Below are positions 1 to 64,000 of a stretch of 64,000 bases of DNA, piece after piece (within the stretch, counting starts at the first letter, position 1; the number at the start of each line of letters is the position of its first letter). The notes beneath the pieces were generated by a model. The model did no database searches. It was not told the origin of the DNA and saw nothing but the letters and a program-made list of their open reading frames with translations. The DNA lies in assembly GCA_016342415.1 (NCBI GenBank), contig JAEIOD010000012.1, forward strand, positions 1 to 64,000. The letters are read 5' to 3'. The position numbers and the translations under genes were made by a program. This DNA comes from Clostridiales bacterium (GTDB lineage Bacteria; Bacillota; Clostridia; Peptostreptococcales; Acidaminobacteraceae).

Positions 1-54
1 ACTCTTAAAGTCATAATATTAAGTACTACATTTATTGATTTATGTCAACATCTC

Positions 55-1533
55 TTAAGTTGGTGACATTGCTTTCAAGATAGCGTTTTTTCCGTACCTT
101 TTCTTAAGGTCTAACATAGTCAATTGAAGGTTCTTTTCTTTTTCAAGGTTTATAGCTTCTTCTTCTTCACTTATTTTTTTTGCCTCATAATCGGTAAATA
201 AATCTAACTGTTCAAATGTAACCTGATTCTCGACTGCTTTTTCATCCATAATATGACTGGCAACGATGTTGACCCTTCGAACCAAAAGATTCGGATTCAC
301 AATCTTATCAAACAAATCCAAAACCGCTTCCATAATAAGTTTGGTAGATGAAGTCATTCTCTTAAGGTTTACAGTGCCATGAGCATGTTTAGGGACTTTT
401 CTACCATAATAATCTGTTTTTACTTCTCCTTCAAAATTCTTAGAAATCTCAGGGTCTGTCAGATTTGAAATGTCATATCCTACAGTAAGGACCATCTGGT
501 CTGTCACAAAGCCTTTGTCAACCAAATCAAGGATCAATAAATCTGTCATCTCCTGGACAATAATCCTTGCTTTGTCATTAGGATAAGGAACATGCAACAC
601 TTGACCTGCGCCCGTACTTTTGCTAACTGGCTTATAGGCTTTGACATCTGCCAAGGTACATGGTTCCCACCCCCAAGCATGGTCAATTAAAAGTTCGGCA
701 TTTATCCCAAACAGTTCATACAATAAATCCTCGTTATGATAGGCCTGTTGTTCTCCAATAGAACATCTTGCAATGTCTCCCATTGTATAAAGTCCATGTT
801 TCTCCAGCTTCTTGGCATAACCTTTTCCAACACGCCAAAAATCAGTAATCGGTTGATGGTTCCACAAGAGTTCTCTATAACTCATCTCATCAATTTCAGC
901 AATCCTAACACCATCATCATCTGCAGGGATATGTTTAGCAACTATGTCCATGGCAATTTTGCATAAATAGAGATTGGATCCTATCCCTGCCGTTGCTGTA
1001 ACACCCACAGTATCAAGAACATCCTTCACTATCATCTTCGCAAATTCTCGTACATTCATCTTGCTTGATTTTAAGTAGTTCGTCACATCCATGAAGACCT
1101 CATCAATGGAATAGACATGTATATCCTCTGGTGCAACATACTTCAGATAAACATTATATATACGAGTACTATAGTCCATATAAAGAGCCATTCTCGGTGG
1201 GGCAGCAATATAATCAATGGACAACTCTGGTGATTTTACAAGTTCCTCAGCAAAAATTGAACTCCCGGTAAATTTCTTGTTTGGCGCATACCATTGCCTT
1301 TTCGAATTCTCTTCTTTGACCTTTTGAACCACTTCAAATAACCTGGCTCGACCAGGTATTTTAAAAACCTTTAATGACGGGGATACAGCAAGGCATATTG
1401 TTTTTTCCGTCCGGCTTGCATCTGCTACCACCAGATTCGTCGTCAAGGGATCCAATCCTCTTTCTAAACATTCAACCGAAGCATAGAAAGACTTAAGATC
1501 GATTGCCATATATATACGATTATTTTCTGCCAT
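55..1533 (-). CDS. Y-family DNA polymerase, UmuC/UvrX type
   Basis: Translesion DNA polymerase that copies across damaged template. The N-terminus carries the metal-binding strand with IDLKSFYASVE (residues 11-21) and the catalytic SIDE motif lies at about 142-145; thumb, little-finger domain and a basic/acidic tail follow. At 492 residues it is longer than DinB (about 350-400) and nearer the UmuC/UvrX/YqjW class. The ATG at 1533 is preferred over an upstream GTG because GAGGTG sits 6 bases before it; the GTG overlaps that site. No YolD-like partner and no clear LexA/DinR box are visible upstream. Family assignment is firm; subfamily is inferred. Confidence 0.93.
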   Translation of the reverse strand: MAENNRIYMAIDLKSFYASVECLERGLDPLTTNLVVADASRTEKTICLAVSPSLKVFKIPGRARLFEVVQKVKEENSKRQWYAPNKKFTGSSIFAEELVKSPELSIDYIAAPPRMALYMDYSTRIYNVYLKYVAPEDIHVYSIDEVFMDVTNYLKSSKMNVREFAKMIVKDVLDTVGVTATAGIGSNLYLCKIAMDIVAKHIPADDDGVRIAEIDEMSYRELLWNHQPITDFWRVGKGYAKKLEKHGLYTMGDIARCSIGEQQAYHNEDLLYELFGINAELLIDHAWGWEPCTLADVKAYKPVSKSTGAGQVLHVPYPNDKARIIVQEMTDLLILDLVDKGFVTDQMVLTVGYDISNLTDPEISKNFEGEVKTDYYGRKVPKHAHGTVNLKRMTSSTKLIMEAVLDLFDKIVNPNLLVRRVNIVASHIMDEKAVENQVTFEQLDLFTDYEAKKISEEEEAINLEKEKNLQLTMLDLKKRYGKNAILKAMSPT

Positions 1534-1713
1534 CCGTCTCACCTCTTGGTTTAATTTCTATTAAAAATATAGTATTATCTTCTATTTTGAATTATGTTTT
1601 TATCATACGATATTTCCAAGGTTCATACAATAGTTCAGGCTCATGCGACTACTGTTTTTACATACTTAAAAGTATTCCTGAGCACCCAAAACTCTCTTGT
1701 TCACACTAAAACA

Positions 1714-1738
1714 AAAGACATCCTACTCAGATGTCTTT
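1714..1738 (-). terminator. rho-independent terminator
   Basis: Stem AAAGACATC / GATGTCTTT with a 7-base loop. On the minus strand it is followed by a T-rich run, placing it downstream of the gene at 1821-2360. Confidence 0.75.
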
Positions 1739-1820
1739 AAAATTATCTTTATTTTTTAAGTTGTGAGCATACTCATATTTAGGACACTCGCCTAACTGCA
1801 CAACTTCAAATCAAGACCTC

Positions 1821-2360
1821 TCAATGTACTATTGTATGAAACTTTAGAAACAAATCAAGTTCAATAAAAAAGTTGCTCCAATAATTTGCTAGGATGGCAT
1901 TAAAATTGAGACTTTCAAATTCACCTTTTATGATTGGTGGTTCAGTCGCACTGGTTGTAGCTTTATAATGCAGCAGCTGTTGTACTTTTGAGTAATAACT
2001 TGCTATTTCCTGATTGCTCCATTTCGAATTGATTTCTTTGACTAGGTTGAAAGAATATTCAGCTTTTTTGTAGACACTTTCTCTATGAATCGACTCAATA
2101 TGCTCCTCTATAATATTGTTAATTGAATCATATAAGGCATCCATTACCTCTGCATCCCAAGCAACTTTATACTGTTCATCGAGATACTGTTCCACATAAC
2201 TTATTCCTAAGGCAACACACCATACTCGTATGTATAGCGAACGCTCATGATCATTATATTTGTCTATGAGATTACAGATATCCGATTCAAGTTTATTGCT
2301 CTGTTTAACACAGAAATTGAGGTAATCTCCTGCTAGATTATGGATGAATATTTTACTCAT
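1821..2360 (-). CDS. hypothetical protein, helical, cytosolic
   Basis: A 179-residue protein that I do not recognise. It has no signal peptide or membrane segment, and its composition (many E, K, N, Y and regular hydrophobics) suggests an all-helical soluble protein. GAGGTG lies 5-6 bases upstream of the ATG, supporting this start. It is followed by a terminator at 1714-1738, so it is a single-gene unit. Nothing in its neighbours (a translesion polymerase downstream, an HD-GYP protein upstream) indicates a role. Confidence 0.72.
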   Translation of the reverse strand: MSKIFIHNLAGDYLNFCVKQSNKLESDICNLIDKYNDHERSLYIRVWCVALGISYVEQYLDEQYKVAWDAEVMDALYDSINNIIEEHIESIHRESVYKKAEYSFNLVKEINSKWSNQEIASYYSKVQQLLHYKATTSATEPPIIKGEFESLNFNAILANYWSNFFIELDLFLKFHTIVH

Positions 2361-2674
2361 AGTACACCTCTATATTCTTATCGTTTTTCATCATTTTTTT
2401 AGTATACATTCCTGAAACAAATCTACTGTTTGAATGGAAATTGTATTTGTTTTATTGATACCTCGTATTAGACGATATTAAACAAAATACAAGAACCGAT
2501 ACTATAATTTAATTGTCTATTGAAGTTTATTGCTAAATTCTAAGAGGTTGAATATACCATATGATAATTCTCTCATGATATATGGCCCTGAATTCTTATA
2601 GGTTTTTTGACACATTTTGGTATGCCGCTCTCTTCAAATCCATATTTTTAACACTTAAATTTTAACTATTTAAT
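2361..2674. other. intergenic, no gene seen
   Basis: AT-rich spacer of 314 bases between two minus-strand genes. It must hold the promoter of the 1821-2360 gene, but I could not pick out a convincing -35/-10 pair, repeat or small ORF. Confidence 0.5.
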
Positions 2675-3805
2675 TTAGTTCAAGTACTCCTCTGGTATCT
2701 CATATTCAACTTTATTGATTAAGAGATGATGTTCTTCCATAAGATCTCGTGTATAAAGCTCTACTCTACCCACAACTTGTTTAACTACTTTTACTTTTGG
2801 TCTCAAAGGGTAATCAAGATTCACATCTTCAACTACTCCGAGTTCACCATTAGTCAGACTAACAACCGTGCCAACAGGATAAGGAATCGTAATCTTAATG
2901 AATTGCTTTACTAAATCGGCATCCAACCTTTTAACACTCTCAACCATCATATGTTCTTGGGCTTCTTGTGGCTCATAGGCTGCTCTATACAGATGGTCTG
3001 ATGTTAAGTTATCATAGACATCACAAATTGCAACAATTTTTGATAGTTCTGCTATTTCGTTAGATTTGAGCCCATATGGATACCCTTCTCCATTACACCA
3101 TTCATGATGTTGTAATACAATTTGCTTTACGTGAGCACTTATATCAACATTATCTTTTAGATACTCATACCCCTTTTCTGGATGATCCTTAACTAAATCA
3201 AATATTTCAATGTCATCCTCTGCATGACCTTTTATTTGATCATAATCTATAAAGTTAAAACCTATATCATGAAGTAAACTTCCGACCGCCAAAGCTTGCA
3301 ACTTCTTTTGTGTTAATCCCAACTTCATACCAAATACTATGCTTAATACAGCTACATTAACAGAATGCTGATAAAGGTAACCTTTAGAGTTTTTTATATC
3401 TACCATATTAATCTCATTATGTTTTTTGTTCATCAAATCAGATACTATATCAGTTGCCAGTTTTGACATCTTGCCAGATGCCTCGTAAGCAATTTTTTTA
3501 TTAACATTTAGATTTGTACTGCTTATACTATTAATTCTCCTTTGATATGTATCAAAACTCTGAAAAACATTTTTTACCTCTTTGACTGACATTACCCTTA
3601 ATTTACTTGATATCATGTCATCAAAGCTCTCACTACTTAACGCATCAGTGACATAAATTGATTCGTAACCATATTTTCTCAATTTCTTGCCTACATCTTT
3701 ATTAAGTTCTGTTCCTTCACGCATTAAAATACTGCCATCTTCAGTGTAGATGGTTCTACCTAGTTTCATGCCTTCTTGTAAATGATCCAAAGGAATTCTT
3801 CTCAT
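2675..3805 (-). CDS. HD-GYP domain protein (c-di-GMP phosphodiesterase)
   Basis: Likely hydrolyses cyclic di-GMP. The first ~130 residues form a variable N-terminal region; the HD-GYP domain follows, with the HD pair at about 179-180 (LLHDIG), the DHPEKGYE motif near 207 and HHEWCNGEGYP at 233-243, which is the signature of active HD-GYP enzymes. A short beta-rich C-terminal domain follows. No receiver or membrane segment is present, so the protein is cytosolic. GGAGT lies 4 bases before the ATG. It stands alone between intergenic gaps. Family is clear; the signal sensed is unknown. Confidence 0.92.
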   Translation of the reverse strand: MRRIPLDHLQEGMKLGRTIYTEDGSILMREGTELNKDVGKKLRKYGYESIYVTDALSSESFDDMISSKLRVMSVKEVKNVFQSFDTYQRRINSISSTNLNVNKKIAYEASGKMSKLATDIVSDLMNKKHNEINMVDIKNSKGYLYQHSVNVAVLSIVFGMKLGLTQKKLQALAVGSLLHDIGFNFIDYDQIKGHAEDDIEIFDLVKDHPEKGYEYLKDNVDISAHVKQIVLQHHEWCNGEGYPYGLKSNEIAELSKIVAICDVYDNLTSDHLYRAAYEPQEAQEHMMVESVKRLDADLVKQFIKITIPYPVGTVVSLTNGELGVVEDVNLDYPLRPKVKVVKQVVGRVELYTRDLMEEHHLLINKVEYEIPEEYLN

Positions 3806-4176
3806 ATTTTACTCCTTATGTTCAGATATTGTACTTATATACTTTCATTAATAAACATTAATGAACCAATATTAAACTTATAATTTTATATTACACATAC
3901 AATTATACGTATGATGTCCTTACATTTCAAATTTAAAATAAATCATTTTCTTTTCTATCGAAAATTGATGAAGAAGTATTCTTTTTGTCTCACTTTTATT
4001 ACATTCTAATACAAATAAAAGAATACTGAACATGATCACTATTTAATTAAAAAATCAATGTCACCTTTAAATAATATCGACATAAACCGTAATAGATTTA
4101 ATTAATTTTATAAGTACCTACAACATTGCTACTGGCATCACCTTTATTGTTACTTCTAAATGAATAAAATACTTGA
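3806..4176. other. intergenic, nothing recognised
   Basis: About 370 bases of AT-rich sequence upstream of the HD-GYP gene and downstream of the broken small gene at 4177-4368. I see no ORF with a ribosome-binding site, repeat or clear terminator. Confidence 0.45.
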
Positions 4177-4368
4177 CTATATAAGTGGATTTCTTGAATT
4201 CATCATTAAGAATATGACAATTGTCAAAGCCAATAAAACTAAAGGTAGTCGTTTGAGTACATATTTCTCAACACTAAATTCATTCAATTGTCTAACAACT
4301 CTCTGCTGAGCAGTTTCTTCATCCAATTCTTTCTCTAATTCAGTTAATTTATTTTTACCTCAGTTCAT
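4177..4368 (-). pseudogene. small membrane protein gene with in-frame TGA at codon 3
   Basis: Reading minus from the ATG at 4368 (AGAGG about 8 bases upstream) gives Met-Asn, then TGA, then 60 in-frame codons to a TAG at 4177. The part after the TGA looks coding: a charged helix (KLTELEKELDEETAQQRVV) followed by one hydrophobic segment (PLVLLALTIVIFLM) and a short polar tail, i.e. a single-pass membrane protein with a cytoplasmic coiled region. TGA would be one base from TGG. Other genes here use TGA as a normal stop, so this is best read as a nonsense mutation, unless translation starts at a weak codon after it. Function unknown. Confidence 0.5.
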
Positions 4369-4605
4369 TTTTTTTCCTCTTTAAGAAATTTGTTCACACT
4401 GTAAATATCTACTAACCATCCAACATTCTGAAGCTAATCAATGTCTTTTATTCATTTTTATAGATTGCAAAATCCGTCATGTATTCTGATCTGGCAAAAC
4501 TTAAACATCATTCAATAGTTTGAATGCCAAATCATATTTGGGGTTAATCCTTTGTTATAAGAATGTCAACTAAATAAAACATCATATCAGAACTCATCAC
4601 AATCA

Positions 4606-5862
4606 TTAATATCCATCCAACAACTCTGTTACAGGTCTAATGAAGTTCAACAATCCAAATAATACAAGAATGATAACAAAATCTGCAGAAATGATATATT
4701 CGATTGGTGTAAACTCAGCCATTATACCACCAACAATCATTCCTAATGGCATTAAAGAAGATGATATTGCCCTTTCAAACCCACTTGTCTTACCAAGCAT
4801 ATCTTTTGAAACAGTCGCTTGCATAGTTGACTGTAACAGCATACTGACAACTGCAAATGTGAGACCATTAGCAAATATCAAACTCGTTATTACATAATAA
4901 TTTGAAGTTAATGGTAATACCGCTATAGACAAACCAGAAATCATACCACACATTGTAAATAGTTTAGACTTTTTAAAACTCTGAATGTCAATTGTTGAAA
5001 GCAAGAAAAATGACAGAAACATGCCGCCAGATAAAAAGGCCATTGTAATACCATACCTACCAGATCCCAAATATGCTCTTGAATTAAACAATGGTAAAAT
5101 AAGCGTTAATCCCATTACTGCAAAAAAATTCAGAAATGCAAATATTATATACAGGTATTTTAATCCTCTATGATTTTTCACATAGTTGAACCCCACTTTT
5201 AAATCTGTCAATATGTGCGTTTCTTTGATTTCCTTATGAATTACTGGAATCTTTATATAGCATTCACTGATAGCTGACATAATAAAACTCAAACCATTTA
5301 TTAAGAATAGAAACGGAGCTCCAATAATTTGTAGTAAAATTCCTCCTGTGCTCTTTCCTAAGATATCCATACCCTTACTAGCAAGCGATATAGCAGAATT
5401 ACCTTTCACTAAATTACCAATTGACAATATATCAGGTAAAACTGAATGAACAGCTGGTTTAAATAGTGAGTCACATACACCAAGTACAATACCACCTACA
5501 AGAACCATCCAGACCTCTAGTAAACCCAAAAGAGCAGTTACCCCAATAAACAGTGTCACTATCCCTCTTATAGTATCTGTAAGAACAATAACCCATTTTC
5601 GGTTGTGTCTATCAACAAAAGTGCCTGCTAGAGGTGACACAAATATACTAGGTAAAACCATCGTTGCCATTAGTAATCCCATGATTGCAGTTGAACCTGT
5701 TTCTGCTAAGATCCAGAAGCCAAGTGCAATTTTGTATACCGAATTACCATAACTTGAGACCAATTGCCCCTGCCATAGTAATATAAAACTCAAGTTCCAG
5801 AGCTTTTCATCTTTAGTCTCTTCTCCTTCTTCATAAACTATCTTCTGTTGTGAAATTGTCAT
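4606..5862 (-). CDS. MFS transporter, macrolide-efflux (Mef)-like
   Basis: A 418-residue major facilitator with about 12 hydrophobic segments, a soluble ~25-residue N-terminal extension and the loop 2-3 motif GTFVDRHNRKWV, typical of the MFS_3 group that holds Mef macrolide exporters and enterobactin-exporter-like proteins. Probably a proton-driven drug or metabolite exporter. AGGAGT precedes the ATG. No regulator is adjacent; the nearest neighbours are the broken membrane gene and the first GNAT gene of the array. A paralogue-like MFS gene lies at 23642-24970. The substrate cannot be read from sequence. Confidence 0.85.
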   Translation of the reverse strand: MTISQQKIVYEEGEETKDEKLWNLSFILLWQGQLVSSYGNSVYKIALGFWILAETGSTAIMGLLMATMVLPSIFVSPLAGTFVDRHNRKWVIVLTDTIRGIVTLFIGVTALLGLLEVWMVLVGGIVLGVCDSLFKPAVHSVLPDILSIGNLVKGNSAISLASKGMDILGKSTGGILLQIIGAPFLFLINGLSFIMSAISECYIKIPVIHKEIKETHILTDLKVGFNYVKNHRGLKYLYIIFAFLNFFAVMGLTLILPLFNSRAYLGSGRYGITMAFLSGGMFLSFFLLSTIDIQSFKKSKLFTMCGMISGLSIAVLPLTSNYYVITSLIFANGLTFAVVSMLLQSTMQATVSKDMLGKTSGFERAISSSLMPLGMIVGGIMAEFTPIEYIISADFVIILVLFGLLNFIRPVTELLDGY

Positions 5863-5986
5863 TGTTACTCCTTTAGAAAAATGATGTTCTTTATCTTCGA
5901 TTTTTCAATATTCTACTGTTAAGGTTATTTGATTTAAATAAAATGACGCAAGTCACTATAAAATAATAATTAAAACACATCACTTC

Positions 5987-6004
5987 TTTCAATTTGAAGG
6001 GAGG
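5987..6004 (-). repeat. array element, TTTCAATTTG half only
   Basis: TTTCAATTTG followed by AAGGGAGG: the gene-proximal half of the array element, just past the stop of the GNAT gene at 6017. No ACAAATCAGAA half is found to its left, so this is the outermost, partial copy and marks the left edge of the array. Confidence 0.6.
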
Positions 6005-6016
6005 CTCAAATTTTCC

Positions 6017-6541
6017 TTATCGATTCAAATAATCCAATTTGGTCAACTTATAAATAAAAATCTTCTTTTCCTCATCTGCCTTCTTAAATATACCCTTTTG
6101 TACTTCTATCAGTTTATAGCCATATGACTCTAATGATCTGATGGAATTGACATTACCTTCGTAAACATCAGCATATAAAACATCAACACCAAGTTCATTG
6201 AAAACATGATTATAGAACAAAGCTTTTGCTTCTTTCATGTGTCCTTTGCGCCAATAATTGGAATGTAGTCTTTGTGATTCTCCAGCTTCTAACCTATTAT
6301 TTTCCATGACCGGTTTCGAAAGTCGCATGATACCAATAATCCGATTTGTTTGTCGATCAATAATCATCCAATTAATCAATAATTCATCATAAATTCCTAA
6401 TAAATCTTTAATCTCCTCAATATTTTTAGGAATAGTATTACCCACATACTCATGTAGTTTAGGATCTTGAGAAATTTCAAAATAACCTTTTGCATGTTTC
6501 TCAATGTCCATTAGTTCTAAAGTAATCAAACATCCTTTCAT
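6017..6541 (-). CDS. GNAT family N-acetyltransferase (RimJ/RimL-like)
   Basis: A 174-residue acetyltransferase that should move the acetyl group of acetyl-CoA to an amine. The central beta strand with IIGIMRL, the RKGHMKEAKALFYNHVF helix at the pyrophosphate-binding position and the late NVNSIRSLESYGYKLIE motif are the usual GNAT_3 signposts. The start is supported by GGGGGT close to the ATG. It is the first gene of the element-bounded array: a half element lies just past its stop and another half element lies upstream at 6576. Substrate unknown (protein N-terminus, antibiotic or small amine are all possible). Confidence 0.85.
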   Translation of the reverse strand: MKGCLITLELMDIEKHAKGYFEISQDPKLHEYVGNTIPKNIEEIKDLLGIYDELLINWMIIDRQTNRIIGIMRLSKPVMENNRLEAGESQRLHSNYWRKGHMKEAKALFYNHVFNELGVDVLYADVYEGNVNSIRSLESYGYKLIEVQKGIFKKADEEKKIFIYKLTKLDYLNR

Positions 6542-6575
6542 TTTACCCCCTCATGTAAAATATAAAATATCTCTA

Positions 6576-6586
6576 ACAAATCAGAA
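6576..6586 (-). repeat. array element, ACAAATCAGAA half
   Basis: Exact ACAAATCAGAA preceded by CTCTA. The expected TTTCAATTTG half about 75-85 bases to the right is not recognisable (a weak TTTAAAATGAATTTC lies near 6670), so this copy is decayed or recombined. Confidence 0.65.
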
Positions 6587-6691
6587 TGTACAGTGTTCTA
6601 AGTAACTGGTGGAATATTTAGTCTGCATTCCATTAGCTCTTATAGCGACGACTTATACTGACGAAGCATTTAAAATGAATTTCTGAGAAGC

Positions 6692-7321
6692 TTATAATAT
6701 GTATGATAAATCATTTAATCGATCTATTATGCGGTTTCCCTTTTCATCTTCTCTTAAGAATGATACTCCAGCTTTTTTTCCAGATAAATTACTTCCGTTC
6801 AAAGTTTCCACATTTAGTCCTAACCACATAGTAAATAATATACTTAGTGTACCATCATGAGAAACAATAATAATGTTTTCATCGTCACTAGACATAATCA
6901 ACTTTAAGAACTGAGTGAGACGCCCCCACACTTCACGCTTTGATTCACATCCTTTAAAAGGTTTATCATCTATATTTTCTCCCCAATCAATAGTACCAGG
7001 CCACACATTGCTTTTGTTATTATTAGCAGCCCATTCTTTTGAGTTTCCTACAGCCTCACCAAGATTAAACTCTCTTAATGATTCTGTATAAGTAGGTTTA
7101 ATCCCAAAATAACTCGAAACAATCTCAGCAGTTTGTTTTGTTCTCAATAAATCGGAAGTATACAAAACATACTCCTTCTTTAATTCTTCTGAAAGTTTTT
7201 TTCCGATTTTACTTGCTTGTTCTAAACCAAGATCGGTCAACTCCCAGTTGCACCAAGAACCTATCATGCCGTTTTTGTGTTGTACAGATTCGGGATGCTG
7301 TATCGTAATAATATTCTTCAT
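6692..7321 (-). CDS. histidine phosphatase family protein with altered RHG motif
   Basis: A phosphoglycerate-mutase-fold protein of 209 residues. The N-terminal catalytic motif, normally RHG, reads QHPES: the nucleophilic histidine is kept but the preceding arginine is Gln and the glycine is Pro. The rest of the fold is recognisable: LTDLGLEQASKIG, YTSDLLRTKQTAEIV, the acidic LREFNLGE region and the second histidine in IIVSHDGTL. Start at 7321 rather than 7330 because AAAGGGTGG lies at the right distance for it. Activity as a phosphatase is therefore uncertain; variants of this motif do occur in the family. Element-bounded single gene. Confidence 0.82.
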   Translation of the reverse strand: MKNIITIQHPESVQHKNGMIGSWCNWELTDLGLEQASKIGKKLSEELKKEYVLYTSDLLRTKQTAEIVSSYFGIKPTYTESLREFNLGEAVGNSKEWAANNNKSNVWPGTIDWGENIDDKPFKGCESKREVWGRLTQFLKLIMSSDDENIIIVSHDGTLSILFTMWLGLNVETLNGSNLSGKKAGVSFLREDEKGNRIIDRLNDLSYIL

Positions 7322-7400
7322 AAAATCCACCCTTTAGTCATTCTCATAGTATATTATTATCTTAACAGATAACTTCAATTGATAATTTTATTATCTAAAC

Positions 7401-7458
7401 ATAAAATCATCCCTGTAAGTTACTGCTACAACTGACATTAATACCTGTTTCAATTTAT
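7401..7458 (-). repeat. array element, diverged copy
   Basis: TTTCAATTTAT at 7448-7458 preceded by CTG, with a weakly matching partner (ATAAAATCAT, 7401-7410) about 40 bases to its left. Lies between the stop of the 7475 gene and the histidine phosphatase gene. Confidence 0.5.
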
Positions 7459-7474
7459 CAATGAGGTTAAATTT

Positions 7475-7756
7475 CTATTCCAAATACATAACTTTTTTAC
7501 CTTTGTCTCTAGCGTATTTAATTTCATTAGAAGTACTTTCTCCAATATAACCATCTACATTAATCACATAAATAGCATCAGAAACATCGATTTTTTTTCG
7601 ATGTGACACATCAAGCATTGATTCTATTTCTTTAGTAATTTCAACACTATTAAGATTTTCAATCGTAAATATTTGATGTCCTTGAAGTGCTAAAGATTTT
7701 TGAGTTTCGTCAATTTCGTTTCTAAACCTAGCACTTCCACACAATGTTATAATCAT
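7475..7756 (-). CDS. nucleoside 2-deoxyribosyltransferase-like small protein
   Basis: A 93-residue protein with the small Rossmann-like fold of the nucleoside 2-deoxyribosyltransferase superfamily: N-terminal IITLCGSARF (phosphate-sugar loop), a central DVSDAIYVINVDGYIG strand-loop and STSNEIKYA, whose glutamate matches the catalytic position of the family. Full-length enzymes run about 140-160 residues, so this is a compact form, as often annotated among DUF4406-like proteins. AGGAGT lies upstream of the ATG. Role is inferred (nucleotide salvage or hydrolysis); it is one of the single-gene units of the array. Confidence 0.72.
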   Translation of the reverse strand: MIITLCGSARFRNEIDETQKSLALQGHQIFTIENLNSVEITKEIESMLDVSHRKKIDVSDAIYVINVDGYIGESTSNEIKYARDKGKKVMYLE

Positions 7757-7845
7757 AATTGATACTCCTTTTCTTAATATTACAATAGTTATTTCGTTAT
7801 GCTATTTTCATTATAATTCTTATGAAATAATCTCAAAGATTTTCT

Positions 7846-7880
7846 CACCAATCAGAAATTCACATTTCGATTTGTATGGG
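7846..7880 (-). repeat. array element, minimal hairpin version
   Basis: Both halves are present but almost adjacent: ACCAATCAGAA (7847-7857) and TTTCGATTTGTATGGG (7865-7880) are only 7 bases apart. The central hairpin of the other copies is missing. Confidence 0.65.
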
Positions 7881-8020
7881 TTGTTGAATTAATACTTGCA
7901 CCATAACTTATATGTTCAATAATTCAAAAACCTACTTAATCCAAGTAATTAACTTGTAATTACATGCCTGTATTTTACTATTGGACAATTATAATCTGAT
8001 TTACAATAAATCAAATAATA

Positions 8021-8656
8021 CTAGTCAACGACTTCATCATTCTCATCAAAAACTTTCATATTTAACTGATCTAATGTAGTTCTTGCAGCATCCATATTAT
8101 TACCAGATACTATTACTTCATATCCTACCTTGTTTGTCCAATAAGTTTTTTCATTCCCCTCATAATTATGGAGTCCAATGATGATGTCATTAAACGAGAA
8201 ATCCTCGAAAAAGAATATCCCCAAGTCTAAGTATCTCTGGTTTGAGATGTCCAAGTTATCTATCCAGTATTTATATTCTATGAAAAAACTTTTGTTTTGA
8301 GGGTATTGAACATAAGAAGTTTGAATTTCTTTTACCGGATTAAAGTTCGTGTCATATACTCTATTGGGACCAATCTGTCTCTTGTTATATGGCATTAATA
8401 AGTGATTTTTATCAGGGTGCCTGACTCCATCTATATACAAGGTATATGATATATAGTCTTTTAAGAGTAGACTTCTATTTATACTACCTTCTAAATGAAC
8501 GACAACATTTTCATAGTTGTTTTCTCCTAACCTATATCTGATACAATCTATTTTCTTATTATAATCAGCGGACCAGTGATTAAGACTTAGAAAACTGATA
8601 AGACCAACTAAAACTAACAGAAGTACAACTTTAAACTTACTCTTACTTGCTAACAT
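8021..8656 (-). CDS. hypothetical membrane-anchored protein
   Basis: A 211-residue protein not recognised. Residues 8-25 (FKVVLLLVLVGLISFLSL) form one hydrophobic segment after a basic N-terminus; the rest is polar, aromatic-rich and beta-like, so it is probably an extracytoplasmic domain held by an uncleaved anchor. GAGGTG precedes the ATG. It lies inside the element array and is divergent from the XRE-methyltransferase gene at 9134. No catalytic motif could be found. Confidence 0.68.
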   Translation of the reverse strand: MLASKSKFKVVLLLVLVGLISFLSLNHWSADYNKKIDCIRYRLGENNYENVVVHLEGSINRSLLLKDYISYTLYIDGVRHPDKNHLLMPYNKRQIGPNRVYDTNFNPVKEIQTSYVQYPQNKSFFIEYKYWIDNLDISNQRYLDLGIFFFEDFSFNDIIIGLHNYEGNEKTYWTNKVGYEVIVSGNNMDAARTTLDQLNMKVFDENDEVVD

Positions 8657-9133
8657 AATACACCTCAGCTCTGTGTTATTCTCATTGATTCAGCAATTTA
8701 ATTCCTACAATCATTATAACTTAAATAATATACGATTCCCATATAATAACAATTAATTGCTTTCATTAAAAATAATCCAGGTGCCTACTTTTATATTGAT
8801 TTCAATCCGTATGACAGTTCAATTATTGATTGAGTTTGTATCAATTTAAATCACACTAAATACATTTATCACTTTTTTATCACACTCCAAAATAACAAAT
8901 CCACTGAGTACTCAATCAACACCTAGAGGGACACTTACTTATACTCAATGTGCCTAGATTTGTCTGACCACACACAAAACTTCGCATCAAATGAGAATCT
9001 TCTAAAAAAAATAAGGTTGTTTTCATTTAAACAGTAGCATTTTCGCTTTAAATGCGAATATCATTCTCAGTTTCAGTTATTGATGACTACTAATATATCA
9101 TCTATACTTAACCATATACTCCGGAGGTTATAT
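8657..9133. other. divergent promoter region
   Basis: About 480 bases between the divergent genes at 8021-8656 and 9134-10276. It should hold both promoters. A nested dyad is visible: TTCGCAT then GAGAAT near 8983-8998 and ATGCGAA then ATTCTC near 9052-9067, which could be an operator or a hairpin in the leader of the XRE-methyltransferase gene. Nothing else recognised. Confidence 0.4.
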
Positions 9134-10276
9134 ATGTATACTTTACGCATCAAAGAACTGAGAAAACTTAACAACATTACACAAAGCCAATTAGCAAAAC
9201 ATCTAAATGTAGCACATCAATCGATTAGCAAGTGGGAAAATCATGTTACATCGCCTGATATTGCGTATTTACCAAAACTTGCCGCATTTTTTAATGTCAG
9301 CATTGATGTTCTTATGGGACTAGCACCACTTGAATCTAGTTACACTAATCGTAATGACATCACAGCTGAATACTGGGATCAAAAATATGACCTGCTCATA
9401 GCCATGAATCATCAAGCCTTAAATGATGATTACCTTCGTTTCCTCATAAGAGACGTATGGAAAATCACTTCATCGGTTGACATAGCTGATTTTGGTTGTG
9501 GATATGGATACCTTGGATTAAAACTACTGCCACTTCTACCTGAAGGTAGTACCTATACAGGTTATGACATTAGTAAAAAACTTATTGATCATGCTATGCA
9601 ATTATTTGTGAATCATCAACTCCAGGGACAATTCATAGAATGCGATTTAAACGATTATAAAGTCGCTACTAAATATGATCTGGTAATCTGCAAATCATTC
9701 CTTCAACATCACAATAATCCATCAAAAATATTGAGGAAAATGAAGTGTTCAGGAAAATCATCCGCTCTCATTGTATGCATCGAGGAAAATCGATTGATTA
9801 GGAACGATGGTCTTTTTATCGAAGATTTATATAATCCAATTGAAAAAGCTCAAATACTCAAAGAAAATTGGGAATCTGAGTATCAGAACGATGGACGAGA
9901 TTACTACCTTGGTTTTCGCATACCATCAGAAATGGAAAAACTTGGCTTATTAGATGTAAATATTCGCAGTAATGATTGTGTACAGTATATGAGTCAACGT
10001 AACGAAAATTATAAACATCAAGTGGAGTCACTAAAAACAACGATGATATGGGATCAACCTTTTTCCAATGAAAGAATAAAGAATATCTTTAATTATTTTC
10101 AAAGTAGAGGATTGTCTAAAGAAGGTATAAAACGCTATATCGAAGGTGAAATAAAGTATTCTCATCACCTTAATCATCATATGCCAAATATTGTGCGTAC
10201 ACTTGGGTTATATATTACCTACGGAAGGAAGCCATATGAACAACATTCAGAAAACAAATCAGAAATACTGGAATGA
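9134..10276 (+). CDS. XRE helix-turn-helix fused to SAM-dependent methyltransferase
   Basis: A 380-residue fusion. Residues 1-65 form an XRE/Cro DNA-binding domain (ITQSQLAKHLNVAHQSISKW is the helix-turn-helix). From about 100 on comes a class I methyltransferase with motif I IADFGCGYGYLGLKLL, an acidic YTGYDIS motif II and the KPG-less CKSFLQHH region. The start at 9134 is chosen because CCGGAGG lies 7 bases before it. The gene overlaps the next methyltransferase by 41 bases, indicating co-expression. The regulator half probably controls its own promoter; the methylated substrate is unknown. Confidence 0.85.
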   Translation: MYTLRIKELRKLNNITQSQLAKHLNVAHQSISKWENHVTSPDIAYLPKLAAFFNVSIDVLMGLAPLESSYTNRNDITAEYWDQKYDLLIAMNHQALNDDYLRFLIRDVWKITSSVDIADFGCGYGYLGLKLLPLLPEGSTYTGYDISKKLIDHAMQLFVNHQLQGQFIECDLNDYKVATKYDLVICKSFLQHHNNPSKILRKMKCSGKSSALIVCIEENRLIRNDGLFIEDLYNPIEKAQILKENWESEYQNDGRDYYLGFRIPSEMEKLGLLDVNIRSNDCVQYMSQRNENYKHQVESLKTTMIWDQPFSNERIKNIFNYFQSRGLSKEGIKRYIEGEIKYSHHLNHHMPNIVRTLGLYITYGRKPYEQHSENKSEILE

Positions 10277-10973
10277 CAACGCAAACGAATGGTTTGGATG
10301 CACTGCTCTACCAACATACGGCGTCAAATTTAAAACTGAAGATCAACTAAAACTATTTGATTGTATAGAAGGAAAAATGGTGCTTGATATTGGTTGTGGA
10401 AGTGGTCACTCTCTTAAGTATTGTGCTGACAGAGGTGCAAAAGAATTATGGGGATTGGATATCTCCAACGAACAACTAAACTTAGCTTCAGACTATTTAT
10501 TGAGTAATGATTATAAAGCAACACTTATCAACACTACTATGGAAGAGTGTCATTCAATACCACACAATCATTTTGATATTGTCTATTCAATCTATGCAAT
10601 TGGATGGTCAACAGATCTTGATGCAACATTTAAGAATATCTATGAGAGGTTAAAACCAGGCGGATCATTTATTTTCAGTTGGCAACATCCTCTTCACCGA
10701 TGTGTTAAAAAAGATGGTGATAACTGGGTCATCAAACATAGTTATCACAACGAATCTTATTATGATCTAGAAATTGATCAGCAACTGGTTAGACTTTCAA
10801 CTCGTAAACTATCAACTTTTATTAATCATTTGATTAAAGCTGGATTAATGATTGAACATGTATCAGAATCAAGTGATGACAGTCTTTTTTCTGACAAAAG
10901 CAAAAGCGACCCTAAAAGCGAAAAAGCTCGACTCGTCCCTCTATCATTTGTAATAAAAGCCCGAAAAATATAA
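10236..10973 (+). CDS. class I SAM-dependent methyltransferase
   Basis: A 245-residue small-molecule-type methyltransferase. Motif I is MVLDIGCGSGHSLKYC, motif II LWGLDIS, and the post-motif HFDIVYSIYAIGW and LKPGGSFIFSWQHP segments follow the UbiE/Tam pattern. The ATG at 10236 is preceded by GGAAGGAAG; the start lies inside the 3' end of the upstream XRE-methyltransferase gene, so translation is probably coupled. A strong terminator follows at 10978. The pairing of two methyltransferases suggests one modification pathway, but the substrate cannot be told. Confidence 0.86.
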   Translation: MNNIQKTNQKYWNDNANEWFGCTALPTYGVKFKTEDQLKLFDCIEGKMVLDIGCGSGHSLKYCADRGAKELWGLDISNEQLNLASDYLLSNDYKATLINTTMEECHSIPHNHFDIVYSIYAIGWSTDLDATFKNIYERLKPGGSFIFSWQHPLHRCVKKDGDNWVIKHSYHNESYYDLEIDQQLVRLSTRKLSTFINHLIKAGLMIEHVSESSDDSLFSDKSKSDPKSEKARLVPLSFVIKARKI

Positions 10974-10977
10974 CAAT

Positions 10978-11015
10978 ACAGATAAGAACTCGGATTAATC
11001 CGAGTTCTTATCTGT
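10978..11015. terminator. bidirectional terminator
   Basis: Perfect 16-base stem (ACAGATAAGAACTCGG and its complement) with a 6-base loop between the convergent genes ending at 10973 and 11124. Confidence 0.85.
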
Positions 11016-11123
11016 TATTAACGTCTTCAGTTAATCAATTTCTACTTGCATGGATGATGTAATCTTAAAATTCAAAAGACCTGATATATTCCTGAATATG
11101 ATTTTTTTAAAAACCTTCTCCAT

Positions 11124-12602
11124 CTACTCAACCACTAATTCAGTTGTGTAAATTTTTTCGTTATACATCTCACCATCGCAAATCATGTGAAATTTCATCG
11201 TTGTTCCATCTGTCATTTTAAAGTTTATAATATAAACATTCTCTTTTTCAATTTCAAATGGATAGTTTGCGCTAAGAAGCATATAATCGCCTTTAGAAGT
11301 ATTTTTCAAGTCCTCATATGCATTATTAACCTTCCAGTATTCTATCGATTCACATCCGATAAAAGCTTTAAATTTAATATCTCCATAGTAATCCGCTTCA
11401 TAGTCTTTACCATCAATCGCAATTACTTCTCTGGAAACAGGTTCTTCTACTTTTGAAATATTATCAATAGACATACCAAATGTTGATAATAAACCATTCC
11501 AGCTATAACCATCAGAACGATAATATATTCTTGAACTAGAATCATCTGTTTTAGTGTACTCAACAACAAAAACTTGTCCTACTTCAATCGGCATTGGATA
11601 ATTGTTGTAAGGCAGTACATCCCAAAATGAGTAATCCTTAAAATCATCATATGCATTTTCTAGACGCCAAAATTCTCTGTAGGCATAATCTTTAAATCCA
11701 GTTAGATCACTTCTTCCAAAATATGATGCTTCATACTCTTTACCTTCTACTTCAATAATATCCACACTTAACGGTTCCTGTACCAGTGATAGATATCCTA
11801 AACTTTCAGAATAGATATTATCTTGATAGATATCTTTTAGTTGATTTGCCATAGAAGGTACTAAGCCATAATAATCCATTGCTTCAAAATCAGTATGAGC
11901 ACCACCATAAACACCCATCACACTTTCATTCTCTAATTTATCAAACTCTCGAATAAAATTCTCGACCATCATATTTTCACGGTAAGCATGATCATTATCT
12001 TTATAATACTTTTTACCTTGATTAATAGCATTTATAGTCAACTCATACATTTCTGTATCTTCTAAATCATTATTCATTAAATAAACCCTAAATCGAGCTC
12101 CTGTCGTACCATATTGATGACCTACATCTGTACCGTGAAAGATTGTTTCTGGGAAATCTTCTTTAATTGTCTTATAAAAATCAGATACAACTTCTGAATA
12201 ACTTTGTGTCCCTTTCCAGTTATTATATATGGAATCTAATATTTCATCATCCTCTTCTTGCATCCATACATTTAAGTATTCTGCTGTAAAATAGGATAAC
12301 TCAATAAATAGATGTCTCATTCCATGATTTTGGTAATAATCTGACCATAATTCAAGTTCTTTATCGAGTATAGCTTCTACACCATGCATTTCACCATATA
12401 AGTATATATTACCTTTAATTTCAGCTGTTTCATCCTCAATAACTTCTTCAGCAATTCCTTTATCTGTTTCATCTACTACCACGACACTGTTAATCTCTGT
12501 ATTATTCTCCTGATTAGGATTACTATTTAATCCTTCATCATTACAAGAAAACAATACTGATGCAAACACTACAAACATTATAAATAATATACTCTTTTTC
12601 AT
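11124..12602 (-). CDS. lipoprotein with EreA/ChaN-like domain and duplicated C-terminal module
   Basis: A 492-residue predicted lipoprotein: hydrophobic signal ending in SVLFSC with Cys20 as lipidation site. The middle (about 65-285) contains IYLYGEMHGVEA, RHLFIELSYFTAEYL, FHGTDVGHQYG and VMGVYGGAHTDF, which resemble the erythromycin-esterase/ChaN-like group with conserved E and H residues. The C-terminal part is a tandem duplication of a ~90-residue beta module (EVEGKEYEASYFG.. then AIDGKDYEADYYG..). GGGAGA lies upstream of the ATG. Extracytoplasmic, membrane-tethered enzyme is likely; the substrate is unknown and the superfamily link is only moderately sure. Confidence 0.68.
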   Translation of the reverse strand: MKKSILFIMFVVFASVLFSCNDEGLNSNPNQENNTEINSVVVVDETDKGIAEEVIEDETAEIKGNIYLYGEMHGVEAILDKELELWSDYYQNHGMRHLFIELSYFTAEYLNVWMQEEDDEILDSIYNNWKGTQSYSEVVSDFYKTIKEDFPETIFHGTDVGHQYGTTGARFRVYLMNNDLEDTEMYELTINAINQGKKYYKDNDHAYRENMMVENFIREFDKLENESVMGVYGGAHTDFEAMDYYGLVPSMANQLKDIYQDNIYSESLGYLSLVQEPLSVDIIEVEGKEYEASYFGRSDLTGFKDYAYREFWRLENAYDDFKDYSFWDVLPYNNYPMPIEVGQVFVVEYTKTDDSSSRIYYRSDGYSWNGLLSTFGMSIDNISKVEEPVSREVIAIDGKDYEADYYGDIKFKAFIGCESIEYWKVNNAYEDLKNTSKGDYMLLSANYPFEIEKENVYIINFKMTDGTTMKFHMICDGEMYNEKIYTTELVVE

Positions 12603-12826
12603 TACTCATATTCTCCCTATGCATTTAAATCTCAAAGCTCGTCTGTCTTTCCCTATCAGTTCATATATACAGTTTATTACATAATAGTAAAGATATTTTA
12701 ATGATGCATGAAAGTGCAGGAAACCAACATCAAAAGCCATTAAAAAACAAAGCCACTAAAGAAGTCTAACCCAATAACATGAATATTGTCGTATGGATTT
12801 CAGCTCTGCTGGTTATATGAATACAT

Positions 12827-12904
12827 ACAAATCAGAAGAATTATGTTTCGTCAAAAAACATGGACCAACAGTTAAGATTCAACTTCAGTTGTACTTTCAA
12901 TTGG
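12827..12904 (-). repeat. array element, full copy
   Basis: ACAAATCAGAA at 12827-12837 and TTTCAATTGG at 12895-12904, 78 bases in all. It lies between the lipoprotein gene and the plus-strand GNAT gene; the rest of the 500-base gap shows no gene. Confidence 0.75.
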
Positions 12905-13108
12905 AATGGTAGATAGTATTGTGAAAACAACTCAACTCCTATACATATGGTTTCAGGAATGTATTACTATCCACCGCACTCGAAGAAATCTCTATAACTA
13001 TATTTTGAGTATAATAACCATAGAGATAATATATGTCGTTCACTTTATCTCTTGCACTCAGAATTATTATGTGGTAATCTTGTAGAAATATTTTAATGGA
13101 GGTATATG

Positions 13109-13939
13109 ATGAACTTTAAAACTTATGAAACACCTATGGAGTACTATCCTATCATAAAGGATTTTCTCTATAGAAACGAGATAACGAATGTTTTAACGAT
13201 CGGACTTCTCAGAAATGCAAAAGCAGGGGATGATTTTTCTAAATGTTTTTACTGTACAGGAAGTGTGAATGATGAGATTAAAATAGCGCTTATAGTGCAA
13301 GGTCTTCATATTATTTTGGTGACTGAAGATGACCATTATTTAAAGTCTGCAGCAGAGTATGTAAGTTCAGTTAACATAGACTTCCCAGGGATTATAGGTC
13401 CTAGACCATTTGTAGACCAGTTTGTAGAACATTTAGTCTGTGTTTCAAAAAACAACATTACACTGAGAATGTCTCAGCGTATATACAAATTAGATGAAGT
13501 GAATGATATTCAATACTCAAACGGATATATGAGACTTGCAACACATGATGATTTAGAAATTGTTCTTGAGTGGAATGAGGATTTCATAGTTTCTGAAGGT
13601 ATTACATCAAATTATGAGATAATGAAAAAAAAGCGTCAACAAGACATCGATAACGAAACACTGTTTCTTTGGATCGACAATGATGTACCTGTGACGATGA
13701 CCAATCTGTCTAAAAGAACTAGTGATGGTGCGCACATCGGTTTGGTATATACACCTAAAGAACAAAGAAGAAAGGGTTATGCAACAAGTTTAGTCGCAAA
13801 GGTCAGTGAACATGCTCTACAGAAATACACTTACTGTACACTCTATACAGATCTCGATAACCCAGTATCCAATAGTATCTATATGAAAATAGGTTATAAC
13901 CCTATCGTAGATTCTGCGATGTACCTTGTAAACAAATAG
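13109..13939 (+). CDS. GNAT family N-acetyltransferase (two-part, FR47-like)
   Basis: A 276-residue protein with an N-terminal degenerate half and a C-terminal GNAT domain: the acetyl-CoA-binding motif GAHIGLVYTPKEQRRKGYATSLVAKVSEHAL (positions about 212-242; R/K-G-Y-A-T loop) and the final NPVSNSIYMKIGYNPI. The ATG at 13109 is chosen over 13106 because GGAGG then lies 6 rather than 3 bases away. It is one of the few plus-strand genes in the array, so it must have its own promoter. Substrate unknown. Confidence 0.85.
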   Translation: MNFKTYETPMEYYPIIKDFLYRNEITNVLTIGLLRNAKAGDDFSKCFYCTGSVNDEIKIALIVQGLHIILVTEDDHYLKSAAEYVSSVNIDFPGIIGPRPFVDQFVEHLVCVSKNNITLRMSQRIYKLDEVNDIQYSNGYMRLATHDDLEIVLEWNEDFIVSEGITSNYEIMKKKRQQDIDNETLFLWIDNDVPVTMTNLSKRTSDGAHIGLVYTPKEQRRKGYATSLVAKVSEHALQKYTYCTLYTDLDNPVSNSIYMKIGYNPIVDSAMYLVNK

Positions 13940-14034
13940 AAAAGATCCAACCATCTCTTGCTTTGATCTTTCTTGGGTCTCAAAGTAGTTAAAATCTATA
14001 TCCATTAGTATCATTCAGAAGAACAATCTTAATT

Positions 14035-14110
14035 ACAAATTCAGAATCTTACCCAGTCAAAAAACCAGCAGCAAAAGCTGCTGGTTCTCATATCTGTTTC
14101 AATTCAATGG
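14035..14110 (-). repeat. array element, full copy with hairpin
   Basis: ACAAATTCAGAA at 14035-14046 and TTTCAATTCAATGG at 14097-14110. The centre holds a perfect 10-base stem, AACCAGCAGC and GCTGCTGGTT around AAAA, followed on the minus strand by a T-rich run: a terminator inside the element. Confidence 0.8.
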
Positions 14111-14206
14111 ATGTTCCTACCCCATTTTTAAATTCAAAGTGAGTGGATACTAGGTTAGAGTCATAGATTTAAGTGACAATAACATTTATTCTCTAATCAG
14201 CAATCC

Positions 14207-14794
14207 TTAACCCAGTAAGGTATCAATCAGAATAATCAATCCACCAGCGATAACTGCTGCTACAATTGCTCCACCAACTGCAAGCAAAAACTTTTGGTAA
14301 TGTCTTTTTCCAAATTCCTGTTGTTTCTCCATTGCATCTAGGCTTTTACCATCGATGAAATTCATTATTTCCCTATAGGTCTGAACATCATAATTCTTCT
14401 TATACTTTTCTATACGGAAAGCGTAGTATAACATAGCAATTACAATTAGTCCCCATATAACCATACCTACACCTTCTAATAATAAGAATAGTGGCGCTAA
14501 TGAGATAATCGTCACTATAAATAGTATCATAAGTATGGTGCCATCTTTCCTAAAAAGTTCTTTTTCCTCCGCATTAATAAGGTTTTTCATTTCTTCTACA
14601 TCTCCCTTCACTAGTTGATCAAGAGAGACATTGAAAAGAGAACTTAACAACAACAAACTCTTCACATCTGGATAATTTCTATTGTTTTCCCAATTAGAAA
14701 TAGTTTGACGTGATACATAAACTCTCATTGCTAGATCGTCTTGCGAAAAAGCAAGATGTGTTCTTAATTTTTTTATTTGTTTTCCAATCTCCAT
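14207..14794 (-). CDS. XRE-family regulator with C-terminal membrane segments
   Basis: A 195-residue protein. Residues 1-65 are a Cro/CI helix-turn-helix (FSQDDLAMRVYVSRQTISNW); three hydrophobic stretches follow (ILMILFIVTIISLAPLFLLL, MVIWGLIVIAMLYYAF and the C-terminal VGGAIVAAVIAGGLIILI), so the DNA-binding domain is tethered to the membrane. The start is fixed by AGGAGGT 6 bases before the ATG at 14794. Such proteins usually sense an envelope signal and regulate themselves or neighbours. It is alone between two array elements, so its target is not obvious. Confidence 0.86.
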   Translation of the reverse strand: MEIGKQIKKLRTHLAFSQDDLAMRVYVSRQTISNWENNRNYPDVKSLLLLSSLFNVSLDQLVKGDVEEMKNLINAEEKELFRKDGTILMILFIVTIISLAPLFLLLEGVGMVIWGLIVIAMLYYAFRIEKYKKNYDVQTYREIMNFIDGKSLDAMEKQQEFGKRHYQKFLLAVGGAIVAAVIAGGLIILIDTLLG

Positions 14795-15283
14795 TTCAAG
14801 ACCTCCTGTGGATTCAATGTACATTACAAAAGAAATAGTTACCATCAAAAGTACTTTACATTGAGTCGTTTTGAGGATGTAAAATGAATTTTACATGCAC
14901 CCCACCCCTCTGTTTTCAATGCATTCAACATAGTTTCACAATCAATTCTTTGTTTTTAAAAGGTGGTCTACATATATAACACGACCTCAGAAACTAGTTC
15001 CAGGCTATAATTTTTTTGCTTACATGACTCGATTTTATCAGATGCTGTCATTTAAACAGCAAACGTACTTATACTTATTGTAATTATATAAATTTACTAT
15101 CCATATTCCATGTTGCACTTAATTAAACTTTGTCACCTAACACACACGCATATGTAAAATAATTCATACCTTGGTACCTGCATACTATACGCTTATTTTG
15201 AAGCCATACCTTCTACACATATGGTAACAGAAAATCATATACCATTTCCATAGTTTTTAAGATTATCGGTCATACTCACCCCT
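14795..15283. other. intergenic, no gene seen
   Basis: About 490 bases between the XRE gene and the next array element. AT-rich, with a short C-rich stretch (CACCCCACCCC, near 14900). No ORF with a convincing ribosome-binding site was found. Confidence 0.45.
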
Positions 15284-15367
15284 ATAAATCAGAAGATTGG
15301 TGATCCAAAAAAAATAACATCTACGATTTCTTTTGTAGATGCTACTCAATTAGTTATTTCAATTTAT
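15284..15367 (-). repeat. array element, full copy (sibling of 16043)
   Basis: ATAAATCAGAA at 15284-15294 and TTTCAATTTAT at 15357-15367 (84 bases). Both ends carry the same A/T change relative to the consensus, so the end pairing is kept. Centre: stem CATCTAC / GTAGATG, with a T-run on the minus strand. Shares long identities with the copy at 16043. Confidence 0.82.
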
Positions 15368-15413
15368 CATTTAGTTTGCCTAGTGAAACGATAGTACTAT
15401 TAAAGTGAAATAA

Positions 15414-15884
15414 CTATTCCTCAATGATATTAAACCCCATTTTGTTATATAAGTTTATAGCAGGCACATTGTCGGAATGTGTATTTAAAACAACTTTACT
15501 AATTGATTCATTAATCATATCATTCATACAGAATTTCAATAGTTCTTCACCATATTGATTTCTTCTAAGGTCTTTTTTAACTCCAAGAGTTAAAATGTGT
15601 AAATAATCATCTTTCCTAATACCTAGTAGCAATGCAGAAATTCCATCATTAGTTATAGTAATAATATATCTTCTTTTGAAATCTCCCAATCTATTGCAGA
15701 AAAGATTGTTAACGTATATTTCTGGTTTATTCGGATCCATATCGGGATCAATTACATCCTCCATAACAACTGGTAAAGTATTTAATAGAAAACTCTTTAG
15801 TTCATCGTCTTCCATCTTCAAATGCTCAATCCTTTCTATTACTTCGTTAGTATTTGTTATTTCTTTTTTTAATGTTAATCTCAT
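15414..15884 (-). CDS. GNAT family N-acetyltransferase
   Basis: A 156-residue acetyltransferase. The acetyl-CoA-binding segment is ILTLGVKKDLRRNQYGEELLKFCM (about residues 93-116) and the C-terminal strand motif is NVPAINLYNKMGFNIIEE, both classical GNAT features. GGGAGGC precedes the ATG. After the stop codon the same strand contains an open stretch ending LNDKLK-stop inside the adjacent element, probably the tail of an older gene. Single-gene unit between elements at 15284 and 16043. Substrate unknown. Confidence 0.87.
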   Translation of the reverse strand: MRLTLKKEITNTNEVIERIEHLKMEDDELKSFLLNTLPVVMEDVIDPDMDPNKPEIYVNNLFCNRLGDFKRRYIITITNDGISALLLGIRKDDYLHILTLGVKKDLRRNQYGEELLKFCMNDMINESISKVVLNTHSDNVPAINLYNKMGFNIIEE

Positions 15885-16042
15885 TTATATTTGCCTCCCA
15901 ATTAGAAAATATCAAACGCCGATACAAGTTTTTTCCCATTTTTTAATGCTATCATGTAAAACATACAACAGTGAACGTAAGTTTGCAATATAAACAACAT
16001 AATTCGGTTCCCAGTTCAAACCATGAGTTGAAATTTATCTCT

Positions 16043-16126
16043 ACAAATCAGAAGAGTTGTGACTAAAAAAATAATAGCACCAACAGTTTATCTGTAGATG
16101 CTACTCAATTAACTATTTCAATTTGT
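16043..16126 (-). repeat. array element, full copy (sibling of 15284)
   Basis: ACAAATCAGAA at 16043-16053 and TTTCAATTTGT at 16116-16126 (84 bases). The right part (GTAGATGCTACTCAATTA) is identical to the copy at 15284 while the left parts differ. An open stretch on the minus strand ends LNDKLK-stop within it. Confidence 0.82.
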
Positions 16127-16344
16127 CATTGAGATCATTTGCTGAATATGATACAAATGAATTTAACTTGGATGCAATCGAATTTGCAATATCTCCTCAT
16201 AGCTGTTCGTTTGGGAATGAATATAGTAGAATTAACTCGGTTAATGAGAGTTGTTTTCGCACTAAACTTCTTATTGAATTTTAAATCTTGAGGGAGTTTA
16301 TTAATTTGACTTTCAGGAGTCGTGGATTTTTCTAAGATATGATG

Positions 16345-16374
16345 TTAGACGACATATATAGATTATGTTATAAT
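16345..16374 (+). promoter_or_regulatory. candidate sigma-A promoter
   Basis: TTAGAC (16345-16350), an 18-base spacer and TATAAT (16369-16374), 15 bases before the chosen ATG at 16390. It makes the upstream in-frame ATG at 16339 unlikely as a start. Confidence 0.55.
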
Positions 16375-16389
16375 CGTATTGGTGATGAT

Positions 16390-17445
16390 ATGACAAATAA
16401 TAGAAAATACAAACTCTTTTTTACAATTTTACTTATTCCTGCGCTGCTCTTTGTGTTAGATTTGTGGGTAGAAAATAGTTCTGAAGAACTTTACAAATCT
16501 GTATTTGAACCAATACTACATTTTGAGTTACCCGGTATAGAGATTATCTATGCTCTATTTTTCATTGCTCCATTATACTTAATTGCAACTTTTATTTTGA
16601 CTTGGAAAGATTCAGAATTAAGCCATAATAAAACTTTAGTTGAAAATCAGTCGAGTGAAATAGTAGAACTTAAAAAACAAATTAATAATAAAGCTGAATT
16701 ACTTTGGCAAAATCACAAAGAACTACTTGGAATAAGGCGAGATGAAATTCTATCAAAGATTTTTAGTACTTTTGTGTATGCAGAATCCAAAGTACAGTCA
16801 GTTCAGATGTATCGGTATTCAATCAACTACACAGACTCAGAAGCTATAATAAAATTAAATTATGTAACTGGTACATCTGATGAATTTGTAAACATTAACA
16901 GTATGGCACAGTGTTATCATCATATCTCTAAGAAGATGATTCTTGAGTTTTCAGACAACATTCTCCCAATACTGAATTCATCTGAACAATGTGATATTGA
17001 TGATATGATTTCAAGCGTAACAAAGTTTATCAAAACTTACTCAAAATCACTAAATACCAAAAAAATTGAAAACTTTAATGAAGAAGACGCTAATAAATAT
17101 GCTTTAATGTATCTCACTCTCGAAAAACTTTACTCTACAGTTGATAAGGATTTACGAATACAGTTACTTGAGAAACCTACTCGCGAAAAAAAATTAAATG
17201 AATTTAAAACTGGTCTTCTTAGAGCTATATTTTTGAATGATCTTTATTTATTCAAGTACCACAATTCTGGTAATGGTAGCAAAAAGAAGACTGACCGATT
17301 CTATATAACTTTACCATTAGTCTATAATAATAGCGAACATATCATCAGTATTTCATTTGATGGTGAGATTACCTCATCGAAAGAAGCAAAGAATATTGCA
17401 TTAGAGTTACACGAACTTATAAGAGAAAGCTTAGTCCAAAATTGA
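16390..17445 (+). CDS. hypothetical membrane protein with cytosolic C-terminal domain
   Basis: A 351-residue protein I do not recognise. Two hydrophobic segments lie at the N-terminus (FFTILLIPALLFVLDLWV and IEIIYALFFIAPLYLIATFIL); a coiled-coil-like stretch follows, then a ~230-residue polar, helical domain. The ATG at 16390 is chosen because GGTGAT precedes it and a TATAAT box lies 15 bases upstream. The next gene starts 48 bases downstream, so the two are probably one transcript. It sits between array elements on the plus strand, opposite to the elements' usual gene direction. Function unknown. Confidence 0.72.
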   Translation: MTNNRKYKLFFTILLIPALLFVLDLWVENSSEELYKSVFEPILHFELPGIEIIYALFFIAPLYLIATFILTWKDSELSHNKTLVENQSSEIVELKKQINNKAELLWQNHKELLGIRRDEILSKIFSTFVYAESKVQSVQMYRYSINYTDSEAIIKLNYVTGTSDEFVNINSMAQCYHHISKKMILEFSDNILPILNSSEQCDIDDMISSVTKFIKTYSKSLNTKKIENFNEEDANKYALMYLTLEKLYSTVDKDLRIQLLEKPTREKKLNEFKTGLLRAIFLNDLYLFKYHNSGNGSKKKTDRFYITLPLVYNNSEHIISISFDGEITSSKEAKNIALELHELIRESLVQN

Positions 17446-17493
17446 AATTTATTGTTATAAATGTTATACTTAATAAAAGGAAGGAGTGATTCT

Positions 17494-17664
17494 ATGAAGA
17501 ACAGTATTATCGATGAAAAATATATTACAGAAAAATTAATTAGATCATTTAATGGTGTCAATGGTATTTCTGTAAAAGTTAGCGAAACTAAAATTTTGAG
17601 CAATCACTCATTTTCTAAAGTAATATCTCATGGTAAAAGTATTTCAAAATTAGTTATCAAATAG
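17494..17664 (+). CDS. hypothetical small protein (56 aa)
   Basis: A 56-residue basic protein of unknown function. AGGAAGGAGTG lies 6 bases before the ATG, a very strong ribosome-binding site, and a terminator overlaps the stop codon, so the ORF is well delimited. It follows the membrane protein gene at 16390 by 48 bases and is likely its transcript partner. No membrane segment or known motif. Confidence 0.65.
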   Translation: MKNSIIDEKYITEKLIRSFNGVNGISVKVSETKILSNHSFSKVISHGKSISKLVIK

Positions 17665-17685
17665 AGTGCTTAGCACTCTTTTTTA
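17663..17685 (+). terminator. rho-independent terminator
   Basis: Stem AGAGTGC / GCACTCT with a TTA loop and a run of Ts. It overlaps the stop codon of the 56-residue ORF. Confidence 0.88.
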
Positions 17686-17834
17686 TTGCTATAGTCTAAC
17701 TATTGTATTATCTATGTTCGCATAAATTGATACTTATAAAAATCATGCTATAAAGAATAAGTGTTCTCAATAGACCTATAACATACCTGTAATAAGCTAA
17801 ATAAACATATAATCTCGCCACATTGATCATCCCT

Positions 17835-17872
17835 AGAAATCAGAATGAAATAACCAGTTGCTAAGCAACTGG
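17835..17872 (-). repeat. array element, one half plus hairpin
   Basis: AGAAATCAGAA at 17835-17845 preceded by CCCT, followed by a stem CCAGTTGC / GCAACTGG (17854-17872). The TTTCAATTTG half is not recognisable before the stop of the DUF2971 gene at 17895. Confidence 0.7.
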
Positions 17873-17894
17873 GGTCAAAATAGTTAAAAGTTAT

Positions 17895-18557
17895 TTAAAA
17901 GGTTCTAATTTCAAACTCGTATGAATTAAATTTTGGACTGCAATAATAATACTTAATTCTACCTTTATCTCTGACTTTCCTCATAAGATTGTTAATCTTA
18001 TTCCCATCTGATCTTGAACCAAAATATATTGCACGAATACTACTTTTTACATCTATATCAGTTTTGGGTTTCCCAATAAATCTCCATTCCCTCTCATATT
18101 CCCACTCATAGTGCTTGTAACTGCATATATTATAGCAATTACATAGAAGAGTATCATATTTGGATAAACCCAGTTTTTCAAAATGAACATTATACGGTAA
18201 ATCACCATATATCACCTTATGTAGGTTCGGATATTGTTCAAGGTCAAACTCATACTCGATACACATTCCCTTGAAATTATCTCCATAATGGCCCCACATT
18301 GCTTTCGAGTTGAAAATTTCTGTTAAGCAGCATACCCCAATCTCATTTAGTAGATTATCATGACATAGCCTATCATTTAATCTGTTATCAAGTTTGTGTA
18401 CATGTGAACCATATGATTCATCATAAGTACAACTAAATGCGAACTCATAAAAGTCATTCATGTTAGTTAAAGGATTTAGATACAAGATTCCTTCAACTAG
18501 ATTTTCGATTGCCCATTTTGAAATACTTGTATAACGATACAACTTTATTTTGCTCAT
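17895..18557 (-). CDS. DUF2971 domain-containing protein
   Basis: A 220-residue protein matching the DUF2971 pattern: N-terminal YRYTSISKWAIENLVEG, LYLNPLTNMNDFYEF, the CCLTEIFNSKAMWGHYGDNFKGMCIEYEF core and the later EWEYEREWRFIGKP. The molecular function of the family is not established; its members are common in accessory, mobile and defence-rich regions. GGAGGA lies before the ATG. One of the single-gene units in the array, between elements at 17835 and 18658. Confidence 0.88.
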   Translation of the reverse strand: MSKIKLYRYTSISKWAIENLVEGILYLNPLTNMNDFYEFAFSCTYDESYGSHVHKLDNRLNDRLCHDNLLNEIGVCCLTEIFNSKAMWGHYGDNFKGMCIEYEFDLEQYPNLHKVIYGDLPYNVHFEKLGLSKYDTLLCNCYNICSYKHYEWEYEREWRFIGKPKTDIDVKSSIRAIYFGSRSDGNKINNLMRKVRDKGRIKYYYCSPKFNSYEFEIRTF

Positions 18558-18657
18558 ACTTTCCTCCAGATAACCTAAATAATATGGTAAATAATTTAAT
18601 TATCTATATTATATCATCTACAATTGAATACCTTGTAAATTTCATGAAAAATAGCCC

Positions 18658-18744
18658 TCCAATCAGAACTAGTATTAATATAACTTCACTTATTTAAAGA
18701 GTTTGACAGAGTAATCAAAAAAAGAATCGCTAATTTAGCAATTC
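18658..18744 (-). repeat. array element, one half plus hairpin
   Basis: TCCAATCAGAA at 18658-18668 preceded by CCC, then a stem AGAATCGCTAA / TTTAGCAATTCT at 18724-18744 behind a run of As. The second conserved end is not recognisable. Confidence 0.6.
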
Positions 18745-18882
18745 TATTATTGTTCCAGTGATCATATCTTATCCTATGGTTGGGAATAGATATGATATAG
18801 ACTGAACTTACTTCCTAAGCAATTTCATTCATGTTTTCTTGGTTTAGATAACTGATTCCGCCACTCAAACTAGTTTACCTGT

Positions 18883-19059
18883 TCAGAAGGTAAAACCTGA
18901 CCGTTGTACACGACTATGGTTGGTCGTGGGAAGTGCCAGGATGTTCATTAAATAGCCAATATACTCGACTATCTGCTCAATAAAATCTTTTAAGAGCATA
19001 AAAACTCCTATCCATTTCAGAACAGTATCCATGATTTTTTGATTAGATTCTTTTTTCAT
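18883..19059 (-). CDS. small amphipathic/membrane peptide (58 aa)
   Basis: A 58-residue ORF starting at the ATG at 19059, six bases after GAAAGGAGGTT, one of the best ribosome-binding sites in the window. The peptide has a short basic head, a hydrophobic stretch (VLKWIGVFMLL), an acidic-flanked second one (IVEYIGYLMNILAL) and a basic polar tail. The element-bounded unit holds no other gene, so this is its cargo. A membrane-active peptide such as a small toxin is conceivable, but no known toxin family is recognised. Confidence 0.6.
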   Translation of the reverse strand: MKKESNQKIMDTVLKWIGVFMLLKDFIEQIVEYIGYLMNILALPTTNHSRVQRSGFTF

Positions 19060-19152
19060 GGTAGAACCTCCTTTCTTCAGGTTATTTACATTATACTAAA
19101 TAAGCATTAAATCTTAAAATATTTATGAGCATAATGACAGAGATTCTTCCCT

Positions 19153-19163
19153 ACAAATCAGAA
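19153..19163 (-). repeat. array element, ACAAATCAGAA half
   Basis: Exact ACAAATCAGAA with CCCT before it. The stop of the next gene (19175) is only 12 bases away, so the centre and the other end are missing. Confidence 0.65.
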
Positions 19164-19174
19164 GATTTATAACA

Positions 19175-19384
19175 CTACTTGATAGTACTCGATTTTTCAG
19201 ATTTCTCATTAAGAAGCTCTAATCTTATCTTCATGAACCTTACCATAATAAATCCAATTACAAGAAAAACAATTGACCTAATAATACCAAAGCCCAAAAT
19301 CATTCCCAATAGACTAACAAGAATCAACATTACTGTAAAAACTCTAATAAAGACACTTGAAATCTTTATATTTAACTTATTCAT
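19175..19384 (-). CDS. small two-helix membrane protein (69 aa)
   Basis: A short protein with two adjacent hydrophobic segments (VFIRVFTVMLILVSLLGMIL and FGIIRSIVFLVIGFIMV) and a polar, charged C-terminal tail, so a hairpin in the membrane with the tail inside. GGAGA lies before the ATG at 19384. Function unknown. A 27-residue ORF (19416-19499) precedes it on the same strand 31 bases away. Confidence 0.68.
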   Translation of the reverse strand: MNKLNIKISSVFIRVFTVMLILVSLLGMILGFGIIRSIVFLVIGFIMVRFMKIRLELLNEKSEKSSTIK

Positions 19385-19415
19385 CACATTCTCCTATTAG
19401 AGTCTGCAATATCTA

Positions 19416-19499
19416 CTACTTAAGATCATTGCCATAATAGATCGTAGACTCACTTCTCTTAAAACCAACAAGTTCTATTACATCCGGTCTTACTTTCAT
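19416..19499 (-). CDS. short ORF, possible gene remnant (27 aa)
   Basis: ATG at 19499 preceded by GAGGTAG; 27 codons (beginning MKVRPDVIELVGF) then TAG. It reads like the natural N-terminus of a longer protein cut short, or a leader peptide for the small membrane gene downstream. Not recognised. Confidence 0.4.
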   Translation of the reverse strand: MKVRPDVIELVGFKRSESTIYYGNDLK

Positions 19500-19565
19500 G
19501 TTCTCTACCTCAATGATACATTATAATCCCATATAATTACATTATCAAAGCATTAACTCAACCAT

Positions 19566-19653
19566 ACAAATCAGAATCTATGTGAGAATCAAAAAAGGTA
19601 TCTTAAGTTTTAACTATAGATACCTTTCCTAAACAGATTTCAAATTTTCGGGG
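19566..19653 (-). repeat. array element, full copy with hairpin
   Basis: ACAAATCAGAA at 19566-19576 and TTTCAAATTTTCGGGG at 19638-19653. Centre holds GGTATCT / AGATACC with flanking A and T runs, a terminator for the operon ending at 19730. Confidence 0.75.
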
Positions 19654-19729
19654 TGTTAGACGTTCAAAGTAGTATATCGATTTGGCTTATTTACCTTTGT
19701 GAATCAAAAAAAATTCAAAGGGCTTAGCG

Positions 19730-20713
19730 TTATTCAACATTCTTAAATACATACACATTGTAATCATCTTCTAGACTTGTGTAGAGTAACAAATATGTTT
19801 CTCCTTCACGTTCTGCTAGTTCATATCTATACACCATTCTAGAACCTCTCATAAAAACATTGACTAAGTAGCCCTTAGTCCACATGAAATCACAATCCTT
19901 GATAATACCATTCTCTCGTATATCAAGATCAATGAACTGGATGTTTGATAACTTTCTTTCTTCATCAAAGTCCTCATAAATATATACATAATCTTTAAAT
20001 TCCCACTTCCCTAAAAGATCAGCGTCAGTTTCAAACTCTACGTCATTACCATTAATTTCTGTTGTAACGTATTCTCCAGAATCATAAGGACTCGAACCTT
20101 TTAGATAACTTATCTTTGATTCATGTTCCAAATAGTTCTCCTTATTAAAGTAATAAACTGTTGAAACAGCATTATTATCAAACCATAGACGTACTCCGTT
20201 ACTTGGATCTGAATAGTAACTTACACCTTTAACATCAGAATAGCCATAATTAATATCATTGTATAAAATATACGATTCATAGTAAACACCTATATTAGTA
20301 TATGTCTCTTTTACAGGAGATAATTGACTAAGTGCTTCTTCTTTAGCTTGTCCAACGTAAAGGTTTTTAAGGTATCTAATCCTATCATCATAAATCCTGA
20401 TTTCGTCAACCATTTTATTTTGAATTTTAATGACTACTTGTCCATCGTAATCCATATAAAAGTCATCGATTGCCTCTGACTTTTCAAGTATCTCTTCCCT
20501 ATATGAGTAACTACTAGGCTCACCTAAAATATTCACTACATCTTCATATGACGAACTATCAACATCTAATTTTCCAAGATTTTCATTATCCACTTTGAGT
20601 TTTTCTATTTCTTCCTCTACTATAGTAGTTTTACCATCAAACTCATCTTCGATACAACTTGTAAAACTAATAACAAATAACAGTACCACTATCAAATTTA
20701 ACATTCTTCTCAT
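19730..20713 (-). CDS. putative lipoprotein, last gene of two-component operon
   Basis: A 327-residue predicted lipoprotein: MRRMLNLIVVLLFVISFTSC gives a signal with lipidated Cys20, then a charged linker and a beta-rich domain. GGAGG lies 6 bases before the ATG at 20713. It follows the histidine kinase gene by 39 bases on the same strand, so it is probably expressed with it and may be an extracytoplasmic sensor accessory or an output of the system. No family recognised. Confidence 0.72.
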   Translation of the reverse strand: MRRMLNLIVVLLFVISFTSCIEDEFDGKTTIVEEEIEKLKVDNENLGKLDVDSSSYEDVVNILGEPSSYSYREEILEKSEAIDDFYMDYDGQVVIKIQNKMVDEIRIYDDRIRYLKNLYVGQAKEEALSQLSPVKETYTNIGVYYESYILYNDINYGYSDVKGVSYYSDPSNGVRLWFDNNAVSTVYYFNKENYLEHESKISYLKGSSPYDSGEYVTTEINGNDVEFETDADLLGKWEFKDYVYIYEDFDEERKLSNIQFIDLDIRENGIIKDCDFMWTKGYLVNVFMRGSRMVYRYELAEREGETYLLLYTSLEDDYNVYVFKNVE

Positions 20714-20752
20714 ATACTTCCTCCTCGTATAGTTATCTACAAAACCATCATA

Positions 20753-22186
20753 CTATCTGTTTATTGATAACTTATCTGTTAAATGTAAAGGAGTTGTAAA
20801 GTTCAAATTAACCTTAGTCCCTTTATTAAGAGTACTACTTACTTCAATTGTTCCATCATGCATTGTCATTATATCTTTAGATAAACTAAGTCCTAAACCT
20901 AAGCCATCTCTTCCTCTAGATTTATCAATCTTGTAAAATGGCTCAAAAATATATCCAATCTCTTCTTTTGACATTCCTATACCAAAGTCTTCTACAACTA
21001 AATTAATCATGTTATCTGATTGTTTTGCTGTAATATATATAATGGCTGTATCTTCAGATGCCTTTATTGCATTATCTATTACATTTATAAGTACATTCTT
21101 GATTACTTCCTTATCAACTAGTATTTCAACCTCTTCAAGGTCGGTTCTAAATTCTATATCCTTACCATAAGTTCTGTGTTTATTAACCTCTATACACTCA
21201 TCTATTAACGAATCAACACCATGGTATTTTTTCTTGAGTGATGATTTATTTAGATCTATAATTTGAATTAATTTAGCAGATAATTTAGACAATCGTTTCC
21301 CTTCCAAATAGATATGCGAAAGTCCTTTATCAAACAGCTCCTTATCATACTCCTTCTGTCTTAATAAATCAGCGTAACCTATTACAGAGGTAAGAGGTGT
21401 TTTTATCTCATGAGTTAAATTACTAAATAACTTCTGTGTCTTTAAAACCTCTTCATTGAGACCAGACACTTTAGTATTTATTTCTTCACTCATCAAATCA
21501 AAATTATTTGCTAATTCTCCGATTTCATCTTTACTTTTAATATCAGTTGTTATGTGATAATTCCCATCCGTTATCTCTTTTGATACAGATATTAGTTTAC
21601 TAATATCATTTGTAATAAGCTTTGAAAAAATATAAGTACACAACAAAACAAGGGATCCAATTAACATAAAAGTGATTATGAGTATTCTATAGTTCTCCTT
21701 TGTAAAATCAACTAAACTAGTTAGGTCAGTTCTACTTGCTATTATAAAATCCTTGCTATATATCGAAACTGGAGTATATACATTTAGCAAATATTTCTCT
21801 TCAGATTTATTCAAGGAATAAGTCTTTTTTCCATTCATTAATATCCTCAAGTTTTCCTTTGAAATGACAATCTCATTGTTCCTTCTAATAATAGATATAC
21901 CTTCATTATCAAGGAGTAAATATTTCTTAGTTCTATTATTACTCGTATACAAATATGAAGTAATATAATCTATAGTCTGGTCATCATTATAACTTCCCTG
22001 TGTGTGTTTATTTTGTAATAAGTAATTGACTGAACTCGTAATAGAATTACTATCAGCTAAAGCAGATGTTATTTCATCCTCTAACATGTTTTTGTGAATT
22101 CTATCAATAATAAATATTCCAATAAAAGATGAGCATATTATTATGAATAATGTTGTAAATAAAAATATCTTGGTTCTTATTTTCAT
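20753..22186 (-). CDS. sensor histidine kinase (HAMP, HisKA, HATPase)
   Basis: Membrane kinase of 477 residues. One transmembrane segment at the N-terminus, an extracytoplasmic sensor of ~130 residues, a second segment (ILIITFMLIGSLVLLCTYIF), HAMP, the phospho-acceptor motif FSNLTHEIKTPLTSVIG, and an ATP-binding domain with NVIDNAIKAS and GRDGLGLGLSLS. The ATG at 22186 fits AGGTGG better than the upstream GTG. It starts 7 bases after the response regulator stop, forming one operon with it and with the lipoprotein gene. Confidence 0.93.
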   Translation of the reverse strand: MKIRTKIFLFTTLFIIICSSFIGIFIIDRIHKNMLEDEITSALADSNSITSSVNYLLQNKHTQGSYNDDQTIDYITSYLYTSNNRTKKYLLLDNEGISIIRRNNEIVISKENLRILMNGKKTYSLNKSEEKYLLNVYTPVSIYSKDFIIASRTDLTSLVDFTKENYRILIITFMLIGSLVLLCTYIFSKLITNDISKLISVSKEITDGNYHITTDIKSKDEIGELANNFDLMSEEINTKVSGLNEEVLKTQKLFSNLTHEIKTPLTSVIGYADLLRQKEYDKELFDKGLSHIYLEGKRLSKLSAKLIQIIDLNKSSLKKKYHGVDSLIDECIEVNKHRTYGKDIEFRTDLEEVEILVDKEVIKNVLINVIDNAIKASEDTAIIYITAKQSDNMINLVVEDFGIGMSKEEIGYIFEPFYKIDKSRGRDGLGLGLSLSKDIMTMHDGTIEVSSTLNKGTKVNLNFTTPLHLTDKLSINR

Positions 22187-22192
22187 ACCCAC

Positions 22193-22846
22193 CTACTTCT
22201 CAAATCTATAGCCGTATTTATAAACAGTACTAATACGATCAGTATCAAGTTTGCTTCTTAACTTCTGTATATGCATATCAACAGTTCTTGTATTTCCAAC
22301 ATAATCATAATTCCATACTCTCTCTAATATTAGCTCTCTAGATAGAGCCAACCCTTTGTTACTTACTAAATAACATAGAAGTTCTAGTTCTTTTAATGTT
22401 AAATCTACTATTTCATTTTCCTTATGTATACTTCGAGTATTCATATTAAGGATTACATCATCAAATTCAATTAATCCATCATCAACTTTACTACATCTCT
22501 TTAGTACTGCATTGATTCTCGCAATTAACTCTACTGCTTCGAATGGTTTTGTCATATAATCATCTGCTCCTAACATGAACCCCTTCATTTTTGCATCAAG
22601 AGTATCCTTTGCTGTTAGAACAATTACGGGGATATCTTTCTTCTGTATTAAAGGAAGTAAATCGTACCCCGAATATATTGGCATCATAATATCAAGTATA
22701 ATGATATCTATTTCTTCTGATTCTATTTTCTTTAGACCATCCTTGCCATCATATGCATTAATAGTTTTAAAACCATACATCTCTAAATTTATTTTTAGTA
22801 AGTCACTAATGCTTATATCATCTTCAATAATTAGAACTCTATACAT
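22193..22846 (-). CDS. OmpR-family response regulator
   Basis: A 217-residue regulator: receiver domain with the acidic pair DD near residues 9-10, phospho-acceptor Asp in IIILDIMMPIYSG, TAKD and DYMTKPF motifs, then a winged-helix domain ending RTVDMHIQKLRSKLDTDRI and YGYRFEK. First gene of an operon with the kinase at 20753 and the lipoprotein at 19730. Two direct repeats of GTTGTAAAA spaced 11 bases lie 53-72 bases upstream and are a likely autoregulatory site. Confidence 0.95.
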   Translation of the reverse strand: MYRVLIIEDDISISDLLKINLEMYGFKTINAYDGKDGLKKIESEEIDIIILDIMMPIYSGYDLLPLIQKKDIPVIVLTAKDTLDAKMKGFMLGADDYMTKPFEAVELIARINAVLKRCSKVDDGLIEFDDVILNMNTRSIHKENEIVDLTLKELELLCYLVSNKGLALSRELILERVWNYDYVGNTRTVDMHIQKLRSKLDTDRISTVYKYGYRFEK

Positions 22847-22898
22847 AATTTACCTCCCACTACATTTTACTTTAAATTCGTATAATTTTCATATACAA

Positions 22899-22918
22899 GT
22901 TGTAAAAAAGTTGTAAAA
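22899..22918. promoter_or_regulatory. direct repeats, likely response-regulator site
   Basis: GTTGTAAAA at 22899-22907 and again at 22910-22918: 11-base period, as OmpR-type dimers bind. On the minus strand a promoter-like TTGTAT..TTATAC lies between them and the regulator gene. Confidence 0.6.
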
Positions 22919-23207
22919 GAATATTACATCCTAAATATCAAAAGAAAGATCTATGAATTAATCATAAACCGTTCTTTATCTTTCAATTATATTTATGTAT
23001 TCTTTAGCTGTACTTACATTTTAGTATACAAGGCTAATATTTTTTCATCTGACATCAATTGTTCTGTCCCATGAACACAACGATTTAGCTTCTGTAAACA
23101 TAGTATCCTATATTGTAATTATATCCCACATGCTAATCATACTGTCTCTCTAAAATTTATGTATTCAATTTGAAGAAAATCTTTGACTTGAAATCGATGC
23201 CTACCCT

Positions 23208-23292
23208 ACAAATCAGAATTTTATAGTTTTGCTTAAGTAATAAAAATAGCCTGATCATCATAAGATGAACAGACTAGCAACTTTCAATTTGT
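23208..23292 (-). repeat. array element, full copy
   Basis: ACAAATCAGAA at 23208-23218, preceded by CCCT, and TTTCAATTTGT at 23282-23292 followed by ATGG; 85 bases. The gene at 23284 ends with its stop codon TGA inside the element (AAT TGA). Shares ATGAACAGACT in the centre with the copy at 26361. The 350 bases to its left (22850-23207) hold only the promoter of the two-component operon. Confidence 0.85.
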
Positions 23293-23613
23293 ATGGATAC
23301 CGAATAAATTACCACACTCCACATGCCCAGTATGCGGGAATATATCAACAGGCTGTATCTTCTCAATCTTATATCCATGTTTCGTCAGATATTTGAGATT
23401 TCTTCCCCGAGTGATAGGATTACATGAAATATATGCCACTTTATTAGACTTCAGCTTCGCCAATGACTCCAAGAACTTCTCATCACTCCCTGCTCGTGAC
23501 TCAAAGACTTTTAAAGCTATGCTACCGCTTATGGACAATTTATACATAACAACAACGTTGAAATTACAAAGGCAACCAATTAAGGTTGCCTTTAGTTCAT
23601 TAAATTTGAACAC
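23284..23613 (-). pseudogene. C-terminal fragment of 23S rRNA (uracil-5-)-methyltransferase (RlmD/RumA type)
   Basis: From about 23499 downward the frame reads RAGSDEKFLESLAKLKSN, then VAYISCNPITRGRNLKYL with the catalytic cysteine of the SCNP motif, and PVDIFPHTGHVECGNLFG: the last ~70 residues of a TrmA/RlmD-type m5U methyltransferase. The SAM-binding domain and TRAM region are missing and the first ~38 residues of the frame are unrelated, so this is a truncated, non-functional remnant. Its stop codon lies in the array element. Confidence 0.8.
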
Positions 23614-23641
23614 TGTGATATACGTTTGATGCAGAAAACGC

Positions 23642-24970
23642 TTATGCTATTGTTTTATACGAGACCTTTTCTGTTTCTTGTTCAGCCTTCAATAACGAGG
23701 GGTTAAAAAATCCCATCATACTGAGAGTTGTACCCAAAATCCCTGTAATCAAAAACATCAAAGCCATACCCATGCCCTTACCACTATTAAACATGAATGA
23801 CAAATTATTTGATTCACTCGCCATAAAGGGTTCAAAAACACAATCGGCTAAAATGCCACCGATAATCATACCAACCGGAATCATGCCCGATTTCATTGCA
23901 TACTTGAAAGAAAACGCACGTCCCTGCATTTCTATGGGTACTATGGTGCGCCAGAAATAACTTTCGTTCGCAATCAACGGAGGTATGAAAACACTAGAAA
24001 GAAATCCGGCAATACCCCATATCCACATTGAATTGCCAAAAGCAAACAGGAAATCACCAAAAAAGAATGATAGTCCTGCATATAAAAACATTGTCTTTAC
24101 CCTGCTTTTCATAGTCGGCATAAAGATAACTAAAAATCCCCCGATAATGCCACCAAGCCCAATAGCCCCATTTACAAAGCCTAATACTTTTGCATTGTGA
24201 CCCGACCGAGCCAAAATCATAGGGGAAAGTATATTAAAATAAGTCAATCCAGCTAAAAGGTTAATGATAGCCATAAATAACAAAAGTTTCTTTAGTAGGA
24301 TTGAGTCCCATATAATCGAAAAGCCGCTCCGCAACTCATGCAGATGGTGCATCATACTAAACTTTTGCCCTTCTGATTTTCGAACAAAAGGTATTTTAAC
24401 CACGAATGCAAGTGTTGAGCAAGCAAAAACTAGTGTAACAAAATCGAATAAGATAACAACACTCATATCAGTAAATGCCAATAAAAATGCTGCGAAAATT
24501 GGTGCCAATATCTGAATTGTCCCACTTGAAAAAGATTGCATTCCACTTGCTTTAACATAGTATTTTTTTGGAACAATCAAGCTGACAGCGACATCACTGG
24601 CAGGATATTGAAAACTCCCTAAAATACTGCTAATAAAATTCAGACTATATATATGCCATATTTCAAGTGAATCTGCTCTTAAAAGTAGAAATAATGTTAA
24701 CGTACATACCCCAGCGCCTATGTCAGAAATAAGTATGATAGCCTTTTGGTTCATCCTGTCAATTAATGGACCAACAAAAACTCCTAGCACCATTTTAGGA
24801 GCCATAATAAGCATTCCAGATATCGAAAGTGTAAGTGCACTCCCTGTTCTTTCAAATGCCCATATTGTAATGGCAAAGCTAGTCATAGAACTTCCTAACG
24901 AAGATATAGACTGCCCTAACCACAATAAAACGAAATTTCTCAGTTTAATAATATCCTTAATAAAGCTCAT
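23642..24970 (-). CDS. MFS transporter, enterobactin-exporter/Mef-like
   Basis: A 442-residue major facilitator with about 12 hydrophobic segments; the loop 2-3 motif is VGPLIDRMNQKAI. It belongs to the same MFS_3 group as the 4606-5862 protein but differs clearly in sequence. The ATG at 24970 is chosen because AGGAG lies 7 bases before it and only one base before the ATG at 24976. A 32-codon ORF with a strong ribosome-binding site lies upstream (25041-25139) and may be a leader or a cargo peptide. Probable drug or metabolite exporter. Confidence 0.86.
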   Translation of the reverse strand: MSFIKDIIKLRNFVLLWLGQSISSLGSSMTSFAITIWAFERTGSALTLSISGMLIMAPKMVLGVFVGPLIDRMNQKAIILISDIGAGVCTLTLFLLLRADSLEIWHIYSLNFISSILGSFQYPASDVAVSLIVPKKYYVKASGMQSFSSGTIQILAPIFAAFLLAFTDMSVVILFDFVTLVFACSTLAFVVKIPFVRKSEGQKFSMMHHLHELRSGFSIIWDSILLKKLLLFMAIINLLAGLTYFNILSPMILARSGHNAKVLGFVNGAIGLGGIIGGFLVIFMPTMKSRVKTMFLYAGLSFFFGDFLFAFGNSMWIWGIAGFLSSVFIPPLIANESYFWRTIVPIEMQGRAFSFKYAMKSGMIPVGMIIGGILADCVFEPFMASESNNLSFMFNSGKGMGMALMFLITGILGTTLSMMGFFNPSLLKAEQETEKVSYKTIA

Positions 24971-25040
24971 TGTCATTCTCCTTTATAATAGTTTTCAACA
25001 TATCAATATAAAGAAAGCAAGACAATGGCTATTGAATCTT

Positions 25041-25139
25041 TTAGTTAGCGGTTAATATTAAAAGCTCCAAACAGCCACCGCTGCTTCCGAATGGAGCCAA
25101 ATCATTCACAGTTCTCTCATATTTGTTTCGTACTAACAC
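25041..25139 (-). CDS. short peptide ORF (32 aa), Gly/Ser/Cys-containing
   Basis: GTG at 25139 preceded by TTAGGAGG at 6-base spacing; 32 codons then TAA, 70 bases before the MFS gene. The peptide runs from a charged head (VRNKYERTVNDL) to APFGSSGGCLELLILTAN. It could be a leader peptide controlling the exporter by attenuation, or a small secreted/modified peptide exported by it. No modification enzyme lies nearby. Not recognised. Confidence 0.5.
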   Translation of the reverse strand: MLVRNKYERTVNDLAPFGSSGGCLELLILTAN

Positions 25140-25352
25140 AAATAACCTCCTAATCAAAATATAGATTTTCCAACTTCACAGTTTTGATTTTAAGTACACA
25201 TAATAAAGCTGTTGTACACTGCTTTAACTATATAGTATATAAATGACATTCGCAATTAAAGTATCTTATCAATCTAAAAAAACCTTCCCTACCTATCATT
25301 TAATCAAGCTGTGTCCAAGGTCGAACAAAACATAATCTTTTTATCTGTACTG

Positions 25353-26232
25353 TTAATTACTGCATATAAAAAGCAGGAACAATATATTACCCATCAAGAC
25401 AAACATATTTGTAGCCAATATTAGGAATTTATTTATTAATTCTCTTACGCGATACACAGGTCTCAACATGCGAGGTTGTCTAACGATTAAATGATTTAGA
25501 TACATAAATCTCAATTTGGAGCATTCAGCTATGAAACATCTAATAGCACTTAACAGAGCTACAATTTGCCTCACGCCTAATATATTGATTCTTCTTTTAA
25601 TGTTATAGACAAGTAAAATTAGACCAGTTTTGCAACTCACTGACCTAAATCCATGCCTATAAAAATGTGTAAATCCAAGATGACATTCTATTGTACCAAA
25701 TGGGTGTTCAACTATTTGGCTTCTTCATTTTATAAACATCACTTTTCTGGAATGTATTCACTTCAATCTGAGCTAACTCGTCATATGCTACTGGTCTATT
25801 TATGCTTCTTCCAGTTTTTGATGTCGTACATCTAGATTTATTTATGCAATTCTCATAATCACGACACTTATATCTTTTTAGCAAATGGCCATCTTTATTT
25901 TCTTTAATAAAACCCGATATTGTACCATGATCAGGTGTAATACCTCCAGTTAGCCACATTAGTTCAATATTTCGTTTACATTCTTGCTCAATACTTCTAG
26001 AGAATCTAGTTTTACTCATGTAAGAGTAAATCACTATTAATAAATCTTCTCTTTGATATGGTCGTTGACCACGTTTATTTTCTTCATATGCTTTAAATCC
26101 AACGGTCTTCAAATCAACACGATCAACGAATGCATCGATTACTCTGACAGGATTATTCTCGTCCATCATCTCATCCAACGAACGTGGAATTAATGAACTT
26201 TGATAACGATCTTCTCCTACTAAATAAGACAT
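25353..26232 (-). pseudogene. IS1182-family transposase remnant
   Basis: The N-terminal part is intact: IPRSLDEMMDENNPVRVIDAFVD, GQRPYQREDLLIVIYSYM, FSRSIEQECKRNIELMWLTGG and DHGTISGFIKENK. It then jumps to RYKCRDYENCINKSRCTTSKTGR, the cysteine-rich block that normally sits much further on, so the catalytic middle is deleted. A frameshift follows, after which VEHPFGTIECHLGF and YNIKRRINILGV near 25540-25710 are the usual IS1182 C-terminal motifs. Transposition must be dead. Terminal inverted repeats were not identified with confidence. Confidence 0.85.
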
Positions 26233-26360
26233 AAAAATCCCCCTTACTATATAATTTGACAGTAAGAGGGACTACTCATTTTTGCTATTTAAAATATTTT
26301 ATTTTTCTTAATTGTTAAACAGACTCATGTGTCGAGTGTATAAACATCGCACACTATCAC

Positions 26361-26440
26361 ACAAATCAGAATCATTAGCTTAAATAGATATTAAAAGAAT
26401 CTGCTCACGTTAGATGAACAGACTCCTTACTTTCAATTTC
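26361..26440 (-). repeat. array element, full copy (sibling of 23208)
   Basis: ACAAATCAGAA at 26361-26371 and TTTCAATTTCTAGGG from 26431; 80 bases. An open stretch on the minus strand, VRGFIPIDPRN, ends with TGA inside the element. Confidence 0.82.
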
Positions 26441-26557
26441 TAGGGTCAATCGGTATGAAACCTCTGACCTAATTCAGCAACTAAAGTAACTAGATACAGA
26501 AGCTTAACGTTTCTAATTTTACTTAAAATATGATATCCCAATTTAGATGGTACAAGA

Positions 26558-26960
26558 GTTGTCGAGGAACTTGAAAAACTATTGAAGGAGAATCATGGTA
26601 CAAGGAATCATAATTTTGGTGAGAGGTTTAAACACCATAAAGGAAAGTATGTTATTATTGGTGGAAAGGCATGTTCAATAAATTTTGATGGTATCAGTGA
26701 ACGATTCATATCAACAAGAGTTTTTAATAAGGTTTTAAATTGAGGAGACATAGATAGAGAGTTCGAAGAACTATTTTGGAACTTTATTCTAAAGGGAGTG
26801 TACATTATACACGAAAAATCTTAGAGCAGAGAATTATTTAGGTTCAAAGTACCAAAGGACACATCAAACCTCCATGAGGTAGAATTGTTCAGTACTAACC
26901 TGAAGGCTTAATCTTTGAAGATTAAGGCACTGTTACTCCTAATCCTATAGATGAATATAA
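26558..26960 (+). pseudogene. degenerate nucleotidyltransferase (AbiEii-like) gene
   Basis: Plus-strand frames give KYVIIGGKACSINFDG, then FEELFWNFILKG, then (other frame) FKVPKDTSNLHEVELFS and GTVTPNPIDEYK. In order and spacing these match the family of small putative nucleotidyltransferases with an IGGTACSI nucleotide-binding motif, often annotated as AbiEii/AbiGii-toxin-like. At least two in-frame stops and a frameshift interrupt it, and the DLD metal motif region is lost, so the gene is dead. It shares its element-bounded unit with the GNAT gene at 27090. Confidence 0.65.
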
Positions 26961-27072
26961 GTACTTTGATGGCAACTGATGTTTTTCTTGATTTAATTGA
27001 ATTCTTACAAAAGTTCATACTCAATACTTGATCTAGATACCAACAATTGCTTGTATTGAACATTACACTCAT

Positions 27073-27105
27073 AAAAAAAGAAATCACCTTTATAGTGACT
27101 TTCTT
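27073..27105 (-). terminator. rho-independent terminator
   Basis: Stem AGAAATCAC / GTGACTTTCT with a T7 run on the minus strand; the stem overlaps the last codons of the GNAT gene at 27090. Confidence 0.75.
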
Positions 27106-27956
27106 TTAAGTTCTAGCAAAAGCCATTCCGTTGAATGGTGTGTTTCGAAGCCAGCTGCTTTATAAATGTTTAAGGCATTAACATTACTAGTTTCAACACC
27201 TAATCTTATATTTTTTATATTTTTCTTTAAGAGTTCACTGATAGTTAAACTTAATATAGACCGCCCATAGCCTTTTTTTCTATGTTCTTTAACAACAGCT
27301 AGATCAGCAATGCTTGAGCTTTCATCTGTTATCATAACAGATACAATACCAATGGTACATCCATTTGTAGATGCTATATAAGTATGAATTCTATCGTTAT
27401 TTATATTGCCAGTGTTGTAGGCAACTTCATCTTCTTCTGATGTCGAAAATGCTTCAACACCAATTTTACAAACCGTATCTAGATCTTCTATAGTTGCTTC
27501 ACGAATGTCAATATTTTCTGTGTTGATGTCAACTAAACCTTTATATCTCATGTCATAAACTGTATGTTGATGAGTAGCACCTCTATCACAATAAAGTGTT
27601 TTCATGCTTCTTGCAGAAGAGTTATTTAAAATCTTTATTGTTTTAGTATCTTTCATAGAGTCACTAGCCAAACCCACTTTTAACATCTCATTGATATGAT
27701 CAAGATTCTCAAAATCAGGATGTACTGTTCCCCAAAGTAAAAACTCATCTTTAATATAGTTTTCAGTTAATGCAAAATACCCAATGAGTTTATTGTCTTT
27801 GTAAGAACAGATATGAAAACTTATAGATTCAAAATCAGCTTCATGAAACTTCAAATCAATATCATATAAATCATTAGACGTGCTTTCTAGTTTTATCAAA
27901 TCTGCAACTTGTTGTTTATTTAGATCTGCTGTTACAAAGATCTCTCTCTTATTCAT
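27090..27956 (-). CDS. GNAT family N-acetyltransferase (two-domain)
   Basis: A 288-residue protein with a degenerate N-terminal and a complete C-terminal GNAT domain. The latter has IADLAVVKEHRKKGYGRSIL (acetyl-CoA loop R-K-K-G-Y-G) and IRLGVETSNVNALNIYKAAGFETH. The tandem arrangement resembles mycothiol-synthase-like and other double GNAT proteins. It shares its element-bounded unit with the dead nucleotidyltransferase gene. Substrate unknown. Confidence 0.87.
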   Translation of the reverse strand: MNKREIFVTADLNKQQVADLIKLESTSNDLYDIDLKFHEADFESISFHICSYKDNKLIGYFALTENYIKDEFLLWGTVHPDFENLDHINEMLKVGLASDSMKDTKTIKILNNSSARSMKTLYCDRGATHQHTVYDMRYKGLVDINTENIDIREATIEDLDTVCKIGVEAFSTSEEDEVAYNTGNINNDRIHTYIASTNGCTIGIVSVMITDESSSIADLAVVKEHRKKGYGRSILSLTISELLKKNIKNIRLGVETSNVNALNIYKAAGFETHHSTEWLLLELKRKSL

Positions 27957-28276
27957 TTTATCACCCCCACTTTAGTATTACATTTTATTAACAAGATGTA
28001 TATGTAGGGTTTGTTTATAATTTATGTATCTACATTACAAACTCAAACACCAATTGATTCAGTTATTTTTCAGCATCGATCCATCTCTAAAATAAAAAAA
28101 GATTGGTTATGATTACCACTATTAGGAGCAAAACATTACCTATCGCTCTGATTTATTAATGATTTACAACCGTTGAAAACAAAAATATTTCACGCTCTAT
28201 TAAAGAGAGCATCTTGTAGGGGACATCTAGAACTTTCACTGCAAAAGTGAGCTGTTACCAGATTTCATTCTCTTAC

Positions 28277-28339
28277 ACAAATCAGAATATAGAAAAGAGC
28301 CAACAATAAATGTAAACTCCAATATCTGTTTCAATTCGT
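28277..28339 (-). repeat. array element, full copy
   Basis: ACAAATCAGAA at 28277-28287 and TTTCAATTCGT from 28329, followed by AGGGAGG; 63 bases, the shortest full copy apart from the one at 7846. The CTGTTTCAATTC end matches the copy at 14035. Confidence 0.82.
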
Positions 28340-28359
28340 AGGGAGGTCATATATATTAT

Positions 28360-28704
28360 TTAAAAAAATTTTCCTTTGTAAAAATTCTCGTTCCCTAGTT
28401 TTGTTGCCATCAACCGGAACATAACGCAGCCATCTGGACAAACAATATCCTTGCAATATTTACTATCGCCACCGATATTCTCTAAATCTCCACCACTTCT
28501 AACCGCCTCCATGATTGGGAACATAATCATCATTACTTTGGAGCATATCCCCTGTCCATTCGCATTAACTGGACAACCATATGTGCAAGTATACCTATCT
28601 CCTACTTCCTCGCCGTTCCGACAATATCGCTCTGTGTGGTCACTACCGAGAAACCTTATTACCTCAATTTCCCATTCATACTCCTCATCATACCATTCTT
28701 TCAT
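28360..28704 (-). CDS. TIGR04076 family protein
   Basis: A 114-residue cysteine-rich protein. It has the TIGR04076 layout: a beta strand with WEIEVIRFLG, CTYGCPVNANGQGICSKVMMIMFPIMEAVRSGGD (the conserved C.. plus GGD part) and a final CPDGCVMFRL. The family is uncharacterised; the paired cysteines suggest metal or redox chemistry. It is bounded by elements at 28277 and 28777, the last unit of the array. GGAGGT precedes the ATG. Confidence 0.8.
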   Translation of the reverse strand: MKEWYDEEYEWEIEVIRFLGSDHTERYCRNGEEVGDRYTCTYGCPVNANGQGICSKVMMIMFPIMEAVRSGGDLENIGGDSKYCKDIVCPDGCVMFRLMATKLGNENFYKGKFF

Positions 28705-28776
28705 AATCTACCTCCAAACTTATTATTAATGATAATCTAATTGTATCACAATTAATTCTTGTATTAGCATTCCCTT

Positions 28777-28787
28777 ACATATCGGAA
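28777..28787 (-). repeat. array element, diverged half
   Basis: ACATATCGGAA preceded by CCCTT; the following TACATGTGTGAATCA resembles the sequence after the 19566 copy (TCTATGTGAGAATCA). Right-hand limit of the dense array. The remaining ~280 bases to the DUF4317 gene show no ORF. Confidence 0.55.
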
Positions 28788-29072
28788 TACATGTGTGAAT
28801 CATAAAGATATGTTTTAGTGTTTGGTATTAACAATCTATCGACTTGGTATAAAGGTTTTTTATTGCTATCTAATTTTGATCATCCAGTTCACCTCATCAT
28901 TTTAAATTAGTCCTAGCTGTGTATTGTCTTTCAACTGTTTCTTATGTCGTTACCATTAATTTTGAACCGTTATGATCATTCGTATCTATTAACAATTTTC
29001 AGTAAATAGATTGCCTATTATGTGAAAAAGCTATAATATAATATATGCTAAACAAGAAGAATGTGAGGATTT

Positions 29073-30374
29073 ATGAATAAAAAAGATATACTTGAACTTA
29101 AAAGACGGTACAAAAAAGAGGCATGTACATTCACAAAACTGTGTGGTTGTTATGTTAACAGCGAAAAAGAAAAACTGGTAGAATTCAAAGAAACTTTTTT
29201 TAATATACCAGATGTGGAATTACACAAATACTTGGATATAAGTAAAAAAGTTTTATCAGGTGGCGTTGGTAATAACCTTTTGGAACTCAACTTTCCAACA
29301 GATGAAAACTTCGAAAACGATAAACAGAATTTTCTGATGCGGTTAAAGGGAAGTGCTCTAAAAGATGATGTTTTACTACGTGAATTTTACGATTCAATTA
29401 TAGTTAATTTTGACTATGCAGAAAACTATCTCATTCTAGTGTTTCACGACGTATATGATGTCATGACTAAAACTTCAGATAATATCAAACTAGATGAATC
29501 CGAGGAGAGTTATGAATATATCATGTGTGCTATTTGTCCTGTTTCAAAGTCCAAACCAGGCCTTGGGTATTTTGATACAGAACAAAAAATCAAAGCAAGG
29601 ATTAGAGATTGGGTCGTTGGGGTGCCTACTATCGGATTTGTCTACCCTGGATTCATCGATCGAAGTTCAGATGTTAACGCAATTATGTACTACACAAAAA
29701 ATGCCAAAGATCCCCATCCTGAGCTAATGGAAAACACTTTAGGTTGTTTATCAAAACAAACATCAACTATTCAAAAAGAAACATTCCAATCCATCGTAAA
29801 AAGTACGATCAGTTCAGATGATGAAATCTCGGAGAAAGTTTTTATAGACATCCAAGAGAACCTGAATACAATGATTGAAGAACATAAGGAACTTTATGAA
29901 GGAACAACCATAACGCCCATTGTCTTATCAAAGGATAAAGTCAAGGACCTTCTAATAGATAGTGGTGTTTCTGAAGAAGCAACAAAAAAAATCGAAGAAT
30001 CATACGAAATGAGCTTTGGTGAAGATCTGCCTTTAGCTGAAAATCTAGTAGATTCAAAGCTAATTAAGGCAAACGCGCATAAGAAAAAAGAGGAGCAACT
30101 TATCAAACAAGTTGAATCTCTTGAAAATAAACTTGAAGCAGTGAGTAATAATACTGAAGTAAAAGATGTTGTAGATATTAATGATGACGTTGAATCAAGT
30201 GATGACGAGAACTTCGAAGAACTTAATCAAAAAAACTATGATGTGGTACTTCATGTAAAACCGTCCATACTTTCTAAAATTAAAACAGAAGTCATTGATG
30301 GACAACGATGTATTGTTGTACCAATTAACGATGATGAGCAAGCAACGATCAACGGCATGGAAGATATGCTCTAA
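29073..30374 (+). CDS. DUF4317 domain-containing protein
   Basis: A 433-residue cytosolic protein matching DUF4317 over most of its length: MNKKDILELKRRYKKEACTF, the CYVNSEKEKLVEFKETFFNI segment, YEYIMCAICPVSKSKPGLGY, and the later HKELYEGTTITPIVLSKDKV. A coiled-coil/acidic linker lies at about 345-390. The family is restricted mostly to Firmicutes and has no established function. GTGAGGA precedes the ATG; a strong terminator follows. First gene outside the element array, with an ordinary, conserved look. Confidence 0.9.
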   Translation: MNKKDILELKRRYKKEACTFTKLCGCYVNSEKEKLVEFKETFFNIPDVELHKYLDISKKVLSGGVGNNLLELNFPTDENFENDKQNFLMRLKGSALKDDVLLREFYDSIIVNFDYAENYLILVFHDVYDVMTKTSDNIKLDESEESYEYIMCAICPVSKSKPGLGYFDTEQKIKARIRDWVVGVPTIGFVYPGFIDRSSDVNAIMYYTKNAKDPHPELMENTLGCLSKQTSTIQKETFQSIVKSTISSDDEISEKVFIDIQENLNTMIEEHKELYEGTTITPIVLSKDKVKDLLIDSGVSEEATKKIEESYEMSFGEDLPLAENLVDSKLIKANAHKKKEEQLIKQVESLENKLEAVSNNTEVKDVVDINDDVESSDDENFEELNQKNYDVVLHVKPSILSKIKTEVIDGQRCIVVPINDDEQATINGMEDML

Positions 30375-30387
30375 CTTAAAATTCTTA

Positions 30388-30435
30388 AAGGCGTATGAGG
30401 TCCATTTGTTAAATGAACCTTATACGCCTTTTTCA
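30388..30435 (+). terminator. rho-independent terminator
   Basis: Long stem AAAGGCGTATGAGGT..AACCTTATACGCCTTT with a T-run after it; may also serve the convergent gene at 30456. Confidence 0.85.
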
Positions 30436-30455
30436 AATCCCATCTAAATTTATCG

Positions 30456-31190
30456 TTAACTGACGATTCTCACAAGATTAGACAGAAACCCAACTACTTG
30501 TCTCTGAAAAATATTAAGTTCTACTTCAGTGAAATAATCCTTATCTTTATAATACTCATAATCTGCAATAACCTCATTTTTGTTTTTGTAGGACATCCCT
30601 TTAAATATCGAAAACCAAATCAAATATGAGAATGTGGGTTTATGCTCTTTCTTATTAGAAAGTGATTTGCTGAATTTATAAGCCATTTTTTCAATCCTTT
30701 TTTCCTGTAATTCGACTTTCTTTGGTCTCATACCAGGTGTAAAAAAGACTCTCAACTTGCTTGTTATTTCTCCTCCTGATGTAATTACAGATAAGGATTT
30801 TAGTGCCTTTTTCGAACCTACATTACTCCCACTTGTTATTAATATCATATAATTTTGATTGAAAAACTTAGGTCTATGTAAGGTATAGGCAAACCTATCA
30901 ATATAGTTTTTCATGATCCAAGATACATTCATTACATAATTGGGACTTGCTAAAATCACACCATCAGATTCTTCTATTTTCTCAATAATTAAATCTCTGT
31001 CATCTTTTAAAGGACAATTATCTTCTCCATGAGAAATACACAGGTGACACCCTATACAGTTTTTAAAATTCTCGTCTTTTAGAAATACATATTCGAACTC
31101 GCAATTATCACTAAGAATATTTTCAATTTTTTTTACCGTTTGATATGTATTCTTTTTTCTTAAACTCCCCATAATAACCAGTACTTTCAT
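30456..31190 (-). CDS. flavodoxin-like NAD(P)H-dependent FMN reductase
   Basis: A 244-residue flavodoxin-fold protein: VLVIMGSLRKKNTYQT is the FMN-phosphate loop, ILASPNYVMNVSWIMKNYIDR the flavin ring loop, and TSGSNVGSKKAL a further contact. Four cysteines at 45, 48, 51 and 59 (CIGCHLC...C) follow the iron-sulfur flavoprotein pattern, so a 4Fe-4S cluster is possible. The C-terminal ~70 residues are an added basic/aromatic segment. GGGGGT precedes the ATG. Likely an electron-transfer or nitro/quinone reductase; substrate unknown. Confidence 0.85.
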   Translation of the reverse strand: MKVLVIMGSLRKKNTYQTVKKIENILSDNCEFEYVFLKDENFKNCIGCHLCISHGEDNCPLKDDRDLIIEKIEESDGVILASPNYVMNVSWIMKNYIDRFAYTLHRPKFFNQNYMILITSGSNVGSKKALKSLSVITSGGEITSKLRVFFTPGMRPKKVELQEKRIEKMAYKFSKSLSNKKEHKPTFSYLIWFSIFKGMSYKNKNEVIADYEYYKDKDYFTEVELNIFQRQVVGFLSNLVRIVS

Positions 31191-31302
31191 TTTACCCCCT
31201 ATGAAACGACATCTCTATGAATGCTTATATACCCCATATTTTTTACATAATATCAAGTCTTTATATACGGATAGACATCTCCATCTTCACATAGTATAAC
31301 AA

Positions 31303-31329
31303 AGAAGATACTTCATTGAAGTACCTTCA
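31303..31329 (-). terminator. weak terminator-like hairpin
   Basis: GAAGATACTTC and GAAGTACCTTC around a short loop, downstream of the phosphotransferase gene; the minus-strand T-run is imperfect. Confidence 0.45.
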
Positions 31330-31417
31330 AAAATATTAATCTTGAGTTTTCGTTTTTTCTAAAAGCCAAGATAACTCTGATTTTTAAAATATATCTAAAA
31401 AATCGTGTATTACTGAG

Positions 31418-34066
31418 TTATGAGTTACTTTCCTCAGAGAGAATTTCAATATATCCCTCAGTACCATTAAGTCTTATTAACTGTCCTTCCTTAATCAGCT
31501 TAGTTGCATCTCTTACACTAACAACCGCTGGCAGACCGTACTCTCTTGCGATTATTGCACCATGTGTCGAAAGCCCACCAACCTCTGTAATCAAACCTTT
31601 TATGGATACAAATGCTGGCGTCCAGCTAGGATCTGTGAATTCAGTTACCAAAATATCTCCTTCAGAAAGAAAAGAATCTTTTAAGCTTTTAACAATACGA
31701 GCTCTACCTTCCACTACACCAGCAGATACAGGTAACCCGGGTAAAGCGTTGTCTGGGATACTACCCGTTTCATACTCACCTATGATGATTTCACCATCTG
31801 ATGTCATGACGCGTGGTGGTGTTAACTTTAAGAACATCTCATAGTCTTTTTTCCTCTTTAAAATGATATTACTGTCTATTTTTTGACCATTAACCATTGC
31901 TCTTAGTTCATCAAAGTATAGGTAGTAGATATCCTCTAATTCATCAATATAACCATTTTGAACAAGTTTTGCAGCTTCTTTGAGCATTGCTTCTTTATAA
32001 AAATAGTATCTTTTCATATAAGAGAACTTTGGATACTCACGATAACCTATATAATTTCGAATCAAACTAGCCATTCGTCTTAACTTTTTTGCCTTTTTCT
32101 TACCATTAGGCAACTTCTCAACTTGATCAATCAATTCCTGCAATCTACTTTCTGACTGAATTTTCCCCTGTTCATATTTAAATTTAGAAGCTTTAGGTTC
32201 AAAATTCTTAATATTATTTATAATACTAGGAACTAATTCAATAGGATTTTCAATCCATCTAGGAACTGTTATATCAATATCACCTGAACAACGCATACCA
32301 TATTTTGAAAGGTATTCTCTAAAAGCATCACATACTGGTATGCCGCCTTTAATTTTTTCTATATCTTCAAAAAATGTCGTTTCATTGGGATTATTCAAAT
32401 AATCTATAATTTCTGGATAATCTCTTATCACATCTGCTACATCTAAAAGTGAAAAGCCCGTTTCTGTTGTAACGCTATTAGGAATAGACATAATAATGGA
32501 ATCTGCTGCATTTGTCTCCCCTAGCCACTTCTTAATCTTTTTATCAAACGATCTTGCACTTAACATCACAGCTGTCATTACACCAGCATTACGAGGAGAC
32601 ATTAGCTTTATTCTTCTATTATCATGGTCTTTTGAAATGTATTCAAACACCTCATCTCCAGATAACTTAGAAAGTGCCACTCTCATCTTTTCAATATCTT
32701 TTTCTTCCTCATCAATTATTTCTTTCACTATATCAGGATTATTCTCCTTATAAGCTTTGTATGCATTTATCATGATAGGTATTGGACTACTGGAATTATT
32801 AACGTCAAAAACCTTATCTTTTCCTTTTGGAAGGTTTCTCATCAGTTTCTTATTGTTGGTCAACTTCACGATTGAGTTTGTTAAAAGAGTATCCCCAATC
32901 TCACTCAAGAGGTATTTTGTAATTTTTCTTCTAACAACCGTTGATAAGTCATTTGTCATATCGAGGTATAGTCGACCCCCAATTTCCTTAGAAGGCGGAT
33001 TACTGATAACCGATTTATAGAAAAACATACCGAGTGGTTTTATGGGATCAGTCATCATTTGCAAATGACCTGAGGAAACATAGATTCTTTTTTGTGAATC
33101 ACTTACATCAGGCAACGGATATAAAGTGGTCACCGGTCTACTTTGAACAATATATATTTGTTCATCTATAATACACCATTCTATATCCTGCGGATATGAG
33201 AAATAGGATTCAATGGCTCTACCAAGTCTTTCTAATTTTAATATTTGAATATCTGAAAGAATCTGTTTGTTTTTTGAATTTTCATCAATCACAAATTCCT
33301 TCGTGCCACCATTTGCCTTCACACATATTCCAGTACTCTTGCTGGCAATTTTTTTCTCAGTGATTCTACCGTCACAGACTTTATAATGGTCACTGTCAGC
33401 ATGACCGGATACCAACATTTCACCTAGACCAAAGACAGCATCAATGGATACTATTTTGCGATCAGATGATATTGGGTCAGCAGTGAACATGACTCCTGAA
33501 GCTTCTGAGGAAATCATTTCTTGTATAATGACAGCTAATTTAACTTCTTTATGATCAAAGCCATTTCGTATGCGATATGTTACCGCACGGTCTGTGAAAA
33601 GAGAAGCCCAACATTTACTAATATGTTCTAGAATGCTACTTAAACCAATGATGTTAAGATAAGTGTCATGCTGACCTGCGAAAGAAGCAGTTGGAAGGTC
33701 TTCTGCTGTAGCACTAGAGCGTACTGCGTAAGCTTTTTCTTCCCCTATTCTTTTGTAATGACATTTAATTTCATCAACAATGTTTTCTTGAATATGTGTA
33801 TTGACAATGATTTCACGTATATCACTGCTTAATTTACTGATACGTTCAAACTCATTTATCTTAACCTGTGCAAGTTCTGCAAGTAGTTCATCCAAAACCT
33901 CATTGTTTTGAAAAATTTCCGTATAAGAAGTTGTTGTGATGCAGAAACCTTCTGGAAGATTAATATCATCAACATTGGCCAATCTAACCAAATTAGCTGC
34001 TTTCCCCCCAACTTCCGAAAGATTAACATCCAAGTTTTCATTAAGATTATATACAAATGAATTCAT
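31418..34066 (-). CDS. rifampicin phosphotransferase-like / PEP-synthase-like enzyme
   Basis: An 882-residue dikinase. N-terminal ATP-grasp region: VGGKAANLVRL, YAVRSSATAEDLPTASFAGQ, CWASLFTDRAVTYRIRNGF and SGVMFTADP; a ~400-residue middle domain; C-terminal swivel domain with the phospho-histidine in LSTHGAIIAREYGLPAVV (His835). This order (ATP domain, substrate domain, His domain) and the length fit rifampicin phosphotransferase (about 865 residues) rather than PEP synthase, which ends in a PEP-binding barrel. The start at 34066 has AAGGTGGT 7 bases before it and lies 4 bases past the TetR stop. Substrate identity is inferred. Confidence 0.82.
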   Translation of the reverse strand: MNSFVYNLNENLDVNLSEVGGKAANLVRLANVDDINLPEGFCITTTSYTEIFQNNEVLDELLAELAQVKINEFERISKLSSDIREIIVNTHIQENIVDEIKCHYKRIGEEKAYAVRSSATAEDLPTASFAGQHDTYLNIIGLSSILEHISKCWASLFTDRAVTYRIRNGFDHKEVKLAVIIQEMISSEASGVMFTADPISSDRKIVSIDAVFGLGEMLVSGHADSDHYKVCDGRITEKKIASKSTGICVKANGGTKEFVIDENSKNKQILSDIQILKLERLGRAIESYFSYPQDIEWCIIDEQIYIVQSRPVTTLYPLPDVSDSQKRIYVSSGHLQMMTDPIKPLGMFFYKSVISNPPSKEIGGRLYLDMTNDLSTVVRRKITKYLLSEIGDTLLTNSIVKLTNNKKLMRNLPKGKDKVFDVNNSSSPIPIMINAYKAYKENNPDIVKEIIDEEEKDIEKMRVALSKLSGDEVFEYISKDHDNRRIKLMSPRNAGVMTAVMLSARSFDKKIKKWLGETNAADSIIMSIPNSVTTETGFSLLDVADVIRDYPEIIDYLNNPNETTFFEDIEKIKGGIPVCDAFREYLSKYGMRCSGDIDITVPRWIENPIELVPSIINNIKNFEPKASKFKYEQGKIQSESRLQELIDQVEKLPNGKKKAKKLRRMASLIRNYIGYREYPKFSYMKRYYFYKEAMLKEAAKLVQNGYIDELEDIYYLYFDELRAMVNGQKIDSNIILKRKKDYEMFLKLTPPRVMTSDGEIIIGEYETGSIPDNALPGLPVSAGVVEGRARIVKSLKDSFLSEGDILVTEFTDPSWTPAFVSIKGLITEVGGLSTHGAIIAREYGLPAVVSVRDATKLIKEGQLIRLNGTEGYIEILSEESNS

Positions 34067-34070
34067 CGTC

Positions 34071-34715
34071 TCAACCACCTTTCTTCTCAATTCCATAACG
34101 AACCATGTCCAGGAATTTCCTTTTCCTAAAAATTAACTTCTCCCAATACTCATCATCTTGTAATTTTGTGTCATCGGTCAGTTCTGTTGCAATTTTTTTT
34201 CTAAAATGATCATCCACCATCTTTACCAGTTCATAGGCTTGTTCACTCTCAACACCATCTCTTAGAGGAATCTCATCAAACAATGTTTTCATCAGTTCGT
34301 TTTTTGAAGTATCAATTGATTTGTACTTATTTTTGATATATATTACAAATTTATAAATTTCATCTCTTAACTCATCTGGAGTATCCATATAAGCTTCATA
34401 CAATAATTTGCTAAGGTCAGGATTCTGTCTTAAATAACTAATTTTATTTAATCCACTTTGTCCTTTTGCCTCAAAAAAATCATTGAAATCTGTTATCGGT
34501 TCTTCCACAAATTCTTTTGACATTTTATCAAAACTTCGCTCTAATACACTTATATAAATCTTTTTTTTACTTTTGAAATGATGGAATAGTAATGCTTTGG
34601 ATACACCAGCTGCTTCTGATAGCATGGCTGTTGTGGTTTTACTGTATCCTTTTTTTACAAAAATCTTAAAACACGAATCTAGAATTTCTTCTTTTTCATA
34701 TAATTGTAATGGCAT
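34071..34715 (-). CDS. TetR-family transcriptional regulator
   Basis: A 214-residue repressor. Residues 1-55 are the TetR DNA-binding domain (ILDSCFKIFVKKGYSKTTTA, VSKALLFHHFKSKKKIY); a helical ligand-binding domain follows. The ATG at 34715 is chosen since GAGGAGG lies 8 bases upstream; the longer ORF would read through the operators. It is the first gene of an operon with the phosphotransferase-like gene, whose start lies 4 bases after its stop. Two 13-base palindromes just upstream suggest autoregulation and induction by the substrate of the enzyme. Confidence 0.92.
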   Translation of the reverse strand: MPLQLYEKEEILDSCFKIFVKKGYSKTTTAMLSEAAGVSKALLFHHFKSKKKIYISVLERSFDKMSKEFVEEPITDFNDFFEAKGQSGLNKISYLRQNPDLSKLLYEAYMDTPDELRDEIYKFVIYIKNKYKSIDTSKNELMKTLFDEIPLRDGVESEQAYELVKMVDDHFRKKIATELTDDTKLQDDEYWEKLIFRKRKFLDMVRYGIEKKGG

Positions 34716-34740
34716 GTAATGCACCTCCTCACCCTTTTGC

Positions 34741-34786
34741 TGACTACTAGTCAATATAATTATACACCTTTACTGACCACTAGTCA
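34741..34786. promoter_or_regulatory. tandem TetR operators
   Basis: TGACTACTAGTCA (34741-34753), a perfect palindrome around a central C, and TGACCACTAGTCA (34774-34786), one mismatch; centres 33 bases apart, about three helical turns. They sit 26-71 bases before the TetR start. Confidence 0.8.
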
Positions 34787-34898
34787 ACAACCGTGATATG
34801 TTCCATTCATTCACTCCAAACAGCGGTGAGAACGCCTTCTACTAAAATAATATATTAGACAATACTCTAATGTTATGTGATAGGATTTAACAGAACAA

Positions 34899-34928
34899 TA
34901 AAAAGATACCTCCAAATGAAGTATCTTT
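34899..34928 (-). terminator. terminator of the MATE/MerR/GNAT operon
   Basis: AAAGATACC..GTATCTTT stem with a minus-strand T-run, nested in an outer AACAGAAC / GTTCTGTT stem (34889-34940). Confidence 0.75.
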
Positions 34929-35007
34929 ATGGGTTCTGTTTTTTAAAAGTAATGAGCAACACTCTATATCTTTATAGACATAATTTCCTCATTAATCTAT
35001 AAACCGT

Positions 35008-35577
35008 CTATACTTCATTGGTTTCTACGACAAATTCTCGTGTAAAAATTGCAACCTCTCCTACAGGACCATCTGATGTATCAGGTGCGAATCCACACTT
35101 CTCCATAATTCTAACCGAACCAACGTTTTTTGTTGCCACACCTCCAGAGAGCGATTTTATAATTCTTGAATTTTCACACCAACCGACCAGTCCTCCAATC
35201 AATTCAGTGCCATAGCCTTTTCCCCATATTGTCTCTGATATAAGATAGCCGAACCTCAAATCAGAATACCGATCCTGTGTTTCCGATTCATAGAGAAATA
35301 TCAATCCAACCAACTCATCGGTTGATCGAAGTTTAACACTTAAAACAGTACTCTCCTCATGTCGATCATTTATCCATTTTAAGGCATCCTCCATGTTGTT
35401 GATGTCTTTACAACCATCTGGCAAATATTCAGTTACCCTTGCTGTTAAAAGATTCAATACTTCTTCAGCAAACCTCTTGTTTTGGTTGTTATCATCATTA
35501 CTACCGATTATATTTCTTATCAACAAACGCTTTGTTTCAAAACTTAAATCACTCACTGTATATTTAAAATCTCCCAT
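35008..35577 (-). CDS. GNAT family N-acetyltransferase, third gene of MerR operon
   Basis: A 189-residue RimJ/RimL-type acetyltransferase: FETKRLLIRN opening, LVGLIFLYESE strand, FGYLISETIWGKGYGTELIGGLVGW acetyl-CoA loop and NVGSVRIMEKCGF. It follows the MerR gene by 12 bases and ends in a terminator, so it is the last gene of the MATE-MerR-GNAT operon and probably adds drug or metabolite acetylation to efflux. GGAGGG precedes the ATG. Substrate unknown. Confidence 0.88.
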   Translation of the reverse strand: MGDFKYTVSDLSFETKRLLIRNIIGSNDDNNQNKRFAEEVLNLLTARVTEYLPDGCKDINNMEDALKWINDRHEESTVLSVKLRSTDELVGLIFLYESETQDRYSDLRFGYLISETIWGKGYGTELIGGLVGWCENSRIIKSLSGGVATKNVGSVRIMEKCGFAPDTSDGPVGEVAIFTREFVVETNEV

Positions 35578-35589
35578 ATGCCCTCCAAT

Positions 35590-36381
35590 TTATATGATCG
35601 GTACCTGTACCGATATGGTTCTTTTCAAATCTGATAGATTCAAATTCAAATTATCCTTATTCAAAAATAGCACTTCGCTCTCCCTTATTGTATAAGATTC
35701 TTTTGCTATTATTTCTTTGAAGTTACCTCTCACAACATCCCAATTTATCGGTTCGTCATTATCAAAATTAATGGTGAAACATATATACTTTCCTTTAGGA
35801 AGAAATATAAAGTCCTTCCCTTTCCCCATTTTCACTTCAATACATTCATTAAAATCGATATGACCGTTACCAAGAAAATTTTCTATATCGACTGTTTTAA
35901 TAAACCAATCTCCTATACTTAATGAGTGCTTTTGGAAAAATTCTTTATTCTCTTTATAAAAATCCTCTTGGTCACTACTCGCAGTTTTTATATTATAAAG
36001 GTATCTTTTTGGTATTTCAACAATCTGATAATCATGACTGTTTACAGTCGAATCTAGAAACTTTAAAATTTCATCAATTTGTCTTATATTATCATTGAGC
36101 TCCTTTATCAAATCATTTAATTCTTTCTTCTTCATGGACAATACGTCGTAAGAATCAAATGTGTCGTCATATATCACTTGCTTAATAGTACCAATATCAA
36201 GATTGATTGTCCTAAGAAAATTAATTTGGCTGAGTAGTTTCAGTTCCATCATTCCATATTCTCGATAATTATTGGTGTCAACTAGAGGAGATATTAATCC
36301 CACTTCCTCATAATACCTGATAGTCGATTTTTTCAATCCCAATATTTTAGCTACTTCATTTTTCTTGAAAGAACTACTCAT
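35590..36381 (-). CDS. MerR-family regulator (BmrR-like)
   Basis: A 263-residue activator. N-terminal MerR domain (FKKNEVAKILGLKKSTIRYYEEVGLISP, then NNYREYG), a long dimerisation helix at about 75-115, and a C-terminal effector-binding domain that resembles the GyrI/BmrR type. It lies between the MATE gene (21 bases upstream) and the GNAT gene (12 bases downstream). The operon promoter has the 19-base spacer and central dyad that MerR activators require, so this protein is very likely its regulator, responding to a drug-like ligand. Confidence 0.92.
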   Translation of the reverse strand: MSSSFKKNEVAKILGLKKSTIRYYEEVGLISPLVDTNNYREYGMMELKLLSQINFLRTINLDIGTIKQVIYDDTFDSYDVLSMKKKELNDLIKELNDNIRQIDEILKFLDSTVNSHDYQIVEIPKRYLYNIKTASSDQEDFYKENKEFFQKHSLSIGDWFIKTVDIENFLGNGHIDFNECIEVKMGKGKDFIFLPKGKYICFTINFDNDEPINWDVVRGNFKEIIAKESYTIRESEVLFLNKDNLNLNLSDLKRTISVQVPII

Positions 36382-36402
36382 ATATCCCCCAATCAGTTTA
36401 AA

Positions 36403-37725
36403 TTATTTTACAATTGTCATGTTTTCAAATGTCAATGGTTTAAGATACTTGACTGATACTAAAATCATGATACCTTCAGCCAATAGTGTGCCAATCATTA
36501 ATCCTGGTTGTCCTAAAGCATAAATACTGAAGTAAGTGAGAATCGGTAATAAAAACACCGTTCTTGACACTGAAAAGACAATTGATTCTAGCGGTCTATT
36601 TATGGCTGTAAAAAACATAATGGCCGCGTTTGGTAAGTTTTCAAATAGTGTTGCCAATCCATAAGTCAGGTAAATGTAAAATCCAATCTTTATTGTCTCA
36701 GAATCATTTAGGAACAAACCCAGTATAACTTTCATAAACGGGATGGCAATCATGAATATTACAAGTGCTATGATATTGCTTTTCCTCACTGAATAGTTCA
36801 ATAAAGGTTTTAATCTTTCAAACATTTTTGCACCCATCATTCTTGAAAATATCGGCTGCATACCTTGTGCAGTCCCATAAAACACGCTTGATATAAAGAT
36901 AATTATAAACATTGATACGACTGAATAGGCTTCCATATGTTTTACCGTTAAGAAAGTTATAATCGCTATATTGATTACATACCTTTTTAATCCCTCACTA
37001 AACATCCCAATAAAATCGCTTGATCCGTTGTAAAGAATTCTTTTTAGAATTTCAAAATCAAATTTCGGAGCAACCAGTTTTAGCGTTTTACACTTATACA
37101 GATAGAAATAACCGGAGATAATGAAGTGAACACTATTACCAATGGTCGTTGCTATCGCCAGACCGATGATTCCCCATTTCAATAACGCTACAAATATTAA
37201 ATTGAGCATCAAATTAAGTACGGTAGATAATAAATTGACTTTCATAATAAACTTGGGACTGCCATCATTCATAATAACTATATCAATAGCTGCTCCTAAT
37301 ACCATCGGAATAAATCCCCAACTCACATAATATAAGTATTTAGATGTCATTTCTAGAACATCACCTCTTGCACCGACAAAATATGATATTTTCTCAGGAG
37401 CAATCATCATCAGTATGGTTATGATACTCATAAGACCCGCCAATACCAACAGTGTCATACTTGTTGCCTTATTGGCTTTGTCAACATCTTTTCTACCTAA
37501 CAGTAATCCAACATATGAACCGAGTCCACTCATGAACAATGCAGATATTGCATATATCATCACTTGAAGCGGTCCTATTAAATTGGTTGCTACCAAAGCA
37601 TTTACACCTATAAATAGTGCACCAATTATTTTATCAGCTGCCATCATTAAGCCCATGATGACATTCTTAATTATCAGTATTAAGGAGTATTCCTTAAAAT
37701 AACTTTTATTCGATTTAAAATCCAT
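36403..37725 (-). CDS. MATE family efflux transporter
   Basis: A 440-residue membrane protein with 12 hydrophobic segments in two similar halves and the MATE hallmarks: an early IIGALFIGVNALVATNLIGP, LGSYVGLLLGRKD and the mirrored AQGMQPIFSRMMGAK in the second half. It should export drugs or metabolites with Na+ or H+. First gene of the operon with MerR and GNAT; AAGGAGA precedes the ATG. Transcribed from a MerR-type promoter about 50 bases upstream. Confidence 0.93.
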   Translation of the reverse strand: MDFKSNKSYFKEYSLILIIKNVIMGLMMAADKIIGALFIGVNALVATNLIGPLQVMIYAISALFMSGLGSYVGLLLGRKDVDKANKATSMTLLVLAGLMSIITILMMIAPEKISYFVGARGDVLEMTSKYLYYVSWGFIPMVLGAAIDIVIMNDGSPKFIMKVNLLSTVLNLMLNLIFVALLKWGIIGLAIATTIGNSVHFIISGYFYLYKCKTLKLVAPKFDFEILKRILYNGSSDFIGMFSEGLKRYVINIAIITFLTVKHMEAYSVVSMFIIIFISSVFYGTAQGMQPIFSRMMGAKMFERLKPLLNYSVRKSNIIALVIFMIAIPFMKVILGLFLNDSETIKIGFYIYLTYGLATLFENLPNAAIMFFTAINRPLESIVFSVSRTVFLLPILTYFSIYALGQPGLMIGTLLAEGIMILVSVKYLKPLTFENMTIVK

Positions 37726-37772
37726 CTTGTCTCTCCTTTATAATCAATGAGGTATTTCTTGTTTGTAAAGTA

Positions 37773-37803
37773 ATCATAAACTGTGCAGCCACTGCACAGT
37801 CAA
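37773..37803 (-). promoter_or_regulatory. MerR-type promoter with 19-bp spacer
   Basis: On the minus strand: TTGACT (37798-37803), exactly 19 bases, TATGAT (37773-37778). The spacer region is filled by the perfect dyad CTGTGCAG, CCA, CTGCACAG. This is the architecture MerR activators untwist, and the next operon encodes a MerR protein. Confidence 0.9.
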
Positions 37804-38074
37804 GACTTGTTTAAGCAAAATATGTAAACGAATAATTAAGTTCTTGTTTGTAACACTAATTTTTTTTATCCAGGTCATGTCAAAATAATGAATACATCCA
37901 AGAATATAAATCAACTAATAAATTCAGCCCCCTGTCATTCCGATTACTTTGATATTAAAATCAAGTGAAATTTATTGTTATAAAATAGTTTTATATTATA
38001 CAAACTTTTCCAAATATACGAGAAGTTTTCTTTCAAAATAAAAGTTAAATCAAAAATAATATTTTCTTTTTTAC

Positions 38075-38092
38075 CGGGACCAAAATGTCCCG
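38075..38092 (+). promoter_or_regulatory. CggR-like operator, upstream copy
   Basis: CGGGACCAAAATGTCCCG, a palindrome containing CGGGAC then TGTC five bases later. The known CggR operator of Bacillus is built from CGGGAC-N6-TGTC units; the match is close but the spacing is one base shorter. Confidence 0.6.
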
Positions 38093-38154
38093 ATTGGCAT
38101 TCCTAGAAACCTGCAACATCAGAAATATGTTACATTTTTTTTATATAAATAGGG

Positions 38155-38206
38155 TTCACTTTTGTCCCGGAGTATTGTAGAATGGGTAGTGTTTAAAACC
38201 GGGACA
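38155..38206 (+). promoter_or_regulatory. GAPDH promoter with CggR-like half sites
   Basis: TTCACT (38155-38160), 17-base spacer, TAGAAT (38178-38183). TGTCCCGG (38163-38170) lies in the spacer and CCGGGACA (38199-38206) just after the start point, an inverted pair that would let a repressor straddle the promoter. Confidence 0.55.
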
Positions 38207-38230
38207 TTATTAACCCGCCAAGGAGGAGAC

Positions 38231-39460
38231 ATGAAAAAGTATTTAGGTATAAACGGACTAGGAAGAATAGGTAAACTCGTACTTTGGAATCAACTGATTA
38301 TTAAGCACTTTGATGGTTTTGTTATAAGTTTAGGAAGAACAGCAGGTACATCAGCAAATGATTTACTCAACTTCATTCTTAACGACTCAACTTATGGTAG
38401 TTTAGATCGTTTCATGTATGGTTACAGTGGTAAATCGCTTGACATAAAAATCCTAGACGAGGATAAATTCGAATTTGAAATCGATGGAATACATATTCTT
38501 TTCCTGACAGAAGAAAGAAATCCAAAGAATATCAATTGGGCTGAATACAATGTCGATGTTGTAGCCGACTGTACTGGTGTCTTTCTTGATCCTACAACGG
38601 ATATAGATACTGGCAGAGGAAGTGTTAGAGGTCATCTCGAGACAGCTAAGAAAGTGATTGTATCTGCACCTTTCAAGATTAAAGGCAAGGAACTTAAACT
38701 TCCTGAAGATACAACAATGCTGGTTTATGGTATCAATCATGAAAACTACGACAAGGATAAACATCATATCATTTCAGCTGCAAGTTGTACGACTACAGCT
38801 CTTTCACATATGATGAAGCCACTACTTGATCATATTGAGACATCAAGAATACTTACTGCATCAATGTCTACAATACATGCAGCAACAAACAACCAAAACC
38901 TATTGGATGCCCTGCCCGCTCAAGGTGACAAGGATCTAAGAAAAAGCCGTTCTGCACTGAATAACATTATTTTGACATCTACAGGTGCTGCAAAAGCATT
39001 GGAGTTCATTTTGCCAGAAATTAAATCCATAGGTTTTATGGCAGATTCAGTAAGAATACCGACAAATACTGTATCACTGGTATCACTTAACCTGACATTT
39101 AGATCTAAATTAGAAGCATCTGGCGAACCAAGGTTAAGCCAAGAATACATCAATGAAATATACAAGAAAGCAGCCTTGAACGGCCAGAAGGGTTACCTTG
39201 TATTCTCTGATGACCAGAATGTTTCTTCTGATTTGAGAGGTTTCAAAGCATCTGTCGTTATCGAAGGTTCTGAAACCGCAACTAAAACTGGTTTTTTACC
39301 ATTACCGAGTAACTTTGTTCACGAAATGGGAGCAGCTGGTGACATTCAACTTCCTGTTACACATGCCAAGATTTTTGGCTGGTACGATAATGAATTCGGA
39401 AGCTATGTCAACTCATTATCTAACATCATCGTTCATGTGGATGAGGAATTGTCTAGATAG
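38231..39460 (+). CDS. divergent glyceraldehyde-3-phosphate dehydrogenase
   Basis: A 409-residue GAPDH, about 70 residues longer than the usual ~335. The Rossmann start is GINGLGRIGKL (canonical GINGFGRIGR), the active-site cysteine is Cys186 in SAASCTTTAL (usually NASCTTN), the base is His216 in MSTIHAATNNQ, and STGAAKA and WYDNEFGSY are kept. The NAD-discriminating loop after the second strand reads SLGRTAG, so coenzyme preference may differ. AAGGAGGAG precedes the ATG at 38231. It stands alone with CggR-like operators, not in a pgk/tpi operon. Could be a second, specialised GAPDH. Confidence 0.88.
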   Translation: MKKYLGINGLGRIGKLVLWNQLIIKHFDGFVISLGRTAGTSANDLLNFILNDSTYGSLDRFMYGYSGKSLDIKILDEDKFEFEIDGIHILFLTEERNPKNINWAEYNVDVVADCTGVFLDPTTDIDTGRGSVRGHLETAKKVIVSAPFKIKGKELKLPEDTTMLVYGINHENYDKDKHHIISAASCTTTALSHMMKPLLDHIETSRILTASMSTIHAATNNQNLLDALPAQGDKDLRKSRSALNNIILTSTGAAKALEFILPEIKSIGFMADSVRIPTNTVSLVSLNLTFRSKLEASGEPRLSQEYINEIYKKAALNGQKGYLVFSDDQNVSSDLRGFKASVVIEGSETATKTGFLPLPSNFVHEMGAAGDIQLPVTHAKIFGWYDNEFGSYVNSLSNIIVHVDEELSR

Positions 39461-39494
39461 ATTCGCAGGTGTAAATTACTACATATTTTTATCA

Positions 39495-39523
39495 AAAAAG
39501 ACTGATCAACGATCAGTCTTTTC
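39495..39523. terminator. bidirectional terminator
   Basis: AAAAGACTGATC, AAC, GATCAGTCTTTT between the GAPDH gene and the convergent methyltransferase gene. Confidence 0.85.
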
Positions 39524-39614
39524 ATTGTCTCTATTACTTTATTTTCACCTTTTAGTTGTTTTTAGCATAGAAGGTCATATGTATCAGCCTTCACATACTG
39601 TTTGACATCATCAG

Positions 39615-40472
39615 TTACTTTTTCTTAGCCACAATTCCCATAAGATTTGAATTTTCATCATAACTCTTTCCTGTCAAATCCCCAACAATACTCTTGACTT
39701 CAAACTCATTGTTATTTAAGAGTGAAGTAATTGTATCTACTGTATAACACTGTTCCCATAAATTATAGACATTTATATTGGATTCCTCTTCTAGAATGAT
39801 ATGTTGTTTTAATGACACTTGATCCGCTTGATAATATTTCTTGAGTATTAATTCTAAATGTGGTGTCGGTTTCCAAAAACCTTGTTTTTCATGTACGATC
39901 CAGTTTTTATATTCTGCTGTTAATTCATCATATGCTGTCGTCCATACATCAAAGACAAAATGTCCTCCCGGTTTAAGAGCTTTGTGGATTTTTTTTAATA
40001 GTATATTTCTATACTCACTTGAAAGTACACCAAAATCACAATAAATCAAAACAACAACATCAAACGATGCCTGATAATCTATTTCGAGATAATTCATATT
40101 GATGTATTTAATATCATATTTTTTATCAGCGGCTTGTTCCTTTGCATAGGCTAATGATCTTTTTGAATAATCAATACCGGTTATATTTAAACCACTTTCA
40201 TAAAACTTGGTACTGTATAAACCAGGTCCACAACCTAAATCAAGCATACTTTGCTGATGATTCAAATCAAGTGTTGATATGATCCATTTACACGTTGCTT
40301 CAATGGTTTCAGGTTTTCTGCTAGCGGCATCCCAATTTGGATTTAAGTGTGCCATTAACATCATTTTTGATATGTGCTCATTGTCCCAAAAGTCTTCTTG
40401 TGTCTTGCTGTTTTCAAATAGTTTAATATCTTTTGTAGACTCAATAACATGATTTATTTTTTCTATATTCAT
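39615..40472 (-). CDS. class I SAM-dependent methyltransferase
   Basis: A 285-residue methyltransferase: motif I SMLDLGCGPGLYSTKFYE, motif II ITGIDYSKRSLAYA, INMNYLEI, FDVVVLIYCDFGVLS and LKPGGHFVFDVWT. The N-terminal ~65 residues with FWDNEHISKMMLMAHLNP are typical of a clostridial family of small-molecule methyltransferases. The ATG at 40472 is chosen because GGAG lies 6 bases before it and overlaps the longer start. Monocistronic; substrate unknown. Confidence 0.88.
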   Translation of the reverse strand: MNIEKINHVIESTKDIKLFENSKTQEDFWDNEHISKMMLMAHLNPNWDAASRKPETIEATCKWIISTLDLNHQQSMLDLGCGPGLYSTKFYESGLNITGIDYSKRSLAYAKEQAADKKYDIKYINMNYLEIDYQASFDVVVLIYCDFGVLSSEYRNILLKKIHKALKPGGHFVFDVWTTAYDELTAEYKNWIVHEKQGFWKPTPHLELILKKYYQADQVSLKQHIILEEESNINVYNLWEQCYTVDTITSLLNNNEFEVKSIVGDLTGKSYDENSNLMGIVAKKK

Positions 40473-40728
40473 AACATACTCCATCTATCTAAGAAATACT
40501 GTCTTGATTTTTTACTCAAACTTATTATAGCTTAATCCATGGACACATTCAAATCTCTTACTTTGTGTTAAATGTTAACCCTTTTTCAAATCAAAATTCC
40601 ATATTATCACTAAACTAAAATCACTTAAATAGCGGTTAAATTCATATAATCAAATGATGCACGCACTTTACATGAGTAGAGCTAGGTCGCCATAGTTAAA
40701 ACATAACAACAAATACCTAGTCAACTCA

Positions 40729-42123
40729 TTACAAGTTATCACGTTTTAGTTTTATGATAATTTTAAGTCCACCTTTATTACTTCTTTCAGCCTTTATATA
40801 ACCCTTGTGAGCTTGGATAATATCTTTTGCTATGGCTAATCCTAATCCCGTACCTTCAGTTTTGGTGCTTGTATGAGTACCCCTGTAATACCGTGTAAAT
40901 ATGTTTTCCAGTTCGTCCTCATTTATACCCTCGCCAGCATCTTCGATGGTCATAGTTACAAAGGTTGAATCGTCTCCATTAATATGTACTTGTACAGATA
41001 CGGGCTCCGCGTTATGTACAAATGCATTGCTGACTAAATTCACAATGACTCTTTTAAATAACCTTATGTCTAACTTCAAGTACACAGGTGATGTTGTATA
41101 GGTAAAAGCAACTTCATTTTCATGAGATGAATCATTAAGGATATCTATCAGTAAAGACTTCACTTCAGAAATCAATTCTATGGTTTCTAATTTAAGGGGC
41201 AACTGTCCATGTTTTAGTCTCGTAGCCAGATTTAAATCTTCCAAAAGCTTTTCAATATAATGACCTTTTTCTAGAATTATATCCTTATACTTTATTATTT
41301 CCTCATCGCTTAACTCATCCTCTGGATCTCCTAACAACTCCCCGTAGCCCATCATAGATGTTAAAGGGGTTTTTATATCATGTGATAAATTAGATATCCA
41401 TTCTTCTCTGCTTAATTCAGAAAGGATCCTTTCCTGTTGAGCTGTTTCAAGTTGATGTGCTAGTGTATTCATCGCAACTTCTACATTTTGATAAATATTT
41501 TTACTAGGACTTTCAAGATTATAATCCCCTTTTGATAATTTGATTATGCCAGCGTTAATGCGATGGATTGGTCGACTAATACTATAGGTATACATGTAAC
41601 TGACCATTAACAACAAGACTACATTCATGCCAATAAGCCATAAAGGATTATATGCTGCATTAACAGCTCGTTCATCATAAGTATAAACCTTCCTATTGAT
41701 ATGATCTGGGTTCATAAATAAAATGACCGTATAACTATCTCGGACTGTTTTAATTTCCTTTATAAAGGCTGTTGTTAACTTACTGTTATAAATTTTTATA
41801 AGGGTTTCTGCAGTATATGATTTTGAAATTACCTGGGATGGACTATTCATTTGAAGAACTTCTTCAAGTCTTTCATCAAGAACTTGAAAACCAATATCCT
41901 TTTCCTTTAATAGTTTCTCTAAATCAGAACTAACTTCAATAAGTGAGGATTCAGTAAAATTAATATTGTTAAAAATATCTTCAAAATATGGTTCAGAATC
42001 ATAATAATAGAGTTCTTCATTCTGATATACATAACTTTGCATAAAAAAAATATTTACAAGGACAAGAAACAAAGCAGATATAAAGAAAGAAAACGCATAA
42101 TGCATGGTTATTTTAAGCTTCAT
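40729..42123 (-). CDS. sensor histidine kinase
   Basis: A 464-residue membrane kinase: N-terminal transmembrane helix, ~130-residue extracytoplasmic sensor, second helix (LWLIGMNVVLLLMVSYMYTY), HAMP, phospho-acceptor WISNLSHDIKTPLTSMMGY and ATPase domain with NLVSNAFVHN and GTGLGLAIAK. The ATG at 42123 follows AGGAGG and overlaps the end of the response regulator gene by 11 bases, so translation is coupled. Divergent from the membrane protein gene at 43027, which may be its target. Confidence 0.93.
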   Translation of the reverse strand: MKLKITMHYAFSFFISALFLVLVNIFFMQSYVYQNEELYYYDSEPYFEDIFNNINFTESSLIEVSSDLEKLLKEKDIGFQVLDERLEEVLQMNSPSQVISKSYTAETLIKIYNSKLTTAFIKEIKTVRDSYTVILFMNPDHINRKVYTYDERAVNAAYNPLWLIGMNVVLLLMVSYMYTYSISRPIHRINAGIIKLSKGDYNLESPSKNIYQNVEVAMNTLAHQLETAQQERILSELSREEWISNLSHDIKTPLTSMMGYGELLGDPEDELSDEEIIKYKDIILEKGHYIEKLLEDLNLATRLKHGQLPLKLETIELISEVKSLLIDILNDSSHENEVAFTYTTSPVYLKLDIRLFKRVIVNLVSNAFVHNAEPVSVQVHINGDDSTFVTMTIEDAGEGINEDELENIFTRYYRGTHTSTKTEGTGLGLAIAKDIIQAHKGYIKAERSNKGGLKIIIKLKRDNL

Positions 42124-42859
42124 ACTCCCTCCTGTTAAGAACAAATTTATATCCAAGTCCAATCACGGTCTGTATCCACTTAGGATTCGAAGGATCTTCT
42201 TCAATTTTTATACGTATTTTTCTAATGTGCACAGAAATGGTGTTATCAAATCCAATAAAATCTTCTCCCCACACAGCTTCACAAATTTTTTCTTTGCTTA
42301 AAATTCTATTTGGGTTTTCAGATAAATATAGAAGCAATTTATATTCCTTTGCAGTAAAGTCTATAACTATATTGTTCTTTAAAACTTCTCCCGATTCAGG
42401 ATCTATGGAAATATCACCAAATATGATCTTATCTTTTTTTTGATTCTGTTCGTTATTGTCAGGAAGAATAGAAGAATGTAAGAAATATTTAAGTCTTGCC
42501 TTTACTCTGTAGGCCACTTCCTTTGGACTAAAAGGTTTTGTAATATAATCTTCAGCCCCCATGGCAAATCCTAAAAGCCGGTCTACTTCTTCATCTTTTG
42601 CTGAAACAAATAAGATAGGCACCGATTTAATATTCTGAAAGGCCTTAAAAAGTTCATAACCATCCCCATCAGGCAGCATAATATCCAATAGCACTAAATC
42701 TGGCATAAAAGTTTTAAAGGTTTCCAAACCTTTTTTTGCTGTGTATGCTAATTTAATATTTTCAAATCCTTCTTTTTTTAGGACCGTTTCTAAAAGCGTA
42801 GCGATAGCTTCTTCATCATCCACGATGAGTATTTTAGATTGAGATATATTTTGAAACAT
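42113..42859 (-). CDS. OmpR-family response regulator
   Basis: A 248-residue regulator with receiver (ILIVDDEEAIA, phospho-Asp in LVLLDIMLPDGDG, SAKDEE, ITKPF) and winged-helix output ending FIGFDNTISVHIRKIRIKI and GLGYKFVL. The start at 42859 is set by AGGAGGG six bases before; the ORF extends a further 7 codons upstream without a usable site. Operon with the kinase at 40729. The tandem repeat at 42930-42951 is a likely binding site. Confidence 0.95.
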   Translation of the reverse strand: MFQNISQSKILIVDDEEAIATLLETVLKKEGFENIKLAYTAKKGLETFKTFMPDLVLLDIMLPDGDGYELFKAFQNIKSVPILFVSAKDEEVDRLLGFAMGAEDYITKPFSPKEVAYRVKARLKYFLHSSILPDNNEQNQKKDKIIFGDISIDPESGEVLKNNIVIDFTAKEYKLLLYLSENPNRILSKEKICEAVWGEDFIGFDNTISVHIRKIRIKIEEDPSNPKWIQTVIGLGYKFVLNRREYEA

Positions 42860-42929
42860 ATGAGCCCTCCTTTTTTTCATTATAGCACATGAAATTTCTC
42901 TAAAAACTCCGATTTTTCTAATATTAAGA

Positions 42930-42951
42930 GATTTAAGATGGATTTAAGATG
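42930..42951. promoter_or_regulatory. tandem 11-bp repeat, response-regulator site
   Basis: GATTTAAGATG repeated twice without a gap, in the 170-base divergent region between the two-component genes and the membrane protein gene at 43027. Confidence 0.65.
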
Positions 42952-43026
42952 ACCTTCAACTCAATTTCATCTCAGGATTTTATAATTATTCATATTACTA
43001 AGTAAACTATATAAAGGAGAAATATT

Positions 43027-43716
43027 ATGCAAGCAATTATGGAACCAATTTTTCATTTCAGTTATTTAACTACTGTCATCCTTGTGGGAATGCTGATGTT
43101 ATTCAAATCTAAAGACAATCCCTACTTCAAGTGGTTTGGTATTATGGCAATTATACTAGGTTTTGGTGATGCTTTTCATTTAATTCCTAGAGTCATCGCA
43201 CTCATGACCACCGGCTTTGAAAGTCACGCAGTTGCTTTAGGATTTGGTAAATTTGTGACATCTATTACAATGACAATCTTTTATTTGATTTTATACCGCC
43301 TATGGAAAATAAGATATGATGTAAAAAATGTACAAAAGCTAGATTTTGTCATGTTTTCACTGGCAGCACTTCGCATTGCCCTTTGTTTCTTCCCTCAAAA
43401 CCAATGGTTTGTCACAAATTCACCTGTGACTTGGGCTATTTATAGAAACATTCCCTTTGCCATTATAGGGATCATTATGATTGTACTTTTCTACAAAAAA
43501 GGCAAAGAGCACAACGATAAGAATGCATTCAAAATAAGCCTAGCTGTCATTTTATCCTTTGGATTTTATATCCCAGTGGTCTTATGGGCAAAAGTACACA
43601 TGCTTATTGGAATGCTTATGATTCCAAAAACCATAGCTTATTTGTGGATAGTATTTATTGGTTTTGGCGAGTATAGAAAAAGCCACAATAATCCTTCAAT
43701 TAAAAATGTTATATAA
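43027..43716 (+). CDS. seven-helix membrane protein, unknown
   Basis: A 229-residue protein with about seven hydrophobic segments (first FSYLTTVILVGMLMLF, last AYLWIVFIGFG) joined by short loops, charged residues in the cytosolic loops. Not recognised as a named family. GGAGA precedes the ATG. It is divergent from the kinase/regulator pair and shares the repeat-bearing promoter region with it, so it is a plausible regulon member, e.g. a sensor or transporter for the same stimulus. Confidence 0.75.
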   Translation: MQAIMEPIFHFSYLTTVILVGMLMLFKSKDNPYFKWFGIMAIILGFGDAFHLIPRVIALMTTGFESHAVALGFGKFVTSITMTIFYLILYRLWKIRYDVKNVQKLDFVMFSLAALRIALCFFPQNQWFVTNSPVTWAIYRNIPFAIIGIIMIVLFYKKGKEHNDKNAFKISLAVILSFGFYIPVVLWAKVHMLIGMLMIPKTIAYLWIVFIGFGEYRKSHNNPSIKNVI

Positions 43717-43916
43717 GTAGTGACAGTTTATACTATTATTCTAGGGGATGACTTTGTATTACATTCATCTCCATAAGAAAATAGTTCGAATACTTAATCG
43801 GTTATATTATGTTGAAGATACAATAAATTATTCTTCATAAATAATTCTAGAAAAGAATTTTGACCTAATCACAATGTGAGAAAGTTATCATTCGTTATCA
43901 AAAAAGGAGTGATGGA

Positions 43917-44897
43917 ATGAGCAAAAAAATTATGATTGTTTTAATGACTATTTTTATTTTGATGCCAGATATGACAACCTATGCATGTACTGAATGGTCA
44001 GCACATGGAGATATGGTATTAGATGGTGGAACAATAATCGTTAAAAATCGAGACTTTATCCCTGGTAGACAGGAGTTGAAATTAATCGAACCCAAAGAAG
44101 GCTATAGATATTTTGGTTTAATAGATAAAGGAATTACTTTTGGAGGCGTTAATGAACATGGACTTGTTGTCTTCAATCAAGTAACGGGATATAAAGATGC
44201 AGGTTTTAACTTGAACAGGATGATTGGAATGGCAAATCTCCCCTATACTGTGTTGACAAATTATAAGTCTGTTGACGAAGTAATAGAAAATGCTCATAAT
44301 TTTCCTGGCGCAACAACTTTAAATATTGCTGATAAAACTAAGAGCGCTTACATCGAAATTGGTGTTGACGGAAATTATGCCGTTAAGGAAAATATTAATG
44401 GTTTTATATATCATACAAATCACTACCTAGAAGATAACATGGTACCTTTTATTAAGGTTAACGACTCAGAAAGTAGCTTAATCAGATTAGAACGCATTGA
44501 AGATCTATTAAGTAGTGTTGATGGTCCATTTACTTTAGAAAATTTTATTCAGATTAGTGAAAATCAGAAGGATGGTCCTAATAATAGTATTTGGCGCACA
44601 GGAAGCGAATCATCAAATGTCAGGACACTTTCCACTTTCGCGGTAAGAATACCTGAAACTGGATCTCCCCAATTATATATTAAGCTTGAAGATAAAGTAG
44701 GTGAGCCCCAATTTTTCGAGTATAATGTGGATGATATTTTTACAGGTAAAGTGGATGTAGTTGTTTCCAAACCTTCAATCATTACTAGTAAATGGCTAAT
44801 AGCTCTTATTGCTACCGTAATAGTTATTGTTCTAATTGTTATAATTCTTCTCTGTGTTTTGTTGATTCGATTTATTCGTAAAAGAAGACAGAAATAG
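43917..44897 (+). CDS. secreted, membrane-anchored Ntn hydrolase (choloylglycine/C45-like)
   Basis: A 326-residue protein. A signal peptide ends ..TTYA and the next residue is Cys24 (CTEWSA), which becomes the N-terminal nucleophile after cleavage; KNRDF supplies the usual arginine and GGVNEHGLVV and NITNH-like IYHTNHYLED follow. This is the linear-amide C-N hydrolase fold of penicillin V acylases, bile-salt hydrolases and C45 acyltransferases. A C-terminal hydrophobic helix (LIALIATVIVIVLIVIILL) and RKRRQK tail anchor it outside the membrane. AGGAGTG lies before the ATG. Substrate unknown: acyl amide such as an acyl-homoserine lactone, penicillin or bile salt. Confidence 0.85.
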   Translation: MSKKIMIVLMTIFILMPDMTTYACTEWSAHGDMVLDGGTIIVKNRDFIPGRQELKLIEPKEGYRYFGLIDKGITFGGVNEHGLVVFNQVTGYKDAGFNLNRMIGMANLPYTVLTNYKSVDEVIENAHNFPGATTLNIADKTKSAYIEIGVDGNYAVKENINGFIYHTNHYLEDNMVPFIKVNDSESSLIRLERIEDLLSSVDGPFTLENFIQISENQKDGPNNSIWRTGSESSNVRTLSTFAVRIPETGSPQLYIKLEDKVGEPQFFEYNVDDIFTGKVDVVVSKPSIITSKWLIALIATVIVIVLIVIILLCVLLIRFIRKRRQK

Positions 44898-45318
44898 AGT
44901 CGCAATTTTAAGTAGAAGACTAAGTGGTTTTCATTAAACTTTTAATCTTGGTAAAAAGCAGCCAAAGAAGTCATATAAACCATAGAACCTGATGTGCAAA
45001 GATCTTTATGACATGTACATCTTTATATATCTTGAAAAAACTTCAACAGGGGATTTTTGCACGAACTGCACTTCCTGTTGTTGATTTTTATTTCTCTCAA
45101 CTATAATAACAATAAGAACTACATAAAAAAGACTAAAAATTTACACAGAGAACGTAAATCTTTAGTCTTTATTATCGTAATAATTACTAGTAATCCAAAA
45201 TGATCATTCTAAACAAAGAGGGTTATAACACAGTATCTAATTTTGTCAAAATAGAATGGACATTATTAAAATAGTTTGCCTTATACACTGATAGATCAGG
45301 TCATGCCTGCTAAAAGTG
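44898..45318. other. intergenic with convergent terminator
   Basis: A 420-base gap between convergent genes. It holds the terminator at 45127-45170 and nothing else that I can recognise. Confidence 0.5.
45127..45170. terminator. bidirectional terminator
   Basis: AAAGACTAAAAATTTAC and GTAAATCTTTAGTCTTT around a short loop, between the convergent genes ending at 44897 and 45319. Confidence 0.8.
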
Positions 45319-47103
45319 TTAACCTTTTGTTATCCAATACTCTTCCGGTGAATATGGAATGACTGGAAGTAAAAGATATGAAGGATTTTCTTTTCCTACT
45401 TCTATACTATATGTTATATCTCTCTCATCTGGAGTTATAAGCATCGAAGAAAAATAGGATGGATTGGTATTCTTTATTAACATTTTAACTTTATGACCTT
45501 TTTTAATTACCATAGAAGTTGTTATTATCTCTATTGAGTATCTATTTACTTCATTTGGAGTTACTGGCACTTTCTTGGTATGATTATGGAAAATGTTATA
45601 ATCCGTGGTTTTTTCGGTAATTATTCCTCTATGAGAAGCTCTTAAACTACCAGTAGTAAGCAATCTCATATGACCATCTTCAGATACATCGAACAGATAA
45701 ATTGCAAAGTTTGCATCGTCCACATCCAATGCAGCATTTAGATGAAGTGCAATGGGTCCTGTAATCTCCATATCCTCTTCCATAGACTCAGTTGTGTAGG
45801 AGATACATGCCATTTCACTAGGCTCAGAAGGATTGATTGCCGGTGGAGTATAATTCATAATATCTGGATTAACACTATCTAAACTTTCAAGTTCTTTTGA
45901 TAGTAATCCACCTTTTCTCAAATAGAATTTTGTCCACTGTGTTCTCTCAATAGGCCATTCATATTCGTATCTTACACGTTCATCCCCTTGAACTCTGATT
46001 TTTATAGGTGGTTCATCTAAAACACCTGTTTCCTTACCTTTTAACCAATAATCGTACCACCTGATATATTCCTCACTTAAACTCTTATGAGGAAGTCCTA
46101 TATCCCTATGAGCTTCCGGAGCGAATATCTTAGTTACCACATCATCGTTACAGTTATTATAGGCAAAAAACGGTCCTTGGGTAAACCTTCCAAACTCATA
46201 ATACTCACTTATTAGATACATAGGGATTTTTATATCCTTGAGTTTATTAATCAATGACCTATCATCCCAAAAATCATTGTCTAAATTATTCATTATAACA
46301 TCAAAGAAATATGTTTGATGTCTAGGAGGAAAACAACTTAAAACTCTAGTGAGCAATGCGCTACTTCTAACATCTGCATCATTAATACGTTTATCTATCA
46401 GTGCTTTTAGCTCATCCTCTGTGTTATTTTTCTCTGTATTAGAAATTCCTTTTACAGGACAAAAATCATTATAGATATTAGACCTATCAAAAAATACGCC
46501 ACCAGGATAATTGTGATGATATAAACTGTCTACAATTTCTACACACATAATAGCCTTTAAACTTGGCGGTTGTAGAGCTGCTACTAGCGGCTGTAATATT
46601 GAGAAATATGATATCCCTATCATTCCGATATTCCCATTGCACCCCTTCAATTTAGCGGTCCACTCTATTACATCATAACAATCTTCTTGCTCTTGTCTGC
46701 CATAAAGTCCATCCCAAATACCTTCTGATTTACCTACACCTCTCGGATCTGGAATTACTACAATATAACCTCTTTTTACATAGTACTCTACATCTCCAGC
46801 CTCTATTGTATGATCAAATAGAAGAGAGTTAAAACCCATCGGCACTCTTTCGGATACCTGAATAGATTTTCCATATGCAGAAAACGCCACTAAACCAGGA
46901 AACACCTCATCTTCTGCATTTTTGGGTCTATATATATCCACATAGGTTTTTACGCCATCTCTCATGTAACACACTACATCTTCTTCTTTTTCTACTTCAT
47001 AAATAGGCTTAGATAAATTCTCTATTCCTTTAAAATACTTTTCGCTCCAATAATCAGGTTTTCGTTCTATTCCAACACTGTCCAATATTTCTTGAGTAGT
47101 CAT
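45319..47103 (-). CDS. CocE/NonD family hydrolase (active-site serine present)
   Basis: A 594-residue alpha/beta hydrolase of the X-Pro-dipeptidyl-peptidase/cocaine-esterase group (S15-like). N-terminal YMRDGVKTYVDIYRP, PDPRGVGKSEG, nucleophile in NIGMIGISYFS (Ser165), catalytic His region APEAHRDIGLPHKSL with YDYWLKG, then a C-terminal jelly-roll domain (EMACISYTTE.. MEITGPIALHL). It should cleave esters or N-terminal peptides. It begins 2 bases after the paralogue at 47106, in an operon with a permease, which suggests use of imported substrate. Confidence 0.9.
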   Translation of the reverse strand: MTTQEILDSVGIERKPDYWSEKYFKGIENLSKPIYEVEKEEDVVCYMRDGVKTYVDIYRPKNAEDEVFPGLVAFSAYGKSIQVSERVPMGFNSLLFDHTIEAGDVEYYVKRGYIVVIPDPRGVGKSEGIWDGLYGRQEQEDCYDVIEWTAKLKGCNGNIGMIGISYFSILQPLVAALQPPSLKAIMCVEIVDSLYHHNYPGGVFFDRSNIYNDFCPVKGISNTEKNNTEDELKALIDKRINDADVRSSALLTRVLSCFPPRHQTYFFDVIMNNLDNDFWDDRSLINKLKDIKIPMYLISEYYEFGRFTQGPFFAYNNCNDDVVTKIFAPEAHRDIGLPHKSLSEEYIRWYDYWLKGKETGVLDEPPIKIRVQGDERVRYEYEWPIERTQWTKFYLRKGGLLSKELESLDSVNPDIMNYTPPAINPSEPSEMACISYTTESMEEDMEITGPIALHLNAALDVDDANFAIYLFDVSEDGHMRLLTTGSLRASHRGIITEKTTDYNIFHNHTKKVPVTPNEVNRYSIEIITTSMVIKKGHKVKMLIKNTNPSYFSSMLITPDERDITYSIEVGKENPSYLLLPVIPYSPEEYWITKG

Positions 47104-47105
47104 AA

Positions 47106-48806
47106 TTAAATATCCGTCCCTTCTCTTCCATATACTATAGGTAAATTAATACATGATCGATATTCATTTCCATAGTATACTTTGTAACAACAAAACTCTG
47201 TTATCGGCTGTATACCATCAACTCTACTGCTAGGGTGAATCATAGCAAAAGAAGTTTTTTCATTGTCCACAATCGCTCTCTTATCCATAGTTTTAATTTC
47301 AACTTGTATTTTGTTCCCCTTCTTAAATACATTAGAGGTAGGAGATAATTCAAATTCGTATTTATATATTTCATTTTCTATAACTTCTAGTTCTGTATCG
47401 AAGTCATTAGCTATACCATACTCAAAACCACTATTTTTTGTACCTCTGTAACATGTACTTAAATATCCAGAAGACAAGTGAGTTCTGACTCCATCAGGGT
47501 TAAGATCCCAAAGTTTTGCAATAAGATTGCCTTTGTTAATATCGACACTTGCGTAAATACTAATGGTTATAACTCCTGTTACTTCTGTGTCTTTTTCAAG
47601 AGAACTTGTTGTGTAAGTCAGTGCGGGAATATCCTCAAAGTTTTGCGATACTTTTGTTGGTGGTCTATGTGGTAATACATCAAAAGAAGTTTCAGTCAGA
47701 CTGACATTTTCCTTTAGACTACTATTTTTTCCTAAATACAAGTTGACATTTTCACTTCTCTTAAGAGGAAAAGTGTCCTCAAATCTAAATTTTTCTTTTC
47801 CCATAACAAATACTTTTACAGCTTTTTCATCTTCTATTCCTGTTTCTATACCTTTGAGATGATAGTCGTACCATTTTAAAGTTTCTGTAAGAGTAAAATC
47901 ATCCGGAGATTTTCTGTTGAGTGCATGATGACTTAACATAAGTTTTTTAGTAGATTTTATCCCTTTTGAATTATATAAATTTATAGCAGATATAGTAGTT
48001 TTACCATGCTCATAATATGGTGATACTATATACATAGGAATATCTATCTCTTTATTTTCCATACTTCTATCAGACCAAAAACTACTACCTTTGGGTTGTA
48101 AAAGAATATCTATATTCCAAGTATAATGTCTTGGTGGATACATATCCAAACCCCTATAAAAGTATGAATTTGCTTTGACTTGTGGCAGTTCCCTACACTT
48201 TTTCAACATTTCCTTTAAATCGTCTTCGGAGTTATTTAACTCTGCTTCTGTTATGGGGTTAATTGCAGGAACTAATCCTGCATAATAAAAATTATGGTCT
48301 GTAATCCCTCCACCCCAATAACAATCGGCGTAAAAGTCGTAAGTAACTTCTACTGGCATTATCGCCTTCAAATATTTCGGTTTATGACTAGCAACAAGAG
48401 GCTGTATTTTACCAGCGTAACCCGTACCGATCATACCTATATTTTCTGTAGAAAAGTCCTGTTTTGCAGTCCACTCTATTATTTCAACACAATCTCTCTG
48501 ATCCTGCATGCTTAACATCCCTGTAAAGTATCCCTCAGATGTACTTACACCTCTAGGACTGGGAACAATTACTGCATAACCATTTTCTACGAAGTAGTCG
48601 ATTCTTGGAACTTCTATGGTTTGATCAAAAAGGACTTGACCTAGTCTCAGTGATTTTCTTTCTAAGGCTAGTGCTTGTACATCTTTTCCGTAAGGTGAAA
48701 AACATATCAAAGAAGGAACCTTTTTCTTACTATCAGGTCTATAAATATCCATCATTAGTGTAGTGTTATCTGATAATTTTATTTCAATATTTTTGTTTGT
48801 TATCAT
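47106..48806 (-). CDS. CocE/NonD-like paralogue lacking the nucleophilic serine
   Basis: A 566-residue paralogue of the downstream protein with the same layout: MMDIYRP, PSPRGVSTSEG, NIGMIGTGYAGKIQPLVAS, LKWYDYHLKGIETG and the C-terminal jelly roll. At the nucleophile position, GISYFS in the partner, it reads GTGYAG, so serine is replaced by glycine (Gly129, codon GGT). Unless another residue takes over, it is catalytically dead and may serve as partner, regulator or binding protein. GGGAGA precedes the ATG; 12 bases separate it from the permease gene. Confidence 0.87.
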   Translation of the reverse strand: MITNKNIEIKLSDNTTLMMDIYRPDSKKKVPSLICFSPYGKDVQALALERKSLRLGQVLFDQTIEVPRIDYFVENGYAVIVPSPRGVSTSEGYFTGMLSMQDQRDCVEIIEWTAKQDFSTENIGMIGTGYAGKIQPLVASHKPKYLKAIMPVEVTYDFYADCYWGGGITDHNFYYAGLVPAINPITEAELNNSEDDLKEMLKKCRELPQVKANSYFYRGLDMYPPRHYTWNIDILLQPKGSSFWSDRSMENKEIDIPMYIVSPYYEHGKTTISAINLYNSKGIKSTKKLMLSHHALNRKSPDDFTLTETLKWYDYHLKGIETGIEDEKAVKVFVMGKEKFRFEDTFPLKRSENVNLYLGKNSSLKENVSLTETSFDVLPHRPPTKVSQNFEDIPALTYTTSSLEKDTEVTGVITISIYASVDINKGNLIAKLWDLNPDGVRTHLSSGYLSTCYRGTKNSGFEYGIANDFDTELEVIENEIYKYEFELSPTSNVFKKGNKIQVEIKTMDKRAIVDNEKTSFAMIHPSSRVDGIQPITEFCCYKVYYGNEYRSCINLPIVYGREGTDI

Positions 48807-48818
48807 ATTTATCTCCCT

Positions 48819-50210
48819 TTATGCATTTGCTTTTTCTTCCCAAACCTCATGTGCTTTTTCTCTTTCTTCCCATGCTTCATGAGGTTGCTTCATTCTCTGA
48901 ACAATATCCTCTCCAGTTTTATATTTAACATATTTCAATCTTGTTACAATTAATATTGTGGCAGTACCATAGTACACCAACATTCCTATCCATTGGTTTG
49001 AAGTCATTCCAGCCAATACATTTCCACCTGCTGTAACCGATAGTACTGTAGCAAGTATTGCCACCGCACAGATTACTTTGTGAGGTATCTTTAGAAAAGC
49101 AGATTTATAACAGTTAGGAAATTTCTTCATGACTACAAAGATTGGAAGATATGCAACAGGTCCTAGAATCAATCCAGGTGCTGCAGTTATTGATACAATA
49201 TCTCTTAAGTTTAGAGAAGTAAATAACGCAGCAAGAGTTATTGCAGTGTGAACCCAAATCGTTCCATATGGTGCACCATACTTATTTGTTTTAGACATGA
49301 ATTTTGGATATAATCCATCTTTTGCAACCATAAAATGCGTATGTGAGTACATCATTAATGTGCCGTTTATACTTGTTACTATAGCAAGTAATGCGCCACC
49401 AGTTATAAAGAACGTAAGCAAAGCTGGACTTAAAAATGTTTCTGCAACATCCCCAATATTTTGTACCGACTCTGATGGAACTACACCAATAGTTACATAT
49501 GCAAATATTGCGTATATAAGAGCAGTTATTACAGTACCACCAATAAACGCAATAGGAATCGTTCTACTAGGGTTTTCTATTTGATCAGCAAAACCCATTA
49601 CAACATTACCACCCATTAAAACGTTATTTAGTATGCCTACAACAGCCCACATAGCACCAACTTCAAATGTAGGAAATAATACATCAGCAAGAGTTACATT
49701 TACAGGTGAAATATGTCCGAAACCAACAAAGATATATACCCCTAAAGCTAACATTAATATACCAACTAAAATATACTGTATTCTACCACTTATTCTCGCT
49801 CCAAAGTTGGCCATTACAGCAAAGAACAGACAGCACAGTATGGCTACTAGTCTGCCATTAGCTGAAGGAAATAGAACGACAAAGTACTTGGAAAAAGCAA
49901 AACTCATCATTGCAATGTTCATAGTTCCAATTAATAAAACATTCAATGCTTCTACAACACCAAATCCTGGATGAATAAGTCTTGTAAGATGCATGTAATT
50001 AGCCCCACTTGCAGGAAGTGCAGAACTCATTACCACCTGTGGAAGCATTTTAATTACCATAAAAACCACTGTCAAAATGAATGCTAAACAGACAGCTGGT
50101 CCAAGTCTCCGCATGGCCATTGGGGATACTGCAAATATTCCTCCTCCAATAATCGAGCCAACGCTCATAGCCATACACATCAAAAGCGTCATTTTTTTGT
50201 TATTTTTCAT
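48819..50210 (-). CDS. APC-superfamily amino-acid/amine permease
   Basis: A 463-residue transporter with 12 hydrophobic segments. The first carries MAMSVGSIIGGGIFAVSP, the unwound substrate-binding motif GSIIGGGIF of the APC superfamily; further helices are regular and the C-terminus ends in charged repeats (EAWEEREKAHEVWEEK). It should import amino acids or amines with H+ or by exchange. First gene of an operon with the two CocE-like hydrolases, and next to an AraC regulator on the same strand. AGGAGG precedes the ATG. Confidence 0.92.
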   Translation of the reverse strand: MKNNKKMTLLMCMAMSVGSIIGGGIFAVSPMAMRRLGPAVCLAFILTVVFMVIKMLPQVVMSSALPASGANYMHLTRLIHPGFGVVEALNVLLIGTMNIAMMSFAFSKYFVVLFPSANGRLVAILCCLFFAVMANFGARISGRIQYILVGILMLALGVYIFVGFGHISPVNVTLADVLFPTFEVGAMWAVVGILNNVLMGGNVVMGFADQIENPSRTIPIAFIGGTVITALIYAIFAYVTIGVVPSESVQNIGDVAETFLSPALLTFFITGGALLAIVTSINGTLMMYSHTHFMVAKDGLYPKFMSKTNKYGAPYGTIWVHTAITLAALFTSLNLRDIVSITAAPGLILGPVAYLPIFVVMKKFPNCYKSAFLKIPHKVICAVAILATVLSVTAGGNVLAGMTSNQWIGMLVYYGTATILIVTRLKYVKYKTGEDIVQRMKQPHEAWEEREKAHEVWEEKANA

Positions 50211-50377
50211 CTAATCCTCCTTTTTGATATAATACATATATAATACAAACAATAGATTTATTTGTATGCAAAATAATATTCAAATCACATTAACTGCATA
50301 AATCGTAACATGTATACAGTTAGTATGAAATGTGCGAATATTTACACAACATACACAAATCCTTACAAAAATAAAAA

Positions 50378-51265
50378 CTAAGAATTTAGATTTCCTAGTT
50401 TTCTGTAATTGGTTGGCGATACTCCTAAGTTTTTTTTGAAAGAGTTACTTAAATGGTACGACGATGAAAACCCTAATTTATATGCTATTTCCTCCAATGT
50501 ACAATCCGAGTAGTTAAGCAATTCTTTTGCCTGTTTTATTTTGTAATGCATAATATATTTAGTCGGAGGGAGTCCAAGTACTCTTATAAAAATCTTATAT
50601 AGGTAATTCTCACTCACATTTACCTCTGATGAAATGTCTGTTACTTTGATTGGATTCGAAATGTTTTGTTCAATATACTCTATCGATTTATTAATTAATT
50701 TCAATTCACCTTTTCTTTCGCTTAATTCGTAGTCTTTTAGAGAATTACAATCAAATCTATTAATCAAAATTTCTGTGATAACAATCTGTAATATTGATTT
50801 TATAATGTTTTCTAAGCCTTTATCCTCTGTGCTTCTATTGGCGTATACTTTTTCCACATATTCATGCATGGTATTTAAATGGGGGATTCTAAATATATTC
50901 AAATCCTCCTTCAGTGCATTACCAAGCAATAACATTTTCTTATGTTCCGGAAAAATATTAAAGTGTATATTATAAAAATCCATATCATCTAAGGTTTTTC
51001 TTTCTGCAGTATAAAGCTTAAATGGTTCTAGGAGCACTATTTCTCCAGCACCACATCTATATTCACTATTTTCAGTAGAAATTTTTATTTGACCTTTATT
51101 TATCAGTAATAAATCATAATCTGTTATTATAAAATTTTCTATTTTTTTGTTAGGTCCATCTCCCCATTTGGTAAAACTCTCTATTCTAAAGTCGAATTCA
51201 CTTAAAAACTGACTTAACTTATCTTTTTCCAATGTTTTCTCTAACTTAGAAATATTATGATACAC
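50378..51265 (-). CDS. AraC-family transcriptional regulator
   Basis: A 295-residue regulator: N-terminal cupin-like effector domain (IITDYDLLLINKGQI, CGAGEIVLLEP) and a C-terminal double helix-turn-helix (KVTDISSEVNVSENYLYKIF, LGLPPTKYIMHYKI, IAYKLGFSSSYHLSNSFKKN). The start is GTG with AGGAGG 7 bases upstream. It lies 168 bases upstream of the permease/CocE operon on the same strand and is the probable activator of it, with the permease substrate as inducer. Confidence 0.92.
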   Translation of the reverse strand: MYHNISKLEKTLEKDKLSQFLSEFDFRIESFTKWGDGPNKKIENFIITDYDLLLINKGQIKISTENSEYRCGAGEIVLLEPFKLYTAERKTLDDMDFYNIHFNIFPEHKKMLLLGNALKEDLNIFRIPHLNTMHEYVEKVYANRSTEDKGLENIIKSILQIVITEILINRFDCNSLKDYELSERKGELKLINKSIEYIEQNISNPIKVTDISSEVNVSENYLYKIFIRVLGLPPTKYIMHYKIKQAKELLNYSDCTLEEIAYKLGFSSSYHLSNSFKKNLGVSPTNYRKLGNLNS

Positions 51266-51585
51266 TTATTTTCCTCCTGATTCTTCTAGGTATACAATGT
51301 TAACACAAATATCATTTCAATGTGAGCAGCGATAAAGAAGTAGCAGTCCTTTTACAGAAGATATGATTCTACTTTTCATTTTGTTTACAACAATTTCATT
51401 TACTTTATTCATCTCGTCACAATTAGCGTACGATATTTGTGACGAAAATACCATCATTTTCTATTTTGGTCACCAATTGTGATTAGCTCTTGTGACAATT
51501 TTTTTTGCTTTTTTAACCTAGATATCGATATACGATTTAATGAATTTCACTCCTTAAAACCTAGTTGATTCAAGAAACAAATAAA

Positions 51586-51613
51586 AAGTTCTGAGTAAGC
51601 AAACTCAGAACTT
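51586..51613 (-). terminator. rho-independent terminator
   Basis: AAGTTCTGAGT and ACTCAGAACTT with a T-run on the minus strand; terminates the small-peptide locus to its right. The rest of the 51266-51776 gap holds only the array-type element at 51678. Confidence 0.8.
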
Positions 51614-51677
51614 CAAAAGTAATCAAATATATTTTACAAGTTTATACTTATGTTAAACTTCAATCCATGTCTCCACC

Positions 51678-51735
51678 TATAAAAATGACAACAGTCCTAA
51701 CACAATTTATTCAATAACATACTGTTTCAATTTGT
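51678..51735 (-). repeat. array element outside the main array
   Basis: TTTCAATTTGT at 51725-51735 with CTG before it, and a weak partner CTATAAAAATGAC near 51678. Reading minus, an open stretch FAIIACSKEHPDQADVVLTN ends with TGA inside the element, as at 23284. Confidence 0.6.
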
Positions 51736-51776
51736 CAGGACCACATCAGCTTGATCAGGATGTTCCTTTGAACAAG

Positions 51777-51959
51777 CTATAATAGCGAACTTAGACTATC
51801 TAAATTGAATCGTACATAATCTGATTGCTGTTGCTTTCTCATAACAATATTTTTGGCATGCTTTCTATTTCTCTTCTTTATCAACATTTCGATTAATCCT
51901 CCTTGTATTTCTGTTATTCTATTATTACTGATATTTAGTATTGTATTGTTGGTCAGCAT
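51777..51959 (-). CDS. small basic protein (60 aa) at end of peptide locus
   Basis: A longer frame runs to 52169, but the ATG at 51959 has AAAGGAGGT at 4-base spacing and is the likely start; a second site (AAGGAGG) lies before an internal ATG. The protein has a neutral head (MLTNNTILNISNN) and a very basic middle (LIKKRNRKHAKNIVMRKQQQ) and ends SDYVRFNLDSLSSLL. No family recognised. It lies directly downstream of the 191-bp tandem repeats on the same strand. The upstream part of the longer frame derives from the first, diverged repeat copy. Confidence 0.5.
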   Translation of the reverse strand: MLTNNTILNISNNRITEIQGGLIEMLIKKRNRKHAKNIVMRKQQQSDYVRFNLDSLSSLL

Positions 51960-52109
51960 AATGACCTCCTTTGTATTTTTTAGCTTGAATGAACTCAACT
52001 CATAGATAACATAATGCCGAATATTGCATATTTTGAGTTTACTTCTATGAAATTCTACCTTTTCAGACATTACAAGTATATCTGAAATTGATTTGATTAT
52101 TTTTCTTGC

Positions 52110-53197
52110 CTTTACGTCTGCTACATAACTGCATGCTCCAGTATTGATTATTCCTATACCTTGTTTCAAAACGACTTATTAATTTTACCTCTTGATATCC
52201 CATTAATTCTATATTCAACGTATTCACCTCTTTATCATATGTTGATAATCATATCAACCGTTTCTTCTTCTAATACTCGCTCTAGACTTGCTCTTATGTA
52301 CTTTACGTCTGCTGCATAACTGCATGCTCCAGTATTGATCATTCTTATTCCTTGTTTCAAAACTGTTTATTAATTTTACCTCTTGATATCCCATTAATTC
52401 TATATTCAACGTATTCACCTCTTTATCATATGTTGATAATCATATCAACCGTTTCTTCTTCTAATACTCGCTCTAGACTTGCTCTTATGTACTTTACGTC
52501 TGCTGCATAACTGCATGCTCCAGTATTGATCATTCTTATTCCTTGTTTCAAAACTGTTTATTAATTTTACCTCTTGATATCCCATTAATTCTATATTCAA
52601 CGTATTCACCTCTTTATCATATGTTGATAATCATATCAACCGTTTCTTCTTCTAATACTCGCTCTAGACTTGCTCTTATGTACTTTACGTCTGCTGCATA
52701 ACTGCATGCTCCAGTATTGATCATTCTTATTCCTTGTTTCAAAACTGTTTATTAATTTTACCTCTTGATATCCCATTAATTCTATATTCAACGTATTCAC
52801 CTCTTTATCATATGTTGATAATCATATCAACCGTTTCTTCTTCTAATACTCGCTCTAGACTTGCTCTTATGTACTTTACGTCTGCTGCATAACTGCATGC
52901 TCCAGTATTGATCATTCTTATTCCTTGTTTCAAAACTGTTTATTAATTTTACCTCTTGATATCCCATTAATTCTATATTCAACGTATTCACCTCTTTATC
53001 ATATGTTGATAATCATATCAACCGTTTCTTCTTCTAATACTCGCTCTAGACTTGCTCTTATGTACTTTACGTCTGCTGCATAACTGCATGCTCCAGTATT
53101 GATCATTCTTATTCCTTGTTTCAAAACTGTTTATTAATTTTACCTCTTGATATCCCATTAATTCTATATTCAACGTATTCACCTCTTTATCATATGT
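52110..53197 (-). repeat. 191-bp tandem repeat, 5.7 copies
   Basis: Unit starts at 52110, 52301, 52492, 52683, 52874 and 53065 (exact 191-base steps); the last copy is cut at about 53197. Copies from 52301 on look identical; the copy at 52110 is diverged. On the minus strand each unit has AAAGAGGTG followed by a TTG start, and a second start (AAGGA then ATG) for a 35-codon ORF at 52235-52342, 52426-52533, 52617-52724, 52808-52915 and 52999-53106, beginning MINTGACSYAADVKYIRASL and ending in an acidic helix. Each unit also has the dyad GTTGAT..ATCAAC. It could be amplified peptide genes or copies of a leader region. Confidence 0.85.
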
Positions 53198-53313
53198 ATC
53201 TTTCTAATTGATTAATATTGATTGTTGTTTTATTAATAATATTCCAGAGCAACTACACTCACATCATTTGTTATTATTATACATTTTTTCAATAAGTTTG
53301 AAGTTTATATGTA

Positions 53314-53337
53314 TAAAAAAACCGTAGTCGCCTACGG
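53314..53337 (-). terminator. terminator/attenuator after 23-codon ORF
   Basis: CCGTAG, CGA-type loop, CTACGG followed on the minus strand by seven Ts. Lies between the 23-codon ORF and the tandem repeats, so it may act as an attenuator. Confidence 0.8.
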
Positions 53338-53359
53338 ATAGTTTTTCATATAATAGTTA

Positions 53360-53431
53360 TTAGAAAACATACTCCAGATGTAGGGATATTATTGATATTC
53401 TTTTGTTTTTGATTGTGTTTAGGTTAATCAT
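53360..53431 (-). CDS. 23-aa ORF with strong ribosome-binding site
   Basis: ATG at 53431 preceded by AAAAAGGAGG; 23 codons beginning MINLNTIKNKRISIISLHL, then TAA, then a terminator. The strong initiation site with such a short frame suggests a leader peptide or a small functional peptide of the same locus as the tandem repeats. Not recognised. Confidence 0.5.
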   Translation of the reverse strand: MINLNTIKNKRISIISLHLEYVF

Positions 53432-53858
53432 GATACTACCTCCTTTTTATCCTTGTATGTGCTCTGCACTTAAACCATAATCAATATAACATAGGAGTAT
53501 TTTAGTTTCAACTACATATTGATTACAGAATTATTACACTCTATTTATTATCTCAGCTAATACTGATAACAAATACATTTCTAGTAAGTATAACGATACT
53601 CCCGTAACTACTAATATTGGATCTAGGTCAAGGTTTTCAATCAGCAGAAAAAACCGCATCTATTTATGGTATGGTTCACTGAGTTATAAATAGTAATTAA
53701 TCTATATTAACATTATAAAATGTAACCAGTGGATATAAAAAAATTATACAAAAAATCTGAGCAAAAAACTTTCACTCAGAACTTGATAACTCTATTTGAT
53801 TCAAATTGAAACTCATAGAAACAACGATGCATTTACATATTCTGTTAAGCAACTAATA
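53432..53858. other. intergenic, nothing recognised
   Basis: About 430 bases. It should hold the promoter of the small-peptide locus. A weak CTGAGT/CTCAG hairpin with a minus-strand T-run near 53757-53780 may terminate the SRPBCC gene. TTCAAATTGAAA near 53800 resembles the array-element end in the opposite orientation but has no partner. Confidence 0.4.
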
Positions 53859-54323
53859 CTATAGCTTTTTCTCAATAATCCCCTTTAATATTTCTAGTTC
53901 TATTCTAAGTCTATTTTCCAGCCATTTACGAAAAAAGTAATTATCATATATTATTTTACTTCTTCTATTCGGAAAATCAAAAACAAAAGCATATATTAAT
54001 TCACATTCATCTTTTGATTGCTTGATGCTAAATATTACCTCACCACACTGATCTCCAAGAAAATTACTCTCATATGCACGATATTTGAGTCTTTCGTTTT
54101 TGATGCTTTCTAATATTTCATAATGACATGTATTGCCGAATAGCATCGTTTTACCAACCTGATATTTATCACTTAATGAGTTTACATCAGTTAGATATTT
54201 AAATTCCTTCATTTTTTTCATATATGGTTGCCACTCAACTAACCTGTCAGCAACAAGTAGTTTCCATATTTCATCAGAAGATGTCTTTATAAAAATTGAC
54301 TTTTCAAACTTAATCATGTTCAT
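53859..54323 (-). CDS. SRPBCC (START/Bet v1-like) family protein
   Basis: A 154-residue ligand-binding-fold protein. Typical features: an opening strand FEKSIFIKTSSDEIWKLL, then LVEWQPYMKKMKEF, a central YEILESIKNERLKYR strand, VIFSIKQSKDECELIYAF and a long C-terminal helix. The fold makes a hydrophobic pocket; members bind lipids or act in polyketide cyclisation or stress response. Start is 54323 or the ATG two codons later; AGGAT lies nearby. Monocistronic. Ligand unknown. Confidence 0.82.
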   Translation of the reverse strand: MNMIKFEKSIFIKTSSDEIWKLLVADRLVEWQPYMKKMKEFKYLTDVNSLSDKYQVGKTMLFGNTCHYEILESIKNERLKYRAYESNFLGDQCGEVIFSIKQSKDECELIYAFVFDFPNRRSKIIYDNYFFRKWLENRLRIELEILKGIIEKKL

Positions 54324-54608
54324 TCATCCTTTCAATTTAGCGACGCCTAATAAGCTGAAACTAAATTCGAAGTATTTCTCTAGTTGTATCTATATTTAAT
54401 TTGTACCTTTTATATGTTATCGTATCATTATCATACAAGTTATACATACCGGTATAAAACAAATATAAACATAGTTGATATCAACTTATCTCAATATAGA
54501 TTATTGTCTAATCCTCTTTCTCTGCAATCTCACAAGGTGAAAAGCTAAACTTAACAGAAGAGGACTTAAAATAAATATTCTACAATAATTCTTATCAATA
54601 TGTTATAT

Positions 54609-55508
54609 CTATTTTAGTCCAGTAATCTCAATTTTTATACTAATAAAATCATCTTTAATGCATGCGCTCGTACGACCACCCATTTTAGTTACCAGTTCTT
54701 TGACTATTGCAAGACCAAGACCTATTGATTTATTATTTCTTGAAGTATCAGCTGTATAGAATCTATCTAACATCTGTTCTACATCAAGATCTTGAGGATC
54801 TGCAATTTTATTTCTAAATTCTAGAGTACCAGCTTCACTATCAAGAGATACTTCGAATATCTGAATACCATATATCAGTGCATTTTGAATTAAATTCATA
54901 AATATTCTTTCAAACAAAACAACATCTCCCATAAAATACAAAACTTTATCTGGAATGTTTAATCTCACGTCATAACCTTGCTCAATGAATTGATCATAGA
55001 ACATTGAAATGGTATCTCTTAATAAATTGTTCACATTGATTTTCTCTATTTCCATTGGGGCTGATCCCTCAATCAACCTTGAATACTCTAATAAATTACT
55101 CGTAAGGTTTGAAAGAATCTTTAAACGGTATTCTATTATTTTTAGATACTCAACTTTCTTGGATTCAGCAGTTTTATCCGACTGAATCATCTGAACATAT
55201 CCAATTGCAGATGTAAGAGGTGTTCTTAAATCATGAGAAATATTGGTAATTGCCTGTTGAAATTTTCTATTTGATTTTTCACTTGATATCCGAGTTTGTG
55301 TATATTTCTCAAGAATTTCATTCATGGTATTGGATAAGGTGCATATATCCTTATAAAAAGTTGTTGTGGTTAGTTGTTGATTCGTATTATTTTCATGAAT
55401 GAAATTTAATGATTTATTAAGTGATTGAATATCTTTTTTTATTCTTGTCAGCCGAAAAATGCAGATGAATAACATAACGATTAATAAAATAATAATAATC
55501 CACTCCAT
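54609..55508 (-). CDS. sensor histidine kinase, short-input type
   Basis: A 299-residue kinase with only one N-terminal membrane helix (IIILLIVMLFICIF) and no large extracytoplasmic domain, then a coiled linker, phospho-acceptor ITNISHDLRTPLTSAIGYV and ATPase domain NLIQNALIYG, SIGLGLAIVKEL. Such small-input kinases commonly work with ABC transporters in peptide-antibiotic sensing. Last gene of the operon RR-ATPase-permease-HK; the ATG at 55508 is set by GGGAGG. Confidence 0.9.
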   Translation of the reverse strand: MEWIIIILLIVMLFICIFRLTRIKKDIQSLNKSLNFIHENNTNQQLTTTTFYKDICTLSNTMNEILEKYTQTRISSEKSNRKFQQAITNISHDLRTPLTSAIGYVQMIQSDKTAESKKVEYLKIIEYRLKILSNLTSNLLEYSRLIEGSAPMEIEKINVNNLLRDTISMFYDQFIEQGYDVRLNIPDKVLYFMGDVVLFERIFMNLIQNALIYGIQIFEVSLDSEAGTLEFRNKIADPQDLDVEQMLDRFYTADTSRNNKSIGLGLAIVKELVTKMGGRTSACIKDDFISIKIEITGLK

Positions 55509-55526
55509 AAGCATCCTCCCTCCAAC

Positions 55527-56315
55527 TTATTTTATATCACATTTCTTAAATAACATTAGCGTGCCAACCAAACTAAATAGCATATATACAATACCAAGTC
55601 CAATCACTCTTACTATTTCAAGCGAGGTCATAACATTAGCATATGCAGCCATTCTTATATTCATAACCATTTCATAATCAAGTAACTTAATAAACTCTTC
55701 TGAAATACCAAACAACAGGACTATTAATAACATCGGTACTAAACAAAATGCAATATACAATCCATTTACTTTTGCTGTGCTTCTTGTTGTGAATACGAAA
55801 AATATCCCCAAACTTGTTACAGCCAGTAAAAGAAACAACTGTAAACTAAATGCTTTAAACACTTGACCAACAAACTCTAAATCGACTCCACCTCCAAAAC
55901 CTTTTAGAAGCGTTACAATAGTTGTTGGTATCACAAGGCTTGATACCGATATAACAATACAAAACAACATGGAAAGTATCAGTTTTGAAAAGTAATAATG
56001 GGTTCGAGAAACACCATTTGCCAGTACATTTTTTGCTGTTCCCGAAGAAAAGTCAGCTGCTGATATGAAGATGATCACCGGTAATAATAGGTAAAGTAGA
56101 TTATCATTTGCTCTCATCATAATCATGGGTACCATTTTACCTGTTAACTGCGTTACAATCTCTTCTGCACCTTCCATATTCTCAGAACTTATGCCAATAG
56201 ACTCCATCATACCAAAGGACTGTAAAATGCAAAGAACGAATAAAAATCCCATGGTAATATAAATACCTTTTCCTCTAAAAACTCTATAGATGTCTGCTTT
56301 AATTAAATTAATCAT
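55527..56315 (-). CDS. ABC transporter permease (ABC-2 type)
   Basis: A 262-residue membrane protein with six hydrophobic segments and an extracytoplasmic loop between the first two (about 40-85), as in LanE/LanG- or BcrB-type subunits. Its start (56315, preceded by GGAGGTG) overlaps the ATPase gene by 8 bases. It should form the channel with two copies of the ATPase. Export or expulsion of a peptide antibiotic is likely given the operon partners. Confidence 0.85.
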   Translation of the reverse strand: MINLIKADIYRVFRGKGIYITMGFLFVLCILQSFGMMESIGISSENMEGAEEIVTQLTGKMVPMIMMRANDNLLYLLLPVIIFISAADFSSGTAKNVLANGVSRTHYYFSKLILSMLFCIVISVSSLVIPTTIVTLLKGFGGGVDLEFVGQVFKAFSLQLFLLLAVTSLGIFFVFTTRSTAKVNGLYIAFCLVPMLLIVLLFGISEEFIKLLDYEMVMNIRMAAYANVMTSLEIVRVIGLGIVYMLFSLVGTLMLFKKCDIK

Positions 56316-57234
56316 TTGATAACACCTCCCCAACTTGAGAAATGAAATAATCTTCTAAGTTTTCTCCTACTTCATAAAAACTCGATACACGAACACCAGC
56401 TTTACTAAACTGATGTGTGACTTCCGATGGATTATCCAGATAATCATAAACTTTAATCTCGTTATGACTAATAACTTTAAACTTATTTGTGATTAAGATG
56501 GTTTCTAATACAGCGACTGCATTTGCAACATCATCTACAGTAACCAATAGTGATTTTTGACATATGTCATTCAGTTCATCTTGATTAAATTCTTTGATTA
56601 ATTTTCCGTTATCAATAATACCGTAACGTGTTGCAACTAAATGTAACTCTTTAAGAATATGGCTTGATATTAATATCGTAATACCATAATCTTGATTAAG
56701 TTTTATTATTGTCTTTCTCATTTCAATAATTCCCATTGGATCTAGCCCATTAATAGGTTCGTCCAATATAATGAAATCTGGATGATTAAGAAGTGCTAAT
56801 GCCAAACCAAGACGTTGCTTCATCCCCATTGAGAAACTTTTAAACTTCTTTTTACCCGTGTACGTCAGTTCTACCATTTCTAATGATCTTCTTATAACTT
56901 TTTTATCAGGAATACCTCTTTGAATACGGTAGTACTCGAGATTTTGAAAAGCCGTTAGATTAGGATAAAATGCTGGTGATTCGATAACACATCCTATTCT
57001 CTTTCTTTCATCATGAAGTTCAGATTGTGACTTTTGACCAAATAAAGTTATGCTGCCCGTATCAGGAATAGAAAGGCTCGTTATAAGTCTTGCTAAAGTT
57101 GTTTTACCAGCACCATTTCTTCCAATCAGCCCATATATATCACCCTTATAGATTGTCATGTTAAAATTATCTACTGCTGCTATACCAGAATATTTCTTAG
57201 TAATATTATGAGTTTTCAATACAATTTCTTTCAT
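56308..57234 (-). CDS. ABC transporter ATP-binding protein (BcrA/LanF-like)
   Basis: A 308-residue ATPase: Walker A GLIGRNGAGKTTLARLI, signature FSMGMKQRLGLALALL, Walker B PDFIILDEPINGLDP and the switch histidine in ISSHIL; a ~90-residue C-terminal extension as in bacitracin and lantibiotic immunity ATPases. Second gene of the operon, 87 bases after the response regulator. Together with the permease and kinase it makes a sensing and export module. Confidence 0.95.
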   Translation of the reverse strand: MKEIVLKTHNITKKYSGIAAVDNFNMTIYKGDIYGLIGRNGAGKTTLARLITSLSIPDTGSITLFGQKSQSELHDERKRIGCVIESPAFYPNLTAFQNLEYYRIQRGIPDKKVIRRSLEMVELTYTGKKKFKSFSMGMKQRLGLALALLNHPDFIILDEPINGLDPMGIIEMRKTIIKLNQDYGITILISSHILKELHLVATRYGIIDNGKLIKEFNQDELNDICQKSLLVTVDDVANAVAVLETILITNKFKVISHNEIKVYDYLDNPSEVTHQFSKAGVRVSSFYEVGENLEDYFISQVGEVLSND

Positions 57235-57321
57235 TTTATTACAATCTCCTTTCCTTCTTTTATCATAATATTATATGAAAGGTTTAAATTAAGACTTAAT
57301 TGAATCTAAAAAAAGTCTTAA

Positions 57322-58014
57322 TTACTCTTGCATTTTATACCCAATTCCCCAAATCGTTTGAATATATTTAGTAGCTGGCTTTAATTTACCAATTTTGGAT
57401 CGAATATTACTTATATGAACATTGATTGTATTGTCATCACCTAGAAACTCATCATTCCAAACACTTTCATACAAGTTATTCTTTGTGAAAACTTTTCTAG
57501 GATTTGCCATTAATAACTTCAATATCTCATATTCTCTTTTAGATAATTGGAGAGATTGATTATTGATCATACCATCAAATCTTTCGAAATCTAAAACCAA
57601 ATCTCTATATGTTAATACCGTTTCTTTTTTTTCGTCTGGATGAAACACACTTTGTCGTAAATGAACTTCAATTCTTGCCAATAACTCATTATTATCAAAC
57701 GGTTTTACTATATAGTCATTGGCACCTAATCTTAAAGTTGATACAACAGAATCCTTAAGACCTATAGCCGTGATTACTATAACAGGTATCTGGCTATTTC
57801 CTCTTATTTCAGATAACACAACTTCACCTGATTTCCCTGGAAGCATTAAGTCTAACAAAATAAGGTTAAATGAATCATCTTTTATGTGCATTAAAGCTTC
57901 AGTTCCTGAATATGCAGGTACAGATTTATAACCAGTTTGTTCTAATAACTCACACAACATATTATTAATGTCATTGTCATCTTCGACTACTAATATTTTT
58001 ACAGGTTTAGTCAT
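57322..58014 (-). CDS. OmpR-family response regulator, first gene of ABC operon
   Basis: A 230-residue regulator: KILVVEDDNDI, phospho-Asp in NLILLDLMLPGKSG, TAIG, DYIVKPF, then a winged helix ending FLGDDNTINVHISNIRSKI and GIGYKM. The start at 58014 is supported by GAGGAGG; the upstream 27 codons of the frame lack a site. Gene order RR, ATPase, permease, kinase on one strand with small gaps indicates one operon controlled by its own product. Confidence 0.94.
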   Translation of the reverse strand: MTKPVKILVVEDDNDINNMLCELLEQTGYKSVPAYSGTEALMHIKDDSFNLILLDLMLPGKSGEVVLSEIRGNSQIPVIVITAIGLKDSVVSTLRLGANDYIVKPFDNNELLARIEVHLRQSVFHPDEKKETVLTYRDLVLDFERFDGMINNQSLQLSKREYEILKLLMANPRKVFTKNNLYESVWNDEFLGDDNTINVHISNIRSKIGKLKPATKYIQTIWGIGYKMQE

Positions 58015-58586
58015 TCTCTTCCTCCTCATTAATCTGTACATGGCAATATTCTCTATTTTTATTATTGTTTTAACATTCCAATATGACACTTCCATTTATT
58101 ACTGGTACTAACGCTAAAATCATGTTCCCACATTCTTCTTACTAATATACATATTACCCAGCTAGATCAAACTATCTACAAATTTTATTTAATCACGACT
58201 TTGCCTAAGTCATATTATTAGATGTCAGTTGTAAAAGTTTCTGATAATTCTATATCCTTATCGATATAACACAAAAATCCAACAAGATTTATTTATCTTG
58301 TTGGATCTATGATTTTAATTATGTTCAACAACACACCTGTTGTAATGATCGCAGTTATCGTCAGTCTATATGTTTAGAAGTTGATGGTTACCCACTGTTA
58401 GAACGCAATATATTTCATTTTATAGGGATGTCTCTAATGATTGCTGGTAAAATATATACTCATATTTTACGGATAGCATTCCTCCCTCTCATGCTCCAAT
58501 TCAAACATTTTTTTCATTTCGATCTACTTTATCTCTTAATCACTCTAGTCATATTTTACATTTTCAATCAACACTAAACGAAAAAA
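58015..58586. other. intergenic with terminator
   Basis: A 570-base gap. It holds the promoter of the RR/ABC/HK operon near its left end and a terminator at 58274-58308. A short hydrophobic plus-strand frame near 58321 lacks a ribosome-binding site and was not called. Confidence 0.45.
58274..58308 (-). terminator. rho-independent terminator
   Basis: ATCCAACAAGAT and ATCTTGTTGGAT around a 6-base loop, minus-strand T-run; downstream of the HTH/metallopeptidase operon. Confidence 0.85.
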
Positions 58587-59639
58587 TTATTTCTCCACAT
58601 CTTTTAACTTATAAAGTTCAATACATTCGTTGTTATCATCAAAGACCAAACAAAAATATCCATTTAAAGTGCGTTCTTCTCCATCAACTTTAATTATGAC
58701 TAAAAACTTAACAAGTAACTTGTTCTCATACCTAATTAAACCCATTGGATTATATACAATTACTTCATCAAACTCTATTTTGCAATAAACTTTAGAGAAA
58801 AACAAATCAATAGAAGCTTTCCTTTCCATCAATTTGTTTGTCACAAACTCCTCGATTTCCACTATTCTTTCTATTTTCGGTTCTATGTAGTCATAACTAT
58901 AAAAATCAGATATAAATGATTTACCTTGTATTACATTATCAAATTCAATTTTCAGTTTATCCAATGTAAGTAGCATCAACGCACCAACTTTATAAGACAA
59001 TTCTCTTATGGAAAAGTAAAACTCAATATTTCTCAATGAATCTATAGTCTCTGTTACTTCTTTTATATAGAGGTTCTCATCAAGCTGTTCTAATGCCTTT
59101 AATTCGACATAGGTTGCAAAACCTTCAATAAACTCTGTTGCCTTTTCATACATGAGTTCTTTTGGATATTTCAGTTGCCTTAAATTCCTAACAGATAGGA
59201 ATAGCCTATAATCCTCTTCATTCCCGCTAGAATATGCATTTATCAAACACATAATCTCATTATACTTTAAAGTGATAGCTTCTACGGTATATTCGTAGAA
59301 AACACCTTCTTTCTCACTATGATTAATAAGTAACATTTTATAATCCATTTTACTATACTGAAATGCATGATACATCTCATGTACAATTAAGCTCGTTGCT
59401 TTGTCTAACTTTTTTGGTAAAAACTCGTGATAAAATGTGGCTACTAAGGAATCATTATAATTCGCAACAGAATTTGCAACGAACTGGCTTGGTTTGTCCA
59501 TAATCTCCCCATCAAGAATAGCCTTTTCATCATCAAATATTGCAAAAGAACAACGATCAAATCCATCAACTATTCTAGTAAAATTTATATCATCCAATCT
59601 GCTATTTATAGACTTATATACATTGTTCAAATTCTTCAC
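58587..59639 (-). CDS. HExxH zinc-peptidase-like protein
   Basis: A 350-residue cytosolic protein. SLIVHEMYHAFQYS (His87 to His91) is an HExxH zinc-binding motif, and IEGFATYVEL (Glu172) is a candidate for the third ligand; the rest is helical, ending in a small beta domain. The family is not recognised. Start is GTG at 59639 or TTG at 59630, the latter with better spacing from GGAG; either overlaps the upstream HTH gene, so the two are translated together. By analogy with ImmA/IrrE-type pairs the peptidase could act on the HTH protein, but that is only inference. Confidence 0.7.
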   Translation of the reverse strand: MKNLNNVYKSINSRLDDINFTRIVDGFDRCSFAIFDDEKAILDGEIMDKPSQFVANSVANYNDSLVATFYHEFLPKKLDKATSLIVHEMYHAFQYSKMDYKMLLINHSEKEGVFYEYTVEAITLKYNEIMCLINAYSSGNEEDYRLFLSVRNLRQLKYPKELMYEKATEFIEGFATYVELKALEQLDENLYIKEVTETIDSLRNIEFYFSIRELSYKVGALMLLTLDKLKIEFDNVIQGKSFISDFYSYDYIEPKIERIVEIEEFVTNKLMERKASIDLFFSKVYCKIEFDEVIVYNPMGLIRYENKLLVKFLVIIKVDGEERTLNGYFCLVFDDNNECIELYKLKDVEK

Positions 59640-60042
59640 TCCATTTCATAAGAATTAGTAGATCACTTGTTTGTCCTTTAAAAGTGCATACATGAAAGTT
59701 ATGTGAATTTTGACTGTTAAATGAGAATTCTTTTTCAAACAGTTTTGTAACATCCATAAACCTTTCAAAAATTGCATGTTCTTCAAATGATTTGATAAAC
59801 ATATATAGCACATCTGTTTTATTTTCTACATAACCGTTATAATAATTACTTATTTCTCTAAACCCTTCATCCCTTATATGCTTTTGAACACTATTACTTT
59901 TCAAATAGTTTTCCAAGTCCTCATGAGTAAATTTCCAGACACCCCCTATTTTAGTACCAGTCAAAACACCTTCTTTCAGATGTCTTCTGATTGTTCTTTC
60001 TGGAATCTTTAGCATCTCCATAACATCTTTTAAATTATACAT
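59614..60042 (-). CDS. helix-turn-helix (excisionase/MerR-like) protein
   Basis: A 142-residue protein. Residues 1-50 form an excisionase-type winged helix: MYNLKDVMEMLKIPERTIRR, then HLKEGVLTGTKIGGVWKFTHEDLENYL. The C-terminal ~85 residues are a helical domain of unknown type. The ATG at 60042 has GGAGG 8 bases upstream. Its 3' end overlaps the HExxH gene. It probably represses its own operon. Confidence 0.82.
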   Translation of the reverse strand: MYNLKDVMEMLKIPERTIRRHLKEGVLTGTKIGGVWKFTHEDLENYLKSNSVQKHIRDEGFREISNYYNGYVENKTDVLYMFIKSFEEHAIFERFMDVTKLFEKEFSFNSQNSHNFHVCTFKGQTSDLLILMKWSEEFEQCI

Positions 60043-60051
60043 GTTCATCAC

Positions 60052-60789
60052 CTCCTATTAAATTATATAAAACCTTTTTAGTGTTTACAATGACATTTTG
60101 GCAGGTATTGGCAGGTTTGCTATACTTCTTTTTTACTTTTGATGACCATGAAAAATCCTCTTTATTCTATAACTCACTATTAAAGGGATTGTCCAATCAA
60201 ATCATTAGACAATCCCATTACATTTTCACATATTGCTACATTTAAAATTAAAATCTCACTCTTCAATCCTTTATCCTGAAATAGGCAATATCTATCTCAA
60301 AGTAAAAATCTTAGTTTAAACATGTACTGAGTGAATATCACTAGTTTTTTCCTACTATTATTTTCACATGCATCGAGTGTGAAATAGAAATAACTTCTCG
60401 TCAAATCAGAAGTACGATGGCTTTTAATAACATCATGTTTTAGTTTATCATAAAAAAAAAGCGGTACATCATAATAAATGAAATACCTCTTAATGATTTA
60501 TTTTATTATGAGTGGTAAGCAACACTCTACATGTGTAAGGACTGGATCGCAGACATACGTACTAACTATTTGCATATAACGATGCGGGGTAACTTAAAAA
60601 CTAAATCAAAGGAATTTTCTACACAACACATTTCTAGCATACCACTATAAGACAATATTCTCGAATTGGTATACTTTTCTAACCGTATTTTTCTAATATT
60701 TTTTACATTAATCCTCTATATCAGAATTATTAACACAAAATGAACAATCTAGCAACTAGACAAATTTTTCTTCTGATATGTCATATAAT
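60052..60789. other. intergenic, 740 bases
   Basis: Between two minus-strand genes. It holds a stem GGGATTGTC / GACAATCCC at 60185-60216, a stray array-type half element at 60401, and near 60510 a GTAAGCAACACTCTACAT motif shared with two other places. No ORF with a good start was seen. Confidence 0.45.
60401..60411 (-). repeat. stray array element, CAAATCAGAA half
   Basis: TCAAATCAGAA in the same orientation as the array copies, but no TTTCAATTTG partner is found; may be a remnant. Confidence 0.45.
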
Positions 60790-61695
60790 CTAAGAATCTT
60801 CTAATAAGAATTTTTTCATTTTATTATAGGCATCAATGGATTCTGGTAGAGCAAATAGGATAAATGCATGTAGCATATCTTGATACTCAAGATATCGGCT
60901 CTTGACATCCACTTTCTTCAGCCGATTGTTGAACTCAACAATATCTGGATATAACATATCTTTTGTGCCTGTGATGATCATAACATTACGAAGCTTAGAA
61001 AGATCTCCGTAGATTGGACTTATTCTATAGTCTTTTACATCAAAATCACCAGCCCAAGCTTTTCCAGCTTTTCTCAAGGCATATAGACCAAGCAAAGGAT
61101 CTATAGCCTCATATGATTCATAGACGAGATCATCTTCCATAGCAACATTAACCCATGGTGAAATCAGAATGTTCTGTCGCGGGCCTTTATTGCCTTCCAT
61201 CACTTGTTGGAGTGAGATGGATAATGCTAAACTGCCTCCAGCCGAATCGCTCATAAAACTAATATTGTCTTCTGAATAAAAGGTTTTTAAGACATCATAC
61301 AACTTCATTAAATTATCATTTGAATGAATAAAGGAATAATTGGGTACTAAATGATAAAGAGGAACATAAATGTCAATCCCAGTATCTTGACATAACTTAT
61401 CCAGCATAATCCAATGAACCAACTTAATTTCATGTAAAAATCCACCACCATGTAGATAGACAATACATCTTTGACTTCTCTTTTTTGATTTCATGTGATA
61501 GACAGGTAGTTCTGTCGCATTAAAGGATAAAATTTTAGATTTAAACTTAAGTTTAGGCAATTCGTATTGATGGTCATGTTTATTTTTTAGTTTCTCATAA
61601 TGTTCATCAAAATTATCCACACCCTTGAGTGAAGCTATTTTTGTCAACCATAATATTTTTTCTAGTACTCGACTAATTAAACTTGTATTTTTCAT
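60790..61695 (-). CDS. alpha/beta hydrolase (HSL family, esterase/lipase)
   Basis: A 301-residue esterase-like enzyme. HGGG oxyanion motif at 82-85 (VYLHGGGF), nucleophile elbow MSDSAGG with Ser151 (the usual first Gly is Ser here), the acid in ITGTKDMLYPD and the His in DMLHAFILF complete the triad. The hormone-sensitive-lipase family cleaves short acyl esters. GGAGA precedes the ATG. It is divergent from an acyltransferase-like gene at 61798; the pairing hints at making and breaking the same acyl ester. Confidence 0.9.
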   Translation of the reverse strand: MKNTSLISRVLEKILWLTKIASLKGVDNFDEHYEKLKNKHDHQYELPKLKFKSKILSFNATELPVYHMKSKKRSQRCIVYLHGGGFLHEIKLVHWIMLDKLCQDTGIDIYVPLYHLVPNYSFIHSNDNLMKLYDVLKTFYSEDNISFMSDSAGGSLALSISLQQVMEGNKGPRQNILISPWVNVAMEDDLVYESYEAIDPLLGLYALRKAGKAWAGDFDVKDYRISPIYGDLSKLRNVMIITGTKDMLYPDIVEFNNRLKKVDVKSRYLEYQDMLHAFILFALPESIDAYNKMKKFLLEDS

Positions 61696-61797
61696 ATCGT
61701 CTCCTGAAATGATTATACACGATGAAAGATATCGTTCATAGAATTATTTTTAATTATATGAACCTAATGTATATTTAAATAAATAGAGGTAATTAAA

Positions 61798-63030
61798 ATG
61801 ACTGAAAATAAATGGATAAAACTAGATAATGCAGCGAAGATATATCCGGCATTTGCACATAAATATGATCCTGCCACCTTCAGAGTTTCTGTTGTAATGG
61901 AACACACCATAATACCCGAATGCCTTCAAAGAGCTTTGGATGCTACCTTACCGTACTTTCCTTCCATGGCAGTTACGCTTAAAAGAGGATTGTTCTGGGC
62001 CTACTTAGATGAAAATCCAAAGCAATGCATCATTAGTGAAGAGAAAAAAATGCCTTGTACCTATATTAATTTAAGTCGAAGCAATGGTTATCTTTTCAAT
62101 GTCTACTATTATGATAAAAGAATCTCTTTGGAGTGTTTTCACGCTTTAACAGATGGCTATGGTGCTTTTGAATTTTTAAAAGCCCTTTTGTATCGTTATC
62201 TTAGCGAATTTGCGGATGTTTCATCAGACCACCTTAGACTTATGGGCAATACCAAAGAAAACTTACAAGATGGCTACAAACATTTTTCTAATGATACAAA
62301 ACATAAATCGAAAAACAAACGTGTAAAACATATAACCGGTACCCATATACACACTGAAGGTGTCTTGGTGAACCATGCAATTTTGTCTGTTAGTACATTA
62401 AAGAGGATTGCTAAAACATTTAATACAACCATTACTATTTTGTTAACCGCACTATATATACAATCCATATTTGCTATAAGAAAATCCGGTCCAATTGCCA
62501 TTGCTGTACCAGTTAATCTTAGGAAAATATTTAAAACGGATACACTTAGAAATTTTGTCTATGTCATGAACATAGTCATAGAGCAAAATCTACCTCTTGA
62601 AGATTTGATTTCCATTATTGATAAACAGTTTAAGGAGCAAATAAAACCTGATAATCTTCAGGCAAAATTTAGTCAGAATGTAAGCTTCGAAGAATTATTA
62701 TTCATGCGTGTTATGCCAAATATTCTTAAGAGCTTTTTACTAAAACAGGCGAGAACTTTCAAGATGAAATCCATTACAACTTCAGTATTAACCAATCCTG
62801 GCATTGTCACACTACCAGAGAGCATGATGCCATATGTCAAACACTTTGAGATGTTGTTGTATGCTTCTAAACCACATAATGTCAATGTGGGAATTGTTAC
62901 TTACAATAATCAACTTGTTATAAGTTTATCGCGGTGTATCGAAGAAAGAGATGTCATTGATTATTTCTTCAAACTGTTAAAAGACATCACTGATGATGAA
63001 ATTTTTATATACTCGAATGAAGGTGATTAA
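61798..63030 (+). CDS. condensation-domain-like acyltransferase (alcohol acetyltransferase type)
   Basis: A 410-residue member of the CoA-dependent acyltransferase/condensation superfamily: the catalytic HALTDG lies at 115-120 (HxxxD with Gly) and the structural motif AIAVPVNLRKIF, related to the DFGWG-side region, follows near 240. AGAGGT precedes the ATG. The next gene starts directly after its stop codon. It likely esterifies an alcohol or lipid with an acyl-CoA; divergent pairing with an esterase supports ester metabolism. Confidence 0.82.
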   Translation: MTENKWIKLDNAAKIYPAFAHKYDPATFRVSVVMEHTIIPECLQRALDATLPYFPSMAVTLKRGLFWAYLDENPKQCIISEEKKMPCTYINLSRSNGYLFNVYYYDKRISLECFHALTDGYGAFEFLKALLYRYLSEFADVSSDHLRLMGNTKENLQDGYKHFSNDTKHKSKNKRVKHITGTHIHTEGVLVNHAILSVSTLKRIAKTFNTTITILLTALYIQSIFAIRKSGPIAIAVPVNLRKIFKTDTLRNFVYVMNIVIEQNLPLEDLISIIDKQFKEQIKPDNLQAKFSQNVSFEELLFMRVMPNILKSFLLKQARTFKMKSITTSVLTNPGIVTLPESMMPYVKHFEMLLYASKPHNVNVGIVTYNNQLVISLSRCIEERDVIDYFFKLLKDITDDEIFIYSNEGD

Positions 63031-63561
63031 ATGAACTATCCAAAATATAAGAATAGACGCACAAGATATTTTAGTAGAATGTTGCTTGGTTTTGTCATCA
63101 TCAATTATTTACTCAGTTTAATCATACCATGGTATACATACGTTCATGGCAGTGTCTTATTTCTAATCATGAGTTATCGTATTTTGAAGTCCTATAGAGG
63201 TTTTAAAGCCTTTAGTGGTGTGATGTTTTCTATTCTCCTGATGCTGATTGTTTTTGATTTTAAAGACTTTGAATTTACATGGTCTCTTGATTATGTATTC
63301 CCAGGTATGCTTATATTTATGTCTGTCATATTTCTTTTCATGATACTTACAAAAAAGAGTTCTTGGCGAAAACATCATGATATTCATGTTTATCTATTAC
63401 TGTTAAATTTATTAATGATCATACTCATGTTCATGAACATTATCACAACGAATATTGTTGTCATAATCACTTATGGAATTTTAGTGGCATCCGTTATAAT
63501 CATCCGATTAAAAGTGGGGGGAAAATATAAAGAAGACATTGATAAATTCACACATTACTAA
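63031..63561 (+). CDS. multi-pass membrane protein (DUF6320-like)
   Basis: A 176-residue protein with five to six hydrophobic segments (MLLGFVIINYLLSLIIPW; LIFMSVIFLFMIL; LLLLNLLMIILMFMNII). It starts immediately after the acyltransferase stop, with AAGGTG before the ATG inside that gene. Its placement and look fit the DUF6320 membrane proteins that accompany such acyltransferases; the zinc-ribbon that often precedes them is absent. Probably the membrane partner of the enzyme. Confidence 0.65.
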   Translation: MNYPKYKNRRTRYFSRMLLGFVIINYLLSLIIPWYTYVHGSVLFLIMSYRILKSYRGFKAFSGVMFSILLMLIVFDFKDFEFTWSLDYVFPGMLIFMSVIFLFMILTKKSSWRKHHDIHVYLLLLNLLMIILMFMNIITTNIVVIITYGILVASVIIIRLKVGGKYKEDIDKFTHY

Positions 63562-63783
63562 TAATGTGTGAAAACTGAAAAAACACTAAAGGCTACAAGA
63601 ACGTGACTCATTCAAGGATAGTCAAATAAAAATTTTTTATTTAAATTATTTGGTTTTAATTTCACAACACTCTACATATGTTGAGTCTGTTGTTTTCTAT
63701 CTTTCATAAACTAAAAACTCATCATATATGTAATTTCAACAATTGCATTTTAAAGTAGCAATTTTTCATTGGGTACAATGACA

Positions 63784-63812
63784 AAAGAACCTGATTCAAA
63801 TATCAGGTTCCT
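63784..63812 (-). terminator. rho-independent terminator
   Basis: AAGAACCTGAT and ATCAGGTTC around a short loop, with a minus-strand T-rich tail, just past the truA-like stop. Confidence 0.75.
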
Positions 63813-63838
63813 TCTAATCAAAGTCTTATTTTAATTTA

Positions 63839-64000
63839 TTAATATTGGACACTTAATAAACAGAGTCCACCCGCGCTAGATATGTGTCCTACACTATCGG
63901 GTTCTTTAAATTCAAAGGCATTTTCAATGCTTCTAACTGGAATTTGTCCAAGACCAATTTGAACCAAAGTACCAACTATCTTTTTCTCCATGTTCAATAA
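63839..64000 (-). CDS. truA: tRNA pseudouridine synthase A (TruA)-like, 3' end only
   Basis: The last 53 codons of a gene that runs off the window. KIVGTLVQIGLGQIPV and the closing GGLCLLSVQY match the C-terminus of TruA, which makes pseudouridine at positions 38-40 of tRNA anticodon arms. The usual AGPTAPA motif before the end reads VGHISSAGG, so this copy is divergent or a paralogue. Stop TAA at 63839, terminator after it. Confidence 0.75.
   Translation of the reverse strand, partial: LLNMEKKIVGTLVQIGLGQIPVRSIENAFEFKEPDSVGHISSAGGLCLLSVQY

Follow-up and report, generated by a model that had tools for sequence, protein, structure and literature searches.

A tandemly amplified small gene behind a likely leader-peptide attenuator in a Clostridiales bacterium

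Leader-peptide transcription attenuators are known in the form of trp-type and antibiotic-inducible leaders, and tandem gene amplification by unequal recombination is a general phenomenon. In addition, the long direct repeats ldrA-C of E. coli reportedly encode peptides of some 35 residues that act as type I toxins. The locus described here lies in a window of 64,000 nucleotides, that is, the whole stretch of contig JAEIOD010000012.1 that was analysed, and it can be compared with each of these systems. As in leader-peptide attenuators, a short ORF with a ribosome-binding site stands directly ahead of an intrinsic terminator, bases of the leader ORF may be able to pair with the 5′ side of the terminator, and the 3′ end of the ORF is the better conserved part; unlike in those systems, the leader has no run of codons for one amino acid, and it would control small orphan proteins rather than biosynthesis or resistance genes. 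With ldrA-C the locus shares tandem direct repeats with a small ORF in each, but its 191-bp units lie behind one leader, their products are hydrophilic by eye and a consensus scan gave no sign of an antisense RNA promoter. Head-to-tail identical copies with a diverged copy at the end are also what recent tandem amplification produces, but what is repeated here is one very small gene, in units of 191 bp. The reading preferred here, to which a probability of about 0.55 is given, is that of a small-protein operon behind a leader-peptide attenuator, whose middle gene has been recently amplified with a role in dosage. The locus is a clean example of one tiny gene amplified very recently within an operon that is single-copy in a relative.

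All relevant genes of the small-gene module are encoded on the minus strand, in the order promoter, leader ORF, terminator, array, diverged copy and 60-codon gene (Table 1). Tandem Repeats Finder (TRF) reported a repeat at 52110-53197 with a period of 191, 5.7 copies and 99% matches, and copies 1-5 (from 53197 down to 52243) show 0 differences among them, which bears out the exact steps and the copy number of the original prediction; chance is excluded for five such 191-mers. Since the five copies are fully identical, the event must be very recent, and since 191 is not a multiple of 3, the array is a row of separate ORFs and not one repetitive protein. Copy 6 differs from the repeat at 7 positions over its first 133 bases (52242-52110) and then at 39 of 58, a divergence about that of unrelated sequence. 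The predicted 23-codon ORF and terminator ahead of the array, the 51-codon TTG ORF (54 aa in the ORF list, which starts it at an in-frame GTG) and the 60-codon ORF past the diverged copy were all present on the minus strand. A 601-base piece of the array, searched against its own genome of 5.4 Mb at E 0.001, matched the array only. The assembly on which the copy number depends is a draft in 83 contigs (completeness 98.82, contamination 9.08). Antisense to the repeats, a hydrophobic plus-strand frame with a TTG start is open at 52161-53211, five times over 52 codons and once over 31, and has no evident ribosome-binding site.

Table 1. Features of the small-gene module and related motif matches in the window
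Feature	Position	Strand	Remarks
Direct repeat TGTAAT-N5-TGTAAT, candidate OmpR-family regulator site	53522..53538	-	Just upstream of promoter; JC074 has TGTAATAATTCTGTAAC at the corresponding position
Sigma-70-type promoter TTGAAA-17-TATATT with TG	53483..53511	-	10 of 12 consensus bases; aligned hexamers in JC074 TTGTAT, TATATT
23-codon leader ORF MINLNTIKNKRISIISLHLEYVF	53360..53431	-	Strong ribosome-binding site; JC074 counterpart MIMLTNKTDKRIFKISLHLEYVF
Intrinsic terminator CCGTAGG..CTACGG + T7, likely attenuator	53322..53337	-	Stem conserved in JC074
Five identical 191-bp units	52243..53197	-	0 differences among copies 1-5
51-codon TTG-started ORF, unit 1 (four identical ones follow at 191-bp steps)	53018..53173	-	Ribosome-binding site GAGGTG; likely the gene
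Overlapping 35-codon ATG ORF, unit 1	52999..53106	-	Codon usage for, JC074 comparison and diverged copy against; probably not the gene
Diverged sixth copy of the 51-codon gene, C-terminus different	52063..52218	-	ORF list, alignment
60-codon basic protein gene	51777..51959	-	Ribosome-binding site AAGGAGG; JC074 ortholog 59 residues, 42% identity
TGTWAH-N5-TGTWAH matches	14428, 20784, 22901, 27977, 41773, 45317, 53522		

In a relative of the same genus, Acidaminobacter sp. JC074 (G001), the operon exists without the array: leader, terminator, one 55-codon middle ORF and the ortholog of the 60-codon gene follow each other, and no tandem repeat was found over 18 kb. The genus would be Acidaminobacter, judging from the name of JC074 and its kinship label. 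A DNA search of 41 genomes matched four, namely the window's own, JC074 (leader region, 71% identity over 276 bases) and two with 26-27 bases each (E 1.4e-4 and 3.6e-4). When the 130-codon frame that joins the diverged copy to the 60-codon gene was searched as a protein in 297 genomes of the order, 13 rows were returned: the query, five of its own repeats, the JC074 counterpart of the 60-codon gene (E 9e-8, 43%) and six weak matches. In G002, also of this genus, the operon was not found by DNA, protein or leader-motif searches, so far leaving two genomes of one genus in which it has been seen.

Two overlapping frames are open in the unit, and the amplified gene is likely to be the TTG-started frame of 51 codons, well ahead of the 35-codon frame (MINTGACSYAADVK...), with codon usage disagreeing. 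From its start codon the TTG frame aligns ungapped with the JC074 middle ORF over 31 residues, with a score of 39 against a shuffle mean of 22.1 (p 0.006, 5000 shuffles; p 0.010 on repeating the test with 1000 shuffles and the whole open frame), the diverged copy gives p 0.007 in the same kind of test, and the start position and ribosome-binding site have counterparts in JC074; identity between the middle genes is only 20-22%. For the 35/41-codon frame, similarity to the JC074 middle gene was not found (shuffle p 0.49), 0 matches were obtained at E 0.01 in 60 relatives, and the corresponding ATG in JC074 opens 7 codons only. Moreover, the diverged copy has ATA in place of its ATG, so the 35-codon ORF predicted for every unit is present in five of six. 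On the other side, its ATG is preceded by a plausible ribosome-binding site (AAGGA), and its codon usage is gene-like: it scores 0.201 per codon, or 0.170 when counted from the TTG upstream of it, while the 51-codon TTG frame scores -0.013. For comparison, the window's genes average 0.130 in stretches of 50 codons, and the 95th percentile of wrong frames is 0.042. This test is weak here, because the stop-broken third frame of the repeat also scores 0.141 and the conserved 60-codon gene only 0.016; the JC074 middle gene scores 0.039, the JC074 ortholog of the 60-codon gene 0.129 and the two leaders -0.111 and -0.041. Of the codons that changed between the repeat and the diverged copy, five of six are nonsynonymous when read in the TTG frame, so purifying selection is not visible there, and four of five when read in the ATG frame; the comparison favours neither frame. 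On balance it is doubtful that the 35-codon frame is the amplified product, that is, a new overlapping peptide gene which arose in a repeat copy and was then amplified. Still less probable is an orphan, genus-specific system in which each unit makes two proteins, the second from a newly created and amplified overlapping frame, and the copy number of the 191-bp unit behind a leader-peptide attenuator sets the output ratio of the system. The earlier idea of an amplified peptide family holds in kind, with one gene in JC074 and six here, and shifts in frame, from 35 codons to the likelier 51, which had been noted only in passing; the proposed search for homologous loci with other repeat numbers yielded the single middle gene of JC074, to which the TTG frame is similar and the 35-codon frame is not. 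AlphaFold2 gave a poor model of the 51-residue protein (pLDDT 66.6).

Judged from sequence, the leader ORF and the terminator likely form a leader-peptide attenuator, and the arrangement of a short ORF with a ribosome-binding site ahead of an intrinsic terminator is conserved in JC074. The JC074 leader MIMLTNKTDKRIFKISLHLEYVF also has 23 codons and the same last nine residues, and its DNA is nearly identical at the 3′ end, with a single difference in the stretch of the ORF that runs from ATCCC to its stop codon. Both species have the same terminator stem and the same ACTAT ahead of it, whereas the approximately 19 bases between the ORF end and ACTAT are far less alike. In both species CCTAC and GGA of the leader can pair with GTAGG and TCC on the 5′ side of the terminator. 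With the terminator 3′ arm left off, the segment folds at -9.4 and -11.9 kcal/mol; once that arm is included, the terminator outcompetes this alternative. Of 2000 shuffled leader ORF segments, 94 and 96 in the two species paired at least as strongly as the real one, no covariation was found in it between the two species, the main pairs being invariant, and the folding z-scores of the whole leaders (-1.06 and -0.69) are unremarkable. Because some shuffles do as well and the pairs do not vary, the argument for attenuation is one of anatomy, not of covariation. The leader, ending in ...ISLHLEYVF, may sense translation; the string LHLEYVF was absent from the papers of the literature library searched.

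A 27-base motif of the leader 3′ end, with at most 3 mismatches allowed, occurred in only two of 41 family genomes, the window's and that of JC074, with 0 mismatches each. A protein-level DNA pattern of the leader motif gave 3 matches in the genome_contigs collection (84,980 species) and 0 in viral contigs; these two collections may omit the window's own genome. Beside JC074, the matches were one in Clostridium vincentii, rejected as lying inside a 459-codon ORF on the other strand, and one in Dokdonia, judged chance, where reading by eye showed no hairpin with a T-run. With JC074 as the sole non-chance match, the motif is not a widespread element within these collections.

Upstream of the leader, the direct repeat TGTAATAATTCTGTAA(T/C) stands ahead of the promoter in both species, and we take it to resemble OmpR-family (WalR-like) sites. 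The degenerate form TGTWAH-N5-TGTWAH has 7 matches in the window against 1.38 expected, and none of 100 shuffles reached seven; possibly these are OmpR-family regulator sites. The excess lowers the weight of any single match, though the one at 53522 is conserved. The promoter scan as a whole gave 25 promoter-like sites against 26.6 in shuffles, so no excess.

For the 60-residue protein, AlphaFold2 predicted two helices from a two-sequence input (pLDDT 79.1, pTM 0.33). Fusion of the diverged copy's frame and the 60-codon gene into one 130-codon protein was rejected: a strong ribosome-binding site stands ahead of the 60-codon gene itself, and JC074 matches residues 66-129 only. Pfam, NCBIfam and PHROGs gave no convincing match for the module proteins (NCBIfam and PHROGs at E 0.012 or worse), and no Rfam family reached its gathering score in the window. 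Three solved structures matched the 60-residue profile (best E 0.0067); they are designed or leucine-rich-repeat proteins aligned to residues 2-26, and were taken as chance. With the 130-codon frame, the leader and the 60-residue protein as queries, 0 matches were found in phages and plasmids; the 51-residue protein had no relatives in the genome_contigs collection, and the 60-residue alignment had none in viral contigs. Weak matches came from one of 41 genomes besides its own for the 51-residue protein (E 0.0086), from six genomes for the 130-codon frame (E 0.0015-0.0081) and from six for the 60-residue profile (E 0.0009-0.0093, in a sample without JC074). All were judged chance because many genomes were searched and several rows had interrupted or very long frames. 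Filtered ORF listings covered two of these loci, and in one of them the matched ORF did not appear. The literature search, confined to listings, returned nothing on the small-gene locus. Since the module proteins match no known family convincingly, any function found for them would be new.

It is proposed that the promoter, perhaps activated by an OmpR-family regulator, would give a transcript starting with the leader ORF and the intrinsic terminator. Translation of the leader would decide whether CCUAC and GGA are free to pair with the terminator 5′ side, with read-through as the result, or not, with termination. Read-through would then yield a protein of 51-55 residues and the basic, helical 60-residue protein. 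As for the origin, the window's genome may formerly have had two tandem paralogs of the middle gene, and recombination in their shared 5′ part, of the unequal type, would recently have amplified one of them to five exact copies. When the sixth copy is aligned locally with JC074 at the DNA level, a gappy match appears to extend through the gene end, whereas the terminal portion of each identical unit is matched nowhere else in the genome; two paralogs with different 3′ ends would explain both boundaries of the array. The duplicated part is the middle gene and not, as had also been suggested, the leader region. The amplification would raise the dose of the middle-gene product relative to the 60-residue protein, and its restriction to the middle gene suggests either a benefit from more of this product per 60-residue protein or a recent, neutral expansion.

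Dosage is ranked first and neutral expansion close behind; the confidences given to the readings are not mutually exclusive. In the neutral case, which is possible but tentative, the array expanded in tandem neutrally or transiently, without a selected role, or its copy number is misassembled, and the operon functions like that of JC074, on one or two middle genes, which is compatible with the attenuator and reading-frame parts of the preferred explanation. The identity of the five copies, their occurrence in one genome and the draft state of the assembly all fit it; nothing counts directly against it, but short-read assemblers tend to collapse exact repeats rather than to expand them. That the repeats act as RNA or DNA, as a spacer, hairpins or regulator sites between the promoter and the 60-codon gene, is improbable. 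A 7-bp inverted repeat, GTTGATA..TATCAAC, was read by eye at the stop codon of each of the five units, but none could be seen by eye behind either the diverged copy or the middle gene of JC074, the unit folds with a z-score of -0.33, and the JC074 counterparts of the TTG start and its ribosome-binding site count against this reading. Tandem small ORFs are also known from systems such as the ldr repeats, yet an array of type I toxins or of bacteriocin/RiPP precursors is the least probable of these alternatives. Both minus-strand products are hydrophilic by eye, where an ldr-like toxin would be a short hydrophobic membrane peptide; a consensus scan found no plus-strand promoter-like site within 52110-53197; and no modification enzyme was recognised near either locus, mostly by reading of ORFs, with Pfam run on part of those of the window. 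As for an exporter, an ABC transporter is close by in the window, but the kinase of its operon is matched only distantly in JC074.

Next to the module, a response regulator, an ABC transporter (ATPase and permease) and a histidine kinase are encoded in one direction at 54609-58095. The tie to this operon that had been suggested is unsupported: in JC074 the module lies in other surroundings, which we take to be SDR-like and ECF-sigma/anti-sigma-like genes, as named from their ORFs, whereas its neighbours in the window include an AraC-family regulator and a Polyketide_cyc2-like gene (E 5.9e-05, below the Pfam cut-off), and all matches to the kinase are distant in JC074 (25-31%) and in G002 (28-29%). 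The best match of the kinase among the five genomes searched was in another genus (G017; 36%, E 4e-51), where the 51-residue protein had no match. With the surroundings different and the kinase matches distant, the module looks independent, and the neighbouring kinase/ABC operon is probably unrelated to it. Elsewhere in the window, at 45319-48806, two adjacent hydrolase-like genes, similar by eye and presumably of CocE/X-Pro peptidase types, lie beside an amino-acid-permease-like gene.
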